From: Tessaracoccus coleopterorum
GTDB lineage: Bacteria; Actinomycetota; Actinomycetes; Propionibacteriales; Propionibacteriaceae
Assembly: GCF_011174705.1 (NCBI RefSeq)
Contig: NZ_JAANIJ010000001.1
Span: forward strand, 2,852,001 to 2,916,000
Direction of reading: 5' to 3'
Length of the DNA stretch: 64,000 bases
The notes beneath the pieces were generated by a model that had not been told where the DNA came from, did not search any database, and saw only the letters and a program-made list of their open reading frames with translations. The position numbers and the translations under genes are program-made. Of the stretch, positions 1 through 64,000 are shown piece after piece. Positions within the stretch are counted from its first letter, which is position 1; each line of letters begins with the position of its first letter.

Positions 1-62
1 CCTCGTCGTCGCTGTGCCATCGGCCGGGAGGCGGTGGATGGCAACTCTGCCCGTGTCATGGC

Positions 63-90
63 GAAGGCCCAGCCATCGGCTGGGGCCTTC
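63..90 (-). terminator. Hairpin downstream of tRNA-Lys
   Basis: An inverted repeat pairs GAAGGCCC plus AGCC with GGCT plus GGGCCTTC, with one bulged G and a 3-nt loop. It lies just past the 3' end of the minus-strand tRNA-Lys. No T-run follows it, so it is either a weak intrinsic terminator or one serving a gene to the left of the window. Confidence 0.5.
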
Positions 91-95
91 TGTCG

Positions 96-168
96 TACAC
101 CACCAGGGACTCGAACCCTGAACCCATTGATTAAGAGTCAATTGCTCTGCCAGTTGAGCTAGTGGTGC
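96..168 (-). tRNA. tRNA-Lys (anticodon CTT)
   Basis: On the minus strand a full cloverleaf can be drawn. The acceptor GCACCAC pairs with GTGGTGT (one G-U pair), the anticodon arm ATTGA/TCAAT has loop CTCTTAA with CTT at positions 34-36, and the T-arm has the usual GGTTCGAGTCC core. The discriminator base is A. CCA is not encoded. Confidence 0.93.
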
Positions 169-314
169 TCGGCGAGAGATAACTCTAGAGTGCGCGCATC
201 GCAGTTGTCCAATCGGCGCCTCCCGGCTCTCCGGATGCCGCGTATCCAGGGCCCTCAGGTGGCCCTCGACCGCCGACGCCGTGAGGTGGGCCGGCAATCC
301 GCAACACTTGGGCC

Positions 315-1905
315 ATGAGCCAGGGCGATGATGACTTCGAACTCCTCAACTCGAGACCCTTCTTCGGGTGGGAGGAGGCCAAGCGGGACGAGGTGATGGG
401 CCGGGCCGTCTACCAGCAGGCCGCGAACCTCCGGGCCATCAAGGCCACCCAGGCAGCCGACGCGGCGAGGATGCGCGCCGAGTTGTCGCAGCTCAGCGGC
501 TCCGTCGAGAACCGGCTCGCCGCCCTGACCCGCTCGTTCGGCGCTTTCGTCGAGCTGGACGCCGCGCGGCAGCAGTTGGCCGCCTTCCCTGAACACGTCA
601 GGGCCCGCCGGCTGGCCCTCAACGACCTGATGGCCCTACGCGCCGGTCAGGCCCCGCCGGAGAGGCCCGACATCGAGGGCTACTGGCTGCCGCCGGCCGT
701 GGCGGCGCTCCAACCGGGCGGGGGATCGACCAGGCCAAGGCGGCGGTCGCCCTCCAGCGGGACCCGCGGCAGCACTCTTCCTGCTTGTCGCGCGGGCAGT
801 GCTCGGCGCAGGCCCGCAGGTTGCCGCCGATGTGGTGCGCCTTCTTGCGTCGACGGCCGGTGAGTGGGACGAGACGCAGCAGCGGCTGTGGCGGGTCGTG
901 GTCGCCGGCGGCTTCGGCCCCACGCGCTCGGCTCCCTGATGTCCGGCCTGCAGGCGACGATCGGAGCCGAACAGGGCTGGGACGAGTGGCTCGGGAGCCT
1001 CGCGCGGCCCGGCGGCCGGAGCCTTGAGCAGGTGAATGTCCAACTCGGGAAGGTCCTGGGGTGGAGCCCCACCCGGGACGGTGGGCCCGGAACTCACCGC
1101 CACGGAGGAGGCGGCGGGGCGGCGCCACCGCAGCGGGACGTCGACGTCGCGGCAGACCGGGCCGGGGCGCAACCGCGTCCGGGCGCCGAGATACCGCTCC
1201 TCGAGTTGGCCACGCAACTGATCGAGGAGGGCGACGGCGGGGAACGCGCCCTGCTCGAGCGCGTCGAACTGCTCCGCCTGCAGATCGCCAACCCGGGGGA
1301 GGACATCGCGGACCTGTCCGTGGAAACACCGCCGCGGCGCGTCGTCGACCTCGTCCGTGAGCTCGCCGTCGATGAGGCGGCCGACGGGGCCGCCCGGCGG
1401 CAGGCCTGGCGGGCGCTGCTCGAACCCATCGATCGGTGGGTCGCCGGGGCCGGTGAGCCGAGCCCGCCTCCCGGCCGGAGGTGAAGGTCATCGGCCAGAG
1501 CTTCATGGCCCGCCCGGACGGTGTCGACCCGGGTGAGCTGAGGCGCGCCGAGAGGGCGATCGCCAAGGAGGGCGAGCCGTCGGTGTGGAACCGGCGTGCC
1601 CCCTGCTCCTCTGGGGAGGCGTGAGCGTGGCGGTGTTGGGCGTGGTCCTGATCGCCCTCACCGGTCAGTGGGGGTTCTTCCTGCTCGTCGTGCTCGGCGG
1701 GATCGGGGTCGGGCTGGGGTTCCGGTTGGGCCAGGACGGCACGGAACGTGTCGAGCGCGCGGAGGGCCTCCGGCGGTCGCTGGCCCGGGAGGTGGAGGGC
1801 GCGACGAGGCGGGCCGCTTCCGAGTATGACGCCGCGCAGGCCGGGTATGCCGCCCGGGTGGAGGATCTGGAGAGCTACCGCGCGCTGCGCCGTCAGGTCG
1901 GGTGA
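315..1905 (+). CDS. Membrane-anchored hypothetical protein, broken by several frameshifts
   Basis: I do not recognise this gene. The reading starts MSQGDDDFELLNSRP at 315 and is charged, helical and coiled-coil-like to about 700. It then passes through at least three frames; the middle part reads IGAEQGWDEWLG and later ATQLIEEGDGGERALLERV. The last part (from about 1585) holds two adjacent hydrophobic segments, around LLWGGVSVAVLGVVLIAL and FFLLVVLGGIGVGLGF, followed by a helical tail ending at 1905. Coding character is continuous over roughly 530 codons in one direction, so I read it as one gene with indels rather than several small genes. It would be a mostly cytoplasmic coiled-coil protein with a C-terminal membrane hairpin. 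The exact frameshift positions and the middle 150 codons are uncertain. Confidence 0.5.
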
Positions 1906-2010
1906 TCCGGAAAACGCGTCGGGCGACGACAGGGGCGTGCCTGCGTCGGCGTTCGGTGCCCGGCGGGTCGGTTCGGGGAACCGGTGGCGGACGCCCCGGG
2001 GTCGGGCAGC

Positions 2011-2626
2011 ATGAGCCCCATGGCCACGCACTACTACACCGCCTCCAGCCTCGACGGGTTCATCGCCACCCTGAGAACTCGCTCGACTGGCTGCTCAGCC
2101 AGAAGATCGACCAGGACGGCCCGATGGCCTACAAGGCGTTCGAGCGGACCATCGGGGCACTCGCCATGGGGCCACCACCTACGAGTGGGTGCTGCGCAAC
2201 GATCCGGGACCCTGGGGCTACGGGCAGCCCACCTGGGTATTCACGCACCGGCAACTCCCCATCCCCGAGGGGGCCGACATCCGCCTCACCAGCGCCGACG
2301 TGCGGGAGGTCCACGCCGAGATGGTCGTGGCCGCAGAGGGTCGGGACCTCTGGGTGGTCGGAGGCGGTGACCTCGCGGGGCAGTTCGCCGACGCCGGGCT
2401 GCTGGACGAGGTGTGGGTGCAGTTCGCGCCGGTGACGCTGGGGGCCGGTGCGCCGCTGCTGCCGCGGGTACTCGACCTGGAACTCCTCGAGATGGCCCGC
2501 AACGAGAACTTCCTGTGCGGGCGCTACCGCGTCGCACGGCCCGCGGGGACGCGGACTCTTCCACGGGAAGGTGACCCACGCACGATGCGGAGGCGGCTGA
2601 CCCGCGCACGATGCGCAGGCGGCTGA
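2011..2626 (+). CDS. Dihydrofolate reductase-like / RibD C-terminal domain protein (frameshifted)
   Basis: The N-terminus reads MATHYYTASSLDGFIA, the standard first strand of RibD_C/DHFR-like reductases, from an ATG at 2011 or 2020. The middle (SLDWLLSQKIDQDG...) and the C-terminus lie in two other frames. The C-terminal part carries the family signature LWVVGGGDLAGQFADAGLLD and then PVTLGAGAPLLP. Members bind NAD(P)H and reduce small heterocycles, and many actinobacterial paralogues have no known substrate. About 200 residues after repair matches the family. The reading frame runs into a 26-bp tandem repeat at its 3' end, so the true stop may lie slightly upstream. The two shifts are near 2075 and 2180. 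Confidence 0.75.
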
Positions 2627-2644
2627 CCCGCTCACGATGCGCGG
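2580..2644. repeat. 26-bp tandem repeat, about 2.5 copies
   Basis: The unit GCACGATGCGGAGGCGGCTG plus ACCCGC occurs at 2580-2605 and again with one substitution at 2606-2631, followed by a partial third copy. It overlaps the 3' end of the RibD-like gene, and each copy carries an in-phase TGA for some frame. Confidence 0.7.
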
Positions 2645-2683
2645 TCGGGTCGGTGCTCAGCTGCGTGGCGCAGGGGTGGGGAG

Positions 2684-2965
2684 CTACCAGTCGGCGTCGA
2701 GGATGCGCGCCAACTCCCCGGAGGCATCCGGGCTCCCAGCGTCGGCGAGCCGCTGCAACTCCACCAGGTCCCGTCGGGCGACCGCGCGGCGTGTCAGCAG
2801 CAGGCCGGCGTGCTCACAGCCCTCGTCAAGCAGTTCCGAGAGGCCCTCCAGGTCGCCACGCGCGTCGAGCAGATCAGCGAGCCGGTCCTGTGCAGCCTCG
2901 TTGCCCTCGTCTGCGAGCGCCCGGAGGATGTCCTCGTCGAACTCGTGGGCGTCATAGCTCCTCAT
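2684..2965 (-). CDS. Small acidic helical (TPR/Sel1-like) hypothetical protein
   Basis: This intact 93-codon gene starts at ATG 2965 (MRSYDAHEFDEDILRAL). The protein is a run of short amphipathic helices (ALADEGNEAAQDRLADLL, then LEGLSELLDEGCEHAGLLL, then LVELQRLADAGSPDASGEL) that look like degenerate TPR or Sel1 repeats, so a protein-binding scaffold is plausible. Its start overlaps the reconstructed 3' end of crtU (TGA at 2954-2952), so it is probably the last gene of the carotenoid operon by translational coupling. No enzymatic motif is visible, and a carotenoid role is inferred only from position. Confidence 0.7.
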   Translation of the reverse strand: MRSYDAHEFDEDILRALADEGNEAAQDRLADLLDARGDLEGLSELLDEGCEHAGLLLTRRAVARRDLVELQRLADAGSPDASGELARILDADW

Positions 2966-4475
2966 GCACCCAGGATGCACCCGGCCGAGGCGACGTCGGG
3001 ATGTGCCTGCCCTGACGGGCGAGCAGCCCGCGTGTCGGGGGTGACCAGAGCGCGTGCCCGGGGCGCCCCACCCGGCCAGCAGGCAGTTGGCCGCGTCCCA
3101 CCCGGTGGTGGCGGCCCGTTCCATCAGCGCGACCGGGAGGTCAGAGCGCACCAGGTCGCCGGCGAGGACGATGCGGGGATCGGTGGTGGCCACCGTCGGT
3201 CTGTCCGCCCACGGCGAGGTGTCGACGAGCGGGCAGTCGCGCTCGACCAGCCACTCCTCCGCCACGACCGGGGCGTCGATGAGGGAGGGATGCACGCGCT
3301 CGGCCTCGGCCCACAGCCGCGGCCTGATGCCCACCGGGGAGGGGAGCGCATACCCGTGCACCTCGATCACCGCCCGCGGTGGCGCCTCGCCCACGCGGCA
3401 GCGCCGTCCTCGAACGCGTCGAGGCGTGAGACGTTGTCGAGCGGGCCGTACCCACTGGTGCCGAGGAAGGCGGGCAGATCGGGCTGCGGCCGGGCGAGCC
3501 AGCGACGCCCCACCGCGAACGCCGGAGCGACCCGGAGCCGCGAGATCCCAGCGCGCCACCCGGGTGAGCCGATCCGGTCGGAGGCGCCCACAACCGACTG
3601 CAGCGCGGAGGTGTCGAGCGCGAGCACGACGGCATCGGCACATTGGTCGCCGTCGCCGGTCACGACGCGCACCCCGTCGCCGTCCGGCTCGAGGGCCTGT
3701 GCCCTCACCCCGCACCGGATCTCGACGCCCAACCCCGTCAGGTACCGGCCGAGCGGCGCCCAGAGCGTGGTGTCGTAGTCGTCGCGTGGGACGTCGAACA
3801 GGAGCCCTCCGCGCTGCCGAGGAAGTACGTGTGGAACATGGCGAGCAACTCGCCCCGGAGAACTCCCGCGGGTCGGCGAAGAAGCTCCGCGCGAACACCT
3901 CCAACGCCAGGTGGCGCGCCTGGTGGGGGAACCGGAGCCGATCGAGCACGTCGGCCGCGCTCACGCCGTCCAACTCCCGGAAGGTGCCGGGGAAGTCGAC
4001 GCGCAGCAGATCGAGCGCACCCTTCACGTCCACGGCTGCGAGGTCGCGGAGGCGGAACGTGGGGCTCAGGGCGACGAAACCGAGCACGCTCCACGGTGGG
4101 GTGCGGGGCACCCGGGCGAAGGAGTCGGTGGGCCCTCCCGCCAATGTCAACGGGTAGTCGGACACGGCCCTGAGGCCCGCGAGCCCGGGGTCGGCCCGCC
4201 GCAGCAGGGCACGCAGGTTGTAGTACTGCCGGAAGAACGCGTGGAAGCCGCGGCTCATCGTCCGGCCGGCGCCGAGCGGCCATGCGCGGACCCGACCACC
4301 GAGCTGGGTTGCGCCTCCACCACGGTGACGGCCACACCGCGTTCGGCGAGGCCGGTGGCCGCAGCGAGGCCGGCGATGCCACCGCCACCACCGTGACGCG
4401 TGGCCGCTCAGGCCCCGTCCCGAGGGCGTCGGAGGAGCGACCCGGACGGCGCGCGGGTCGCGGCCCGGCCGCCAC
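2952..4475 (-). CDS. crtU: CrtU: beta-carotene desaturase/methyltransferase (isorenieratene synthase), frameshifted
   Basis: CrtU converts the beta-ionone rings of beta-carotene to aromatic chi-rings, giving isorenieratene. The diagnostic stretch MSRGFHAFFRQYYNLRALLR is present near residue 55, followed by FRLRDLAAVDVKGALDLL, EVFARSFFADPREFSGA, MFHTYFLGSAEG and the C-terminal PRIVLAGDLVRSDLPVALME (FAD-binding). The N-terminal GGGIAGLAAATG dinucleotide fold lies in another frame just after RPRVTVV. About 508 codons after repair is the normal length. At least four indels split the gene. The start is a GTG at 4475, next to the crtYd stop at 4480. With one indel near 3060 the C-terminus reads GHALWSPPTRGLLARQG and ends at TGA 2954-2952, overlapping the next gene. 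Confidence 0.88.
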
Positions 4476-4479
4476 CGCC

Positions 4480-4799
4480 TCACGACTCGCGCCTCCGGCC
4501 GCGGCGGCCGAGGGCCTCCCAGGCGATCAGGCAGGCTGTGATCAGCGCGAACCCGAACCCGAAATCCTCGATCGGGATGTCCCACGGGAACCTGATCCCG
4601 GAGAACTGCCCGGGTGGTAGCTGACGATCGGCGCGGAGAGCTTCGTGAGCCACCCGTCCACCAACACCTGGAAGGCGAACATGATGGCCAGCGCCAGCCA
4701 GTACTGCGCCGTCCGGAAGATGCCCGTTCGCGCCAGCAACAGTTCGACGAGCACCACGACTGCCATCGCGAGCAGCGTCGCGGCTGTGTACTCAGGCAT
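4480..4799 (-). CDS. crtYd: CrtYd-type lycopene cyclase subunit (frameshifted)
   Basis: One half of the heterodimeric actinobacterial lycopene cyclase. It is a three-helix membrane protein of about 106 residues (MPEYTAATLLAMAVVVLVEL, then YWLALAIMFAFQVLVDGWLT). After one indel near 4610 the reading gives FPWDIPIEDFGFGFALITAC, whose P-x-E-(D/E)-F motif typifies the CrtYc/CrtYd/CarRP cyclase family. The ATG at 4799 overlaps the end of crtYc by 8 bp. CrtYc/CrtYd pairs make beta-carotene, and the related CrtYe/Yf pairs act on C50 flavuxanthin. With crtU present and no lycopene elongase seen, the beta-cyclase role is preferred. Confidence 0.85.
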
Positions 4800-5133
4800 C
4801 GGGCCGCTCCGACCTGGCGCGCCATGGTCTCAACACGGTGCCGACGGCCTCGTAGGTGAGCAGCGCGCAGATGGGAATGACGACGAAGAACGCGATCTCC
4901 TCCAATGGAATCCCTCCGGGCAGGACGATGCCGGTGGTGTAGTCGGGGGAGAACCTCCAGTGCTCCCGCCGGATGGCAAGGAGATCCCAGACGACGAACA
5001 ACGCCGCCACCGGCACCACCGCGAGCAGCATCCGGCCCGGACGGCGGTAGACGCGCGCCGCGAGCAGGAACTCGAGCGGCAGCGTCAGGATCAGGCAGGC
5101 CGCCATCAGGGCCAGGTAGTGGAACCGTTCCAT
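4792..5133 (-). CDS. crtYc: CrtYc-type lycopene cyclase subunit
   Basis: This intact 113-residue protein (MERFHYLALMAACLILTL) has three membrane helices and the cyclase motif GGIPLEEIAFFVVIPICALL, equivalent to the PxE(E/D)xxF signature. It forms the lycopene beta-cyclase with the overlapping crtYd product and acts in the membrane on lycopene. It starts one base after the crtB stop (5135), so expression is coupled. It is one of the few unbroken genes in this operon. Confidence 0.9.
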   Translation of the reverse strand: MERFHYLALMAACLILTLPLEFLLAARVYRRPGRMLLAVVPVAALFVVWDLLAIRREHWRFSPDYTTGIVLPGGIPLEEIAFFVVIPICALLTYEAVGTVLRPWRARSERPDA

Positions 5134-5134
5134 G

Positions 5135-5983
5135 TCAGAGTCCCGCCCGCAGCGCGGTGGCCGCCTTGGTGAGGAGCGGGACGCGGGCCCGCCCCGTGAA
5201 CACGTCGAAGTCGCGCTCCTCGATGCGGCGGAGGATCGCCGAGTAGAGCTGCAGTGCCGTGCCGACGCAGCGCGCGGAGGCCGGCGGCAGCAGGGGGACT
5301 CCGGCCTCCGCCTCCCGGTACAGCCGCCTGGCCCGTTCGATCTCGAAGCTCATCAGCGACCGCCACGCGTCGTCGACGGTGCGGGCGGCCGGATCGGCGC
5401 CGAAGCGACGGAGGTCGGCCTGCGGGAGGTAGACCCGGCCCGCCCGAGGTCCTCGCCGACGTCGCGCAGGAAATTGGTCAGTTGGAACGCCAGGCCGAGC
5501 GCCCGCGCCGGGCCGATCGCGGCGGGGAGAGCGGCTCGAGCACCGGCAGCATCATCTCGCCGATCACAGCCGCCGATCCCTCCATGTAGCCGCAGAGGTC
5601 GTCGAAGGTCTCGTAGCGTGTCACATCGAGATCCATGGCCATGGCGTCGAAGAACCGGTCGAAGCAGTCGTGGGCGATGCCGCAGGTGCTGACGGTGTGG
5701 GCGACCGCGGCGAGCACATCGTCACCCGGCAGGGGGTCCCGGCGAGGACGGCTTCGAACCTGGCCCGGAAGTCGGTGAGCGCGGCCCGCGTCGCGGCGGT
5801 GTCGCCGAGGGTGGCGCCCGGGGCGTCGACGATATCGTCGGCCAGTCGGCACAGGGCGTAGACGGCGTGGACGTGGCGCCGTCGGGGACGGGGGAGCAGC
5901 ACGGCGCCCCAGAAGTAGGTCGTGCCGTGGGCGCGGGTGAGCCTCGCGCACTGCGCGTAGCCGCGCTCGAGCGCGGTGCTCAC
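5135..5983 (-). CDS. crtB: CrtB: phytoene synthase (frameshifted)
   Basis: CrtB condenses two geranylgeranyl diphosphates to phytoene. The GTG start at 5983 overlaps the crtI stop (GTGA). The N-terminus reads VSTALERGYAQCARLTRAHG, with YALCRLADDIVDAPGA supplying the first DxxxD site. After indels the second site reads LTNFLRDVGEDLGRG followed by RVYLPQADL. The intact C-terminus is SFEIERARRLYREAEAGVPL. The reconstructed length is about 283 codons, normal for the family. At least three frameshifts occur between 5480 and 5800. Confidence 0.9.
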
Positions 5984-7444
5984 CGGGTCGCTCCCAGATA
6001 GTGGCGCACGCGTCGCGCGGCCAGCTCGCCGCTGATCAGCACCATCGGGATGCCGACTCCGGGTGTTGTGCCCGTGCCCGCCAGGAACACCCTGGGCGTC
6101 GCCGCTCCACGTTGGAGGGTCGGAACGGGCCCGTCTGGCCGAAGGTGTGCGCCAGGCTGAACGGCGTCCCTGCGGCCATGCCCTGCGCGGCCCAGTCCGC
6201 TGGCGTGACGAGGGTCTCGGCGACGATGTCGGTGGGGTAGCCGTGGTGCCGCAGGAATTCCAGCAGCCGCTCCCGCAGCCTCGGCCCTCGGCGGCCCAGT
6301 CCTGGCCACCCTCCAGGTTCGGCACCGGTTCGAGCACGTACAAGACGCTGTGGCCCGGGGCGCCATCGTGGGGGCATCCACGGTCGGGACGGTGACCATC
6401 CGCGATGGGTCGCTCATCAGCTCGCGACGCCCGATCAGCTCTGAGAACGCGCTGTGCCAGGCACGCCCGAAGTGGATGTTGTGGTGCGCCGTCACCTCCG
6501 GAGGTGTGCCCCGCACCCCGAGGTGCCACACGGCGGCCGACGGTGAGTAGCGGCCTCCGCGTGCCGCGCGGGGTGGCCGCAGGTCGGGAAGCAGCGTCCG
6601 GTAGGCCGTCGGCAGGTCCGCGGTGACGACGACTGCATCGGCCATCAGGGCCTCGCTTCCGGCGCTCACCCCGCCACCTTGCCGAGGGAGTCGGTGAGGA
6701 TCGCGTCGACCGTGGTGTCGTAGAGGATCGTGGCCCCGGCCGAGGTGAGCGAGTCGGCCAGGAGCCGTGGGACGGCGTGCATGCCGTCAGCTGGGAAGAA
6801 GACGCCGCCGATCGAGTCCATGTAGGTGATCACCGCATAGAGCGCGAGGGCATCGTCGGGGGCCAGCCCCGCGTACATGGCCTGGAAGGTGAACAGCCTC
6901 ACCAGCCGCTCGTCGCGGAACCGGCGCCGGATGGCCGGCCCGAGGCGGGCGAACCCGCCCAGACGGATGAGCCGAGCCGCCGCGCGTGGGCGGCTGAGCA
7001 GGTCGAGCGGGGAGTCGAAGTTCCGGGCGATGAAGTTGGGCACCTCGACGTCGTGGAGGTCCTCGAGCCAGGTGACGAACTCGCCGAAGGCGTCCGCGTC
7101 GGCAGCGGAGCAGCGCTCGGCGATCTCCCGCGTCATGGCGGGCACCGAGTCGCGCACGTCGAGGATGGATCCATCGGCGAAGTGCCCGCGGTAGCCGGGG
7201 TCGAGACGTTTCAGCCGCAGGCTGTCGAGGCTCGCGCCGATCCGCTCGAGGGGAGCGGCGAGGAGCCCGGGCATGGTGAGCACCGTCGGGCCGGTGTCGA
7301 AGGTGAAGCCCTCGGTACGCAGCACGCCGTTGCGCCCGCCGGGTGTCGACTCCCGCTCGAAGACCGTCACCTCATGGCCGTCGGCGACCAGGTGGCAGGC
7401 GGCGCTCAGCCCCGAGAGGCCGGCGCCGACCACGACAACGCGGC

Positions 7445-7448
<4 letters not shown>
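5980..7448 (-). CDS. crtI: CrtI: phytoene desaturase (frameshifted)
   Basis: CrtI is the FAD-dependent desaturase that takes phytoene to lycopene. The N-terminus MSRVVVVGAGLSGLSAACHL is the GxGxxG dinucleotide fold, followed by VTVFERESTPGGRNG and FTFDTGPTVLTMPGLL. The C-terminal signature GTTPGVGIPMVLISGELAAR is present in a second frame. About 489 codons matches CrtI. It starts at ATG 7448, overlapping the crtE stop by four bases, and its TGA (5982-5980) overlaps the crtB GTG. Breaks lie near 6665, 6330 and 6110. Confidence 0.92.
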
Positions 7449-8576
<1,128 letters not shown>

Positions 8577-8584
<8 letters not shown>

Positions 8585-9394
8585 GGCCCACCTCCACCGG
8601 CCGGGCCGACGTGGGTTCCCGGGTCACACCCTGCCGCAGCCCGGCCCTCACCAGAGCCGTCACCGCGAGGATCGCGACCCCTGCCGCGATGGCGCCCACG
8701 GCGACAGGCATCGAGTGCGGCCCGGTGGTCAGCCGTCCGACCGCGATCCACGCCAGCGCCCAGGCCATCGCGGCCGAGACGCTCCAGCGCCCGCCGAACC
8801 GGCCGGCAAAGAGCGCTCCCAGCACAGCCGCCACCGCGAGAACCAGGATGGCGAGCACTGTGGCCAGGGGGTCGCCCGGGCCACGCCGCTTGCGACCAGG
8901 ACGGTGGTGACGTTGGCGACGCTCGCCACGGCGACCCAACCGAGGTAGACGCCGAAGGTGCCGTCGACCACGACCGCCTCGACCCGGGAGCCCGCGGGCG
9001 TCTCCCCGAGACGGTGGAGGAGAATGCCGAGGACGATGGCGAGGGTGAGGATCACCACGACGCTCGGCCACAGCCACCCCACCTGCGTGACCCCGAGCCA
9101 CAGGGCGTTGAGGATCATCGAGACGGCGGCCAGCCACGCGATGCGGGCGGCGCGCGCGGAGGAGCGCGCCCGCCACTGCCAGATCACATAGGCCGCCAGG
9201 CCCAGATATATGAGCGACCAGATCGAGAAGGCCGGGCCGGCGGGAGTCACGAGCGTCGCGTCGGCAGAGAACGCGCCACCGGAGGAGTCCTCCACCCTGG
9301 TGCCGAGCAGGCCGAAACCGGCCAGGGTACCCACCGCCATGACCGCCGCGGAGACCGAGACCATGACCGGGCGCCAGATGGTTGTCGATGTCAA
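8577..9394 (-). CDS. TspO/MBR-like tryptophan-rich sensory membrane protein (frameshifted)
   Basis: This is a hydrophobic protein of about 272 residues with roughly seven to eight predicted membrane helices. It belongs to the long actinobacterial branch annotated as tryptophan-rich sensory protein. Visible family features are PAFSIWSLIYLGLAAYVIWQ, NALWLGVTQVGWLWPSV and GTFGVYLGWVAVASVANV. It starts with TTG at 9394 behind a strong AGGAGG five bases upstream. One indel near 8880 moves the last two helices into another frame, ending at 8577. TspO relatives bind tetrapyrroles and modulate pigment genes in Rhodobacter. As first gene of a carotenoid operon, a light or redox accessory role is possible but inferred. 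Confidence 0.78.
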
Positions 9395-9431
9395 AGCTTC
9401 CTCCTGAGAACCGTCGCAACGTTGTACAGCG

Positions 9432-9460
9432 ATCCTGCCGCATCACAGAACATTAGACAA
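9432..9460 (-). promoter_or_regulatory. Candidate carotenoid-operon promoter
   Basis: Read on the minus strand, TTGTCT (9460-9455), a 17-bp spacer and CAGGAT (9437-9432) resemble -35 and -10 boxes. They lie about 38 bp upstream of the TTG start of the tspO-like gene. Confidence 0.4.
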
Positions 9461-9483
9461 GAGCAGAAAGAAACCTTAGACAA
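9453..9483. promoter_or_regulatory. Direct repeat TTAGACAA, candidate LitR/CarH operator
   Basis: The 8-mer TTAGACAA occurs at 9453-9460 and again at 9476-9483, 23 bp apart, between the divergent tspO-like operon and the litR-like gene. The first copy covers the proposed minus-strand -35 box, where a repressor would block transcription. A TGTACA palindrome lies nearby at about 9424-9429. The sites are seen in the sequence; their use as operators is inferred. Confidence 0.4.
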
Positions 9484-9520
9484 ATCTGGTCGGGATCTCG
9501 CGTCCCGGTGTCGCGGCCGG

Positions 9521-9526
9521 TAGACT
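9521..9526 (+). promoter_or_regulatory. Candidate -10 box for a leaderless litR transcript
   Basis: TAGACT ends seven bases before the ATG at 9534 and no Shine-Dalgarno sequence is visible. Transcription would therefore start at or next to the ATG. A -35 box is not obvious. Confidence 0.35.
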
Positions 9527-9533
9527 CCGGGCG

Positions 9534-10380
9534 ATGGTCACGATCGGACAGGCGGCCCGGTTGACGGGCGTAGCCGAACACACGTTGAGGGCATGGGAGC
9601 GCCGCTACGGCGTCTTCCAGCCCGTGCGCACGGGCGGTGGCTACCGGGTCTACGGGAGGACGCGCTGCACCGGATCCAGGCCATGCGCGACCTGGTCGCT
9701 GACGGGATGTCTCCCAGCGAGGCGTCGGAGCGCGTGCGGGAACTCGTGGCGCCGGCGCCGTCGGCCGACCCGGAGATCACCGAGGAGTTGATCGCGTCCC
9801 TCGCCCGTCTGGATGCGACGGCGGCCACCCGCATCGTGAACCAGGAGTTCGCCGCACGCAGCTACGAGTCGGCGGTGGATGACTGGCTGCTGCCCGCGAT
9901 GGTGCGGGTCGGGTCTGCCTGGGCCACGGGTGAGATCACCGAGGCGGGCGAGCACCTCGTCGCAAGCATCGTGATGCGGAGGCTCGCGGCGGCCTTCGAG
10001 GCTGTCGGGACCAACCCGCGGTGCCGCCCGCGATCGTCGGCGCCCGTCCGGGTCACCCATGAGCTCGGGCTGCTGGCCTTCGCCGTGGCGCTCAGGCGGG
10101 CCGGCGTCGCGACCGTCTATCTCGGTGCGGATGTGCCCTCGTCAGCGTGGTCCGACGCGGTGGCTGCGACGGGCGCCGCCATCAGCATCACGGCTGTTCC
10201 GCGGCGCGCGGACGCGCGGCGGGTCGCTCTGCTCACCGAACGGCTCCGGGCGACCATCCCGGCGTGCCGGTCGCCGTGGGTGGGCGCTTCCAACACCTTG
10301 CTCCGGCCGGGTGCCAGAGGTTGGGGCACCGGGTGGGCCCCGCCGCGCGCGACGTCGCCCTCGGCCTGGCGGCGGGATGA
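9534..10380 (+). CDS. litR: CarH/LitR-like MerR-family B12-dependent photoreceptor repressor (frameshifted)
   Basis: The N-terminal MerR helix-turn-helix reads MVTIGQAARLTGVAEHTLRA and then ERRYGVFQPVRTGGGYRVY. A cobalamin-binding module follows. The adenosylcobalamin-capping motif W-x9-EH is exact (SAWATGEITEAGEHLVAS; Trp codon 9920, Glu-His 9950-9955), and a candidate lower-ligand His sits in RVTHELGLLAFAVAL. The protein ends GRFQHLAPAGCQRLG...DVALGLAAG at TGA 10380, about 282 residues, as in CarH/LitR. Family members bind DNA as tetramers in the dark and release it when light breaks the Co-C bond. The residue after Trp is Ala, whereas Thermus CarH has His132 there. Two or more indels (near 9655 and 10255) split the gene. 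Its stop overlaps the P450 start. Confidence 0.85.
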
Positions 10381-11576
10381 ACCCGACGGCGGGGTGGGCT
10401 GCCGGAAGGCCGTCCCGCCGGATGAGGCGTCGGCTCCCGCGTGGAGCCGGGGGAGGGCTGTGGCGGATCCGGTCGTTCGCGGTGGCCCGGCAGATCCTGC
10501 GGGCCCGGCATGCGACGACCCAGGCCGGGTTCACGGCCGAGGCGATCCCGAAGGGGATACTCCGACATCACCCCATCCTCGTCTCCGACGGCCCGCTGCA
10601 CGACGAGCAGCGCGCCAAGGTGGCCCGGTTCTTCGCCCCGGCGGTCGTCGGGAGCGCTACGCCGGACCGATGGCGGCCTGCGCCGCGCGCCTCCTGGACG
10701 ATGCGGTGCGCGAGGGTGCATGTCGGTTGGAGGAGTTGGCGCTGTGGTTCACCGTCGAGGTGACCGCCGAGGTGGTGGGGCTGACCAACTCCCCGGTGCC
10801 GCGGATGGCGCGCCGCCTCGTCAGCTTCCTCAATCAGCCGCCGGTCGACGTCACGCGCCCCGATCTCGGCCGCACCCGCGCGATGTGGGCGAGGGCTGCC
10901 CGCGACGCGCTGCTGCCCATCGGCCGGTTCTACCTCGCCGACGTGCGCCCCGCCATCCGGGAGCGGAGGCGGCACCGTCGCGACGATGTGATCAGCCACC
11001 TGCTCGACGAAGGCTACGGGACGCCGACATCCTTGTGGAGTGCGTGACCTACGGCACGGCCGGGATGGTCACGACGCGCGAGTTCATCGTGATGTGCGCG
11101 TGGCACCTGCTCGGGGACCCGGTGCTCGCCGAGCGCTACCTCGCGTCGGGGCGGTCGGAGCGCTTTGCGATCCTGAATGAGATCGCCCGGTTGGAACCGG
11201 TGGTCGGTCACCTGTACCGGCGCACCACGGAGCCCTCGACGTGGTGGAGGGGAGGAACGCTGGAGGGTTCCGGCCGGGGCGTTGGTCGACCTGTGCATCC
11301 GCTCCACCAACGCCGATGAGGAGGCTGTCCGGCAGGAACCGTTCGCGCTGTGCCCGGGCGGGAGCTCGCCCGGGGGTGAATGCGGCGGCGCTGACATTCG
11401 GCGACGGGGCCCACCGCTGCCCGGGTCAGCCGCTCGCGCTGTGGGAGACGGATGCGCTCCTGACGCGGCTGCTTGCGTTGCGGCCCCGGCTCGCGGAGGA
11501 GCCGACGCTCGGGTGGGTCGACCTGATCGAGGGCTACCGGTTGCGGGGCCTGGTTCTGGAGTTTGACGGGTCCTGA
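10377..11576 (+). CDS. Cytochrome P450, probable carotenoid hydroxylase (frameshifted)
   Basis: This heme monooxygenase of about 400 residues starts at ATG 10377 inside the litR stop (ATGA). Recognisable parts are the substrate-region helices ([20 protein letters not shown]), the I-helix [20 protein letters not shown], the meander region and the Cys loop [19 protein letters not shown], which fits FxxGxHxCxG. Four indels are needed (near 10660, 11030, 11250 and 11360). Co-transcription with a carotenoid photoreceptor and divergence from crtU suggest it oxidises carotenoid rings. Brevibacterium linens makes 3,3'-dihydroxyisorenieratene, for which a P450 has been proposed. That substrate is inference. 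The redox partner is not in the window. Confidence 0.85.
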
Positions 11577-11589
11577 TGCCCGGGGAACT

Positions 11590-12188
11590 TCAGGGCAGGT
11601 CTTGGGGTACCTACTCAGGAAGTCCTCGAAGCTCCGGCTCTCCGCGCGGAGGTAGACGGCCGCAAGGTCGAGCAGGAAGAGCAGATGCCCGGGCTCGTCG
11701 GAGTCGATCGGCGCCACCGTCACGTGCTCCCCGTCCTGGGAGCCGAGGGCCTCGCGCCCGGCGACCTGGCCTCGCTCCGCGAAGTGGGTCTGCGCCTCCT
11801 CGAACAGCAACTCCCTGGCCCGGACGTGAGCGGGGACGTCAGCCATGTCGAAGGAGTAACCGTTGAGCGGGAGGTTCCCCGCGGCGTAGCTGCCGGCGGT
11901 GGGAGGGTGCTCGTCGAAGATCTGCACCTCGTTCCAGACCACGTGGATGACGCCGTCGGACGGGTAGGTGGAGAAGGAGGCCCGGCACAGGGGAAAAACC
12001 CAGCCGGCGTGGTCGATCTCGGTCAGCTCCGGAATCTCCGTCGGCTCAAGCCGATACAAGCCGGGATGATCTGCGTTCTCATGGAGCCCGGGGAACCGCA
12101 GCACCATGCTCAGTGCGTCGGCCTGGCTCCCGAACACGCCGACCGTGACTCGTTGATCGGCCTGGAGCAGTTCCAGCAGGTATGCCAT
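11590..12188 (-). CDS. Hypothetical protein, about 200 residues
   Basis: I do not recognise this protein. It starts MAYLLELLQADQRVTVGVFG at 12188 and reads as a soluble, acidic, Trp/Phe-rich protein with segments GWVFPLCRASFSTYPSDGVI and HVVWNEVQIFDEHPPTAG, then an amphipathic helix RARELLFEEAQTHF. The frame stays open to 11208 antisense to the P450, which is implausible. With one indel near 11600 the end reads FLSRYPKDLP with a stop at 11592-11590, just past the convergent P450 stop. No signal peptide or membrane span is visible. Confidence 0.6.
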
Positions 12189-12372
12189 GGCGCCTCCGTG
12201 ATCGCAGCAACAGGCACAACCATGGCAGAGATCGGAGGGGCTCGTGTCCAGTCATCAGCACTGCGAGTGTTGGGCCACACCGCTTGCCGTGCGATTGGTG
12301 ATTGCGGGCTGTAACTCCGCCGCCATCTAGCTAGGCTGAATGACCCGGAAAGGACCGCCAGGGAGCCGGCTT

Positions 12373-12751
12373 GTGAGAGATCGTGACATTTTCATCGCCC
12401 ACTGGAATCGGTTGTGGCTGCTGCACTGCGACAATGCCCCTGGGTGCACCTCGAGGAGGGCTGGATCGACGAGACCGCCGAGGTGGTTCAGATCGTCTAT
12501 CGCACGGACGGCGTGCCCGGCCGCCACGGCCTGCGACGGCAGCACCCGCTCCCCGACCCGACCGAGGACGCGGAGTCATTCTGGAGGGACAGGCCTACCA
12601 GGACGTCTGGGACATACTCGAGCCCCACGACATCGACGACACCATCACCAGCGGCGGCATCCGCTGGTATGGCCACGTCACCAAGGATGACGACCTGGAT
12701 GCGCGCGGGAGGCCGTTCCCGGTGGCTCTTTCTCCAGGAAGCTCCGTCTAG
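12373..12751 (+). CDS. Hypothetical protein (frameshifted)
   Basis: Three frames join into a plausible soluble protein of about 126 residues. It begins at a GTG near 12373 (RDRDIFIAHWNRLWLLHCDN), continues WVHLEEGWIDETAEVVQIVY and ends LEPHDIDDTITSGGIRWYGH with a stop at 12751. An alternative ATG lies at 12340. I do not recognise the family. It is the last convincing chromosomal-type gene before the integrated element. Confidence 0.5.
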
Positions 12752-13261
12752 CTGACACCTGTCGACACGCTTTCAGACTGCTTCTCCGATGGACTGACGC
12801 CCACCCACCAGCCGTGGGAGCTTTAGGCTCCCGAGGCGGGGTCTGTTCTTGTTCAACCGATTGCGACCACTGCTTGAACAGCTTGTCGAGCGTGTTGCCG
12901 CACACCACCGCCCGTGGCCTTGGCGTCGCACCTACGTCACCCGGTCGCTGACAGGTCGTCATGAAGTATCGGAATCACCATCGCGCCCCAATCCCACGCG
13001 GCCGCGGACCTCTCCGGCACCGGTTCCAGCACGGCGGCCACCATCGCGTACCATGCCGGGAACACCCTCTGACCAGGGCAGACGCTGAAAGGAAACCGGC
13101 CTCAGCATCGAAATGCTGAGGCCGGACTCGGGGTGCCTGAGTAGCACGTTTGGCAACTCTACCCCAAGACGAAAACCCTCGTCAACCGCCTGAACCGTGG
13201 GGTCTACGCGGTCTCGCGACGGCCCGAGAGTGCTGCTCCGAGGGACGATCGCGGCCCTGTT
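12752..13261. other. Gene-free boundary region
   Basis: Between the last left-hand chromosomal gene and the first gene of the element I see no convincing coding sequence on either strand; the short open frames lack coding character. It contains the perfect hairpin at 13096-13125. The left attachment junction of the element probably lies here, but I could not find a clear match to the right-end site. Confidence 0.5.
13096..13125. terminator. Perfect 13-bp stem hairpin
   Basis: CCGGCCTCAGCAT and ATGCTGAGGCCGG form a perfect 13-bp stem around a CGAA tetraloop. There is no T-run, so it may be a terminator-like element or a protein-binding palindrome near the element's left end. Confidence 0.6.
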
Positions 13262-13597
13262 GTGAGGACTGTCGAGACGGCTCAAACTTTTCTCACCGCC
13301 GCCGAGGTGGACGCGCTCGTCGGCGACTACCTGGCCGGGATGGGCGTGAAGGCTCTCGCTGAGAGGTACGGCATCCACCGCGCCACGGTGTTCTCCCACC
13401 TTCGCCGCCGTAACGTCCCAAGCCGCCGACCGGGGCTGGGTATCGACGAGAAGGTAGAGGCTGTGCGCCTGGCGCGAGCGGGCGTCTCGATGCGGGCGAT
13501 CGGGCGCCGGATGGGTGTGGACCGCAAGGCCGTGCGGTCGGCGCTGGTCGACGCCGGCGTCATCATGGACGTCGGGCCGAGAACTACTGATCGGTGA
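13262..13597 (+). CDS. Helix-turn-helix (resolvase-type) DNA-binding protein
   Basis: This intact 111-residue protein starts at GTG 13262. It has two consecutive HTH units like the DNA-binding tail of Hin/Gin resolvases: LAERYGIHRATVFSHLRRRN and VSMRAIGRRMGVDRKAVRSA. No catalytic recombinase domain is present. Small proteins of this kind often accompany serine recombinases in actinobacterial integrated elements, where they may act as regulator or directionality factor; that role is inference. Confidence 0.75.
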   Translation: MRTVETAQTFLTAAEVDALVGDYLAGMGVKALAERYGIHRATVFSHLRRRNVPSRRPGLGIDEKVEAVRLARAGVSMRAIGRRMGVDRKAVRSALVDAGVIMDVGPRTTDR

Positions 13598-13622
13598 CAC
13601 GCAGGACATGGGGACCCAGGGG

Positions 13623-16600
13623 TCAGGACAACTCGGGAATGCTTCGTACTTGTGTCGCCGGTTGTCGAATGCCGGCTTGGTTCCTTCAAGGACGTTGAGA
13701 GCGAACTTCGCAACGTCGAGTTCAGCGATGCTTCCACTGTTTACGGTGAAGCGTCGATCGTTCATTTGGCAGTGCACGATCTGGTCGGCATCGCCGACGA
13801 CGGCGAGGTTGGCGTTGTGAGTGACGACGATCGTCTGTCGGCGTCCTGCGGCTTCATGAATCGCTGGCACGAGCTTGGATGCGATGGTCTCGTTGTCCAG
13901 GTTCTCTTCGGGTTGGTCCAGCAGCAACGGAGTGGTTCTCCGGTCCACGACAAGGTAGAACAGCGCGAGCACAAGGCCACGCTGTCCGGGTGACAGCTGA
14001 GAGAGCGGAAGCCCATCACCGGTGAGACCGAACCGGACCTCCAGCCAGGACAGGTCGAACATGCTCATGAGGAAGTCGTCGATGGTTGTGTTGTTGCGAA
14101 GTGCGGTTGCTGGGTTCCGGTACTCGCCGCCGGCCTCTCCTCGTTCATGCTCCAGACGGTCGAATGCCTCTCGAAGTTGGGTCGCGAGCTGATCCCAGCT
14201 CGTGTCCTCGACACGCTGTGGCAACTCTATGAGCCAGTCGGAGAACTCCCCATTCTTGCGGCCGTCTAGGCCGGCTGCGACACTCCTCCATGCTGGGAGG
14301 ATGCGTAGTTCAGCGTTGAACTCAAGTCCCGCGTTCTTGACTACATCAGACTGTGCGATGAATGTGGATGCCGGAGCGTACAGACTCTCAACCGCGTGTA
14401 ATTGCGCTTCTAGAGCCTCGTGGACTCGACGTGAGCAAAGCATGATCTCGTCACGAAGCTCAGACATCTTGGTTGGCGCTTCATCGATACGCCGCAGCAA
14501 GGATGAGAGTCCAGCATGAGACTCTTCATCATCCTCGTCTCCGACGAGCGCCGTCACCCGTTCCTCTGATTGGAGGACGCGTTGTCGAGCGCGTTCACGT
14601 GCGCTGTCGGCTGCAGCGAGTGCATCTGCGTTCTCGCGCCTTGCCTTCTCCTGAACTTCGAGGTCTTGATCAACCTGATCGCGCTCGCGCTTCAGGGCGG
14701 CCAGTGACTCTTCCTCCTTTGTGAGCCATGCCTGATATCTCCCGGCGTTGACTGTCAGTTGGAGGTAGGGGCTCCCGGTCCCTCCATCGTCGAGAAGTGC
14801 CTCGGCCTCGCTGTTCAGCGTGGCAACGTCGGCCTGAATCGCTTCGGCCCGGTGTGCGATCGCTTCCATCCCGCCCAGCCGTTGGCGGGACTTGGCCTGT
14901 TGCTGTTCGTTGGCACTTCGGCGGGTCGTCAGTTCTGACCGCGAGGTCTCGATCTCCTCGGAGCGCTGCATCAGCGCAGTGAGGTGCCCGTCATCCTTGC
15001 TTGCAGTGTCGATCTCAGCGAGCGCAGCTCTCGCCGTTTCGAGATCCCTCTTCGCCGCGTCGATATCAGCCTGCTTGAGGTCCAGACGACTCTGGACTTC
15101 GGATGCTTGATTGCTTGCTCGGAAGGCAGCGATTGCAACATAGCCACGCACCGCAGTCCGTAGTTCTGCGCGGAGTCTCGTCAGGTCGTCTTGGGAGGTT
15201 CGAGTCTTCTGAGTCAGGAGTGCGTCGAAGGTCTTCTCGCCAGCGCGTTCATCCTCGGGATGTGAGTGAAGAGAACCGTACGAAGCTCGCGTTCAAACTC
15301 GTCGGCGTCGTCTGCCGCCGGGTCAAGGTTGCACACTCGCTCGACGAACATCTGTGGCAGGTATTCGACCAGGACGGGAGCCGCATTGTCGTGTGGTTGA
15401 TTCAGTTGGGCCTGCCGTGCAGTGCCCGTGGCCCAAATGATCTCCGCGCGATACTCCCTGGCGACCTTCTGATTCTGTGCGCTGAGGAACCGAGTGGGGC
15501 TTAGGAAGGCGAACTCGCTACTGCGTGATGAGTTTCCGCCCAGGGCGATGCAGTCGAGGAGTGCGGACTTACCTTGGCCCTTGTTCCCGACTACTGCCAC
15601 GAATCCTGAGTTGAGCGGGAGGTCGTGGCTGAAGAGGTCGCGATCCTCATTTTCGGAGCCGACTCGGATTCTCTCGATGAACCGCTCCGGATTCTTCCGC
15701 ATTCTTGCGAGCGCGGGCGGTTCTAGTCCAACGAAGACCCGGCGATCAAACTCTTCAATCGCGTAGGCAAGGCCGGCAAGGGTTGGAGTCGTGTTGAGCC
15801 AGGTCTGGCAGGCTCCGAGGCGCATGTGTTGATCGGAGCCTGAGAAGTGATGCGCGTCGCTACAGTCCAAGAGTTGGTGGGTGACGTTGCTGTTGCGGAG
15901 GTCTTCCACGTCTGCCTGCCACCGGGTCGTGTCCTCGTACGCGGTGAAGATGAACTGAGCCGAGTTGATGACGTTCTTCTTTGCGGCAATTGATTGGTCA
16001 TTCCACTTGATATCGCGCCACTCGGTCTTGCCGATCCCGATGAGCGCACGACCTTTGAAGTACGAGCCGGCGAGTATCGCCTGAACGTCATCAAGCCCGA
16101 CATTCAGGTTGTTGAACCCCTCTCGGAGGTCCGAATCGTAGTTCGACAGGTGCTCGGCCGGGACAGATTCCTTGATTCTGTGGCCGAGGTCGGTCAGAGA
16201 GTCTCGCGTGATTACGCCCTGCCAGTTGAGGGAGGCGTGGCTCGGCGCGAGCTTCATCTTTGGCTGGAGTGCGTTGATGAACTGCGCTTGAATCACTTCC
16301 GGGGCAAGGTCTGGATCAAAAATGACATGCAGGTTGACCCTCGCCAGGTTTCCGTCGGTGCCACCGAAGTGATCCAGCCTCAGTTCTATCACTGGGAAGA
16401 TCGCTTCGAGGTTTTGGAGGCGTCCGCTCTCTCGGGCCTCGACTACGCGCTTGTACCCGTCGAGGAACCAGTAGTCATTGATCCCGATGACGGTCATGTC
16501 CTCCGGCAGAGCCTCAAGTTCATCGATGAACTGAGCCCAGGTGTCGTCTGTGTCGGCACCGTAGTGTTGGACGATCGAGGCGGGCGTGTGTACGTGAAGG

Positions 16601-16653
16601 TCCCAGATTCGCCACGCCGTGCCGCGCGCACGTTCCAGGCCAGCTGTCACCAC
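13623..16653 (-). CDS. PHP-domain plus SMC-like ATPase (TrlF type), candidate defence protein
   Basis: The N-terminal PHP phosphoesterase domain shows IWDLHVHTPAS and the later metal motif LLDCSDAHHFSGS. Next comes an ABC-type head with Walker A in FVAVVGNKGQGKSALLDCIA. From about 15151 to 14500 there is a long coiled coil (KQADIDAAKRDLETARAAL and onward). The C-terminal head carries signature LSQLSPGQRGLVLALFYLV, Walker B PLLLDQPEENLDNE and H-loop IVVTHNANLAVVG. The order PHP - half ATPase - coiled coil - half ATPase, about 1,010 residues, matches proteins annotated as TrlF-family. A frameshift near 15215 separates the halves. A second near 13630 would give the end FPELS at 13623; otherwise the frame runs to 12959. 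GTG starts at 16653 or 16650. Confidence 0.82.
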
Positions 16654-16835
16654 TTGTCATCCTTCCGACCGACTCGAACGTCGGCCGACCCAGGAGGACC
16701 GCCGCTACGTATTCACACGACAAGAGTATCGGGCACCGCCGACACTGTGCTGCGGCCGCGCCGGTCTCCAGAGGTCTTCGGCGGCCACTCTCCCTGTGTC
16801 TGTCGGCGCACCTCGTCGGTAACGAGCGCCGAGGG

Positions 16836-17843
16836 GTGATGATGATGGCAAGGCTGAGCGATGTTGCGAGCGACGACCGAACCGCGCGGATGGTGCTGTC
16901 CATGCTCGTCGAGCCCAACGATCCGGTGACTGGCCGAGTCCTGACTGGGCTCGGAGCGATGGAGACGCTCCGGCTTGCTGAGCGCGACGGCGCGGTGGTG
17001 GGTCTGAGCGCCGTCGGCGCGCAGGTCTGGCGCGACCACTTCGACGCACCTGTGGCGAAGGACATAGCCGCCCGTCTCGAACAGGCTCAGCAGTCAGGCA
17101 TCCAGGTTCTCGTCCCAGGCGACGCCGACTGGCCCGTCGCCCTCAACGACCTTGGAGATCGCGCTTCCTACGTGTTGTGGACGCGCGGTGCCTCGTCGTT
17201 CCTCGCCCGCCCGTTGCAGGACTTCGTCACGATCACCGGGTCACGCGCATCCACTTCCTACGGCGACCATGTTGCCCGCGAACTCGCCGCTTCGACGGCC
17301 GCGGATGAACGAGTGGTCGTCGCTGGCGGCGCCTACGGGATCGAAGGTGCTGCGCACCAAGCCGCCCTCGCGGCAGGTGGCGACACCATCGCGATCCTCG
17401 CCAACGGCGTCGACCGGCCTTACCCTGCTGGCCACCGCGACCTACTCGAACGCGTGGCCGATGTCGGGCTTCTCGTCAGCGAGGTGCCGCCTGGCACAGT
17501 TCCGACACGGCATCGGTTCATCGCTCGCGGGCGACTAATGGCGGCGCTCGCGTCTACGACGGTGATCGTCGAGGCGGCAGGTCGGTCAGGCTCGTTGGAG
17601 GTGGCGCAGCACGCTTTCGATCTGGGCCGAAAGGTGGGAGCGGTGCCCGGCCCGGTGACGAGTGCCGCGAGCGTCGGGCCGCACCGCCTACTACGGGAAG
17701 GCACAGCGTCACTGGTCGCCGACAGCGCCGATCTTGCGCGCCCGGTGGAACGCGGCACCGTTCACCAGGTCTCCGCGCCGAGTAAGCAACTTAGTGCGGA
17801 TCGAGTCCGTCCGGCTACGCCTGAACCGACACGGTCGTTGTAG
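16836..17843 (+). CDS. dprA: DprA/Smf-like DNA-processing protein
   Basis: This intact gene of about 335 codons encodes the DprA Rossmann-like core. The motifs are FVTITGSRASTSYGDHVARE, VVVAGGAYGIEGAAHQAAL, ILANGVDRPYPAGHRDLLER, RFIARGRLMAALASTTVIVE and RSGSLEVAQHAFDLGRKVGA. Chromosomal DprA loads RecA onto incoming single strands. Element-borne copies next to MobF relaxases are common in actinobacteria and probably protect or process transferred DNA. Four start codons stand in a row (GTG 16836, then ATG at 16839, 16842 and 16845) behind GAGGGG. It diverges from the TrlF-like gene. Confidence 0.9.
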   Translation: MMMMARLSDVASDDRTARMVLSMLVEPNDPVTGRVLTGLGAMETLRLAERDGAVVGLSAVGAQVWRDHFDAPVAKDIAARLEQAQQSGIQVLVPGDADWPVALNDLGDRASYVLWTRGASSFLARPLQDFVTITGSRASTSYGDHVARELAASTAADERVVVAGGAYGIEGAAHQAALAAGGDTIAILANGVDRPYPAGHRDLLERVADVGLLVSEVPPGTVPTRHRFIARGRLMAALASTTVIVEAAGRSGSLEVAQHAFDLGRKVGAVPGPVTSAASVGPHRLLREGTASLVADSADLARPVERGTVHQVSAPSKQLSADRVRPATPEPTRSL

Positions 17844-17877
17844 CAACGCTGCGACGGCGGAATGGGCGGAAGTGTGT

Positions 17878-18252
17878 TCAGCGGCTGCTGCTCGTGAGTT
17901 CACGCGTAGACACTTCAGCGTCTACCTCGCGCTCGGCACGCTTCCGGGCCTGGCGTTCCCTGGCGCGTGCCCTCACGAGCAGCGCCACGCTCACCGGGCC
18001 GATGATGACCATCTTGAGAGCGTTCCAGATACAGACCAGGACCACGAGGTGGAGCCATCCGGGGCCGCCGGACTCGATGAGAGTAGTGCACCAGGCAGCG
18101 ACGCCCAGGTACGGAGCGGCCAGCAGCATCGCTGGCACGCCCCACTTCAGCCCGTTCCTCGTTCGGATCAGGTCGAGAAGGATGTTGCTCGGCATGTGAC
18201 GACGCAGGAAGTAGCGGACCTCCGTACTGGCTGTCCACAGTAGGCGGATCAT
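17878..18252 (-). CDS. Small membrane protein downstream of the relaxase
   Basis: This intact 124-residue protein (MIRLLWTASTEVRYFLRR) has two to three membrane helices, clearest at GVPAMLLAAPYLGVAAWCTT and LHLVVLVCIWNALKMVIIGP, and a basic C-terminal tail RARARERQARKRAERE. Its ATG overlaps the relaxase stop (ATGA at 18252-18249), so the two are translationally coupled. Homologues beside MobF relaxases are often labelled sulfate permease, but nothing in the sequence supports transport. A role at the membrane during DNA transfer is more likely, by context only. Confidence 0.7.
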   Translation of the reverse strand: MIRLLWTASTEVRYFLRRHMPSNILLDLIRTRNGLKWGVPAMLLAAPYLGVAAWCTTLIESGGPGWLHLVVLVCIWNALKMVIIGPVSVALLVRARARERQARKRAEREVDAEVSTRELTSSSR

Positions 18253-21200
18253 GATGGGCTCCTCTCAACACGCACGTACGCTGTCGAGACGGTGCGTGGA
18301 GAGTGACCCGAAGGTCTGCCGCGAACGGCCCAAAGGTAAGGAGAAATCCGCCTCACCTTCAAGGCTACGTCGAGGCGTGGACATTTGGAAGGGTCAGATG
18401 CTGCGTTCTGTCTGGGCCGGCCCCGCCTGATGACGTTGAGCTCAGCCTCTGGCGGAGCGCTCTGGGCGGCGATAAGGCGCATCCTGTCGAGTGCTGCTCG
18501 CGCCCTCGCGGCGTCGATCTTCTGCGCTGCTGATTCGGCCGGGGCGCCGAGGAGTGTGTCGTCGGTGATGCGGTATCGGTCTCGGTAGGCGGCGACCACT
18601 TGTGCGGCCTTGCGCCACGCCGTGGCTGGCCGCAGGTGGCTAGGTGGCGTTCCGAGGGCCTCTGCCCACGGTGCAGTCTCGGTGAGTGCAGTATCGAGTA
18701 CGGCGTCGGCGCGGGCTTCGATCAGTGCTTCCCGTTCATCGAGGGCTGCCCGCATCTCGGCATCCGCTACGCCGTTGGCTTGTGGGATGAGGCCGGCGAT
18801 GAGTCGTGGTTGCCTCCGGGTTCGTCCTGCCCCAGCGAGCCGAGCGGTCGCTCGTTCGACGCGGTAGTGGAGGACGGCCGCGATGTCGTCGGCGTCGCCG
18901 AACCCTCGCGCTGCGACCAGACGCGGCAGCAGCGCGTCGACATCGTGGTGGTTGGCCTCAGCGCGGCGGAGTTCGGCCGTGAGCGGTCCGAATGCCTCGG
19001 ATTCGATGGCACTGTCGGCCTGGTCGTCGGCGAGTCCGGAGCCGCGGACGAGTGTGACCCAGCGGTCGCGTTGGGCTGCGGCGGCGATGGTCTCGTACTC
19101 TGCGGCGAGCTGGGCGATCGATCCCCACTGCTCCTGTTCAGCGACGATCGTTTCGTGCGCCGAGAGTTCAGCTCCACTGTGCTGGAGAACACCGTAAAGC
19201 ACGCCTCGCGCAGTCGCGTTAGGATCGTCGCCGGGTGCGGCTCCGCATGGTCGTCGGGGCGGTCAAGGGCGACGTAGGCGCGATTGGAATGTCGCCCTCG
19301 GGTCATCGCGACGTAGAAGGTTTCTCTGGTCGAGGTCGGTTCGACCAGCACATGCGCGGTATCAGTCGTGACACCTTGCGCACGGAACGCGGTGACTGCG
19401 TAGCCGAGATCAACGCTCTCGGAGACATACGAGGCTGGCAGGATGATGCTGCTACCGAACCTCCGCCCACGCTTCCGCACCGCGATCGTCCCGTCCTCGC
19501 GGACCGTGGTGCCGGTCCCGTAGTCGCGCGCGATGGTGAGCGTCCCGTCGTCGCCGACGGCCGTGATCGTCCAGACATCGCCGTTGCGCACCCAGTCCCG
19601 TCCGGTCACCGTGCGGAGCCGTCGGTTGTTGAGCCGAGTGATGATCGTGTCACCGACCCCGGCGGCGGTGCCGTCGCGCAGTTCGACCTCGCGGTCGGGG
19701 TTCAGCGTCTTGTTGTGGATCAGGTCGGCGCGGGCGCGTCGGTTGAGCTCTGTCACGTCTTCGTGGGTCTCAGCGATCAGCACCGACACGAGCCCCTTGT
19801 CGCGGTCGGCGCGCCATGCGTTGTAGGCGGCATCGGTCATGGTCTCGGCGTCGCCGCCGGTGATGCGCTGATGGGCGAGGTAGGAGTCGATGGCCTGGGT
19901 GCGTCCGTGGCGCAGCTCGAGTGAGGCGGTCTTCTCCCACGCATGGGTGAAGCGGTGAACGTCGACCAGTTCCGGGGTGTCGTCCCGGTCGTTGGCGATC
20001 ATCGCGAACGCACCGCCGGCGTCCACGGATTGCAGCTGGGCATAGTCACCGACCAGCAGCACCTTCGCGCCAGCCTCCTGGGCAAGGTAGGTGATGCGAT
20101 CCAGCGACAGGGTGCCCGCCAAAGAGGCTTCGTCGATGATGACGAGCTGACCCGTCTCGAACGTGGTGCCGCGCAGGAGATGGTTCTGCCACCACTTCGC
20201 CGTGTTCTCGGTCGCGATCCCCAGATCGTCGGCGAGCACCTGCGCGGCCACCGCCGACGGCGCGAGGCCTACGACGGAACCAGGACCGTGCTCGGCCTCC
20301 CACGCACGACGGAGTGCGTTCATGGCGGTGGTCTTCCCCGCCCCGGCAGGGCCGACGAGGACATCGAGCATCCGTCCCGACACCGCGATTCGGATCAGAG
20401 CGTCGGCTTGGTCGTCACCGAGCAGCCGCCCATCAGGGTCAGCGCTACGCGTGATCTTCTCGACCGTCGCGAGCGCCACCGTCGGTCCGGCCAGGTTGCT
20501 GGCGCGTTCGAGCAGCCTGTCCTCGGCCGCAAGCTGAGTCTCCGAGGTGAACACAGTCGAACTCTTCGGTCGGAACACCGACGTGCCGTCCTCTCGGCGG
20601 AACACGACCGGTGACGTAGCGAGCTCAGGTGGCGTCAGCCGGAGTGATACCTGCTCGGCTGCGTCGGCGACCATCGCGACGATGGCTTCCCGATCTTGCA
20701 TCGTCGTGAACCGCCAGCCCATCGTCTGCCTCGATGCCTCAGCGATGAGATTCCACCGTCGCCAGGTGGATCGCTTCTCACCGACCACCTCGACCACCGA
20801 GCGCCCGATCTCGCCGATCACATCGAGTGGCACGTCGTCGGCGCGAAGCAGCAGCAGCTTGTTGTTGTCGGTCACCTCGCGCGCCCACATCGTCGCGTCC
20901 CGGCCCAGCGTCTTCGTGGCGCGGTCGCGCCACTCGGCGGTGAGATCGGCCAAGGACCGGACTTGCTTCTCGGGACGGGTGGTCAGAGTTGCTTGGGCTC
21001 GGAGCTTCATGATGACCGCAGGTGTCGGGCGCCGCCCGTGTGCCGCGACATATTCGGCGATGAGTCGGTCGGTCTCGATGTCGATGTGGCGGGCGCGGGT
21101 GGAGAACTCGGCGATCAGTTCCTCCGGGACTCCGTTGATCGCCCAGGCCGGGTTGTGGTCGCGGCCCATGTCTCGGGCTTCCCAGGAGACCCCGAAGGTT

Positions 21201-22008
21201 CGGGTGATGTGGTCGGCAAACACGGCTTCGTGGAGCTCGGAGAGGGCGACGACGGCGGCGTGCATCGGTCGGCCGTCGAGTGAGCGCCACTTGCCGTCGA
21301 AGGCGGTCTTGGCCTTGTTGCTGATGACCACATGCGTATGGAGGTGCGGGTCGCCGGCGCGGGAGTCGAAGTGATCGAACGCGGTCGCGACGAGGCCGGT
21401 GACATCGACCTGCGCAACCGCACCGTCACCGGCGGTTGCGCCGGTGCGGGTGGCTGCAACCTCGCGCTCCATGAACGCAATCACCTCCGCAACCGCTCGA
21501 TGATGCGCCTCACCGATCAGTGCCTGCACCCCGGCGTCAGCGACGGCCCACAGTGCGCTCGCGGACTTCGGAATCGAGAAAGTGAAGTCGAAGCCCGCCA
21601 CGGCTCGTCGGGTTCCCGCGCGGTCTCCTCGGCCACGATCTGGGCGACGGCCTCACCCTTGGAGCCCGGGTCAACGACGGATCGAGCGCGGCGATTCGGG
21701 ATTCGATCCGTTCCGGCGGGGTCTTGTAGTTCGGGAACGCCAAGCCGAGTGGGTTGCCAGTGATGGGTCTCGCCCATGCCGATCAGGAGGTGGAGCTGTG
21801 CTTCTGAGACGCGGTCTCCGACCGAGAGCTCGCCCTTGCCGAGCGCGAGGACTCCAGCGCCGAGCCAGCGTCCGGGAGGGGTGCCGGCCTCCGCGTAGTA
21901 GCGGGTCAAGGGTGTTGACAGCGACCTGTCGCCGTCGGCGGCCGCGATCGTCTTGAGCAGGTACTTGTAGCCGTCGCCCGCCGACATCACGCGCATCGAA
22001 ACAGTCAC
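18249..22008 (-). CDS. traA: MobF-family relaxase/helicase (TraA-like), frameshifted
   Basis: The N-terminal relaxase domain starts with GTG 22008 behind GGAGGTGAAC. It shows SAGDGYKYLLKTI, LTRYYAEAGTPPGRWLG and the metal triad DHFDSRAGDPHLHTHVVISN. Two RecD-like helicase domains follow, with Walker A MLDVLVGPAGAGKTTAMNAL, Walker B QLVIIDEASLAG and the late motif YAVTAFRAQGVTTDTAHVLV. The C-terminal roughly 300 residues are helical (ALDEREALIEARADAVL). Total length is about 1,250 residues. Frameshifts lie near 21740 and 21600 and near 19200. The family nicks at oriT, attaches covalently to the 5' end and unwinds the strand for transfer. The stop at 18249 overlaps the next gene. Confidence 0.92.
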
Positions 22009-22309
22009 GTTCACCTCCGGTCTTGCCGAGCAGGTGAGCACCCGCGCCCGGTGACTTCTACGGCGACGAAGCCCGCTTGCCCCTCGACCTGCAAGAGGCG
22101 TGTCAGCTCAGAAAAGGCAGGGTGTGGCGGAGCTTCCTGAGTGCGGGCTGTCGTGAATGGACGTTGCTGGTCGATGGACTGGATGGCACTGGGCCGGCGA
22201 CCGCGAGGACAGGTCAGCACGACGTAGTGGTGCACCTGACAGGTGACCAGCCCGGCGACACGACTCACGCGAGTTCTGGCCGGGGATCATCCCGTCAGCC
22301 GGAGCATTC
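22009..22309. other. Intergenic region between traA and the methyltransferase gene
   Basis: About 300 bp without a convincing gene separates the divergent relaxase and methyltransferase genes. By position it is a candidate for oriT and two promoters, but I cannot point to a specific nic site. Confidence 0.4.
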
Positions 22310-23390
22310 ATGCACGACACACCGACCGATCCCGCGAGTCCGCTGAGGATCGGTTCGCTCTTCTCGGGATACGGCGGCCTCGACCTCGCTGTCGAACATG
22401 TCTTCGGCGGAGAGACCGTCTGGTTCTCTGAGATCAATGAGCCCGTGGCCAGGGTCTTCGCCCACCACTGGCCCGACGCCCCGAATCTGGGCGACATCAC
22501 AAGGATCAGCTGGTCGCAGGTCGAGCCCGTTGACATTCTGATCGGCGGCTTCCCCTGCCAAGACGTGTCCACCGTCGGCAAGCGCGCCGGTCTCGCACCC
22601 GGAACCCGCTCAGGTCTATGGGCGCACATGGGCACAGCCATCGAAGTGCTGCAACCCCAATGGGTCGTCATCGAAAACGTCCGCGGTCTGCTCTCGTCCC
22701 CAGCCATCCGACCGATCACCGAAGGAGACGACAATGCCCCGCGCAACCCTGCGCAGCAACCCCGACGATACAGCCCTTCGCGCTCTGGAGCCCGACCCGT
22801 GGCATCTGGGAGACAGCGCAACTCGACCTCTACGAGCAGCCGGCGCCGTACTCGGCGATTTGGCCGACCTGCGGATGGATGCACGATGGGTCGGTCTACC
22901 TGCTTCCCTTGTCGGCGCTCCTCACCCCCGGTTCCGCATCTTCCTCCTGGCCCAGCGTCAAGACGCTGTTCCGAACCCCGCTCGCGTCGGACTCGCTTCG
23001 AGGTGGAGAGACCCTGGACAAGGTGAAGGCGAGACGGGGCACGATCGCACTCTCGCACCAGATCATCGACCTCGCGCTCCACGGACCGGATGGCTCGCTC
23101 AGCAGGCACAGCGACTCGGCGACGTTGTGGTCGCTGACCGAGGACATCTTCACCGCTGGGGACGCTATGCCCACGCCGTGGCTCGTTGGGAGCACATCAC
23201 CGGACGAGTCGCACCAGCGCCCGCACTCCTGAGGAACGAGAATGGCCCGCGTCCAGCACCGGAGTTCGTGGAGTGGCTCATGGGACTCCCTACCGCCTGG
23301 CTCTCCGATCCACGACATGGCCTTCCGCCGAACCAGCAACTGATGGCGCTTGGCAATGGGTCCTGCCTCTACAAGCGGCGATCGCACTGA
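22310..23390 (+). CDS. DNA (cytosine-5) methyltransferase (frameshifted)
   Basis: The C5-methyltransferase motifs occur in order. Motif I is RIGSLFSGYGGLDLAVEHVF, motif II/III is WFSEINEPVARVFAHHWPD, and motif IV is ILIGGFPCQDVSTVGKRAG with the catalytic Cys. Motif VI is VVIENVRGLLSS, motif VIII-like sequence is HPRFRIFLLAQR, and motif X is near QQLMALGNGSCL. About 360 residues after joining two frames (break near 22730) is a normal size. It has no restriction partner here, so it is likely an orphan that protects the element from recipient restriction, consistent with ArdC elsewhere in the element. Confidence 0.9.
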
Positions 23391-23635
23391 CTGCCGTGTC
23401 AGCGTTCTCGCCGCTTGGGTAGCGGAGGCTACGCGACCGCCGGCCGCGATCACTCCGCTGGGTGAGCGGCGGGGTGTCCCGATGCGGTGATCCTGCGTTC
23501 GTAGGTCGGCCAGGCAGCGAGCAGTAGGAGCCCGTTGGCGCTCGGCGTGCTGGGGTCCGCGGTGTGGGTGGTGATTGAGAGGTGTGGGGTAGCGCGCTTT
23601 GTTGCCTGTTTGGGAGTCGTTGACAGGGGTTGGGC

Positions 23636-24580
23636 CTATGACGCGTCCGCGTTATCCATCCTCGTGGGTAGCCGGTGTAGTCGTATGACGAGTGTCGCCG
23701 CCGTGGCGAAGGCGGCGAAGATGGTGATGTTTGTGAGGGCGTCGGTCCATGAGATCGCCTGCGTTGCCCGGAGTTGCGCGATGCTGGAGGTCATTGCGGC
23801 GATGGAGTAGGCGCCGACATTGTTGATGATGTGAGCCGCGATGCCTGCTTCGAGACCGCCGGTGAGGATCACGAGGGTCGAGGCGAGCAGCCCGAAAGCG
23901 AGTCTGTCTACGAACAGTGCGGCGTTCTGGACGCCATGGAGTGAGGCAAACACGAGTGACGATGCGGCGGCCCCGATCCAGGGTTGGCGGTGAGTCTGGT
24001 CATCGACTGTAGTAGGTAGCCGCGGAAGAGGTACTCTTCGGCTGCGGCCTGCCACGGGGTGACGATTGCCACGACGACAAGGAAGCTCCACCACTGCGGC
24101 TGCGGCGCGAACTGGAAGGGCTGGCTTTGGAGGTAGCCGACCAGCAAGCTCCCGCCAAGGATGAGGATGGTCGCTATCCCGAGACATATCCCGAGATAGC
24201 CGCGGCGCAGACGTTGTTCCACCGAGGAGAGTTGTCCAAGCGGGGCACGGTGGAGTCGGGTCATCAGGAGCCAGCAGCACAGGAGCAGCCCGGCGATGGC
24301 GATGCCGTTCGCCGCGAGTCCGGTGGGTATCTGGTAGCTGGCGGCATAACTCTGAAAGTCGGTGAAAGGCACGTCGGGTGCTGTCACGTAGTGGGAGACG
24401 GCGGTGATCGCCAGCGAGATCCATGGCGTGAGAGTGAAGTAGAACGCGAACGCGATGAGGATGCCGAGCAGCGCTGCGGGTCGTCCTGCTTGGCAGCTGA
24501 GCTGCTCAGCGTAGGTGACCGGCGGCGCGGGCGAGGTCTTGTCCGTCCTGCTGTCTGGGTCCGGCTGATTGCTGGATAAG
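23636..24580 (-). CDS. CPBP-family intramembrane metalloprotease (frameshifted)
   Basis: This multi-pass membrane protein of about 310 residues carries the three CPBP (Abi) motifs. They are the EExxxR type in AAAEEYLFRGYLLQS, FASLHGVQNAALFVD and HIINNVGAYSIAAM. Membrane helices include GILIAFAFYFTLTPWISL and ICLGIATILILGGSLLVGYL. Indels near 24380 and 23990 divide it into three frames. The start is uncertain: the frame with the N-terminal helix lacks an obvious initiation codon, and the ATG at 24580-24582 needs another indel. CPBP proteins process prenylated or membrane substrates, and some give phage resistance or bacteriocin immunity. The substrate here is unknown. Confidence 0.78.
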
Positions 24581-24658
24581 CCATGTGCAGTGCTCTCTGT
24601 GTGCTCCCGTGAGCCCCGGCTGAGCGCTGTCCATGCCGAGGCCCTTCATTGGCGGAAC

Positions 24659-25359
24659 CTAGGCGGGACCAGGGGTGTGTGCTTCTGGGTCTGTTCGGGG
24701 GCTGACGCGTACTGCAATGGCGGCCGGGAGGCCGAGGTCGATCGTAGTGTCGTCGACGGTGACCCGGACGGCCGCAGCCGCGGGGCTGACGTCGGTGACG
24801 GTAAGTCTGGTACCGACCGAGATTCCGTGTCCGGTGAGGTAGCGGAGGATGTCGGGCGAGCGATCCGAGACGCGCAGCACTTGCACGGAGGTGCCGGGTT
24901 CGGCCTCGTTGAGAGCTTGGCTGTGATCGGGCGGGATCCGTCCGTCAGGGTCGGGGATCGGGGCTCCGTGGGGGTCGTGGGTGGGGTGCCCGAGTGCGGC
25001 GTCCATGCGGTCCAGTACGAGGTCGGAAACGGCGTGCTCCAGGTGGTTCGCCTCGTCGTGGACCTGGTCCCAGGACAGCTCTAGATGCTCGACGAGATAG
25101 GTCTCCACGATTCGGTGTCGTCGAACGATGTCTATCGCGATTGCGCGCCCGTCGTCGGTCAACTCGATTGGGCCGTAAGGCTCGTAGGAGATGAGTCCGT
25201 CGCGGGCGAGTCGTTTTAGGTTGGCCGAGACGGTCGAGGGAGTCACGCCGAGTTGGGCGGCTAGGTCTGTTGTAGAGGGCTCCCGCCAGGCCATTCGTGG
25301 GCTTTCCAGATCAGCGTTACATAGTCCTCGACCATGCGGGTGGCAGGAGAGCGCTTCAT
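24659..25359 (-). CDS. DtxR/MntR-family metal-dependent repressor (one frameshift)
   Basis: The N-terminus MKRSPATRMVEDYVTLIWK starts at ATG 25359. After one indel near 25295 it continues with the winged helix STTDLAAQLGVTPSTVSANL and KRLARDGLISYEPYGPIELT, then the metal/dimerisation domain RRHRIVETYLVEHLELSWDQ (His and Glu ligands) and a C-terminal FeoA/SH3-like domain GISVGTRLTVTDVSP. About 233 residues is typical. It sits nine bases downstream of the CaCA exchanger gene on the same strand, so it probably regulates that operon in response to Mn or Fe. Confidence 0.88.
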
Positions 25360-25368
25360 CGGGTCATC

Positions 25369-26619
25369 CTAGGCGTGGGTGTCCATAACGGTCTTCGGCT
25401 CGTCTTGATCGACTGCGGGCTGCTCGTGGAAGGGCGCGACGAGTGTGGGGAGGATGCTGTGTCGATGAGCGACGAGGAAGCCGATGGTGAGGGCGAGGTG
25501 GATGGCGCTCAGCACGTACCGTCCGGTGGTGTCAGTGATGAGGAACTGGACGCCGAAGAGCGCGGCGAGCCCGATCGCGGACCACCAGTGGAACCGCAGC
25601 GCGAGGATGATTGCCACCCCGAGCAGCGTCTGGGTGGCCGTCAAGGTGAACTCCTCGACTTGGCGGCTGTCTAGAGCCAGCGAACTGGGTCCACCGCCCA
25701 GGAAGTGCGCCACGGGCAGTGAGCCGACCAGCAGGCTCCACTGGTTGACCTTGGATGCGATCAGCGTGCCGATGGCAGCCACACCTTTGCCGCGGGCGGC
25801 GAACATCACCGCGATGATGAACTCCGGGCCTCCGAGGCTAGCGGGGCGAGCCACTGAACCAGAAAGTAGCTGTCGATGCCGAGCGCCGAGCCTGAGGCGA
25901 CTAGTGCATCGGCGAACGGTTCGGCTGAGATCAGGATCACCGCCCCGGAGACGAGGAACATCGCCACGACGAGAATGCGCCTCGGTCGGGCGTCAAGCCC
26001 GGCAATCAGCGCTGCCGCGCCTACGAACTCCTCCTGGTCAGCGTCGTAGGTCTGCGCGGCTCGCCATAGATGGAGGCCGAACACGACGATGAGACCGACC
26101 CCGAACCACAGCGGGATGCTCCCGATGAGCGGGATCACGAACGCGACGAGCCCGAGGATAGCGAGGAAGCCGACGTCTCGTCGGCTGGCAACAGGCAGCT
26201 CCAGCGCATTGGGGTGGGTGCATCGTCCCGGCGTGCCTGGCGGCGCGCGACGACGAGTGCGACGACCACGACGAGGGCCAGCCGAAGCCGAGTAGCAGCC
26301 GGTTCGAGCCGGTCATGTTCGCGGCCGCGAAGTGGAGGTAGGACGGATCGGAACCGGAGCGGTAGGCGTAGTACAGGTCTACGGCATACTCCGGGAGAAC
26401 TGCGATCAGTGCCAGCAAGGCAATGGCGAGGGCGCCCGAGATGTCCTTCTGGGCGGCTTCGGCGGCCCAGGCGAGAAGGAACGCTGCTGCCACCACAGCC
26501 GCGCCGAAGACGACTACCTCAGCCACTGCTGAGAACTCAACTCCCAACACACGGATGGCGACGGCTGGGCCTGCAACGAGTAGACACAGCAGGACGCGGC
26601 GGATCAGGGCAGCAGGCAT
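25369..26619 (-). CDS. CaCA-superfamily cation antiporter (Na/Ca exchanger fold), frameshifted
   Basis: This membrane protein of about 415 residues with ten or more helices has two inverted alpha-repeats: LLALIAVLPEYAVDLYYAYR with NMTGSNRLLLGFGWP, and (after an indel) PEFIIAVMFAARGKG with GTLIASKVNQWSLLVGSLP. The N-terminus is MPAALIRRVLLCLLVAGPAV at 26619. Frameshifts near 26290 and 25830 divide it. Such exchangers export Ca or other divalent cations against H+ or Na+. Pairing with a DtxR-type regulator suggests a transition metal such as Mn, but that is inference. Confidence 0.82.
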
Positions 26620-26961
26620 TGGGCACTCCAGGTCAAGGCCGTGGCCGAAGGTCTCGTTCGCCTCGCAAAATGAGGTGCTACGCCGGGCGGATCAAGATGA
26701 CCGCCAGCATGTCGACGCACCGCGTCCGAACCGAGGGCCTGGACGGAACTACTCCCTTCGAGTTCCACCCTCTCCGACGGCTCCCTGGTGTGTCTATGCA
26801 CAACTTGGTGTTGGAGGAGTCACACAACTCTCCCGTCTTGTTCCGTGGCGTTTGTGCAAGCCAGACGCCGGTTTCGTCTTCATCCAGACCCCGCGTTCCA
26901 CATTCCGTCCCGGCCTCGATGAGCTGGCCGATGATTTGGCTCGGGTCGTCATGATTGGTGG
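26620..26961. other. Intergenic region upstream of the antiporter
   Basis: This holds the divergent promoters of the antiporter operon and the zinc-ribbon gene. A CCTC/GAGG hairpin with an AT-rich loop lies near 26670. I looked for a Mn (yybP-ykoY) riboswitch and did not find its conserved core. Confidence 0.4.
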
Positions 26962-27029
26962 CATGACCTATCCGAACCACCCGCGTCCATACGATCCCTA
27001 TCCGGGCAGGAACCCCGCGGGCGGCGATT

Positions 27030-27268
27030 GTGTGCCCGAAGTGTCACGGCGCGATGCGAACTTATGAGCGCAACGGAATCCAGCTGGAGCAGTGCGGAAG
27101 TTGTCGAGGGCTCTTCCTCGACTTCGGTGAACTTGAGCACCTCACGCAGATGGAGGGCCGGTTCGTCAGCCAGGCACCGCCACCGCCCGGCTATGGCCCC
27201 GCTTGGGCAAGCACGGTGATCGTCGGTATCGCAAAGGCGGCCTGGCGGGGTTGTTCTTTTCCAGCTAG
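27030..27268 (+). CDS. TFIIB-type zinc-ribbon protein (one frameshift)
   Basis: A single zinc ribbon of the zf-TFIIB family is seen: MCPKCHGAMRTYERNGIQLE, then QCGSCRGLFLDFGELEHL, with four Cys in two CxxC knuckles. After a missing G near 27205 the C-terminus reads WGKHGDRRYRKGGLAGLFF and ends at 27268, the usual basic tail of this family. I use GTG 27030. A Pro/Tyr/Gly-rich segment from ATG 26962 (MTYPNHPRPYDPYPGRNP) would fit as an N-terminal extension if one more indel is assumed. The function of the family is not established. Confidence 0.75.
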
Positions 27269-27477
27269 TCTCGCGGACCTGCGTTCATCGACTGGTGGCG
27301 ACGCGGGCGGTGCTCGCCAACCACGAGGACAGCCTCGGTCGCGGGCCGTCCGGCCCGCTCGCCGTTGTGGCTTGTGCGGATGCACCCGGGCGTCGGAGTG
27401 AGGCGGGTCGCTGACGCTGACTCGGATGTCGGCGTCGCACGGTGAACCGCCGGCACCTGTGGTTTCTGCTGGGGCTG

Positions 27478-28396
27478 TCAACTGTCCTGCATCCGGCGGC
27501 ACGCCTGTAGCAGTGCGCGGGTCGTGGCTGGGGACTCGCCGGAGCGGAGAGAGCGAGCGGCCGCGATCAGGGTCGCGGCGCGAGCCGGTGGGTCGAGGTC
27601 GGTCCAGGGGTCGCCGGCTGGCGGCACGGCGGGACCGCCAGCGGCTCGATAGGCATTGAGGAGGATCGTCCAGGGCTCGTCAGGGAGCAACCCTGCCGCC
27701 CAGAACGCGGCTGGGCGCGCAAGGTCCCAGGCCGGGTCGCCGACGCCCGTGTCGTCGGGGTCGAGCAGGTACCAGTCGCCCGCCGGCGAGGGGCGGCCCA
27801 GTTGACCCAGGTGGAGGTCGCCGTGGATCATCGCGGTGCGTTGTGGCCGGCGTAGCCGGCTGGCAAGGTTCTCGCCGAGTTCGACCAGCCAGATCAGGTC
27901 GTCGTAGGGACGGCGGCGCAGATAGTCAATCGCCCGGCCAAGCCGGGCAAGCACGCCCGCCTGCGGGAATGACGACCCAGCGGGACGGGTGCGATGCAGC
28001 TCAGCAAGCAGGGTTCCCAACTGCGTCCACGGTGGCCGGTGGTCGGGAGCCAGCACGGCTACTCGTGGCCAGATCGTGGTGAGTTGTCCGTCGGGCGCGA
28101 GTATCGGAATGCCGTGCAGTGGCTGAACCCAGAAGCGGCTTGCTCCGGGTTGGGTGATGACCTGCAGCCGGCGTCGTAGGAGTGCTGTATCGGCCCCAAA
28201 GGGGTGTATCTTCACGACAACTCCGGCGCAGGCGTAGAGCCGTGCGCGCGCCCGATCGGGCTGCGGTCGGCGCTGGCCCTGGTGGGCCAACTCAGAGACG
28301 ACAGTGTGCGAGGCCGCTTCACCGCCATGGTCACTCGCCACTGTTCGCACGAAGTCGGCTATCCCTCTCGGGATCACTGCCTGGATCTCGCTCACC
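27478..28396 (-). CDS. Aminoglycoside phosphotransferase (APH)-family kinase-like protein
   Basis: This intact frame of about 306 residues has the APH/choline-kinase catalytic loop TAMIHGDLHLGQLGRP (HGDxxxxQ) and the metal-binding Asp in YLLDPDDTGVGDPAWDLARP. Upstream is VVVKIHPFGADTALLRRRLQ, with the ATP-binding Lys. The GTG start at 28396 overlaps the stop of the small membrane gene (GTGA), which fixes it. The real substrate is unknown; many family members are not drug-resistance enzymes. The frame extends upstream of 28396, but that part overlaps the membrane gene. Confidence 0.8.
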
Positions 28397-28594
28397 TGGA
28401 GTGAACTGCCGAGATCGTTGAATGTGCCGGCGTCGGTACCGGACGGGTCAACTGGAGTCCGAGGTAGACCCACAGAGCGATGAATGCGACCCCGATGAGG
28501 AGCATCACGATCGTCCTGGTCCTCAGCCTGATGGGGCTCGCGGCGCCGCTCGGGCGTCACCAGCGCTTGGGTGAGTCGATTGATCCTTGCTCAT
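28393..28594 (-). CDS. Small single-span membrane protein (one frameshift)
   Basis: ATG 28594 follows CAGGAG at good spacing and opens MSKDQSTHPSAGDARAA. After one indel near 28535 the reading gives RTRTIVMLLIGVAFIALW and VYLGLQLTRPV, one clear membrane helix, ending in a TGA that overlaps the kinase-like gene. At about 66 residues I do not recognise the family. Coupling suggests the two proteins work together at the membrane. Confidence 0.6.
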
Positions 28595-28827
28595 GTCAGT
28601 CTCCTGATGACTGCGTAGCGATGGTGACGGCTCCCGCGATTTGCAGCGGACGGTGAACTGCGGAGCGGGCCGAAGGACACCATCGAGTCCGTCGTGTGCG
28701 AACCTGGGTTGCCCGCTGAGTTCGCCATCGGGATGGCTCGTTCGTCACGCCCACGGCGTCGGAGGCATGAACCGCGTGCGGAAGCGGTGCCGCGATCCGG
28801 CTGGGCGCGGCGAACGAAGAGGGCTAG

Positions 28828-29307
28828 TCAGCAGAACGAAACTGGTGGCCCGCGACGTTGCGATGGCTGATAGTGCTCGAAAGAGTGGAAAGGCCGCGGG
28901 GTGGCGGCCGCAAGTACAGGCTTGGCCACGACTGGCCTGGTGAATGACGGCGTCGGGAACCTTCGGTGCAGCCAGTCGCGCGCCGACCGCAGGGTGCGGC
29001 GTACCCATAGTCCTGCGCCCAGCGCCAGCAGCACGCCGACGATGCCGGCGGCCAGGGTTGAGGTCGAGACCAGCACCCACAGCCGTACCGTGGTGTCGAA
29101 GTTGCTGCCGGGGAGATAGCTGTGTTCGGGGCAGCTTCGAGCCTGTGCGAACAGGTCCAGGTGGACGCCCACGGAGGCGAGTAGCGGAAGCTGCGGGGAA
29201 CAGGTCTTGTCGCTCACGTCCAGACTGCCGGCCGCGCTAGCCAGGCCGATCCCGCCCAGCACCGTCATCAGCGCAGCGCTCCAGAGGCTGTGGTGACGGT
29301 TCCTCAT
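28828..29307 (-). CDS. Unrecognised small membrane protein, copy A of a paralogous pair
   Basis: This intact protein of about 159 residues (MRNRHHSLWSAALMTVLGGI) has an N-terminal hydrophobic segment and an extracytoplasmic loop with Cys36 and Cys59: TCSPQLPLLASVGVHLDLF, then SCPEHSYLPGSNF. A second membrane helix follows (STLAAGIVGVLLALGAGLWV), then a cytoplasmic amphipathic tail containing ARDWLHRRF. A gap-free paralogue with the same Cys positions lies at 35652-36176 on the other strand. I do not recognise the family. It sits beside the multicopper oxidase gene, so it may be an envelope partner of the metal or disulfide machinery. Confidence 0.75.
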   Translation of the reverse strand: MRNRHHSLWSAALMTVLGGIGLASAAGSLDVSDKTCSPQLPLLASVGVHLDLFAQARSCPEHSYLPGSNFDTTVRLWVLVSTSTLAAGIVGVLLALGAGLWVRRTLRSARDWLHRRFPTPSFTRPVVAKPVLAAATPRPFHSFEHYQPSQRRGPPVSFC

Positions 29308-29378
29308 CAGCGCTCCTCGTCCGGACACGCCCAGTGTAGTTGGGCGACACGGCCTGGCGGAGGCAATCGGCGAGCGGG

Positions 29379-30889
29379 TCAGCGGCCCTTGTAGCGCATG
29401 GTGAGCATCATGCCGGCTTTGGTGTGGTACTCGTTTTGGCAGTGGAGTGCCCATGTTCCCGGGTTGGTGGCATCCAGGTGCACGGCGGTGGTGCTGGATG
29501 GGGGAACCAGGAGGGTGTCTTTCCTCAGTCCGTTGTCCAGCGCGAAGGTGTGGCCATGCAGGTGCACCGGGTGTGCGCGTGTGGTGGTGTTGACGACCTC
29601 GAGCAGGAGGCGGTCGTTGTCGACCACTTCAAGGGGTTGATTCTGGCCGAAGGGCGCACCGTTGATGACCCACCGGTAGGGGTTGGCCTGCCCGCCCAGC
29701 TCGATGGTCGCGCGCGCATCGATCGGCCGGGTCGGGAGCAACGACGACTCCTCCGGGTACAGGTCGAGCCCTGAGTGAGTTGGCCTGTGAACTCGGCCAG
29801 CTGGACCGGTGGTTCCGGTGGGCTCCCGGACCCGGTGCGTACCAGCGCGAGGCCGTGGCCGGGCTTGTTCCATGGCTTGGCCACGAGAGGGAAGACGCCG
29901 TCACCGAGGGTGACCAGGAGGTCGTATCGTTCGCCCATGCCGAGATAGAGCGCGGAGGTGGTGTGCGGCTTGACCGGGTGGCCGTCGGTGTGGGTGACGG
30001 TCAGGCGATGTCCGCCGAGGGCGAGGGCGAAGATCGTGTCCGAGGCGGCGTTGATCACGCGGAGCCGGACACGGTCGCCGGGGCGGCCCTGGTGGGTTAC
30101 GGGCGCTGTCGGTACTGCTCCATTGATCAGGTAGAGCGGATAGGGGATGTCGCCAGCGTCGCCGAAGAACGGCTCGTTGCGGGAGGACAGCTGAACGGCC
30201 TGGGTGCCGGTGGTCGAGGGCGGCGGGCGTTCAGGCGCCGGAACATGTCCTCGGGGTTTGACCGTCGACGACCAGCCAGTCATCCAGGACTACGGTCCAT
30301 TCGGCGTCGTAACGGCCCGGCTCTGCGGGATCATCGACGATCAGTGGCCCGTAGAGGCCGCGGTCCAGTTGGACTCCGACGTGCGAGTGGAAGAAGTAAG
30401 TGCCGGGCTGGGGTGCGGTGAACTCGTAGAGATGCTGTTGCCCTGGCTGGATCGGGTTCTGCGTGAGTCCCGGGACGCCATCGACGTCGTTCGGAATGGG
30501 CATTCCGTGCCAGTGGATCGTGGTGGGGCTGGGGAGTTGGTTGTCCAGGTTGAGGCGCAGCAGATCGCCCGGGTTGGCTCGAAGGTCGATCCGGGAAGGG
30601 TGTCGTTGTAGGCCCAGGCCTCGGCCAGCGTGCCGCCGAGGTCGATGATCGAAGGCGCTGCCCGCAGCGTCTTCTGGACGATGGGTTGATCGGTGAGCGA
30701 TCCACGTGGCCACCGCGAGCCACCGGGAATCGCAGGGTCGCTCGCCGCGGGTACGCATCCGGTGAGAAGCCAGCTACCGGCGAGTGCGAATCCACCGCCC
30801 AGCAGTGCTCGACGTGAGGTTCCGGTGTCGCGGGGTGGTTGGATGCCGGCACTGGTGGTCGGAGAAGTCCGAGCTTGGGAGATGGCCAC
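29379..30889 (-). CDS. Multicopper oxidase, Tat/lipoprotein exported (frameshifted)
   Basis: The N-terminus MAISQARTSPTTSAGIQPPR leads into a twin-Arg and lipobox signal (TSRRALLGGGFALAG, then LLTGC), so export and lipid anchoring are likely. Copper motifs are HWHG in PTTIHWHGMPIPNDVDG, HSH in TYFFHSHVGVQLDRGLYGPL, HPVHLHGHTFALDNG and, at the end, WALHCQNEYHTKAGMML. The last normally reads HCHxxxH; here the second type-3 His is Gln. About 503 residues matches three-domain oxidases such as CopA/CueO relatives, which oxidise Cu(I) or Fe(II). Indels near 30560, 30235 and 29775 divide it. It follows the M23 peptidase gene by three bases. Confidence 0.88.
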
Positions 30890-30892
30890 CGC

Positions 30893-31628
30893 TCAGTCCT
30901 TCACGAGGTAGGGCACAGGGTCGGCACCCTTGCCGTTCTCGTAGAGGGCTAGGTGGAGGTGGCAGGCGGTGGACAGCCCGGTGGTTCCGACGTAGCCGAT
31001 CACGTCGCCCTTGGTGACACTCTGGCCTGCGCTGACGGCGTACTTGCTCATGTGGAGGTAGGAGGTCTCGACGTTCTTGCCCTTGATACGACCGTGGTCG
31101 ATCCGGACGTTGTTGCCGGCGCTGCGGCTGAAGTTGGCCCTGGTCACGGTTCCGGACTGAGTGGCGTAGATGGGGTTCCCGCACGCGCCTCCGATATCCG
31201 CGCCGTTGTGCAGGCGCATGGAGCCGAGGATGGGTGCTTGCGCATCCCGAATCCCGAGGCCACGCCACCCTTGGTGGGCCAGGTGAACCTGCTGAGGTCC
31301 TTCAACCGGGTGAGTTCTGCCTCGATGTCGGAGGCGACTTTGCGCTCGCGTTTCTCGTGTTTGGCGAGGAGAGACTGGAACCGCACCTGGTCGACCTGAG
31401 CGGCGGTTGCCTGGAGTTGTTTGCTGCGGTTCTCCAGCAGGTCCTCGAAGGTGGGCGCCCGCTCAGCGGCGACGGCTGCCGCCGAGGCGGGGGCAACGGC
31501 GCATCAGCGGCATGAGCCGTGTGTCCCTGGTCCAGCGACCCGCTGGCGCCGATGAGGACGGCAGCTGCCAGAGCGATAATCCTTGCCGTTCCCGGCAATC
31601 GCTTCGCGCGAACCTCGCTGGCAGCCAC
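30893..31628 (-). CDS. M23-family metallopeptidase, secreted (frameshifted)
   Basis: An N-terminal signal segment (TARIIALAAAVLIGASGSLD) is followed by a short coiled coil (FQSLLAKHEKRERKVASDIE) and the LytM domain. Zinc ligands are HxxxD in RLHNGADIGGACGNPIYA and HxH in STACHLHLALYENGKGAD, with HGRIKGKNVETSYLHMSKYA between. Indels near 31460 and 31235 split it. It would cut peptidoglycan cross-links or regulate amidases outside the cell. As part of the MCO operon in a mobile element, it might open the wall for envelope assembly or DNA transfer (inference). Confidence 0.87.
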
Positions 31629-31689
31629 CCCGTCCCCTCTCGACGGCGGTAAGACTAGCCTAAGAGTTTCTCAGATTCCATTCAGGGTT

Positions 31690-31980
31690 CTAGTCGTGAC
31701 TGGCATGGTTCAGGATCTGTTCGACCATCGCTCGAACGTGGTCGTCCTGCAGGCGATAGAGGACGTTGCGTCCCTGCCGGTCGCCGGCGGCGAGGTTCAG
31801 GTGGCGCAGGATGCGCAGGTGGTTGGAGACCGAGGCTTGCGACATCGCCAGTTCTGTGACGAGCTCACTGACGGTGGCCGGGGAGTCCAACAGGCGAGCG
31901 AGGATCAGGACGCGCGCCGGCGTCGCCAGGCCGCCCATCACCTCCGCGATGCGCTCGGCTTCGCTGGCATTCAACCTCAT
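31690..31980 (-). CDS. ArsR/SmtB-family metal sensor with alpha5-type site
   Basis: This intact 96-residue winged-helix repressor reads MRLNASEAERIAEVMGGLAT, then the recognition helix AMSQASVSNHLRILRHLNLA. The C-terminal helix carries D79-x-H81-x10-H92-x2-H95, the exact ligand pattern of alpha5 (SmtB/CzrA/NmtR) Zn, Co or Ni sensors. No alpha3 CxC is present, so an As/Cd/Pb sensor of the ArsR/CadC type is unlikely. It is divergent from the P1B-4 ATPase gene, whose start overlaps a palindrome at 32062-32081. Derepression of the exporter by Zn, Co or Ni is predicted. Confidence 0.9.
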   Translation of the reverse strand: MRLNASEAERIAEVMGGLATPARVLILARLLDSPATVSELVTELAMSQASVSNHLRILRHLNLAAGDRQGRNVLYRLQDDHVRAMVEQILNHASHD

Positions 31981-32061
31981 GAACCACCACCCCTCTTCCG
32001 GAACGCGGCCTGGATTGATCCAACCAGATTCCGAGCGATCTGTGGCAATGCATCATTACAT

Positions 32062-32081
32062 CATGATATGTTTAGATCATG
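32062..32081. promoter_or_regulatory. Palindromic operator candidate for the ArsR sensor
   Basis: CATGAT-N8-ATCATG is a perfect 6-bp inverted repeat that overlaps the ATG of the ATPase gene at 32079. It lies in an AT-rich island within GC-rich DNA, as SmtB-family operators often do. A partly overlapping ACATCATGATATGT lies at 32058-32071. Confidence 0.6.
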
Positions 32082-34159
32082 AGTGCTGCGCATGAAGATC
32101 ACGAAGACGACTCCCACGGACAGGGCAGGTGGGAGCTGTACTTCGCTATCGCCTCCGGCGTGACCTACATCGCGGGCTGATCGCTGAGTTCGGCTTTGGT
32201 GCCCCGGAACCGCTGGTGCTGGGCCTGTATCTTGCGACCTACTTCTGTGGGGCTTCTTCACCGTGCGGGGGGCGTGGGGCTCGATCCGCCGGGGCCGGTT
32301 CGAAGTGGACTTCCTGATGATCGTGGCCGCCGCCGGTGCAGCAGCGGTCGGCAGGCTCTCCGAGGGTGCCGTGCTGTTGTTCCTGTTCAGCCTCGGACAC
32401 GCCCTGGAGGAGTACGCGATGGCCCGCGCGACTCGCTCGATCAAGGCGCTGGGCGAGCTCGCACCCCGCACGGCCACGCTCCGCGTCGGCCCGGACGAGC
32501 TTGTTGAGCGTCCGGTGGAAGAGCTTCAGGTGGGCGATGTCGCGGTCGTGCGACCGAACTCGCGGGTACCTGCGGATGGTTTCGTCAGCGTCGGCAGCAC
32601 GGCGATCGACCAGTCCGCGGTGACCGGGGAGTCGATCCCGGTGGAGAAGGCTGCAGTGCCCGACGTCGCCAAGGCCCTGGCCAATCCCGACGCGATCTCC
32701 AGTGGCTCGCGGGTCTTCGCCGGGACGGTGAACGGCCCCGGCGCGTTCGACATGGTGGTGACCGCAGCGGCCGCCGACACCACATTGGCGCGGGTGGTGA
32801 AGCTCGTCACCGAGGCTGACACAGCCCAATCGCCCACCCAGCAGTTCATCGACCGGTTCCAGCGGTTCTATGTGCCCGCGGTCATCCTGGCCGTGGTCGT
32901 GGTGTTGGCGGTCGGGATGATCTGGTTTGCCGAGCCGTTCGGTGACAGCTTCTACCGGGCGATGCTGGTCCTGGTCGCGGCCAGCCCCTGCGCCTTGGCG
33001 ATCGCAACCCCAGCAGCTGTGCTGGCGGGGATCGCTCGGGCTGGCCGCGCCGGCGTCCTGGTCAAGGGCGGTGCCCCGCTGGAGACTCTCGGCAAGGTCG
33101 ACGCCATGGCCTTCGACAAGACCGGCACCCTCACCTGGGGACACCCACGGTAACCGACACCATCCCAGCACCAGGCGTCCTCGTCGATGAACTCAATGCG
33201 ATCGCCCTGGCTACCGAGACGTTGAGCGACCACCCGTTGGCGACTGCCATCGTCCGCGATCTCACCGAACTGGTCGGAGCGAACGCGCGCCGCGTGGCGA
33301 CCGACCTCGAGGCCGTCACGGGCCGTGGCATCCGCGCGACGGTGGATGGTGAGATCGTCCTGGTGGGCAGCGTCCGGATGATGGCCGAGGCCGATCACGA
33401 GCTGCCGGTCGAGGTCAAGGCCTCGGTCGATCAACTCCAGGACGAAGGCCGCACCACCATGGTGGTCACCCATGGCGCCCGCGTGCTCGGCGTGATCGGT
33501 GTGATGGACGCGCCCAAAGCCGAAGCCCGCCAGACGCTCGACGTCCTGCGCGAGTCCGGCATCGGGGAACTGGTCCTTATCTCGGGGGACAACCAGGCGG
33601 TCGCCGACGCCGTGGGCCGCTCGGTCGGGATCGACCGGGCCATGGGTGAGTTGTTGCCCGAGGACAAGGTGGTCGCGATCCGCAACCTCACCGAAGGTGG
33701 TCGCACCACGGCGATGGTGGGCGACGGTGTGAACGATGCCCCGCGATGGCCAGCGCGAGCCTGGGCATCGCGATGGGCGCTGCCGGGTCGGCGGTCGCCC
33801 TGGAGACCGCCGACATCGCTCTGATGGCCGACGACCTCGGACGGGTACCGTTCATGGTGCGACTCAGCCGAGCAACCTCCCGGCTCATCCGGCAGAACCT
33901 CATCGCAGCCCTCGCCATCGTCGCGTTCCTCGTGCCGGCCAGCCTGCTCGGGCTAGCGATGGGTCCGATCGTGTTCATCCACGAAGGCTCGACCATCCTC
34001 GTCGTCCTCAACGCCCTGCGACTGCTGCGGTTCGACCACAACCGCGACCACCACGGCATCACCCACGAAGACCGTCCGGCCGGACGTGCAGGATCGGCTG
34101 CTCCACGGCAGGAACTCGCCGGCCGCACCCAGACCGAGTTGGACGGGCGAGTGGAGTGA
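32079..34159 (+). CDS. P1B-4-type heavy-metal transporting ATPase (frameshifted)
   Basis: This P-type ATPase of about 690 residues opens with a short His-rich leader (MSAAHEDHEDDSHGQGRW) and no CxxC domain. Helices lead to the A-domain AIDQSAVTGESIPVEKA, the membrane motif LVAASPCALAIATPAAVLAG and the phosphorylation site AMAFDKTGTLTWG. The P-domain reads TTAMVGDGVNDAP and the last helix MGPIVFIHEGSTILVVLNAL. SPC plus HEGST marks subgroup P1B-4 (CoaT/CtpD/ZosA type; Co, Ni, Fe or Zn efflux). Indels lie near 32180, 32250, 33140 and 33745. It stops at 34159, overlapping the next GTG. Confidence 0.92.
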
Positions 34160-34911
34160 CGGCCCTGAACGGCTGGATCGCGCTGGCCTTGTACCTGATC
34201 GGTCTCGGTCTGGCGTTCGGCTTTCGAGCGGTGGGTCACCTGCGCCGCAACGGAGATACGGGGTTCCGACTCAAAGCAGGTGCGGCGGGCTCCGCCCAAT
34301 GGTGGGGAAGCTGCTGTTCGCGGTCGCGCTACTGCTCGGACTGGCAGGCCCGGTGACGCAGATCGTCGGCATCGGACGCCTGACCATCCCGGCGGCACGA
34401 TCGTGGAAGGGATCGGGCTGGTCCTTGCACTGCTCGGGATGAGGACGTTGCTGCGGGCGCAGCGGGAGATGGGCGCTTCCTGGCGGGTTGGCGTCGACCC
34501 GGAGGAGCACACCGAGATGGTGACCGATGGGACCTTCGCGATGGTGCGCAACCCGGTGTTCTCCGGGATGGCTGTGTCAAGCGTCGGGTTGTTCCTGCTG
34601 GCCCGACGATCGCCTCGTTGACGGCGACGGTCGTGCTGCTCGTCGCCATCCAGGTGCAAGTCCGGGCGGTCGAGGAGCCCTACCTGCGCGCCGCCCACGG
34701 CGACGCCTACCGCGACTACGCCGCTAGGGTCGGCAGGTTCGTCCCAAGAATGGGGCGAACCTTTCGCCAGCCCCTCGGTAGCCGGAATCGGCCGGGTCGA
34801 GGACATGGGACGCGCGTGGCAGCTTTTAGCGCCGAACTGCGAACCCGAGCAGCAGGAGGCCGAGCAGGCTGGTCGCGGCCAGAAGGCCGGCGGTCCATGT
34901 GCCGAGAGTGA
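34156..34911 (+). CDS. Isoprenylcysteine carboxyl methyltransferase (ICMT)-like membrane protein (frameshifted)
   Basis: The GTG at 34156 overlaps the ATPase stop (GTGA). The N-terminus TALNGWIALALYLIGLGLAF and later VEGIGLVLALLGMRTLLRAQ are membrane helices. The signature GTFAMVRNPVFSGMAVSSVG, followed by VRAVEEPYLRAAHGDAYRDY, is the ICMT/PEMT-like SAM-binding tail. Such proteins recur beside metal ATPases in actinobacteria; the methylated substrate is unknown. Indels occur near 34315, 34400 and 34610. The family normally ends soon after GRFVP, so the last 40 codons, which overlap the convergent Lnt fragment, may be read-through in a wrong frame. Confidence 0.75.
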
Positions 34912-35536
34912 CAGCCGGGGTCAGTCCGGTGCGTAGTGGGATGGTGGTGACGCGGGCGCCGGCGGTGTCGGCGGGAAGGTCGTCGAGGAGGGTGCCGTCG
35001 GGGCGAAGGCTTGGCTGGTGCCGGTCGTGGAGACGTTGACGACGCTTCGGCCGGTTTCGATTGCTCGCATCCGGGCGAAGGCGGCCTGTTGCAGGTTCTC
35101 GTCGGTGCCGCGGAAGTCGCCGTTGTTGGATTGGAGCAGGTATAGCTGAGCCCCGTCTTGGGCGCCCTGCCAGATGACGTCATCAAAGATGACGTCGAAG
35201 CAGATCGCCAATCCCACCCCGACGCCGTTCAGGTTGATGTGCGGGGAGTTGGTGCCGGGGTGTACTCGCGTCCGATCAGGCCGATCAGGTCGGGTGCGAT
35301 TCGCTGGTAGAGCCAGCGGTCGGGCACATACTCGCCGAAGGGTACGGGGTTGGCCTTGTCGAACAGCTGGACTTCGCCGTCGGTGGCCGGCCAGAGCAGG
35401 GAGGTGTTGTAGGTGTTCTCCCCGCGGCGGGTTGCAGCGTTCACCAGCAAGGGCGCCGAAACCCGGTGGGACAGCTCATCGAGCGCGGTAAAGGGCCTCC
35501 TGCAAGCGTCTTCGTGGTCAGGTGGTCAAACTCCAT
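34826..35536 (-). pseudogene. lnt: 5'-truncated apolipoprotein N-acyltransferase (Lnt) nitrilase domain
   Basis: The C-terminal half of Lnt is present. It reads PLLVNAATRRGENTYNTSLL, LFDKANPVPFGEYVPDRWLY (catalytic Lys), GLAICFDVIFDDVIWQGA (catalytic Cys), LLQSNNGDFRGTDENLQQA and a terminal membrane helix TAGLLAATSLLGLLLLGFAV. The N-terminal six-helix domain and the catalytic Glu are missing. The frame starts at about 35536, only 115 bp from the next gene. At about 236 codons against roughly 500 expected, I call it a remnant. Indels near 35260, 34960 and 35490 add breaks. A free-standing nitrilase cannot be excluded. Confidence 0.7.
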
Positions 35537-35651
35537 CAGGCACGTGATCTCGCGTCAACCCTCAATCGCTGCGAGTAGTGCCGTCGTCGGACAGAGCGCA
35601 GCGGCACGCTTCGGCCACGAGCTAGACTCGTCGACAACCCGAGGAGCGAGC

Positions 35652-36176
35652 ATGAGATCACAACGCCGTGGCGCCGCAGGCGCCGCCGCGTTGATGCTCA
35701 TCGGTGCGAGCAATCTCGCTGCTGGTGTCAGGTCGGTGAACATCGCCGATACAGCCTGCATGCCCCAGGTGCCCCTGATCGCGCCGTTCGGCGTCCACCT
35801 CGATCTGTTGGTCGAGTCCGAGCTGTGCCCAGAGCACAGCTACCTGCCAGGGCTGAACTTCGGACGCTTCGCGCAGTCCTTTGTGGTGCTCTCGGCAACC
35901 ACCTTGATCGCCGGCCTGGTCAGTCTGCTGCTCGGGCTCGGCGTGGGACTCTACGCCCGCCAGGCAGCAAAGACGGCCCGCGACTGGCTCCGGACACGCC
36001 TAAGTGATGCCAGGCCGGCCACCCTCCACGTACCTGCCCACGTTGCCATCATGGCACTCGTGGTTGCCGCCCCGGACGGCGCCCCTATCACCCGCTTCAA
36101 CGCCGAGGCCCACCCGCCCTGTCCTGCTGACCGACTCAATTCGCACCCAGTGCACAGACGAGCGCCCTTTCGGTGA
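35652..36176 (+). CDS. Unrecognised small membrane protein, copy B of a paralogous pair
   Basis: This intact 174-residue protein has ATG 35652 behind GAGGAG. An N-terminal hydrophobic segment (AAALMLIGASNLAAGV) is followed by a loop with Cys36 and Cys59: ACMPQVPLIAPFGVHLDLL, then LCPEHSYLPGLNF. Then come a membrane helix (TTLIAGLVSLLLGLGVGLYA) and a tail containing ARDWLRTRL. It aligns with copy A (28828-29307) without gaps over the first 60 residues. The two copies flank the MCO-M23-ArsR-ATPase block in opposite orientations. It is followed directly by VKOR and DsbA-like genes, so its two Cys may form a disulfide outside the membrane. Confidence 0.75.
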   Translation: MRSQRRGAAGAAALMLIGASNLAAGVRSVNIADTACMPQVPLIAPFGVHLDLLVESELCPEHSYLPGLNFGRFAQSFVVLSATTLIAGLVSLLLGLGVGLYARQAAKTARDWLRTRLSDARPATLHVPAHVAIMALVVAAPDGAPITRFNAEAHPPCPADRLNSHPVHRRAPFR

Positions 36177-36245
36177 ACGCCGAGGGTCTGATGCTCGGCG
36201 CGTCGCTGCGGTGTGTCCGAACGACGACAGACAGGTCCTACCACC

Positions 36246-36875
36246 TTGACCACATCAGACGACCTTCTGGAGCGCATCCACCGGTTCAGACAGACCGACA
36301 GGTGGATCTTCTCCACCATGCTTTTCTCGGCTTGCCTCAGCCTGTACGCCTCCTTCGTCCTGTCCACCGACGCCGTCCGGCTAGCGGCCGACCCCAAAGT
36401 CGGACTTCCGTGCAACCTCAACGAGGTCATCAACTGCAGCGCAGTCGCCAGATCCTGGCAGGCCGGACTGTTCGGATTCCCGAACGCGTTCCTCGGCCTG
36501 ATGGCCGAGCCCGTAGTCATCACCATCGCGGTCGCCAGCCTCGCCGGCGTCAGGTTTCCGCGAGGCTTCATGCTCGCCGCCCAGATCGTCTATGGCCTGG
36601 GCTTCGTGTTCGCCTACTGGCTGTTCTTCGAGTCCACCTTTGTCATCGGGGCGCTGTGCCCCTGGTGCCTGTTGGTGACTGTGTCCACCACCTTGGTGTT
36701 CGCATCACTCACCCACGTCAACCTGCGCGACAACAACCTGTTCCTCCCAACGAGCCTGCACAAGACCTTGACCAAAGGGCTTCGCCTGGGAGTCGACAAC
36801 CTGCTCGTCGTGCTCTGGCTCGGAGCGATCACCACCTTGGTGCTCGCCAAATACGGTCCAGCCCTCTTCGGGTAA
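36246..36875 (+). CDS. Vitamin K epoxide reductase (VKOR)-family protein
   Basis: This intact membrane protein has four to five helices. The loop Cys pair is in GLPCNLNEVINCSAVARSWQ and the active-site CPWC is in VIGALCPWCLLVTVSTTLVF. Bacterial VKOR reoxidises DsbA-like proteins using quinone, replacing DsbB in actinobacteria. The DsbA-like gene follows at 36962, so the pair should form disulfides in secreted proteins, possibly the MCO, the M23 peptidase and the Cys36/Cys59 paralogues. TTG 36246 (TTSDDLLERIHRFRQTDRW) matches the usual N-terminus; GTG 36213 is an alternative. Confidence 0.9.
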   Translation: MTTSDDLLERIHRFRQTDRWIFSTMLFSACLSLYASFVLSTDAVRLAADPKVGLPCNLNEVINCSAVARSWQAGLFGFPNAFLGLMAEPVVITIAVASLAGVRFPRGFMLAAQIVYGLGFVFAYWLFFESTFVIGALCPWCLLVTVSTTLVFASLTHVNLRDNNLFLPTSLHKTLTKGLRLGVDNLLVVLWLGAITTLVLAKYGPALFG

Positions 36876-36961
36876 GGACCCCAACCAAACGACCTGCCCA
36901 CACACCGCGTCGCCGCCAGTCAGCACGCGTCCTACCCACATCTTCCGGCAAGGAGCCCTAC

Positions 36962-37687
36962 ATGCCCAGCAATCAGAAGCCCAAGAAGCCAATCGTCGAC
37001 GAACGCCCGAACCAGGGAACGTGGCGCCCGAAGAACCATCATCTTGATCTGCGCGGTGCTGGTGATCTCGGTGGTCATCTTCGGCATCATCCAAGCCAGT
37101 CGCCAGCCCGCCGCCGTCGTCGAGCCGTCCACACCCGTCCCACCGAAACCTCCGGCGCGCTCGTGGTACGCGAAGACTCCCGCCGACTCAACGACGCGCC
37201 AGATGCCACTGTGACCTTCGTAGAGTTCCTGGACTTCGAGTGCGAGGCCTGCGCCGCGGTCTTCCCGGCGATCGAGCAACTCCGGCAGACCTACGGCGAT
37301 CGAGTGTCCTTTGTCATCCGGTACTTCCCGCTACCCAGCCACTTCAACAGCGAACGCGCGGCCAGAGCGGTCGAAGCCGCCGCTCAGCAAGGAGAACTTG
37401 AAGCGATGTACACCAAGATGTACCAGACCCAGACCGAGTGGGGTGAACAGCAGATACCCAAAGACGACCTGTTCCGCCAGTACGCCCAAGAACTCGGCCT
37501 CGACCTTGAGCAATGGGACGCCGCGTACAACTCTGAGGCCACGCTCCAGTTCATCCGCAACGACTTCAACGACGGTGTGGCCCTGGGCGTGACTGGTACG
37601 CCAACCTTCTTCCTCAATGGAGAGTTGATCAGTCCTGAGACCCTTGATGACCTCACCACCATGCTCGACCAGGCGCTCGCTGAGTAG
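36962..37687 (+). CDS. DsbA-like membrane-anchored thiol oxidoreductase (frameshifted)
   Basis: ATG 36962 follows AAGGAG. After a short basic N-terminus (MPSNQKPKKPIVDERPNQG), one indel restores a membrane anchor, TIILICAVLVISVVIFGIIQ, and a second returns to the intact thioredoxin fold. That fold reads VTFVEFLDFECEACAAVF (CEAC active site), VIRYFPLPSHFNSERAARAV and the cis-Pro loop LGVTGTPTFFLNGELISP. About 241 residues. It is the likely partner of the VKOR encoded just upstream, acting outside the membrane. Confidence 0.9.
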   Translation: MPSNQKPKKPIVDERPNQGTWRPKNHHLDLRGAGDLGGHLRHHPSQSPARRRRRAVHTRPTETSGALVVREDSRRLNDAPDATVTFVEFLDFECEACAAVFPAIEQLRQTYGDRVSFVIRYFPLPSHFNSERAARAVEAAAQQGELEAMYTKMYQTQTEWGEQQIPKDDLFRQYAQELGLDLEQWDAAYNSEATLQFIRNDFNDGVALGVTGTPTFFLNGELISPETLDDLTTMLDQALAE

Positions 37688-37760
37688 ACCGCTGCGGGTG
37701 CGGTACTGCCTACATGTCTGAGCCACTGCGGGTCGGCAGCGACTACTGGCCGGTTTGGGC

Positions 37761-38635
37761 ATGCACGTACGCCGGCTCTCGCCCCATCGGCCCGCGGCTC
37801 TCGATTGTGTCAGAGTCATCGTGATCCGTAGTGGTAGCGCACTCCTCGTTGGCGAGTTGGGGCAAAGGCTTGTGAAGACGGGGATGTGGTCCTCCTTGCA
37901 GCAAACGTCCTGTGCGGAAGCGAGCCTGAGGGCCACATCACCTTGACCACGATCCATGCGGATACGGACTATGTGATCGATCAGGTCTACTGGCAGCACG
38001 CTGGGCTCGTGCGGGATCGGCTTGATGCTCAGGACTTCGCGGCGACCATCTACGCCGAGCCAGCGCAGGTTCTCAGCCTCGGTGAAAGGCAGGCCGAGGC
38101 ACTCACAACTTGGCTCGACGAGATGGTCGCGCTGAGCGCCGAGCGGCCCGTTGCTCGCTACTTCTTCCGGATGCAGGCCCTGTGGTTTTCCATAGCACAC
38201 GTCATTGCCCCGTTCATCAAGGCGTCCCCGGTGCGGATATCAGCCGCCCGGCCGAGTCATGTCCGGCCAACCTTGCCGAGGGAACGACGGTTCGCTCCCA
38301 TCAGGGAGGAGGCCCGCAGAGTTGCTGAGCTGTTGCGGACATCACCCGAGCGGCGATGGACTCTCGCCGCTTTGGCCATGGAAGTACACCTGTCGGCTGC
38401 TCAGCTAGGCAGGGTGTTCGTCGACGCCTTTGGCAAGACACCGCTCGCGTTCCTAACGATGGTGCGAGCCGAACGCTTGGCAAGGTACCTGCGCGAGACG
38501 GACCTCACTGTCACCGAGGCAATGTGGCGGGTCGGATGGCGCAGCCGAAGTCACGGCACGGAACTGTTCCGTCAGTACGTCGGACTGACGCCGGGTGCCT
38601 ACCGACGACGCCAAGGGTCGTGTGGGCGCAACTGA
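37761..38635 (+). CDS. AraC-family transcriptional regulator (one frameshift)
   Basis: The N-terminal domain begins HVRRLSPHRPAALDCVRVIV at ATG 37761. After an indel near 37884 it continues GDVVLLAANVLCGSEPEGHI, a cupin-like sensor segment. The C-terminal DNA-binding part has two HTHs: WTLAALAMEVHLSAAQLGRV and LTVTEAMWRVGWRSRSHGTE, ending LFRQYVGLTPGAYRRRQGS. About 291 residues. AraC proteins with this N-terminus are frequent in actinobacterial integrated elements; the ligand and targets are unknown. It could regulate the cargo or the transfer genes downstream. Confidence 0.85.
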
Positions 38636-38854
38636 TGTACCCGATCTCGTCGTGTTCAGTGCCCGATTTCGGGACGTCTGTCTTCCCTAGGCCTCTCATA
38701 GCCGGTCGGTGATGTAGTCCGGTAGGGACTCGTCAGGTTCGTGTTGTCGCCTGGCGGTCTTGGTCGCACCCCTGGCCCGCCGTGCTTCTTGATGTTCCTG
38801 GCGTACCTCACGGTCACCGACGATCGGGTGATCTCGGCGGAGGGAAGGTCCAGG

Positions 38855-39931
38855 ATGACTGCGACGGAGGAAGTACGAGCCAAGCGGGACGCGAAGCTCG
38901 ATGAGCTGCACGAGAAGCTGACTGGCGCGGTGGAGACGCTGGTCTCCGGGCGGGACTGGGCCCGCGCGTTGGCGTTCGCGGCCCGGTTCCGATCGCGCTC
39001 GTTCAACAACACGCTGCTGATCTGGGTTCAGCACGAGGCTGCGTTCGAGGCTGGCCGGGTGCCCGGGCCGGTGCCGTCGTATGTGGCTGGGTATCGGCAG
39101 TGGCAGCAGCTTGGCCAGCAGGTGCAGAAGGGCCAGCCGGGTTACATGATCTTCGCTCCGGTGACCGGCCGGTTCGCCTCGTCGAATCCTGGTGATCCGT
39201 CGTCGTGGCGTCGTTTGGGTCCGCGCGAGAAGCACAAGGTCAACGAGGTAGTGCGCACGAAGATGGTGGGCGCTCGGCCCGCCTATGTGTGGGACGTGAC
39301 GCAGACCGAGGGCGATCCGATCCCTGAGCCACTCGCACCGAAGCTGCTGGACGGCGAAGCCCCGCAGGGACTGTGGGATGGCCTGGCCATGCAGGTCGAA
39401 GCGTTGGGGTTCGAGGTGCTGCGTGTCCCGGATGACGGGCGGATCGGCGGCGCGGACGGCCTGACCGACTACGTCGCTCGGCAGGTATCGGTGCGTACCG
39501 ATGTGACGGAGGTCAATCAGATCGCCACGTTGGCGCACGAGCTGGCGCATGTGCTGATGCACGACCCCAAGGATGAGGACGCTCGCCAGCATCGGGGTGT
39601 TCGTGAGGTGGAGGCCGAGAGCGTGGCGTTGATGGTCGGTGCTGCGCACGGGTTGGATACCAGTGGTTACACGATTCCGTATGTGGCGGGGTGGGCGTCG
39701 TCGGTCAAGGACGCTGAACCTGTGGAGGTCGTCAAGGCGACCGGTGAGCGGGTGCGGAGGACGGCGCTGGGCATCCTCGACCAGCTGGACACGTTCCAGG
39801 TCGCCGATGGCACGCCGCCTGGTCTTGCGCGTGATGTTCCCACTGCGGAGCCGAAGGCGCTGCATGTGCCGCCGCCGTCGGAGCATCGGCCGGCGGCGAG
39901 GGTGCCGGTGGTGGCGGGTCGGGGGTTGTGA
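38855..39931 (+). CDS. ArdC-like antirestriction protein with metalloprotease motif
   Basis: This intact gene of about 358 codons is preceded by GGAGGGAAGG. The N-terminal ArdC ssDNA-binding domain (DELHEKLTGAVETLVSGRDW, SFNNTLLIWVQHEAAFEAGR, QKGQPGYMIFAPVTGRFA) is followed by an ImmA/IrrE-like zinc peptidase part, TLAHELAHVLMHDP with Glu in REVEAESVALMVGAAHGLDT. ArdC protects incoming single-stranded DNA and blocks type I/II restriction in plasmids. It precedes the primase-polymerase fragment with a 1-bp overlap (TGATG). An upstream in-frame start at 38741 is less likely. Confidence 0.88.
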   Translation: MTATEEVRAKRDAKLDELHEKLTGAVETLVSGRDWARALAFAARFRSRSFNNTLLIWVQHEAAFEAGRVPGPVPSYVAGYRQWQQLGQQVQKGQPGYMIFAPVTGRFASSNPGDPSSWRRLGPREKHKVNEVVRTKMVGARPAYVWDVTQTEGDPIPEPLAPKLLDGEAPQGLWDGLAMQVEALGFEVLRVPDDGRIGGADGLTDYVARQVSVRTDVTEVNQIATLAHELAHVLMHDPKDEDARQHRGVREVEAESVALMVGAAHGLDTSGYTIPYVAGWASSVKDAEPVEVVKATGERVRRTALGILDQLDTFQVADGTPPGLARDVPTAEPKALHVPPPSEHRPAARVPVVAGRGL

Positions 39932-40195
39932 TGCCCGCGCGTGCCGACTTCACCAGGGCGTTGTTGCGTGCCAGTGGTGCTTCGACGCTGGCGGCGTCGG
40001 CCCGGCATCTCGCGCAGGTGGGGGTGCCGGTGTTCCCCTGCCAGCCGAGTGGGAAGCGTCCGCTCACGACGCGGGGGTTCCACGATGCCACCACCGACAT
40101 CGGCCGGGTCGAGGCGTGGTGGTCGCGGACTCCGGAGGCGAACCTGGGTGTCCCGACTGGCGTGGTGTCGGGGATGGTCGTGGTGGATGTGGACG
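39931..40195 (+). pseudogene. 5' remnant of a bifunctional primase-polymerase gene
   Basis: The first 88 codons of a prim-pol gene survive: ALLRASGASTLAASARHLAQ, VFPCQPSGKRPLTTRGFHDA, TTDIGRVEAWWSRTPEANLG and the first catalytic Asp pair in GMVVVDVDV. The reading then enters the IS3 left end at 40196 and ends after 15 aberrant codons. No downstream part of the primase is found on the other side of the insertion, so the gene is lost rather than simply interrupted. It would have primed replication of the element. Confidence 0.82.
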
Positions 40196-40238
40196 TGAAT
40201 CGCCCCGGGTCTCGTGGAGGGTCTGAAATCCCGAGAGG

Positions 40239-40536
40239 ATGAGACCTATGCCAGCACCGAGGAAGTATCCGCCGGAGCTTCGTGAGCGTGCGATGCGGCT
40301 TGTTGCCGAGGCCAGGAAGGAAGATCCGGAGCTGTCGCTGAACGCGGCGGTAGTCCGGATCGGGCAACGTGTCGGGGTCAACGCCGACACGTTGCGTGGC
40401 TGGTGCAAGCGGGCCGCGATCGACGCGGGCGAGCGCCCTGGGACGACGACCAGCGAGGCGCAGCGCATCAAAGCGCTCGAGGCCGAAGTGCGCGAGCTGA
40501 AGCGTGCGAACGAGATCCTGTTGGCGGCGTCCTCTT
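40239..40536 (+). pseudogene. IS3 transposase OrfA, C-terminus displaced by insertion
   Basis: The HTH protein reads MPAPRKYPPELRERAMRLVA, VGVNADTLRGWCKRAAIDAG and the leucine-zipper end LEAEVRELKRANEILLAAS. At that point the 2.97-kb unit enters. The expected continuation FFARELDPRLPW is found at 43510-43547 on the far side. The aberrant frame ends at 40568. Confidence 0.85.
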
Positions 40537-40552
40537 ATGTGGGTGATCGCTG

Positions 40553-42400
40553 TCAAGCGGTGGCTTGATCGAGGCCTTCGAGGAGGTTGGTGTAGATCTC
40601 GGCGCGGCGGGTTTGGCCTTTGGCGCAGGCGTCGTCTCGTTGGGCGATGAGGGTGGGCCGGTGCTGCTGGGTGGTGAAGAACATGGGGCAGGTTTCGCAG
40701 ATCGTTTCGTAGCGGCAATCGAGCTCGACGGGCCGGCGGCAGTAGCCGTTGCCCAAGAGTCGTTTGTTGACCTCCGCATGCAGGGCGGTCATGGCTGGCC
40801 CGGCGGCCTCGGCGGGCAGGACGGGGATGGCGGGCTCAGCATCTTGGTAGAGGGCTTCGATCTTGCTGGTGACTTGGAAGTACTGGTCGGCGACGGTGCG
40901 GTCACCGATGCGGGCGTAGACCATCGTCATCGACAAGTCGGCGTGGCCCAGTAGCGCGGCGATCGCTTCGAGGCTCATGCCGCGGTTGATGGCTTGGGTG
41001 GCAAGGGTGTGGCGCAGTTGGTGGGGTGGACGTGGCCGATGCCCGCGGCAGTGGCGGCTTTCTGGACGGCTTTGTCGACGCGGGTTGGTGGAATGGGTCG
41101 TCCGCGTTCGAGCAGGAGCAGGTCGCTGGCCTGCCAGGACGGGCGGTGGGCGATCCAGGCGTCGATGAGGGTTTTGAGGGCCGGGTCGAGGGGATGTAGC
41201 GGTCGGTGTGGAGTTTCCCGACCGGGGTGCGAAGCCAGTAGCCGGTGCCGATCTGGACGACGGCGTTGATGCGTAGTCCGAGTAGTTCGCCGCGTCGCAT
41301 GCCGGTGCGGGCCAGGATCTGGATCATCAACCGGTCGAGTTCGTCGGGTAGCTGTGCGGCGGCGGTCATGAACGCGGCAGCACGGGCATCGTCGAGGAAC
41401 TTGGGCAGTGGCTTGTCCAAGCGTGGACGGTCTTCGCGGAAGACCAGAGCGCCGGTGGGCAGGTCGGGATAGCTCCATTCGGTGATACGGGTGAAGAAGG
41501 TATGCAGGTGACCCATCCGCATGCCCAACGTGGTCTTTGACAACCCGGTCTGGCCGCGGTAGCCGGGTCGTTGATCAAGCCAGGAGCGGTAGTCCTCGAT
41601 GTGGCAGCGCTGCAGGTCGGCGATGCGATTGACCTCGGGGTGGTGGGCGATGAGGTATCCGGCGAATTGCCGCAGGGTGGTCTCGAACAGTGTCACTGAT
41701 GAGGGCCGTAGTGAGGCGTGGCATTGCTGCAGGTAGCGGCGCATCGTGGCAGCCATCACCGGAACATGGGTGGTGATCTGTTCCCAGTCGACCTCGGCGG
41801 CGCTGCGCGTCGCCCATGGCCGGCGGACAGCCGGTTGCGGTGCTTGCCCGCGGTGGAACATCACCGCATCCAGCCCGAACAGTGGCGTCGACAACCATCG
41901 GGCGGCGCGCTCGCTCGGGAGGCCATCACGGCATCGAAGTAGCTGGTGCGCGCCTGCTGGTAGGTCTGTGTGGTCAGGGCATCAGGGCTGGTGCCGGCGA
42001 TCACGCAGATGCGCGCCAGATGGGACCACATGCGTCGGCTTTGTGCCGTGGTGAAGCCCAGCTCGAGGGCTTGGGTGGTGAATCTGTCGCGCTGCTCGGG
42101 ATAGGCGTCAGCGATGTAGATGCCCCAGTGGCAGCATGACTGGGAGACGAAGTCCGGGGTGACCGGCAGGCTGCTGGCGATGGCGGCGTGAGCAGCGAAC
42201 GACATCACCTCGGTGCGGACCTGGCGGCGTTGCTCGACGCTGGCGTGGTTCCAGCCGTCGAGATCACCGAACAGCCGACCGAAGCGCTGTGCCGCCAAGC
42301 GACGGCCCTTCGCCGACGCTGAGCTGGAAGCAGCCGCAATGTAGGAGGCCGTCACCTCCTCAAGAGCCGGACTGGTGCTGGTAGGGGCAACAGCGGTCAT
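40553..42400 (-). CDS. Large tyrosine recombinase, TnpB-like (frameshifted)
   Basis: About 616 residues. An N-terminal helical domain (MTAVAPTSTSPALEEVTASY) is followed by a SAM-like core-binding domain (VPVMAATMRRYLQQCHASLR, SVTLFETTLRQFAGYLIAHH). The catalytic domain has Arg in ILARTGMRRGELLGLRINAV, then in another frame HxxR in HPHQLRHTLATQAI, the late His in IAALLGHADLSMTMVYAR and the Tyr two residues later. The C-terminal tail has a Cys cluster (GYCRRPVELDCRYETICETC) typical of long TnpB-like recombinases. Indels lie near 41890, 41220 and 41000. Its ATG overlaps the upstream recombinase stop. Confidence 0.85.
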
Positions 42401-43419
42401 GGACGGGGCCCTTCCTCGATGGGTGGGTAGACGTCGCTCAACACCTGCATGGCGTCGCGGTACTGGTCAGCGAGCCAGTCGTTGGACAAGTGGAGGTAGA
42501 TGCGGGTGGTCTCCAGGTTGGCGTGGCCGGCCTGGGCCTGAATCGCCTCCAAGGCCATGCCCGCCTCCCTCAGCCGGGTGAAGCATGTGTGACGCAGTTC
42601 GTGGCAGGTCGCGTGTCGCAACCCGCGCGACCTCGGGCCCCAGCAAGGACTTCGTCCAGCCCTGCTGCGCTCAACGGCATGCCGCGGCGGGGTCCCTTCA
42701 ACACCACGAACACCAACCCGGTGTCACACTCCGGGGACGCTCGGTGGTCAGGTAGGCGGCCAGGTGGGTGAAGAACGCGTCGACGACCGGGACGATACGT
42801 TCGTGGCCGCCCTTGCCCTGGTGGACGAAGACCCGTCCATCGCCCAGCTGGATGTCGGCCAGACGCAGGCCCAGCACCTCACAGCGTCGCAGTCCGGCGT
42901 GCAGCATCAGCGTGACCATCGCCCGGTCCCGCTCGGTGCGCAACGCGCCCATCAACGCGACCGCCTCGCCCGGCGACAGCACCTGCGGCAGCCGTTTTGG
43001 AGCACGGACCAGCGGCGAGCCCCGCAACGACCGCGACCGGGGCGTCATCGACCGAGGAACCGGCTGCCGCTCACACACACCGCGGGCCAGCAGGTAGTCG
43101 AACAGCGAGGTGACCGTGGCCAGGCGGCGTTTGATCGTGGACGCCGCCAGGCCCTGCTCGCCGTCGACCAACCGGACCACGTTGCCGCCATGGCGAGGTT
43201 CACGCTGCTGCTCGATGAAAGCCAACACATCCGCCGTGCCCACCCCAACCGGTGGCTTGCCCACCACCGTGAAGAAGACCTTCAAGTCGAAGGCCTGCGC
43301 CAACACCGAATTGGGTCGCAGACGCGCCGCGGTGAACCTCAGATACTCGTCCACCCACTGCTCACCCAACCTGGGTGGCTGCCCTCCACGAAGACCAGCT
43401 GTGGCACGAACCCATCCAT
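42397..43419 (-). CDS. Tyrosine recombinase, TnpA-like (frameshifted)
   Basis: A core-binding domain (VDEYLRFTAARLRPNSVLAQ, LKVFFTVVGKPPVGV) is followed by the catalytic domain with Arg in LMLHAGLRRCEVLGLRLADI, Lys in VFVHQGKGGHERIVPV, HxxR in CHELRHTCFTRLREAGM, late His in AIQAQAGHANLETTRIYLHL and Tyr in the same segment. About 341 residues. An indel near 42690 splits the catalytic domain. ATG 43419 (MDGFVPQLVFVEGS) with a small indel, or GTG 43435, could be the start. It is translationally coupled (ATGA) to the larger recombinase. Confidence 0.85.
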
Positions 43420-43503
43420 CACTGGCCCCAGCCACTCGAAGACACCACCATCGTCACCGCCGCATCGACGGCCTGCTTCATCGGGGTCCAGATCACCTAC
43501 ATA

Positions 43504-44486
43504 TCAAGCCGTTTTTCGCGCGGGAGCTCGACCCGCGACTGCCGTGGTAGTTCAGTTCATCGACGATCATCGTGACCGGTTCGGGGTCGAGCCGATCTGC
43601 CGGGTGCTCACCGCGCGTGCCGTGCCGATCGCCCCGTCCGGGTACTACGCGTTCAAGAAGCGTGCGCCGTCGGCGAGAGCTATCGCGGACGCGGAGTTGA
43701 TCGTGCAGATCGAGCGGGTGTTCTGGGACCGCAAGCTGGGCCGCGGGATCAGCGGAGCCCGGAAGATCTGGCGGCTGCTGCGCCGCGAGGGCATCATCGT
43801 CGCCCGTTGCACGGTCGAAAGACTCATGCGGGAGCAGGGGCTGCGCGGGGTCCGTCGTGGGAAGCAGTTCATCACCACGAGAGCGGACGGTGCGTCGTTC
43901 CGGCCCCGGATCACGTGCAACGCTGCTTCCGCGCGGACCGGCCGAACGAGCTCTGGGTCGTCGACTTCACGTATGTGCCGACGTGGTCGGGCATGGCATT
44001 CACCGCTTTCGTCACCGACGTGTTCTCGCGGAGGATCGTGGGCTGGCGGACCATGGACCGGATGCCGACCGATCTGCCCTTGGACGCGCTGGAGATGGCG
44101 CTCTGGGTCCGAGACCGGGCCGGTCAAGACGTCGCGGGAGTGATTCAGCACTCGGACGCGGGAGCTCAATACACCGCGATTCGCTACGCGGAGCGACTCG
44201 CGGACGTCGGCGCGATCGCGTCGATCGGGACGGTCGGCGACAGCTATGACAATGCCCTCGCCGAGAGCGTCGTCGGGCTCTACAAGACCGAGTGCGTGAA
44301 GATCGACGGCCCGTTCCGCACCGCCGATGAGCTCGAACTCGCCACGCTCTCCTGGGTTCACTGGTTCAACGAGAACCGCCTGCACTCATCGATCGGATAC
44401 CTCACACCCATCGAGAAAGAGAACGAGTACTACCGTGAGAACAACCCCAGCACCAGCCGGCGCTGGGAGAACTCGCCCTCCACTAA
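43504..44486 (+). pseudogene. IS3 transposase OrfB with the displaced end of OrfA
   Basis: After the inserted unit the orfA tail PFFARELDPRLPW ends at 43550. OrfB overlaps it in another frame: VVQFIDDHRDRFGVEPICRV, APSGYYAFKKRAPSARAIAD, RKIWRLLRREGIIVARCTVE, then WVVDFTYVPTWSGMAFTAFV (first catalytic Asp), IQHSDAGAQYTAIRYAERLA (second Asp) and DNALAESVVGLYKTE (Glu). With one indel near 44440 it ends ALGELALH at TAA 44486. The DDE residues are intact, but separation from orfA should abolish the OrfAB fusion. Confidence 0.82.
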
Positions 44487-44500
44487 ACCCGGGCGATTCA

Positions 44501-44901
44501 GTCCTCAACCACACACCCGGCAGTTTCGCCGCGGTGCCGGCAGTAATCGCCGGGATCGCGGCCTGGGTCGCCGGCGACGGCGCCAGCGCCAACATCGCCC
44601 TGACCCGAGCACAAGCCGCCACCACCCGCCTCCGCGCGTCCGGGCCCGCCGAGTTGCTGGAAGCCGTCATCGACCAAGTGCTGCCGCCCTCGGCGTGGCC
44701 CTCAGTCCGAGGCCGGATCCTGGAACACGCCGGTCAGGCCGTTCACCACGCCCTCATCACCCACATCCGCGGCGCCCGGACCACCACCCGGCAGCCAACG
44801 CATTCGCGCCTGAGGCTGGCCGCTCGCGTCCAACGACGACGCACAGCGGCCCACGCTATAGGCCCCGGGCGCGCCGGTTGTGGCGCACCTGGTCGGCATG
44901 A
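44501..44901 (+). pseudogene. 3' remnant of a DUF4192-like gene
   Basis: Directly after the IS right end the reading SVLNHTPGSFAAVPAVIAGI, AAWVAGDGASANIALTRAQA and AELLEAVIDQVLPPSAW resembles the C-terminal helices of DUF4192 proteins, which neighbour primase-polymerase genes in actinobacterial elements. The N-terminal half is absent. With an indel near 44820 the end is RRLWRTWSA at TGA 44901, overlapping the next ATG. The identification is from memory of the family pattern and is tentative. Confidence 0.55.
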
Positions 44902-45438
44902 GGAAACACACTCCCGAACCCGTGCCCATGCCGGTCACGATCCCGACCGTCCTGCTCCAAGTCCGCGCCGATGGCACCGTGGACGCCACCATCGAGGGCC
45001 ACCCCTGCTCCCACCCGAAGGAGTCGGCCGGTGGCGGCGGTCATCGCTGCCGCAGATCATCGACCACGCCAGTAGCGACCGCACCATCCCCGTGCGGATC
45101 GAAGTCCACGAAGTCGACCAGACCGTGTTCACCGACATCATCAGCGCCCGCCCACCACGCCAACCCACGCCAACCGTCGAAACTGAGCCCGAGCCGGGAC
45201 CCCGACGCGGCCGACGCGCACTCCCACCCCAGACGCCACGCCTGGTCGAAGTCAGCGGGATGGGTTCGTACCGGGCGAAGACGTAGCCGTCGCCGTCATC
45301 GTCGGCCACACCGACGCCACCGGAACCGGCCACGTCAGCGCCCTGATCGACCTCGACACCCTGCCCGACAGCGCCACGCACGAGGCGATCCTGCTCGGCC
45401 GCATCTCAGGAACCCTCGCCATGCGGCGGCTCCCATGA
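44898..45438 (+). CDS. Conserved element protein upstream of the coupling-protein gene (frameshifted)
   Basis: About 180 residues from ATG 44898: MRKHTPEPVPMPVTIPTVLL, then LPQIIDHASSDRTIPVRIEV, HEVDQTVFTDIISARPPRQP, a Pro-rich linker and, after a further indel near 45260, GFVPGEDVAVAVIVGHTDAT and EAILLGRISGTLAMRRLP. It overlaps the next gene by ATGA. The fold is unknown. The Pro-rich hinge between two compact domains and coupling to a T4CP suggest a transfer accessory protein, by context only. Confidence 0.65.
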
Positions 45439-47201
45439 CCCAACGACAGACCGGGAGCATGGGTGACGAACTCACCAACGCCGCCCTCATCGGCCTGATC
45501 GGCATCTTCTGCGTCGGCCTCGTCCTCCGCGCGTCCGGCACCATCACCGCGTTCCTAACTGGAACACCCCACCCCGCAGCGGGTGCAGCGGGCGGTATCG
45601 CCGTGCTGTTCAACCCCGCCGACCCCGCCACGGCGCTGGGCGCGGACGGACTCGACCCGGTCACCTACTGGCTCGTCAGCGCCGGCCTGCTCGGCGGACT
45701 CACCGCCACCGCCGTGTGGGTGTGGACCCTCCTGCGCCGTCAGACGCGCAAAGCCGAGGCCGACCCGCACCGGCTCGCCGGCGTCGCCACCAGCCACGAG
45801 GTCAAGACCACCGCCTCCGCCAAAGCACTCCTGCGCCGCGCCGGCACCCTGCGACCCTCCCTGGAGTCACCCAGACCGCACGATGTCGGCTACCTCCTCG
45901 GGACCAGCCGCGGCACGAAGGTCTGGGCGTCGGTCGAGGACTCGATCCTGCTGATCGGCCCACCCGCTCCGGCAAAGGCCTCCATGTCGTCATCAACGCG
46001 ATCCTCGAGGCCCCGGCGCAGTCGTCACCACCAGCACCCGACCCGACAACCTCACCGCCACCCTCCGCGCCCGACAACGCAAGGGCGGGCCGGTCGCCGT
46101 GTTCGACCCCCAACACCTCGCCGAAGGCATCCCCGCCGGACTGCGCTGGTCACCGGTGCGCGGCTGCAACGACCCCTTGACGGCGATGATCCGCGCCAAC
46201 GGCCTCGCCGCCGCCACCGGCCTGTCCGCCGGCGGTGTCGAGTCCGGCGGGTTCTGGGAAGGTAAGACCCGGACCGCGCTCCAAAGCCTGCTCCACGCCG
46301 CGGCGCTCGACGGTCGCCCGCCGGCGGAGTTGTTCAGATGGACTCTCGACCCCAGCGCCGCGTCCGAGGCCGTGGCGATCCTCAACTCACATCCGCACGC
46401 GGCGATGGGCTGGGACGACTCGTTGGCCGCGATGATCGACGCCGACCCCAAGACCCGCGACAGCATCTGGCAAGGCGTCTCCCTCGCCCTCGCCGCCCTG
46501 GCGGACCCACGCGTCCTAGATGCCGTCACCCCGGACCAGGCGAGACCTTCGACCCGAAGCCTTCCTCACCGAACACGGCAGCCTCTACTTGCTCGCGACC
46601 GGCGCCGGCGCCGGCGCATCCGCCGCGCTGGTCGCGGCGTTCGTCGAAGACTTGATCGAAACCGCCCGCAAACTCGCCGCCCGCTCACCCGGCGCACGGC
46701 TCGACCCGCCCTGCTCTTGGCCCTCGACGAGGTCGGCAACCTCGCACCCCTGCCATCCCTGCCAGTGCGATGGCCGAAGGCGGCGGCACCGGGATCACCA
46801 CCATGCCCGTCCTGCAATCTCTCGCCCAAGCCCGCGACCGGTGGAGCGAACACCAAGCCGGCGCGATCTGGGACGCCTCCATCGTGAAGATCATCCTCGG
46901 CGGCGCATCCAACAGCCGCGACCTCCAAGACCTCTCCACCCTCATCGGAGAACGCGACGAATACACCGACTCAGTAACCCTCGGCGACCACGGAACCCGC
47001 TCCAGCCAGCGCTCCATCCGACGCGTCCCGATCCTGCCGCCCGACCGCATCCGCACCCTGCCCTTCGGTACCGGGATCACTCTGCTCCGTTCTGCGCCGC
47101 CGATCGTTACCGACCTGCGCGCCTGGCCGAGCCGTCCGGATGCAGCCCAACTCCGCCACGACCGCGACCAACTGGAAGCTCTCCTACGTCGGCCCTCCTG
47201 A
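45435..47201 (+). CDS. Type IV coupling protein (TraD/TraG-like DNA transfer ATPase), frameshifted
   Basis: About 588 residues. Two N-terminal membrane helices (AALIGLIGIFCVGLVLRASG, WLVSAGLLGGLTATAVWVWT) precede the ATPase. Walker A is restored by an indel near 45960 (LLIGPPRSGKGLHVVINAIL) and Walker B reads LLLALDEVGNLAPLPSLPVR. The all-alpha and C-terminal parts include FWEGKTRTALQSLLHAAALD and GITTMPVLQSLAQARDRWSE. Such proteins carry the relaxase-bound strand to the conjugation channel. It starts at ATG 45435 inside the previous stop. Frames change again near 46540, 46710 and 46770. Confidence 0.88.
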
Positions 47202-47285
47202 TACCGGCCGCGCGGAGCCGTCGGCGCACCTGCCTGACGCAGCGACCACGCGCAGCTGGTCGCCCGAGTGCAGGAGGGAAACCTG

Positions 47286-47726
47286 ATGGCCATTCGCACG
47301 CATCAGTCGATATCGGGCTTCGTGGCGTCCGAGCCACAGCTCAGCTACACCGACCGAGGCGATGCTCGCCTCTACTTCAAGATCGGGATGGAGCACTACC
47401 GCAAGGAGCCGGACAACACCTACACGCAGCTGGAGACCTCCTTCCACGACGTCATCGCCTACCGGGGCGCGGCCGAGCAGGGCCACCTGCGACTCGCCAA
47501 GGGCGACAACATCATCGCCGACGGCCGAGTCCGCGAGTACTCCTACGAGCGCGATGGCCAGCGCTACGAAGGCGAGGAGTTCATCGCTACCCGCATCGGC
47601 CACGACCTCGCCCGAACCGACTACGAAGTGGACCGCGCGAACCGCCGTACCACGGCGCGCAGTTCGGCTGCCTTCGAGGCCCCTGTCGGAACCGCGCACT
47701 CCAGCGCTGCCGCGATGCAGATGTGA
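47286..47726 (+). CDS. ssb: Single-stranded DNA-binding protein (element-borne)
   Basis: This intact 146-residue OB-fold protein has ATG 47286 behind AGGAGG. The fold reads HQSISGFVASEPQLSYTDRG, FKIGMEHYRKEPDNTYTQLE, LAKGDNIIADGRVREYSYER and EGEEFIATRIGHDLARTDYE. It has a short disordered tail and lacks the acidic DDDIPF end of chromosomal SSB. It probably protects the strand transferred by the relaxase and coupling protein. Confidence 0.88.
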   Translation: MAIRTHQSISGFVASEPQLSYTDRGDARLYFKIGMEHYRKEPDNTYTQLETSFHDVIAYRGAAEQGHLRLAKGDNIIADGRVREYSYERDGQRYEGEEFIATRIGHDLARTDYEVDRANRRTTARSSAAFEAPVGTAHSSAAAMQM

Positions 47727-47736
47727 GGGGAGCGCG

Positions 47737-48390
47737 ATGACCGATCAACTCCCGCCCGATCACGACGACGAGTTCCTAGACGACCGACCCACCGTGGCGA
47801 GCTTTGACATTCCGGAGCCGCCGCACCCCATCAACTGGAACCTGCTCACCGCCAACGACCTCGAAGCCGAACTCCTCGAACTGAACCGATGGGTCGACTG
47901 GCTCAGACACACCTACGGACTCCCAGCAAGCGTCATCCCACCGTACTGGCATCGCCACCCCGAGTTGGTGTGGGAACTTTCGGCACTCCACCTGCATTGG
48001 TTGTGTGCCTACGACCGCGACCAGAACGGTTCCGCACCGCTGGGCTGGCACCGCGACTTCGCCGACGCCCGCGCCCGGCTCCGCGATTGGGTGGCCACCT
48101 CCGGGACCCGCCTCGACCGCGACCGTCCGACCCGCCAGACGACTTGGCCCGGCGAAGACCCAGCCGCACCGCTCGAAGAGACCCCGATCGCAGATCGTGA
48201 CGAGGACTTCGTTCGATATGTCCTTGACGAGGTCGCTGCCCGCGCCGAGGCAGAAGAAGCGTTCTATGCAGCGATCGACCCCGGACTGATGAGGTGTGAC
48301 GATGGCGCGGAAGTACATCAGGAAGACAAACCAGCGGCCGCAGGGCGAGCGGGAACTGACCCTTCGCGCCGATCTCCACGATCCGCCTGA
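47737..48390 (+). CDS. Acidic hypothetical protein of the transfer region
   Basis: The gene starts at ATG 47737 behind GAGGGGAGCG: MTDQLPPDHDDEFLDDRPTV. A helical, Trp-rich body follows (NDLEAELLELNRWVDWLRHT, PYWHRHPELVWELSALHLHW, WHRDFADARARLRDWVATSG). The natural end is probably near 48299, where a single indel gives TDEV followed by TGA next to the start of the following gene. As read, the frame stays open to 48390. Similar genes lie beside SSB in related elements; the function is unknown. Confidence 0.65.
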   Translation: MTDQLPPDHDDEFLDDRPTVASFDIPEPPHPINWNLLTANDLEAELLELNRWVDWLRHTYGLPASVIPPYWHRHPELVWELSALHLHWLCAYDRDQNGSAPLGWHRDFADARARLRDWVATSGTRLDRDRPTRQTTWPGEDPAAPLEETPIADRDEDFVRYVLDEVAARAEAEEAFYAAIDPGLMRCDDGAEVHQEDKPAAAGRAGTDPSRRSPRSA

Positions 48391-48508
48391 TCTGGACAAG
48401 CTGACTGAACTGCTGATCCGGCTGGCACTCCAGCAGTCCGGGCAGCATCGCGCCGTGAAGCCGACACGACCGCCGCACCCCAGTGCGACAGGGGCAGCAT
48501 CGACGTAG
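48302..48508 (+). CDS. Small basic hypothetical protein
   Basis: This intact 68-residue protein begins MARKYIRKTNQRPQGERELT at ATG 48302 (GTG 48296 is also possible), continues LRADLHDPPDLDKLTELLIR and ends at TAG 48508. A basic N-terminus plus a leucine-rich helix suggests a small DNA-binding or regulatory protein. It lies between the transfer genes and the recombinase. Confidence 0.6.
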   Translation: MARKYIRKTNQRPQGERELTLRADLHDPPDLDKLTELLIRLALQQSGQHRAVKPTRPPHPSATGAAST

Positions 48509-48691
48509 AATGGAGACGCTCCGCCGCGGGTGGCGGGTGTTGTGGTCCTAGCGCTTCGTCCTTGAGACGTGGCAACGCGAACGTGGCCGACTCGGCCTAG
48601 TCCTACAGCCTTCGGGCTCTTCTCACGATCAGCACCCACCGGCATTTCAGTCCGCGGCCGGAGACAGGACCAATGACTGTGGAGAAGAGCC

Positions 48692-50369
48692 ATGACGATC
48701 ATCGACGCGGACCGAACCGCGATAGACAGCCTGGTAGCTCCGGTACCGCTGGCCCGCGGTATCGCCGTTTCCTACTTGCGGGTATCCACCAAGGAGCAGG
48801 CGGAGAGGGCGGCAACGCCGAAGGCTTCTCCATCCCAGCTCAACGCGAGGCCAACCAGCGCAAGGCCGACCAGCTCGGCGCGATGATCGTCGAGGAGTTC
48901 GTAGATGCTGGTGAGTCCGCACGGAAGGCCGATCGTCCCGAGTTGATGCGGATGATCCAGTACGTCACCAGGCACAAGACGAACTACTGCATCGTCCACA
49001 AGGTCGATCGGCTCGCTCGCAACCGCGCCGACGACGTGACGATCCACCTGGCCCTCAAAGACGCGGGCGTCACGCTCGTGTCAGCCACCGAGAACATCGA
49101 CGAGACCCCTCGGGCATGTTGCTGCATGGCATCATGTCGTCGATCGCCGAGTTCTACTCCCGCAACCTCGCCACCGAGGTCATCAAGGGGCTGTCACAGA
49201 AGGCAGCGCAGGGAGGCACGGTGACGAAGGCGCCCATCGGGTACCGCAACGTCGGTGTCCGCGACGACTACGGGCGAGAGATACGCACTGTCGAGATCGA
49301 CGAGGAGCGCGCTGCCCTGGTGCGGTGGGCGTTCCAGGTGTTCGCCACCGGAGACTGGACGACGAGCCAGCTCCACCAGGAACTGGTCGCCCGCGGCTTG
49401 ACCGCGCCGGCAACGCCACGGCGTCCGTGCCGGCCCATCGCAAAGTCATCGGTACATCGGATGCTGACCAACCCTTACTACAAGGGCAGCGTCCGGTACC
49501 AGGGCGTCTCCTATCCGGGGCTCCATGAGGCGATCGTGCCCAAGGAAGTCTGGTACCAGGTGCAGACAGTGCTCGGTACCCATCGGACAGCGGCAGATGC
49601 GACTCAGATCCATGACCATTACCTGAAAGGGACTCTGTTCTGCGGGCAGTGCGGTTCACGGTTGCTCGTGTCGAAGGCCAAGAACGGCCAGGGTGTCATC
49701 TACCCATATTTCGTGTGCGCCAGCCGTCACGGCGGCCGGGGCGACTGCACACGGCAAGCGATGATGATCGAACACATCGAGCACCTCGTCGAACGTCTCT
49801 ACGACCACGTACAGATTGACAGTGAGACCCGACAAGCCTTGTCCTCGATGCTGCACACCAAGTTCGACCAGATGATGTCCGAGGGTGCCGTCGAGCTGGC
49901 AGACCTCGCGTCCCGCCGGACGCAACTGGAGGGCGAACAAGAGAAGCTGCTCCAAGCCCACTATGCGGGAGCGATTCCGCTCGATCTCCTCAAGAGGGAG
50001 CAAGACCGCATCACCAGCTCGCTGGAGACCATCGCGCACCGCATCGCGGCGCACCACGGCCAGTACGCGGAAGCGCGGGCGAACCTTGATGACTCACTGG
50101 AGTTACTGTCCAACGCCTCCGACATTTACGCCAATGCCGACAACGCGAACCGGAGACTGTGCAACCAGGCGCTGTTCAAGGCGATCTACGTCGATGAGGA
50201 CAACGACATCCGCGTGGCCTACCAGAAGCCCTACACGGCGGTCGGTGACGCCGTACTACAGGCTGATGCGTTGACGTGGGCTGCCACGGCACGAAGGGCC
50301 GGCCAGGTTGGAACTTCCTCCAAGGGTGGACCCTTGGTCGAAAGTTTCAACCTGGCCGCGGTGGGGTGA
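48692..50369 (+). CDS. int: Large serine recombinase/integrase of the element (frameshifted)
   Basis: About 559 residues. The resolvase domain has the nucleophile in GIAVSYLRVSTKEQAER (Ser) and conserved IVHKVDRLARNRADDV, then after an indel SSIAEFYSRNLATEVIKGLS. The recombinase domain shows APIGYRNVGVRDDYGRE and SVHRMLTNPYYKGSVRYQGV. A zinc ribbon follows (FCGQCGSRLLVSKAKNG with later Cys), then a coiled coil (RTQLEGEQEKLLQAHYAGA). Indels lie near 48810 and 49112. The last codons run through a 57-bp palindrome and into the 3' end of tRNA-His, so the gene adjoins the attachment junction. Confidence 0.92.
50301..50357. other. Candidate right attachment site: 57-bp near-palindrome
   Basis: Outer arms GGCCAGGTTG and CAACCTGGCC, inner arms CCAAGGGT and ACCCTTGG, and a central GG (50328-50329) form a near-symmetrical site with one base of offset between the arms. 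Serine integrases act on sites of about 40-50 bp with imperfect inverted repeats around a 2-bp core. Its position at the 3' end of the integrase gene, four bases from tRNA-His, fits attR or attL. A terminator role is possible. Confidence 0.55.
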
Positions 50370-50438
50370 GTAACGGGACTTGAACCCGCGACATCCTGGA
50401 CCACAACCAGGTGCTCTACCAGCTGAGCTATACCCACC
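50362..50438 (-). tRNA. tRNA-His (anticodon GTG)
   Basis: The minus-strand cloverleaf has the extra G-1 opposite C73, acceptor GTGGGTA paired with TACTCAC, anticodon arm CTGG-TTGTGGT-CCAG with GTG, and a T-arm GCGGGTTCAAGTCCCGT. CCA is encoded (50364-50362). The 3' end overlaps the last codons of the serine recombinase, which reads in the opposite direction. Confidence 0.95.
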
Positions 50439-50841
50439 ATCGTCGCCGCGAACGGCGACTCGGAAAGGATAGCGTACCCGCCGCGAACGTGGAAAATCAG
50501 GGTGCCGAGGGCGCCTGACGGCGGGATCAGTATCCGGGAGCCGACCGTACGTTCGGGTCTGGCGCAGGGGAGTGGCCACTATTTTCCGCCGGACCGATCA
50601 GAATCGGCTACTGGCCCATTTTTCCAGACAACCCGACCCCAATCACCCCCAAACGGTGATCGAATACCGAACCGGAATGACGGAATCGTACAAACCGTTG
50701 AACGGCAGCGGAACTCCCACCCAACCCGGAGCAGTACAGGCCGTTGACGAGCAGAGACGCCGAATAAACCAAAATCAAAAAGAATGAAAATAGTAGGCCC
50801 CAGGGTCTTGAATCACGTTTGATTAGGGCTATGCTTGGGGG
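50439..50841. other. AT-rich intergenic region
   Basis: About 400 bp with no convincing gene. From about 50580 it is markedly richer in A/T than its surroundings and ends in the promoter of the HNH gene. Upstream sequence for tRNA-His lies at the left end of the region. Confidence 0.5.
50808..50835 (+). promoter_or_regulatory. Promoter of the HNH gene, probably leaderless
   Basis: TTGAAT (50808-50813), a 16-bp spacer and TATGCT (50830-50835) form good sigma-70-type boxes. The expected start point is at or next to the ATG at 50842 and no ribosome binding site is present, so a leaderless mRNA is predicted. Confidence 0.6.
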
Positions 50842-52289
50842 ATGGAGGACGTGGTGGTCGTCGAGCGGGTGATGGGCCTTTCAGCCCACGCCGCGGACAT
50901 CGCCGCGTGGGCCGATCACCTCCCCGACCGGGAATGCGCCGACGCTGCCGACTCGATCGCGCAGATGATGGACCAGCTCGCAGGCCTACGCCTCTCCCTC
51001 CTGCATCGCGCCAGCCTGAGTGCCCCACCTGCCGCGTTCAACGCGGTCACCCATGTCCATGAGACGAACAAGGTCACCCGCCGCGAGGCCCTGGCCCAGT
51101 GCAGACTCTCCGGGGAACTCGCGGATCGGTTCGCGTTGATCGGGCAGGCGTTGCGGGACGGGGTCATGTCGTTGACGCAGGTGCAGGCGGTCGTGCGGGT
51201 GCTGCGGCACTCCCCGCTCGGTGTCGACGACGTGACCCGGGCGCAGGAGTTGTTGATCGCGCATGCGGACAAGTTCGACCCCGTCGACCTGGCCGAGATG
51301 GCCCGCCGGGTCGCCGAACTGCTGGACCCGGAGGCCGCGGAGGAGCGGGAGGCCGAACGCCTCGACCGCGAGGATCGGATCGCCTCGCAGGAACGGTTCC
51401 TGACCGTGGAGCCCGATCATCACGGATCGATGCGGATCGCGGGGAAAGTCACCCCCGTGGTCGGAGCGACCCTGCTGACGCAACTGGATGCGTTGTTGCC
51501 CTCTGCCGCCTCCTACAAGGGTGGGCCGGTGCCGTCGAAAGCGGCGCGGAGGGCGGATGCGTTGGAACGGTTGCTGGGGTCGCTGCCGCCACCGGCGACC
51601 TCCCGGATGATGGCGGGGACCGGCCGCGGGTGATCGTCACCATGTCGTATGACACGTTGGTCGATGGGATCGGGCACGCGACCCTGACCGCGACCGGTGA
51701 ACAGGTCACCCCGGCCAATGTGCGGGCCCTGGCCTGTGATGCGGGGATCCTGCCTGCGGTGTTGGGGTCGGTGTCGCAGCCGTTGGATGTGGGGCGGGAG
51801 AGCCGCACAATCCCGAAGCCGATGCGGATGGCGTTGAACCTGCGCGACAAGGGGTGTGTGTTCCGCGGCTGTGACGTCGGCTACGCCGCCTGCGATGCGC
51901 ATCACACGGTTCCGTGGTGGGCAGGCGGTCCCACCGCGCTGACCAACCTTGCCCTGTTGTGTTCGTTCCATCACCGGGTGGTCGAACCGGATCCGAACAA
52001 GTCACCGGAATACAAGTGGCTGCTGGTCATCGATCCCGAGGACGGGCTCCCGGTCCTGTATCCACCGATCACGATCGACCCACAACGCCGACCACTGCGC
52101 CACAAACGACACGAAGTACCCGGCAAGGTCCTCCCATTGCTGGACTCCGAACCGATCGAACCGAAGGTGCGGGAACTCTCCCCGGTGTGGCGCCTCGAGA
52201 GACCCCGAGACACGAACCCGACGGTCAAGGGACGAGTCTGCCCCGACACGGACCCGGGAACCGAACCCCTGGCACCCCGACGGGTGTGA
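50842..52289 (+). CDS. DUF222/HNH endonuclease family protein (frameshifted)
   Basis: About 482 residues. The N-terminal DUF222 helical domain ([60 protein letters not shown]) is followed, after an indel near 51620, by [20 protein letters not shown]. The HNH nuclease is in [40 protein letters not shown] and HRVVEPDP, with two CxxC-like and His ligands. This is the actinobacterial 13E12-repeat group, often multicopy and of unknown biological role. The frame ends at 52289 in a low-complexity Pro/Arg tail. Confidence 0.88.
52261..52280 (+). repeat. 20-bp direct repeat, copy 1 (copy 2 at 52351-52370)
   Basis: CCGAACCCCTGGCACCCCGA here recurs as CCGAACCCGTGGCACCCCGA 90 bp downstream (one mismatch). 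The first copy lies in the end of the HNH gene. The duplication may mark a small tandem expansion of the 3' end. Confidence 0.55.
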
Positions 52290-52388
52290 CGATGCCGGCG
52301 TCGAGGCCGGTGGCGCTGTGAGTCGGTCGGTGCCGGCTCCACGGTGGGAGCCGAACCCGTGGCACCCCGAGGAAGCCAGGCTCGGGTC

Positions 52389-53033
52389 TCAGCCCTCCTG
52401 AGCGGTGGGGTCCTGCTCCTCGGTGCCGTTGCCGCCCGTGAGCGACCCGCCGTGCCGCGCCGCGATCGCGCGGAGGTCGGCCTTCGACGGCCCGGGGGTG
52501 CCACGAACATCGCCTCGCGGTAGTAGCGCAGTTCCTCGATCGACTCCTGGATGTCGGCGAGCGCCCGGTGGTTACCGACCTTCGCGGGGGCGTGGTAGTG
52601 GATCTTCGGGAACCAGCGGCGGCCAGCTCCTTCAGCGACGAGACGTCGACGTTGCGGTAATGGACCCACGACTCGAGCTCCGGCATGTCCCGTGCCAGGA
52701 ACGCCCGGTCGGTGCCGATCGTGTTGCCGGCCAGAGGGCCTTCCGCTCCACCGGGACGTACTCCTTGATGTAGTCGAGAGCCGCCCTGGTGGCCTCCTCC
52801 ATGGAGACCCCGCCGGCCAGCTCCTCGAGGAGCCCCGACCTGGTGTGCATCTCACGGACGAAGTCGCCCATGTTGGCCAACTGCTCGTCGGTCGGCTTGA
52901 TGAGGATGTCGACGCCGTCCCCCAGGACGTTCAGGTCACCGTCGGTGACGAGCACCGCCACCTCGACAAGGGCGTCGTTGACCAGGTCCAGCCCGGTCAT
53001 CTCGCAGTCGATCCACACCAGATTTTCGCTCAT
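52389..53033 (-). CDS. orn: Oligoribonuclease (frameshifted)
   Basis: Orn degrades 2-5 nt RNA oligomers and pGpG to mononucleotides. The DEDDh motifs are visible: Exo I in [20 protein letters not shown], Exo II in [20 protein letters not shown] (after an indel) and Exo III in [21 protein letters not shown] central segment reads [19 protein letters not shown]. The end is [20 protein letters not shown], with TGA at 52389, about 214 residues. The ATG is 53033. Three indels (near 52735, 52625 and 52500) break this normally invariant gene. It lies back to back with tRNA-Arg. Confidence 0.93.
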
Positions 53034-53076
53034 GGCCACCAACTTAGGCGTCGGGATGGCTTCTCTGCCACCGGGC

Positions 53077-53082
53077 TAGAAT
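53077..53082 (+). promoter_or_regulatory. -10 box of the tRNA-Arg gene
   Basis: TAGAAT ends 12 bp before the tRNA 5' end, suitable for a short precursor leader. The -35 region is not clear. Confidence 0.5.
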
Positions 53083-53094
53083 GTTCCCGGCCCG

Positions 53095-53166
53095 GCCCCG
53101 TGGCGCAATGGATAGCGCAACGGCCTTCTAATCCGTCGGTTGCAGGTTCGAGTCCTGCCGGGGGCG
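53095..53166 (+). tRNA. tRNA-Arg (anticodon TCT)
   Basis: The D-arm, anticodon arm (CGGCCTTCTAATCCG, TCT at 34-36) and T-arm (GCAGGTTCGAGTCCTGC) are perfect. The acceptor 3' strand CGGGGGC needs GCCCCCG, but the sequence has only four C (GGCCCCG with a G-G clash), so one C appears to be missing from a homopolymer. CCA is not encoded. Confidence 0.9.
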
Positions 53167-53642
53167 CCGAATGGACACCCATGCGCGTCGTCCGCTCCCG
53201 CGGCAAGGCGTGCCTACAGGCGACTTCGCTCACCCTCGCTGCGCGATATCCGGGGAGTGAGCGGGTTGTGTGCGCGTTTGACGGAGGAGGGGTTGCCGGG
53301 ATCGTTGACCTTTCTGCGTGGGGTCCACGGTGGTCTCGCTCGAGAAAAATTGCCTCAAATGCAGTCTGACAAGGGGTTAAAGGGCTTCTTCCTGGGAGGT
53401 GCTCGCCAAGGGCTTGTGCGCCGTTGCAGGACCCCTGTCTGGAGCCGGTGCCGATTCTGGTCTATGCCGCACTCACGACGACTGATAGCGATTACAGTTC
53501 GCAGCGGGTCCCGTGTGAGCGTCACCGTGCGAGGCCCCCGATGTTTCAGGCGTGCAGCAGAGTTGCCCGGAGGCTGGAACGACAATAATTGGTTTCGATG
53601 CAGACTCCGTGCCTGCAGGGGCCACCGCCTGAAAGGACAAGG
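53167..53642. other. Intergenic region upstream of the LacI regulator
   Basis: No gene with coding character is seen in about 475 bp. It separates tRNA-Arg from the LacI-type gene and should contain the latter's promoter. I found no clear symmetrical LacI-type operator. Confidence 0.45.
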
Positions 53643-54679
53643 ATGCCAAGCCAGACCGGCCACTCGGATCGGCTCAAGCCGATGGACCGCCGTCCCACGA
53701 TCGATGACGTGGCGCGGGCGGCAGGGGTATCCCGAGGCACCGTGTCCCGGGTCCTCAACGGAGGGCACTGGGTCAGCCCGGACTCCCTGGCCGCGGTCAA
53801 TGCCGCCATCCGCAAGACGGGCTACCGGATCAACCCACACGCGAGGAGCCTCGCCACGGCGCGGGCCGGATCGGTCGCGTTCCTCCTGACCGAGTCGCAG
53901 AACCGTCTCTTCGAGGATCCCAACTTCGCGGTGCTGATGCGGGGAGCCGCCAGTGGCCTGGCCGAGCACGACATCTCGCTCGTCATGCTGCTCGCGGGCA
54001 CCGAGGCCGAGCAGCGGCGGGCCATCAACTTCATCACCGCGGGCCACGTCGACGGCGCGCTGCTGATCTCCTCACACGCCAGCCACCAGCACCTGCTGGG
54101 CGAACTCGTCTCCGCCCGGGTCCCCGTGGCGTCGATCGGCGTTCCCCTCGGCTTCGAGCGCACCATCGGGCATGTGTCCGCGCAGGACAGTGTCGGCGCC
54201 GCCGACGCGGTCGCCTACCTGCAGCGGATCGGGCGCTCCCGGATCGCCACCATCGCCGGCTCCCAGGACACCGGCGGGGCATGGCCCGCCTCCGCGGGTA
54301 CAAGGAGCAGGTGGGGTCGGTCGATCCGTCGCTCATCGAGGAGGGCGACTTCACGTGGGACTCCGGTGCCGAGGCGACCCGCCGGCTCCTCGAGCGCGCC
54401 CCCGACATCGACGCCATCTTCGCGGCCAACGACCTGATGGCCGCCGGTGCCATTGCCGTGCTGAACGAGCAGGGCAGGCGGGTTCCCGAGGATGTCGCCG
54501 TCGTCGGCTTCGACGACTCCAGCGTGGCCCTCGCGACCACCCCGCAACTCACGACCCTGCGCCAGCCGTTCGACCGGGTCAGCCGTGAGGTCGTCCGCCT
54601 CCTGCTCGAGGTGATCGACGGCCTGGCACCTGCGGCGATGTCGCTCCCGCTCGAACTCGTGGTCCGCGGCAGCGCGTAA
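53643..54679 (+). CDS. LacI-family transcriptional regulator (frameshifted)
   Basis: The HTH and hinge read TIDDVARAAGVSRGTVSRVL and NAAIRKTGYRINPHARSLAT. The periplasmic-binding-protein-like sensor includes VAFLLTESQNRLFEDPNFAV, AGHVDGALLISSHASHQHLL and RIGRSRIATIAGSQDTGG. After an indel near 54285 it continues GYKEQVGSVDPSLIEEGDFT and DIDAIFAANDLMAAGAIAVL, ending RQPFDRVSREVVRLLLEV. About 345 residues. The start is ATG 53643 (GAAAGGAC upstream) or ATG 53682. No sugar-uptake or catabolic genes are nearby, so its regulon lies elsewhere. Confidence 0.9.
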
Positions 54680-54692
54680 GACCTGAGACGGG

Positions 54693-55287
54693 TCAGCCCT
54701 CCAAGTCCCAGTTCGCGAGCTCGGTCCAGTCGAAGGTGCCCACCTCGGGGCGCACCGTGACGGACACGAGGTGAACCCGCGACACGGGGACGGTGCCGAT
54801 TGGTCCCGATCCGGCGAGTCGGGCCTCCACACCGGCATCGTCGACGGCGCCCGTCGCGTAGGCGAGCGTCACGTGCGGTGCGTGTGGCGCGGGGGGCAAC
54901 GGCCGGTCGTCGAACCCGGCAGCCGCCCCGCGCACTGCCGCCACCAGGGCATCCCATCCGGTCGACGGCGCGCCGGTGCAGGTTACGGAGGTGGGTTCGA
55001 GCCGGGCATCCCCGACCTGCAACTCGAAGGCGGGCACCCGCTCGAGTGCTGCGCCGATCCGGTCGCACAGGCGGGTCAGCTCGGCCTGCCCGAGGTCGTC
55101 GAACTGGGGGAGCCTCGCGACGGTGAGGTGCAGCCATGCGCGCGGCTGCCGCGGGAGCGACCCGAGCCCCTCCAGCCGGAGCGACACCTCCTCCAACCGG
55201 TCGGCGACGTCGTCGTCGGGCAACGCGTAGACGTGGAGGGCGCCGTCATTGTGGGCCAGGGGTCATCGCGTCGAAGAAGCTCTGCAT
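54693..55287 (-). CDS. 2'-5' RNA ligase / 2H phosphoesterase-family protein
   Basis: The two HxT catalytic motifs are in RAWLHLTVARLPQFDDLG and PHAPHVTLAYATGAVDDAG, with sensible spacing for the 2H fold, and the C-terminus reads SVTVRPEVGTFDWTELANWD. The intact part starts at 55223. After one indel near 55240 the N-terminus extends to MQSFFDAMTPGP at ATG 55287, followed by GALHVYALPDDDVADRLEEV, the family's first strand. About 198 residues. Cellular substrates of bacterial members (ThpR-like) are not settled. Confidence 0.8.
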
Positions 55288-55343
55288 GGATGCCACCGTA
55301 TCGGCGGGGTGGCGTCCGCGTGGCCCGCTACGCTGGGCCCATC

Positions 55344-56904
55344 ATGACTGACGCCGGGATCTCCAACCGCCTGCGGGTGCTGCACGGGCTGCCCAGGGTG
55401 GCGACGCAGAGCTCAGACCCGCGGCAGTGGTACGCCGACGCGAAGGTGTGGGGGAGCCTCGCCGCCATCGCCGCGATGGTTGTCGCGGCCCTCCTCCTGG
55501 GGCAGTGGCGGCACTATGTGCTGACGCACCCGGCGGCCTGGATCTCGATCGTCGTCGCCGGCCTGGGGCTCGGCCTCTTCCTCAACTTCACCCGCCCCGG
55601 CCGCTGGACGCGTGGCCAGCCGATCTTCTGGCTCACCTTCATCCTGCTCCCGCTGTACTTCGCCGGGCTCTACAACGAGTACTGGCTCCTCCACCCGGAT
55701 CAGGTGTTCGAGGACGGCTCGAAGTCACTGGGCATCACCAACGAGGCGATACTGATCGGGGCGAAGTTCGCGCTGCCGACGGCGGCCGTGTACGTGACGC
55801 TGTTCATCTGGCTCGACCGCTTCCGTCCGTCGCAGCCGCTGGTGTGGCTTCTGACCTTCGGCTGGGGCGCCGCTGCGTCGACGTGGTTCTCGATCCACGT
55901 CAACACCTGGATGGGGCAGGCCATGGCGACCCGCGAGGCCAACGCCGACTCCGGGGCCCGCTCGGCGGTCTTCTCCGCGCCGTTCGTGGAGGAGTTCGCG
56001 AAGGCGACCGTGCTGGTGCTGCTGGTGATCCTGTGGCGCAACAGGATCGTGTCGCGACTCTCGATCGTCGCCCTCGCCGGGCTGTCCGCCGTCGGCTTCG
56101 CGTTTGTGGAGAATATCCTCTACTACTCGCGGGTCTGGATGCAGGCCACCAACGACATCTCGATCGCCAACCCCACCGAGACCCTCGTCCAACTCGTTCT
56201 GCTCCGCGGCGTCTACACCTCCTTCGGGCACCCCCTCTTCACCATCATGACGGGGGCCGGGCTCGCGATCGGGCTGGGCGCCAGGAGCAAGCTCGTGCGG
56301 GTGATGGCCCCATCGGCGGCTTCATGCTGGCCTGCTTCGGGCACATGCTCTTCAACGGGTTGTCCTCCACCAATCCCATCGAGGCGCTGATGGTGCCGTG
56401 GTACCTCGCCCTCGCGCTCGTCGGCGTCATCACCATCTCGCTGATCGTCAGCGTCGTCGGCAACGGGCAGGTGATCCGGGCCCGCCTCACCGACTATCAG
56501 CGCGCCGGCTGGCTCACCCCGCGCGAGGTCGAACTGTTCGGAGGCCCGCTGCGCCGCACGAAGCTGCTGGCGATGTCGGTGCTCCGCGGCCCGAAGACGT
56601 GGTGGTACACCACCAGACTCGTGCGCCGCTACACCGAGCTCGCCTACCTGCGCGACAAGATGGTGCGCGGCACCGTCGGCGCGCCGGGCGACGACCGCGC
56701 ACACGAGATCCTGCACGAGATCGAACATCTGGGAACCCGCGCCCTGAACGACTACGCGGGCCTGCCGATCATCCCGAAGAGGAAGAAGGGACACGTGGAA
56801 CCGCCGACACCACAGGACGACCCTGGCAGCCGCACCCCAGCTACCCGCCGCCCACGGTGCCCGGCCCCGCCGGCGTGGGCGGCAACTGGCCGGCGCCGCG
56901 GTGA
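55344..56904 (+). CDS. PrsW-family intramembrane metalloprotease (frameshifted)
   Basis: About 520 residues with eight or more membrane helices. PrsW motifs appear in order: SAPFVEEFAKATVLVLL (EExxK), GFAFVENILYYSRVWMQ, YTSFGHPLFTIMTGAGLAIG and, after an indel near 56310, GFMLACFGHMLFNGL, which supply the Glu and His residues of the site. A cytoplasmic tail includes LTPREVELFGGPLRRTKLLA and ends in a Pro-rich stretch at TGA 56904 (second indel near 56820). The stop overlaps the GTPase GTG. PrsW cleaves membrane substrates such as anti-sigma factors; the target here is unknown. Confidence 0.88.
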
Positions 56905-58625
56905 CCGGCGCCCAGCAGCTCGCCGAGGCCTTCCGAAACCTCGACGCCACGATCCCCACTGCGCAGTTCCCGCTTCCCCTGGAGGGTGCGGAGTCGCTCC
57001 GCTCGCTCGCGGGCTCCATCGGCAACCAGGTGCGCGACTACCTGCTTCCCCGGGCCACCCGACTCGACGCCCCCTGCTCGCCGTGGTCGGCGGGTCGACG
57101 GGCGCCGGCAAGTCGACGCTGGTCAACTCGCTGCTGCGGGCCGAGGTCACCAGGCCCGGCGTCCTGCGCCCGACCACCAAGTCGCCCGTGCTGGTGTGCC
57201 ACCCCGACGACGAGGCGTGGTTCCGCTCCGAGCACGTGCTGCCCGACCTGGTGCGCACCGACACCCAGCTCCACGACTCCCGCGCGCTGCACATTGTGGC
57301 GTTCCCCGACCTGCCACCCGGCCTCGCCCTTCTCGACGCGCCGGACATCGACTCCGTCGACGACGCGAACCGGTCACTTGCCGGGCAGTTGCTGCTGGCC
57401 GCCGACCTCTGGCTCTTCGTCACCTCCGCCGCCCGCTACGCCGACGCCGTCCCGTGGGCGTACCTGGCGTCGGCGGCCGAGCGGAACATCGTCGTGTCCG
57501 TCGTCGTGAACCGCTGCCCACCGGGCGCCCTCACCGACGTCGCGGGCACCTCGCCCAGATGCTCGCCGAGCGCGGGCTCGGGGCCGCGAAGCTGTTCGCC
57601 GTACCCGAACGGGCCCTCGCCGGCGACGGTTTCCTCCCGATGGGAGACGTCAGCGGGATCAAGCAGTGGCTCGGCGGCCTCGCCGCGGCCACCGAGGCCC
57701 GGGCCCAGGTGGCCGTCCAGACCCTGGCCGGGTCGGTCAGGTCGCTCGACCCCCAACTCTCCGAACTGATTGACGGCGTCGCCCGCCAGGGCGAGGCCCT
57801 CGCCGAGTTGCGCGTCTCCGCGGAGGCCGCCTACCGCGACGCCGCCGGAGAGGTGGCCCGTGCCGCGAGCGACGGAACCATGCTGCGCGGCGAGATCCTC
57901 AGCCGATGGCAGGACCTCGTGGGTACCGGCGAGTTCATGCGCGGAATTGAGGAGAAGATCGGCGCGATCCGCGACCGGATCACCGGCTGGTTCCGCGGCG
58001 AGCCGAAGGTCGAGGCCGTCCAGGTTGCCATCTCCGACTCGCTGTCCGCGGTCCTCGTCGAGGCCGGGGAACTGGCTGCCGAGACCACGGCCGGTGCGTG
58101 GTCGCGCACCCGCTGGGGCCGGGAGATCATCGCCGCCGAGCCGTCGCTTGCCCGCGCCTCCGACGGCTTCCACGAGGCCGCCGCCGAGGCGATCCGCGCC
58201 TGGCAGTCCGACATTCTGCGCCTCGTCGAGGAGGAGGGCAGGGCAAGCGGATGAAGGCGCGGTTCCTGGCCATCGGCACCAACCTGGCGGGCGCGGCCCT
58301 CATCATCGTCGTGTTCTCCCTGACCGGAGGGCTCACCACCGCCGAGGTCGGCATCGCGGGCGGCACCTCGCTGCTCGCCCAGCGACTCCTCGAGGCCGTG
58401 TTCGGCGAGGACGAGGTACGGCGCCTGGCCGCGGAGGCCCAGCGGCTGCTGCGGGACCGGGTCGACGCCGTGCTCGCGACCGAACTCGCGCGCCACGAGG
58501 CCGTCCTGGCGCAGCTCGCGGTCAGCCCTGACGCGGCCGACCGGCTCTCCTCGGCAGCCGACCGGCTGCGCACCGCGGCGAAGGCCGCGTTCGACGATCT
58601 CACCGCACCGGAGCTCACCCGATGA
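56901..58625 (+). CDS. Membrane-associated dynamin-like GTPase, first of a pair (frameshifted)
   Basis: GTG 56901 starts TGAQQLAEAFRNLDATI. The P-loop is AVVGGSTGAGKSTLVNSLLR, G3 is in ALLDAPDIDSVDDANRSL, and the G4 region is IVVSVVVNRCPPGALTDV. A helical stalk follows (EARAQVAVQTLAGSVRSLDP, GEFMRGIEEKIGAIRDRITG). An indel near 58245 then gives a membrane segment (NLAGAALIIVVFSLTGGL) and a terminal coiled coil (EDEVRRLAAEAQRLLRDRVD). About 575 residues. The layout resembles bacterial dynamin-like proteins that work in pairs. It overlaps PrsW upstream and its partner downstream (ATGA at 58622). Confidence 0.82.
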
Positions 58626-60222
58626 CCACGACAGTCGACAAGCTCGACACCCTCTCCGAGGTCGTCGACCTGGTGCAGGGCCGGGTGCCCTCCGAGGTCG
58701 AGGGCGAGGCCCGCCGCGTGCTCGCGCACGCCACCCGTCGCCTCGCGGCCGGGCCGCAGACCACCGTCGCCCTCGCCGGAGCGACCGGATCGGGCAAGTC
58801 GAGCCTGTTCAACGCCATCTCGGGCACCCTGCTCGCCGAGCAGGGCGCGCGCCGCCCGACGACATCGCGGACGCTTGCGCTGAGCTTCACCGCGAGCAAC
58901 CCCGCGCTGCTCGACCTGCTGGCGGTCGAGCGCCGCCACGAGGCGCAGCCGCCGACCCCGACTTCGCCGACCTGGTGCTCCTCGACCTCCCCGACCACGA
59001 CTCGACGGCGGGTGCGCACCGCGCGGAGGTCGACCGGATGGTCGGGTTGGTGGACCAGTTCATCTGGGTGCTCGACCCGCAGAAGTACGCCGACGCGGCC
59101 ATCCACAAGCGCTACCTCCGCCCGTTGGCCAGGCACCGCGACGTCATCACCGTCGTGCTGAACCAGGCCGACCTGCTCTCGCCGCGACAGCTCGACCAGT
59201 GCCTCCAACACATCCGCACGCTGCTCGACGCGGACGGACTGACCGGCGTCCCCTGCTTGCCACCAGTGCGGTCACCGGGCTGGGGATCGAGGAGATGCGC
59301 CGCCGGCTCGGCGCCCTCGCCACAGGGAAGCGCGCCGCGGCCCGGCGCCTCGCCGCCGACGTCGAGGTCTCCGCGGCCGAGCTCGACAACGCCGTCGGCA
59401 GGGTGCCGCCGGCAAGGTGGCCTCCCGCACGATCGGGGCGCTGAATGCGCAGCTCGCCGAGGCCGCCGGCGTGCCGACGGTGGTCGACGCCGTCCGCAGC
59501 TCGGTGAAGCACCGCGGTCAGTTGGCCACCGGGTGGCCGCTCGTGAAGTGGCTCGGAAGGCTCCGCCCCGACCCCCTGAAACGACTCCGACTCGGATCGG
59601 GTGAAGCCAAGGACGAACCGGGCCAGACCCCGCGCTCAACCGCAGCTCGCTTCCGGCGAGGTCGTCGGCCGCGGGCGCGCATCTCTCCACCGGGCTCAGG
59701 GCCTTCTCACACGAGCTGGGCGAGTCGATGCCCCGGCATGGCAGGAATCGATCCGGGCCGTGGTGCATGCCTCGGAACCCACTCTCCCGACGAGCTCGAC
59801 CGCGCCCTTGTCGGCACCGACCTGAAAGTGGCGCGGCCGCCGATCTGGTGGGGGCGATCCGGGCGCTGCAGTGGCTGCTGATCGCCGCCGTCGTGGTGGG
59901 CGTCGGATGGCTCACCGTCAACATGGTGCTCGGCTACTTCGGGCTGCCGCCGCTCGGCACGGTGCCGATCGGCACCGAGGACGGGTTGCGGGTTCCGCTC
60001 CCGACCGTACTCACGCTCGGTGGGCTGCTCGCGGGCGTCATCCTGAGCGCCGTCTCGCAACTGATCATCGCGGCGACCGCGCGCAGCGCCGCCCGCCGGG
60101 CGCGTCGCTCCCTGGAGGCCGCCGTCGCCGAGGTGGCCAGGCGCCGCGTGGTCGAACCCGCCGAGGCAGAGGTGGCGCGGTACGCCTCGGCGCGCAGGGC
60201 GCTCGACCGCATCGTCGACTGA
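58622..60222 (+). CDS. Membrane-associated GTPase, second of a pair (frameshifted)
   Basis: The P-loop is TTVALAGATGSGKSSLFNAI, G3 is in LVLLDLPDHDSTAGAHRAEV, G4 is VITVVLNQADLLSPRQLDQC and a G5-like sequence is LATSAVTGLGIEEMRRRL. A helical region follows (RTIGALNAQLAEAAGVPTVV), then two membrane helices, LQWLLIAAVVVGVGWLTVNM and VLTLGGLLAGVILSAVSQLI, and a basic tail. About 534 residues. Indels lie near 58955, 59255, 59405, 59640 and 59830. With the preceding gene it forms a two-GTPase membrane system coupled to PrsW. Confidence 0.82.
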
Positions 60223-60289
60223 CGCTTTCGGGAGTCGGCGGCCAAGCTGGCATACTGGCCTGCGGTCAAACCGAAGGGATCTGCTCACA

Positions 60290-61963
<1,674 letters not shown>

Positions 61964-61977
61964 CCACGGCCGTGCCT

Positions 61978-62006
61978 AGGCCCTCACCCGCTCCGGGTGG
62001 GGGCCT
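61978..62006 (+). terminator. Hairpin after ettA
   Basis: AGGCCCTCACCC pairs with GGGTGGGGGCCT around a GCTCC loop, 14 bp after the ettA stop. No T-run follows, but the very stable GC stem would suit termination in this genome. Confidence 0.6.
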
Positions 62007-62040
62007 CCGCCATGCCCGGCCGGACGCTAGGCTCTGGCCC

Positions 62041-62541
62041 ATGCCGGAACTTCCCCAGGTGCCTCGTGACCGTCTGGGTGAGGTGGCCTACCGCGCGCTC
62101 TGGTGGGCCATCGTGGTCCTGCCCGGGAGCGTCTTCCTGCTGCGGGCCGCGACGACCGAGCCTGCGGGCATCTTCTTCCTCTACACCGTGATCGCGTTCC
62201 CGGCCACCGTGGCCCTGCAGGTGATCGCCGGCCTGCTCGCCTGGTCATACCGGAGGCAGCAGTGGCGCCACTTCCTCGGCCGCCGCTCTGCCACGCTCTC
62301 GTTCATCTACTACGGACTCTGGCTGCTGCTCGCGCTGACCCTGCCCGAGTCGGCGCCCGGGCGTGACCTGCCTTCACTGGTCGGCCGCATCTTCGGGTCG
62401 GGGTTCGCGGAGGTGCTGAGCGGGCTGATCATCGTCGCCCTGCCCCTGACCTATGTCGCGCTGCTGGCGCTGATCGTGGTCGAGGGACGGCGGGCTGTCA
62501 GCGCCTGGGCGAGCGCCCAGCCTCCCACCCGCTCCGGGTAG
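62041..62541 (+). CDS. Four-helix membrane hypothetical protein
   Basis: This intact protein of about 166 residues starts at ATG 62041 (MPELPQVPRDRLGEVAYRAL). It has four hydrophobic segments, around ALWWAIVVLPGSVFLLRA, FFLYTVIAFPATVALQVIAG, LSFIYYGLWLLLALTL and LSGLIIVALPLTYVALLALI. I do not recognise a family. It follows ettA and its hairpin by about 35 bp and converges on the rhodanese gene. Confidence 0.75.
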   Translation: MPELPQVPRDRLGEVAYRALWWAIVVLPGSVFLLRAATTEPAGIFFLYTVIAFPATVALQVIAGLLAWSYRRQQWRHFLGRRSATLSFIYYGLWLLLALTLPESAPGRDLPSLVGRIFGSGFAEVLSGLIIVALPLTYVALLALIVVEGRRAVSAWASAQPPTRSG

Positions 62542-62564
62542 ACGCCGGCACCGGGTGCGCTGTC

Positions 62565-62985
62565 CCTAGCGCTTGTCGAGGGATACGGCTCGATGGGATG
62601 CCCGGCCGAGCGCCATGCGGCGAAGCCCCGGCGATGTGTGTGACGTCATCCCTGCCCATCTCCCTCAGGGTCGCCACCGCCAGCGCGGAACGCCACGCGG
62701 AGGCGCAGTAGAGGACGAGGCGACGGCCGTCGTCGAGCACGGGACGGTGGTAGGGGCTCGCGGGGTCGATCCAGAACTCGAGCATGCCGCGGGGTGCCCG
62801 GTAGGCGCCCGGGATGATCCCCTCCCGCTCCCATTCCTGCGGCTCGCGGATGTCGACGAAGAGGGTGGAGTCGTCGCCGAGCAGGCCGCATGCCTCGTCG
62901 AGCGGCAGCGGGGCGTCGAGTCGATCGACCTGGCCACCAACGCGGCCGCCGACACGCCCAGCGGGCTGCCCGGGATGCGTGACAT
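62565..62985 (-). CDS. Rhodanese-domain protein (frameshifted)
   Basis: ATG 62985 sits behind AGGAGG and reads MSRIPGSPLGVSAAALV. Two indels then restore LPLDEACGLLGDDSTLFVDI, REPQEWEREGIIPGAYRAPR and the intact part MLEFWIDPASPYHRPVLDDG, followed by the active-site loop RLVLYCASAWRSALAVATL with catalytic Cys, and HIAGGFAAWRSAGHPIEP. About 140 residues. Single-domain rhodaneses transfer sulfane sulfur; the acceptor is unknown. The stop is placed at 62567-62565 by assuming one more indel. Confidence 0.8.
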
Positions 62986-63087
62986 GGTGGCCTCCTGCGT
63001 TGGGGGTGACGCTCCTGAGCGTACGCCTGGGCCCACCGGTGGCGTGGGAACCGTCGTGGAGAGGCGGGATGAACGTGGACGACGGAA

Positions 63088-63123
63088 AGGCGGGCCGTCA
63101 GCCGTCGTGCTGACGTCCCGCCT
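63088..63123 (-). terminator. Intrinsic terminator of the downstream-truncated gene
   Basis: On the minus strand AGGCGGG and GTCAGC pair with GCTGAC and CCCGCCT to make a long GC-rich stem, followed by TTTCC. It lies 25 bp past the stop of the gene ending at 63148. Confidence 0.7.
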
Positions 63124-63147
63124 CCGTGGTTGCTTCCCGAGGTGCTG

Positions 63148-64000
63148 CTACCTGAGCAGGTTCTGTGCGGCCTGGTCCAGCGCCGCGGGCATCGCGCACT
63201 GACCCGCGTCCTGGTCGGGGCCGGGGCCACAGTTGTAGTCCATCCCCTGCACCTTCTCGGTCAGCCACAGCACGCGGTCGCCCGCCTGCAGCACCAACGT
63301 CGAGGTGAAGATGCCATCCTCCGCGTCGGGGAAGAGCCCCGAGCCGGTCACGTAGGCCATCTCCACCGGGTCAGCGTCCACCGCCGAGGCATCGAAGGGG
63401 ACGCCGTCGGTCAGGTCGGCGGTGCCGGGATCGGTGAGCCCGGCGTCCGTCATCTGCGCCCTGCAGCCGAGCGCCGCGTCACGGATCGTGCCGAACGCCT
63501 GCCCGGCGTCGGCCGCCGAGTCGTACTGGAGCACGGTGGCCCAGCCGAACGGCTCGGTGTTGTCGACGCCGCCGATCTCCCGCACCAGCACGGCGTCGGG
63601 GAGCCGACGTCGCCGGGGTCGCAGACACCCTTCGCGGCGCCCAGATCGGTGCGCTCACCCATCACCTTGCCCCCGTCGAGGGCCTCGGGTGGGAAGAACG
63701 CCTCGACTCCCGGCACCGTCTCCCACCCAGCTGTCGGACCGGGGTGGGAGCGTCGGTGGGCTGGGGGTGGGCCCGACCGGCGTCTCGGTGGGATCGACCT
63801 GGCTCGGGTAGCGGTCGGTGTCGGGGTCGGGCTCGCCGTGTTGGCCCAGATCGGGTCGTTCAGCACGCCGTCGAGGAGCGGGGAGGTATAGACGCCGAAC
63901 CCGGCGGCGACGGCGACCGCGGCGGCACCGACGGTCGTCGCGACCCGGCGGGTGGTGCGGCGGCGGTTGCCGAGTCGGCGGATCTCTGATGGGGCAGCAT
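63148..64000 (-). CDS. Membrane-anchored secreted hypothetical protein, start outside window (frameshifted)
   Basis: The readable N-terminal part EIRRLGNRRRTTRRVATTVG is basic and leads into a membrane helix (GAAAVAVAAGFGVYTSPLLD), then a Pro/Thr linker and an extracytoplasmic domain with four Cys (GVCDPGD, GCRAQM, NCGPGPDQDAGQC) and SGLFPDAEDGIFTSTLVLQA. It resembles the C-terminal sensor domains of actinobacterial proteins encoded next to ECF or SigE-type sigma factors, but I do not recognise the family. It ends AALDQAAQNLLR at 63148. Indels lie near 63600 and 63760. The true start is beyond 64000. Confidence 0.6.

Follow-up and report, generated by a model that had tools for sequence, protein, structure and literature searches.

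A two-recombinase unit distantly related to Tn554 that probably specialises in IS3-family transposase genes

In the 64,000-nucleotide stretch of the Tessaracoccus coleopterorum genome analyzed here (the window), an IS3-family element is interrupted by a unit that carries genes for two tyrosine recombinases. All 16 copies of this unit's lineage (the A clade) that were found, within the actinobacterial genomes examined, are located at the 3' end of an IS3 orfA, just ahead of the FFA-ELD codons. On the basis of these sequence comparisons, the unit is very probably a minimal, site-specific transposon that has specialised in IS3-family transposase genes and is a distant relative of Tn554.

The original prediction of an IS3-family element split by a 2.97-kb unit with 13-bp inverted ends proved real (Table 1): the ends can be read, TATGTGGGTGATC and GATCACCTACATA being complementary at 12 of 13 bases, and the window orfB ORF scores 195.5 bits against NCBIfam transpos_IS3 (NF033516; cut-off 160). 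The split had been placed exactly at the orfA/orfB junction, but the site falls inside the last orfA codons. The ends of the unit were as predicted, but the 7 bases TCAAGCC past the right repeat, formerly assigned to IS3, belong to the unit. The IS3 element had itself been placed inside a primase gene; its left flank does encode the N-terminal portion of a Prim-Pol protein (PF09250), but on the right there is a weak DUF4192 match, and the 3 bases adjoining the two IS3 ends are not alike (ACG / GTC).

Table 1. Features of the interrupted IS3-family element and of the inserted unit in the window
Feature	Position	Strand	Basis or remark
Interrupted IS3-family element, inverted ends TGAATCGCCC(C)GGG...	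40196..44500	+	both end sequences; orfB match to NCBIfam transpos_IS3
IS3 orfA, cut ahead of FFARELD codons	40239..40534	+	frame continues into unit, stops at 40568
6-bp target core GTCCTC, retained on tnpB side of unit	40529..40534	+	unoccupied L089 site; 6-nt forward/reverse offset
Inserted two-recombinase unit	40535..43510	.	2976 nt; unoccupied site, junction comparison
Left terminal inverted repeat TATGTGGGTGATC, tnpB side	40536..40548	+	
tnpB-like long tyrosine recombinase	40553..42400	-	616 aa in L032; frame-broken in window
tnpA-like tyrosine recombinase	42397..43496	-	367 aa in L032; frame-broken in window
Right terminal inverted repeat GATCACCTACATA, tnpA side	43491..43503	+	
tnpA-side hexamer CAAGCC, carried with unit	43505..43510	+	
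IS3 remainder: final orfA codons and orfB	43511..44500	+	

That the unit encodes only two tyrosine recombinases, as predicted, is confirmed by the copy L032 (genome G014), 100% identical to the window over the 141-aa TnpB stretch searched, in which intact genes for 367 and 616 aa, both Phage_integrase (PF00589) proteins, occupy the whole unit except for about 30 nt. No third gene or cargo was found in the unit, which is thus TnpC-less. The start codon of tnpA is uncertain, and the Rhodococcus annotation puts it further inside the gene. The frame breaks in the recombinase genes of the window are probably assembly errors, because the sole differences from the L002 copy are five single-base length changes in G or C runs and the completeness score of the assembly is 60.93%.

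The 16 A-clade copies stem from the same genome, related genomes, a Nocardioides MAG and Rhodococcus plasmids, and support the predicted separate kind of transposable unit with IS3 genes as its target. Two of them do not count as independent events: L113 shares the site of L058, and L112 may go back to the same event as L056. L111 is a hybrid. Twelve are inserted in one orientation and four in the other. Both ends could be read in 13 copies and a single end in L003 (truncated), L046 (contig edge) and L040 (decayed), these three on the orfA side only. Fifteen of the 16 keep TATGTGGGTGATC as their left end (the exception being L040), whereas right ends of different lineages differ at 1-2 bases. 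In the TnpB tree the A clade has a support of 100/99; L059 and L060 (46% in the best segment) branch outside this clade and are not among the 16, and L059 gave no IS3 match.

At least 12 IS3 hosts are occupied by the A clade. When 200 nt on the orfA side were compared, the 66 pairs of these 12 hosts proved 58-78% identical (median 66; maximum for shuffled sequences 65), and the orfB side of ten matches transpos_IS3, seven over the NF033516 cut-off (window, L002, L033, L056, L057, L058 and L153) and three partially under it (L154, L032 and L067), L003 and L046 being the two without an orfB reading. Three nearly identical units were found in separate IS3 hosts in G000, and plasmid pRhX5 of the soil strain R. 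erythropolis X5 carries three units in three different IS3s with 0 mismatches over 2956 aligned bases.

Unoccupied sites were read for three hosts, those of the others being deduced from the IS3 alignment. They comprise a relative of the window's IS3 (L089 in G029; 84% identity across 961 nt on the orfB side), copies on pRhX5 itself (L149 and L150; 100%) and, for the pREL1 and pRhX5 hosts, copies in other plasmids (L108 and L109; 99.8-100%). In all three hosts the unoccupied sites join exactly, without target duplication. The predicted join at 40536/43504 thus holds in that the flanks do meet in L089 and the other unoccupied copies, apart from 7 nt, the true join being 40534/43510 with a 1-nt overlap. 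The four reverse insertions are shifted from the forward ones by the 6-bp core. In the 13 two-ended copies the tnpA-side hexamer is CAAGCC (5), CATGAT (7) or CATGGC (1), constant within a lineage and in no case (0/13) the copy's own target core, which is always on the tnpB side.

We propose that the two recombinases recognise conserved DNA at the 3' end of IS3 orfA, with the consensus ..GC-[6-bp core]-TTTCTTCGCG (codons for FFA-ELD), and that the unit would insert there in either orientation without duplicating the target, so that orfA would lose its final codons and its link to the OrfAB fusion. The junction patterns suggest a circular intermediate, with a predicted junction GATCACCTACATAT-CAAGCC-TTATGTGGGTGATC, or GATCACCCACATAT-CATGAT-TTATGTGGGTGATC for CATGAT units such as those of pRhX5, that would be made and reinserted by strand-biased exchange. 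Reuse of the same cleavage point in both steps may explain why the hexamer is never swapped. IS3 may have been chosen for being multicopy, dispensable and itself mobile.

Two sister lineages occupy different conserved motifs in IS3 orfB, the D clade at the G-D-x-DNA..E motif around the catalytic glutamate and the E clade at the W-[FY]N codons. We see an even chance that the A, D and E lineages form a guild of minimal transposons with two recombinases each, whose niche is the transposase genes of other transposons. In this reading each lineage would recognise a different conserved IS3 coding motif and move by same-cut, strand-biased exchange that leaves its core unchanged, inactivating IS3 and at the same time profiting from the copy number and spread of that element.

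Sister loci of the B and C lineages served as a negative control, and in none of the 15 was an IS3 interrupted within the flanks available (roughly 0.2 to 5 kb on each side; 11 of the 15 assigned by best match, not by tree). The control is not entirely clean: at two of these loci (L051 and L052) an uninterrupted IS3 lies nearby, and L034 shows weak IS3 fragments (E 5e-4 to 8e-4) away from the site. A scan of genome contigs yielded just 10 loci (L049 being the same locus as L035), as the two peptide patterns used are narrow. Among 199 phage records no close relative was found, all being below 60% identity and none covering 80%. Of the 1011 plasmid records with any match, H1-H10 and H16 were examined and H99 was used as a yardstick. 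Uncounted repeats of counted loci include L004-L006, L023, L026, L064-L066, L076, L078, L079 and L114, and L013 and L025 (same locus as L040) and L082 (D clade, ends not found) were likewise left out of the counts.

Could the association with IS3 be a sampling effect, with elements landing in many places and IS3 simply abundant? Relatives of the window's IS3 are indeed frequent, being matched in 27 of 39 genomes of the genus, but the fixed position of all 16 copies and the lack of any IS3 interruption at the 15 B/C control loci lead us to reject chance or IS3 abundance, and we regard this reading as extremely improbable. Another explanation is a single entry into IS3, followed by spread through IS3 transposition or IS3-IS3 recombination with the unit as a passenger. 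An IS3::unit composite of 4306 bp, ending at the IS3 ends, is 100% identical at two unrelated plasmid places (pRhX5 and pLP337), with a 3-bp repeat (GGC/GGC) flanking it at one place and none (TTA/TTT) at the other, and in pLP4 a hybrid joins two different IS3 halves. The composite first looked like proof of hitchhiking, but both plasmids also carry empty IS3s 100% identical to its host, so it can equally represent two insertions. As identical units occur in both orientations in IS3s sharing only 58-78% of bases, with exact joins to unoccupied copies, and as the three identical units in different IS3s of one plasmid contradict passenger spread as the sole route, we consider this explanation very unlikely.

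The Tn554-like recombinase pair and gene order, the 6-bp core and the absence of target duplication would also fit an ordinary core relay of the Tn554/SE type, in which the core on the donor's tnpA side is handed on to the opposite end of the next insertion, a pattern reported for Tn552-II (PMC12486829), and the constant hexamer would then merely reflect few transposition events. However, the constant hexamer stays where it is: all 13 two-ended A copies have their own hexamer on the tnpA side, and all five D copies have TGCCTG there, whereas in SE-6945 (PMC9345347) and Tn552-II (PMC12486829) the int/tnpA side is reported to bear the target core instead. A relay therefore appears very unlikely, and insertion with an invariant hexamer remains the preferred reading.

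If so, the conserved codons of one element's transposase are used as address sites by another mobile element. Since such targets are multicopy and dispensable, this would amount to a safe-harbour strategy, with the silencing of IS3 as a further effect. As an insertion system that needs two recombinases, no third gene and a short site, the unit would be both compact and testable. The results also supply a target rule for recombinase pairs known for more than 10 years, for which none was found in the literature searched. Likewise, no report of IS3-specific Tn554-like units was found in that literature, which excluded subscription papers and ISfinder.

Judged by alignment, the recombinases of the unit are distant relatives of Tn554 TnpA and TnpB, each sharing 26% identity with the Tn554-family pair of E. 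faecium pEfmO_03 (318 and 383 aligned positions; E-values 6e-33 and 4e-33), a yardstick that has PF19776 as its third gene. With Tn554 and Tn552-II (Tn553) the unit shares the tnpA-tnpB order, homologous recombinases (26%), a short core and a target that is not duplicated, but it lacks TnpC (DUF6262) and cargo and it targets IS3. Inverted ends do not set it apart, as had been supposed, because those of Tn554 are reported to be imperfect inverted repeats (PMC10214605). A short and a long recombinase, a 6-bp core and a one-sided junction pattern are shared with SE-6945, but SE and GInt elements have four conserved genes, intA-tfp-intB-srap (ginA-D), where the unit has only two. The core polarity of SE-6945 (PMC9345347), and the side of the brought-in core in Tn552-II (PMC12486829), are, as far as described there, opposite to those of the unit, which would set it mechanistically apart from both. 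SE-6945 has been reported to enter insJ, annotated as IS150, in E. coli (PMC9345347); it was discarded as a same-site precedent, as its reported core matches insJ at a single place, in the middle of the gene around codon 120, and not at the orfA end. RIT elements are likewise tyrosine-recombinase-only with inverted ends, and one sits in a Tn6049-related transposase gene (PMC3414803), but they consist of three adjacent recombinases, not two, and have another target.

The closest precedents are the Tn554-related actinobacterial Famint36/41 pairs of pREL1, pRHL2, pNOCA01, pSCP1 and pBD2, which also combine one long and one normal tyrosine recombinase without TnpC (PMC3414803). As such pairs have been known since 2012, compactness alone, which the original prediction took as distinguishing, is not new. 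A unit on pREL1 (L058) falls in the A clade, and pREL1 is among the plasmids listed in that paper. The available passages on Famint36/41 name no insertion targets, and IS3 is absent from the main text (PMC3414803). The site, the ends and the core rule, as read from the junctions compared, are new here.

The IS3-family element of the window is cut near the 3' end of its orfA by a unit that carries two genes, both on the minus strand, between 13-bp inverted ends (TATGTGGGTGATC and GATCACCTACATA, complementary at 12 of 13 positions), and its orfB ORF scores above the cut-off for NCBIfam transpos_IS3. Both recombinase genes are frame-broken in the window copy and in L002, the genome's other full copy; these two copies are told apart only by five one-base changes in the length of G or C runs, and the completeness score of the assembly is 60.93%. 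The copy L032, from a genome of the same genus (G014), is 100% identical to the window unit across the 141 aa searched and has intact genes of 367 and 616 aa, both Phage_integrase; it has no third gene, and about 30 nt remain outside the two genes. The IS3 lies between part of a Prim-Pol gene and a weak DUF4192 match with no 3-bp repeat at the two flanks, a possible IS-mediated deletion. The ArdC/M78 gene that adjoins the primase suggests an integrated plasmid or conjugative element.

Features of the window, and the unit copies compared by clade
Feature	Position or copies	Remarks
IS3-family element, interrupted by the unit	about 40196-44500	
Inserted unit	40535-43510	2976 nt
Prim-Pol, N-terminal part	39928-40242	flanks IS3
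Weak DUF4192 match	44501-45286	other IS3 flank
ArdC N-terminal + M78/IrrE-type peptidase	38741-39931	adjoins primase
A copies, own genome	window, L002, L003	
A copies, other genomes	L032 (G014), L033 (G087), L067 (G379)	
A copy, Nocardioides MAG	L046	one end
A copies, plasmid pRhX5	L056, L153, L154	
A copies, other plasmids	L112 (pLP337), L058 (pREL1), L113 (pLP156), L111 (pLP4), L057 (USK10 unnamed2)	
A copy, decayed piece	L040 (G039)	
D clade	L041, L042, L084, L087, L028	ends TTAACCGGCTAATC / GATTAGCCGGTTAA or close variant
E clade	L047, L048	tree support 100/100; W-[FY]N near IS3 orfB end

Relatives were collected from actinobacterial genomes and the best plasmid matches. Of 198 genomes in the family, 19 had a match to the C-terminal stretch of TnpB (E <= 0.001); whole TnpB (E <= 1e-60) had matches in 12 genomes of the order (391 searched) and in five of the class (394 searched). 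A GTDB contig scan gave 10 loci, and 11 of 1011 plasmid records with tblastn matches (H1-H10 and H16) were examined as possible relatives. In a tree of 22 TnpB proteins the A clade, comprising the window's unit and its close relatives, has support of 100/99.

In all 16 A copies, of which three were read at a single end, the insertion site is the 3' end of an IS3 orfA, directly ahead of the FFA-ELD codons; 12 are in forward orientation (including L040) and four reversed (L002, L111, L153 and L154). They are not all separate events, as L113 and L058 share a site and L112 and L056 share one IS3 host. L111, from R. qingshengii 7B, has its orfA half as in L154 and its orfB half as in L058, and is apparently a hybrid formed by recombination through unit copies. 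L003 retains the first 465 bp of the unit and is then interrupted, from its position 1966 onward, by another element whose transposase gene we take to be IS256-like. Compared across 200 nt on the orfA side, 12 hosts are 58-78% identical (66 pairs, median 66; shuffled control, mean 51 and maximum 65), and on the orfB side 10 of the 12 match transpos_IS3, seven above the cut-off and three partially, below it. The 12 hosts were therefore entered separately, one by one, even though identity among their units reaches 100%. The L032 locus (1727-6401) is nested: the orfB of the IS3 whose orfA holds the A unit is itself broken at its LWIVD codons; the interrupting element looks like another IS3, and its E motif is occupied by a D unit.

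The strongest single case for separate entry is pRhX5, on which three units with no mismatch in 2956 aligned bases each occupy a different IS3; two of them are reversed and the third is forward. Two empty IS3 copies on this plasmid (L149, L150) equal the host of one unit at every base, with the two halves contiguous, and hosts on pREL1 and pRhX5 are 99.8-100% identical to empty copies on other plasmids (L108, L109). For the window's IS3 the join was read in an empty relative in G029 (84% identity across 961 nt on the orfB side); for the remaining hosts the empty site was inferred from the IS3 alignment. The IS3 itself may also carry the unit to new places: two plasmid sites share one and the same 4306-bp IS3::unit composite, but empty IS3s identical to its host exist, which makes two separate insertions equally possible.

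When both orientations are aligned in the IS3 sense, forward and reverse insertions flank one common 6-bp core, with the consensus ...GC-(core)-TTTCTTCGCGGNGG... (11 two-ended sites). In all 13 two-ended A copies the core of the target adjoins the tnpB-side end, and the tnpA-side end has a hexamer that is constant within a lineage (CAAGCC in five, CATGAT in seven, CATGGC in one). In none of the 13 is this hexamer the same as the target core of that copy. Exchange of both strands of a 6-bp overlap, followed by random segregation, would be expected to yield both polarities, and on that assumption a single polarity at 11 distinct two-ended sites would have a chance of 2^-11 (2^-10 if the hybrid L111 is left out). 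The pattern thus suggests a strand-biased exchange. From the sequences we infer a circular intermediate, with excision and integration probably reusing one cleavage point because the hexamer is unchanging within a lineage.

Sister lineages have other addresses. The five D copies all lie in IS3 orfB, at a motif which we take to hold the catalytic glutamate, and all have TGCCTG on the tnpA side; the three D proteins in the tree group with support of 90/96, a grouping drawn as open. Against transpos_IS3, two D hosts (L041, L028) score above the cut-off and three are partial below it, the match ending at profile position 311 of 369 in four and at 299 in L028. The L028 unit (G014:C1, about 1280600) is shortened to about 1 kb and sits in IS3 like the full D units, with both ends retained and the recombinase genes mostly gone, possibly a non-autonomous derivative. 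In the E clade, L047 was read at both ends and its host orfB scores above the cut-off; L048 was read at one end and has only a 32-aa remnant, which scores about equally for IS3 and IS481.

Among the B/C control clades IS3 is interrupted in none of 15 loci, and TCGGCA or TCGACA is terminal in six of seven distinct loci read at both ends (exception, L039). Units L035, L037, L038, L050, L053 and L061, whose sites end in these sequences, have CAAGCA as common tnpA-side hexamer; several B/C sites are hairpin-like by eye, possibly terminators. In L060 (Rhodococcus sp. WAY2 pRWAY02, ~6645), a single case with one end, the end of a related TnpB-type unit falls, by eye, inside the LGH box of a further tnpB-like recombinase gene, so this relative may target genes for recombinases like its own. 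The TnpA/TnpB pairs of L085 (G151) and L086 (G363) are 100% identical in genomes of two different families, which suggests recent transfer. A possible TnpC-like gene lies downstream in L043, by eye.

TnpA and TnpB of the unit are each 26% identical (pairwise) to their counterparts in a Tn554-family pair that has DUF6262/TnpC as its third gene; the unit has two genes only. Passages of Van Houdt et al. 2012 (PMC3414803) describe actinobacterial Tn554-related pairs, pREL1 included and some without TnpC, and suggest several similar attB sites, unnamed there; its main text makes no mention of IS3. TnpA-type recombinases are handled as a subgroup in sections of Smyshlyaev et al. 2021 (PMC8138268). 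We regard the recombinase type and compact layout as already known, and call the target rule and core polarity new because literature searches found no account of IS3-specific units. In SE-6945 and Tn552-II, as described in passages of PMC9345347 and PMC12486829 respectively, it is the intA/tnpA side that bears the target core, and the core brought in with the element stands at the other end, a polarity opposite to that of the A-clade unit.
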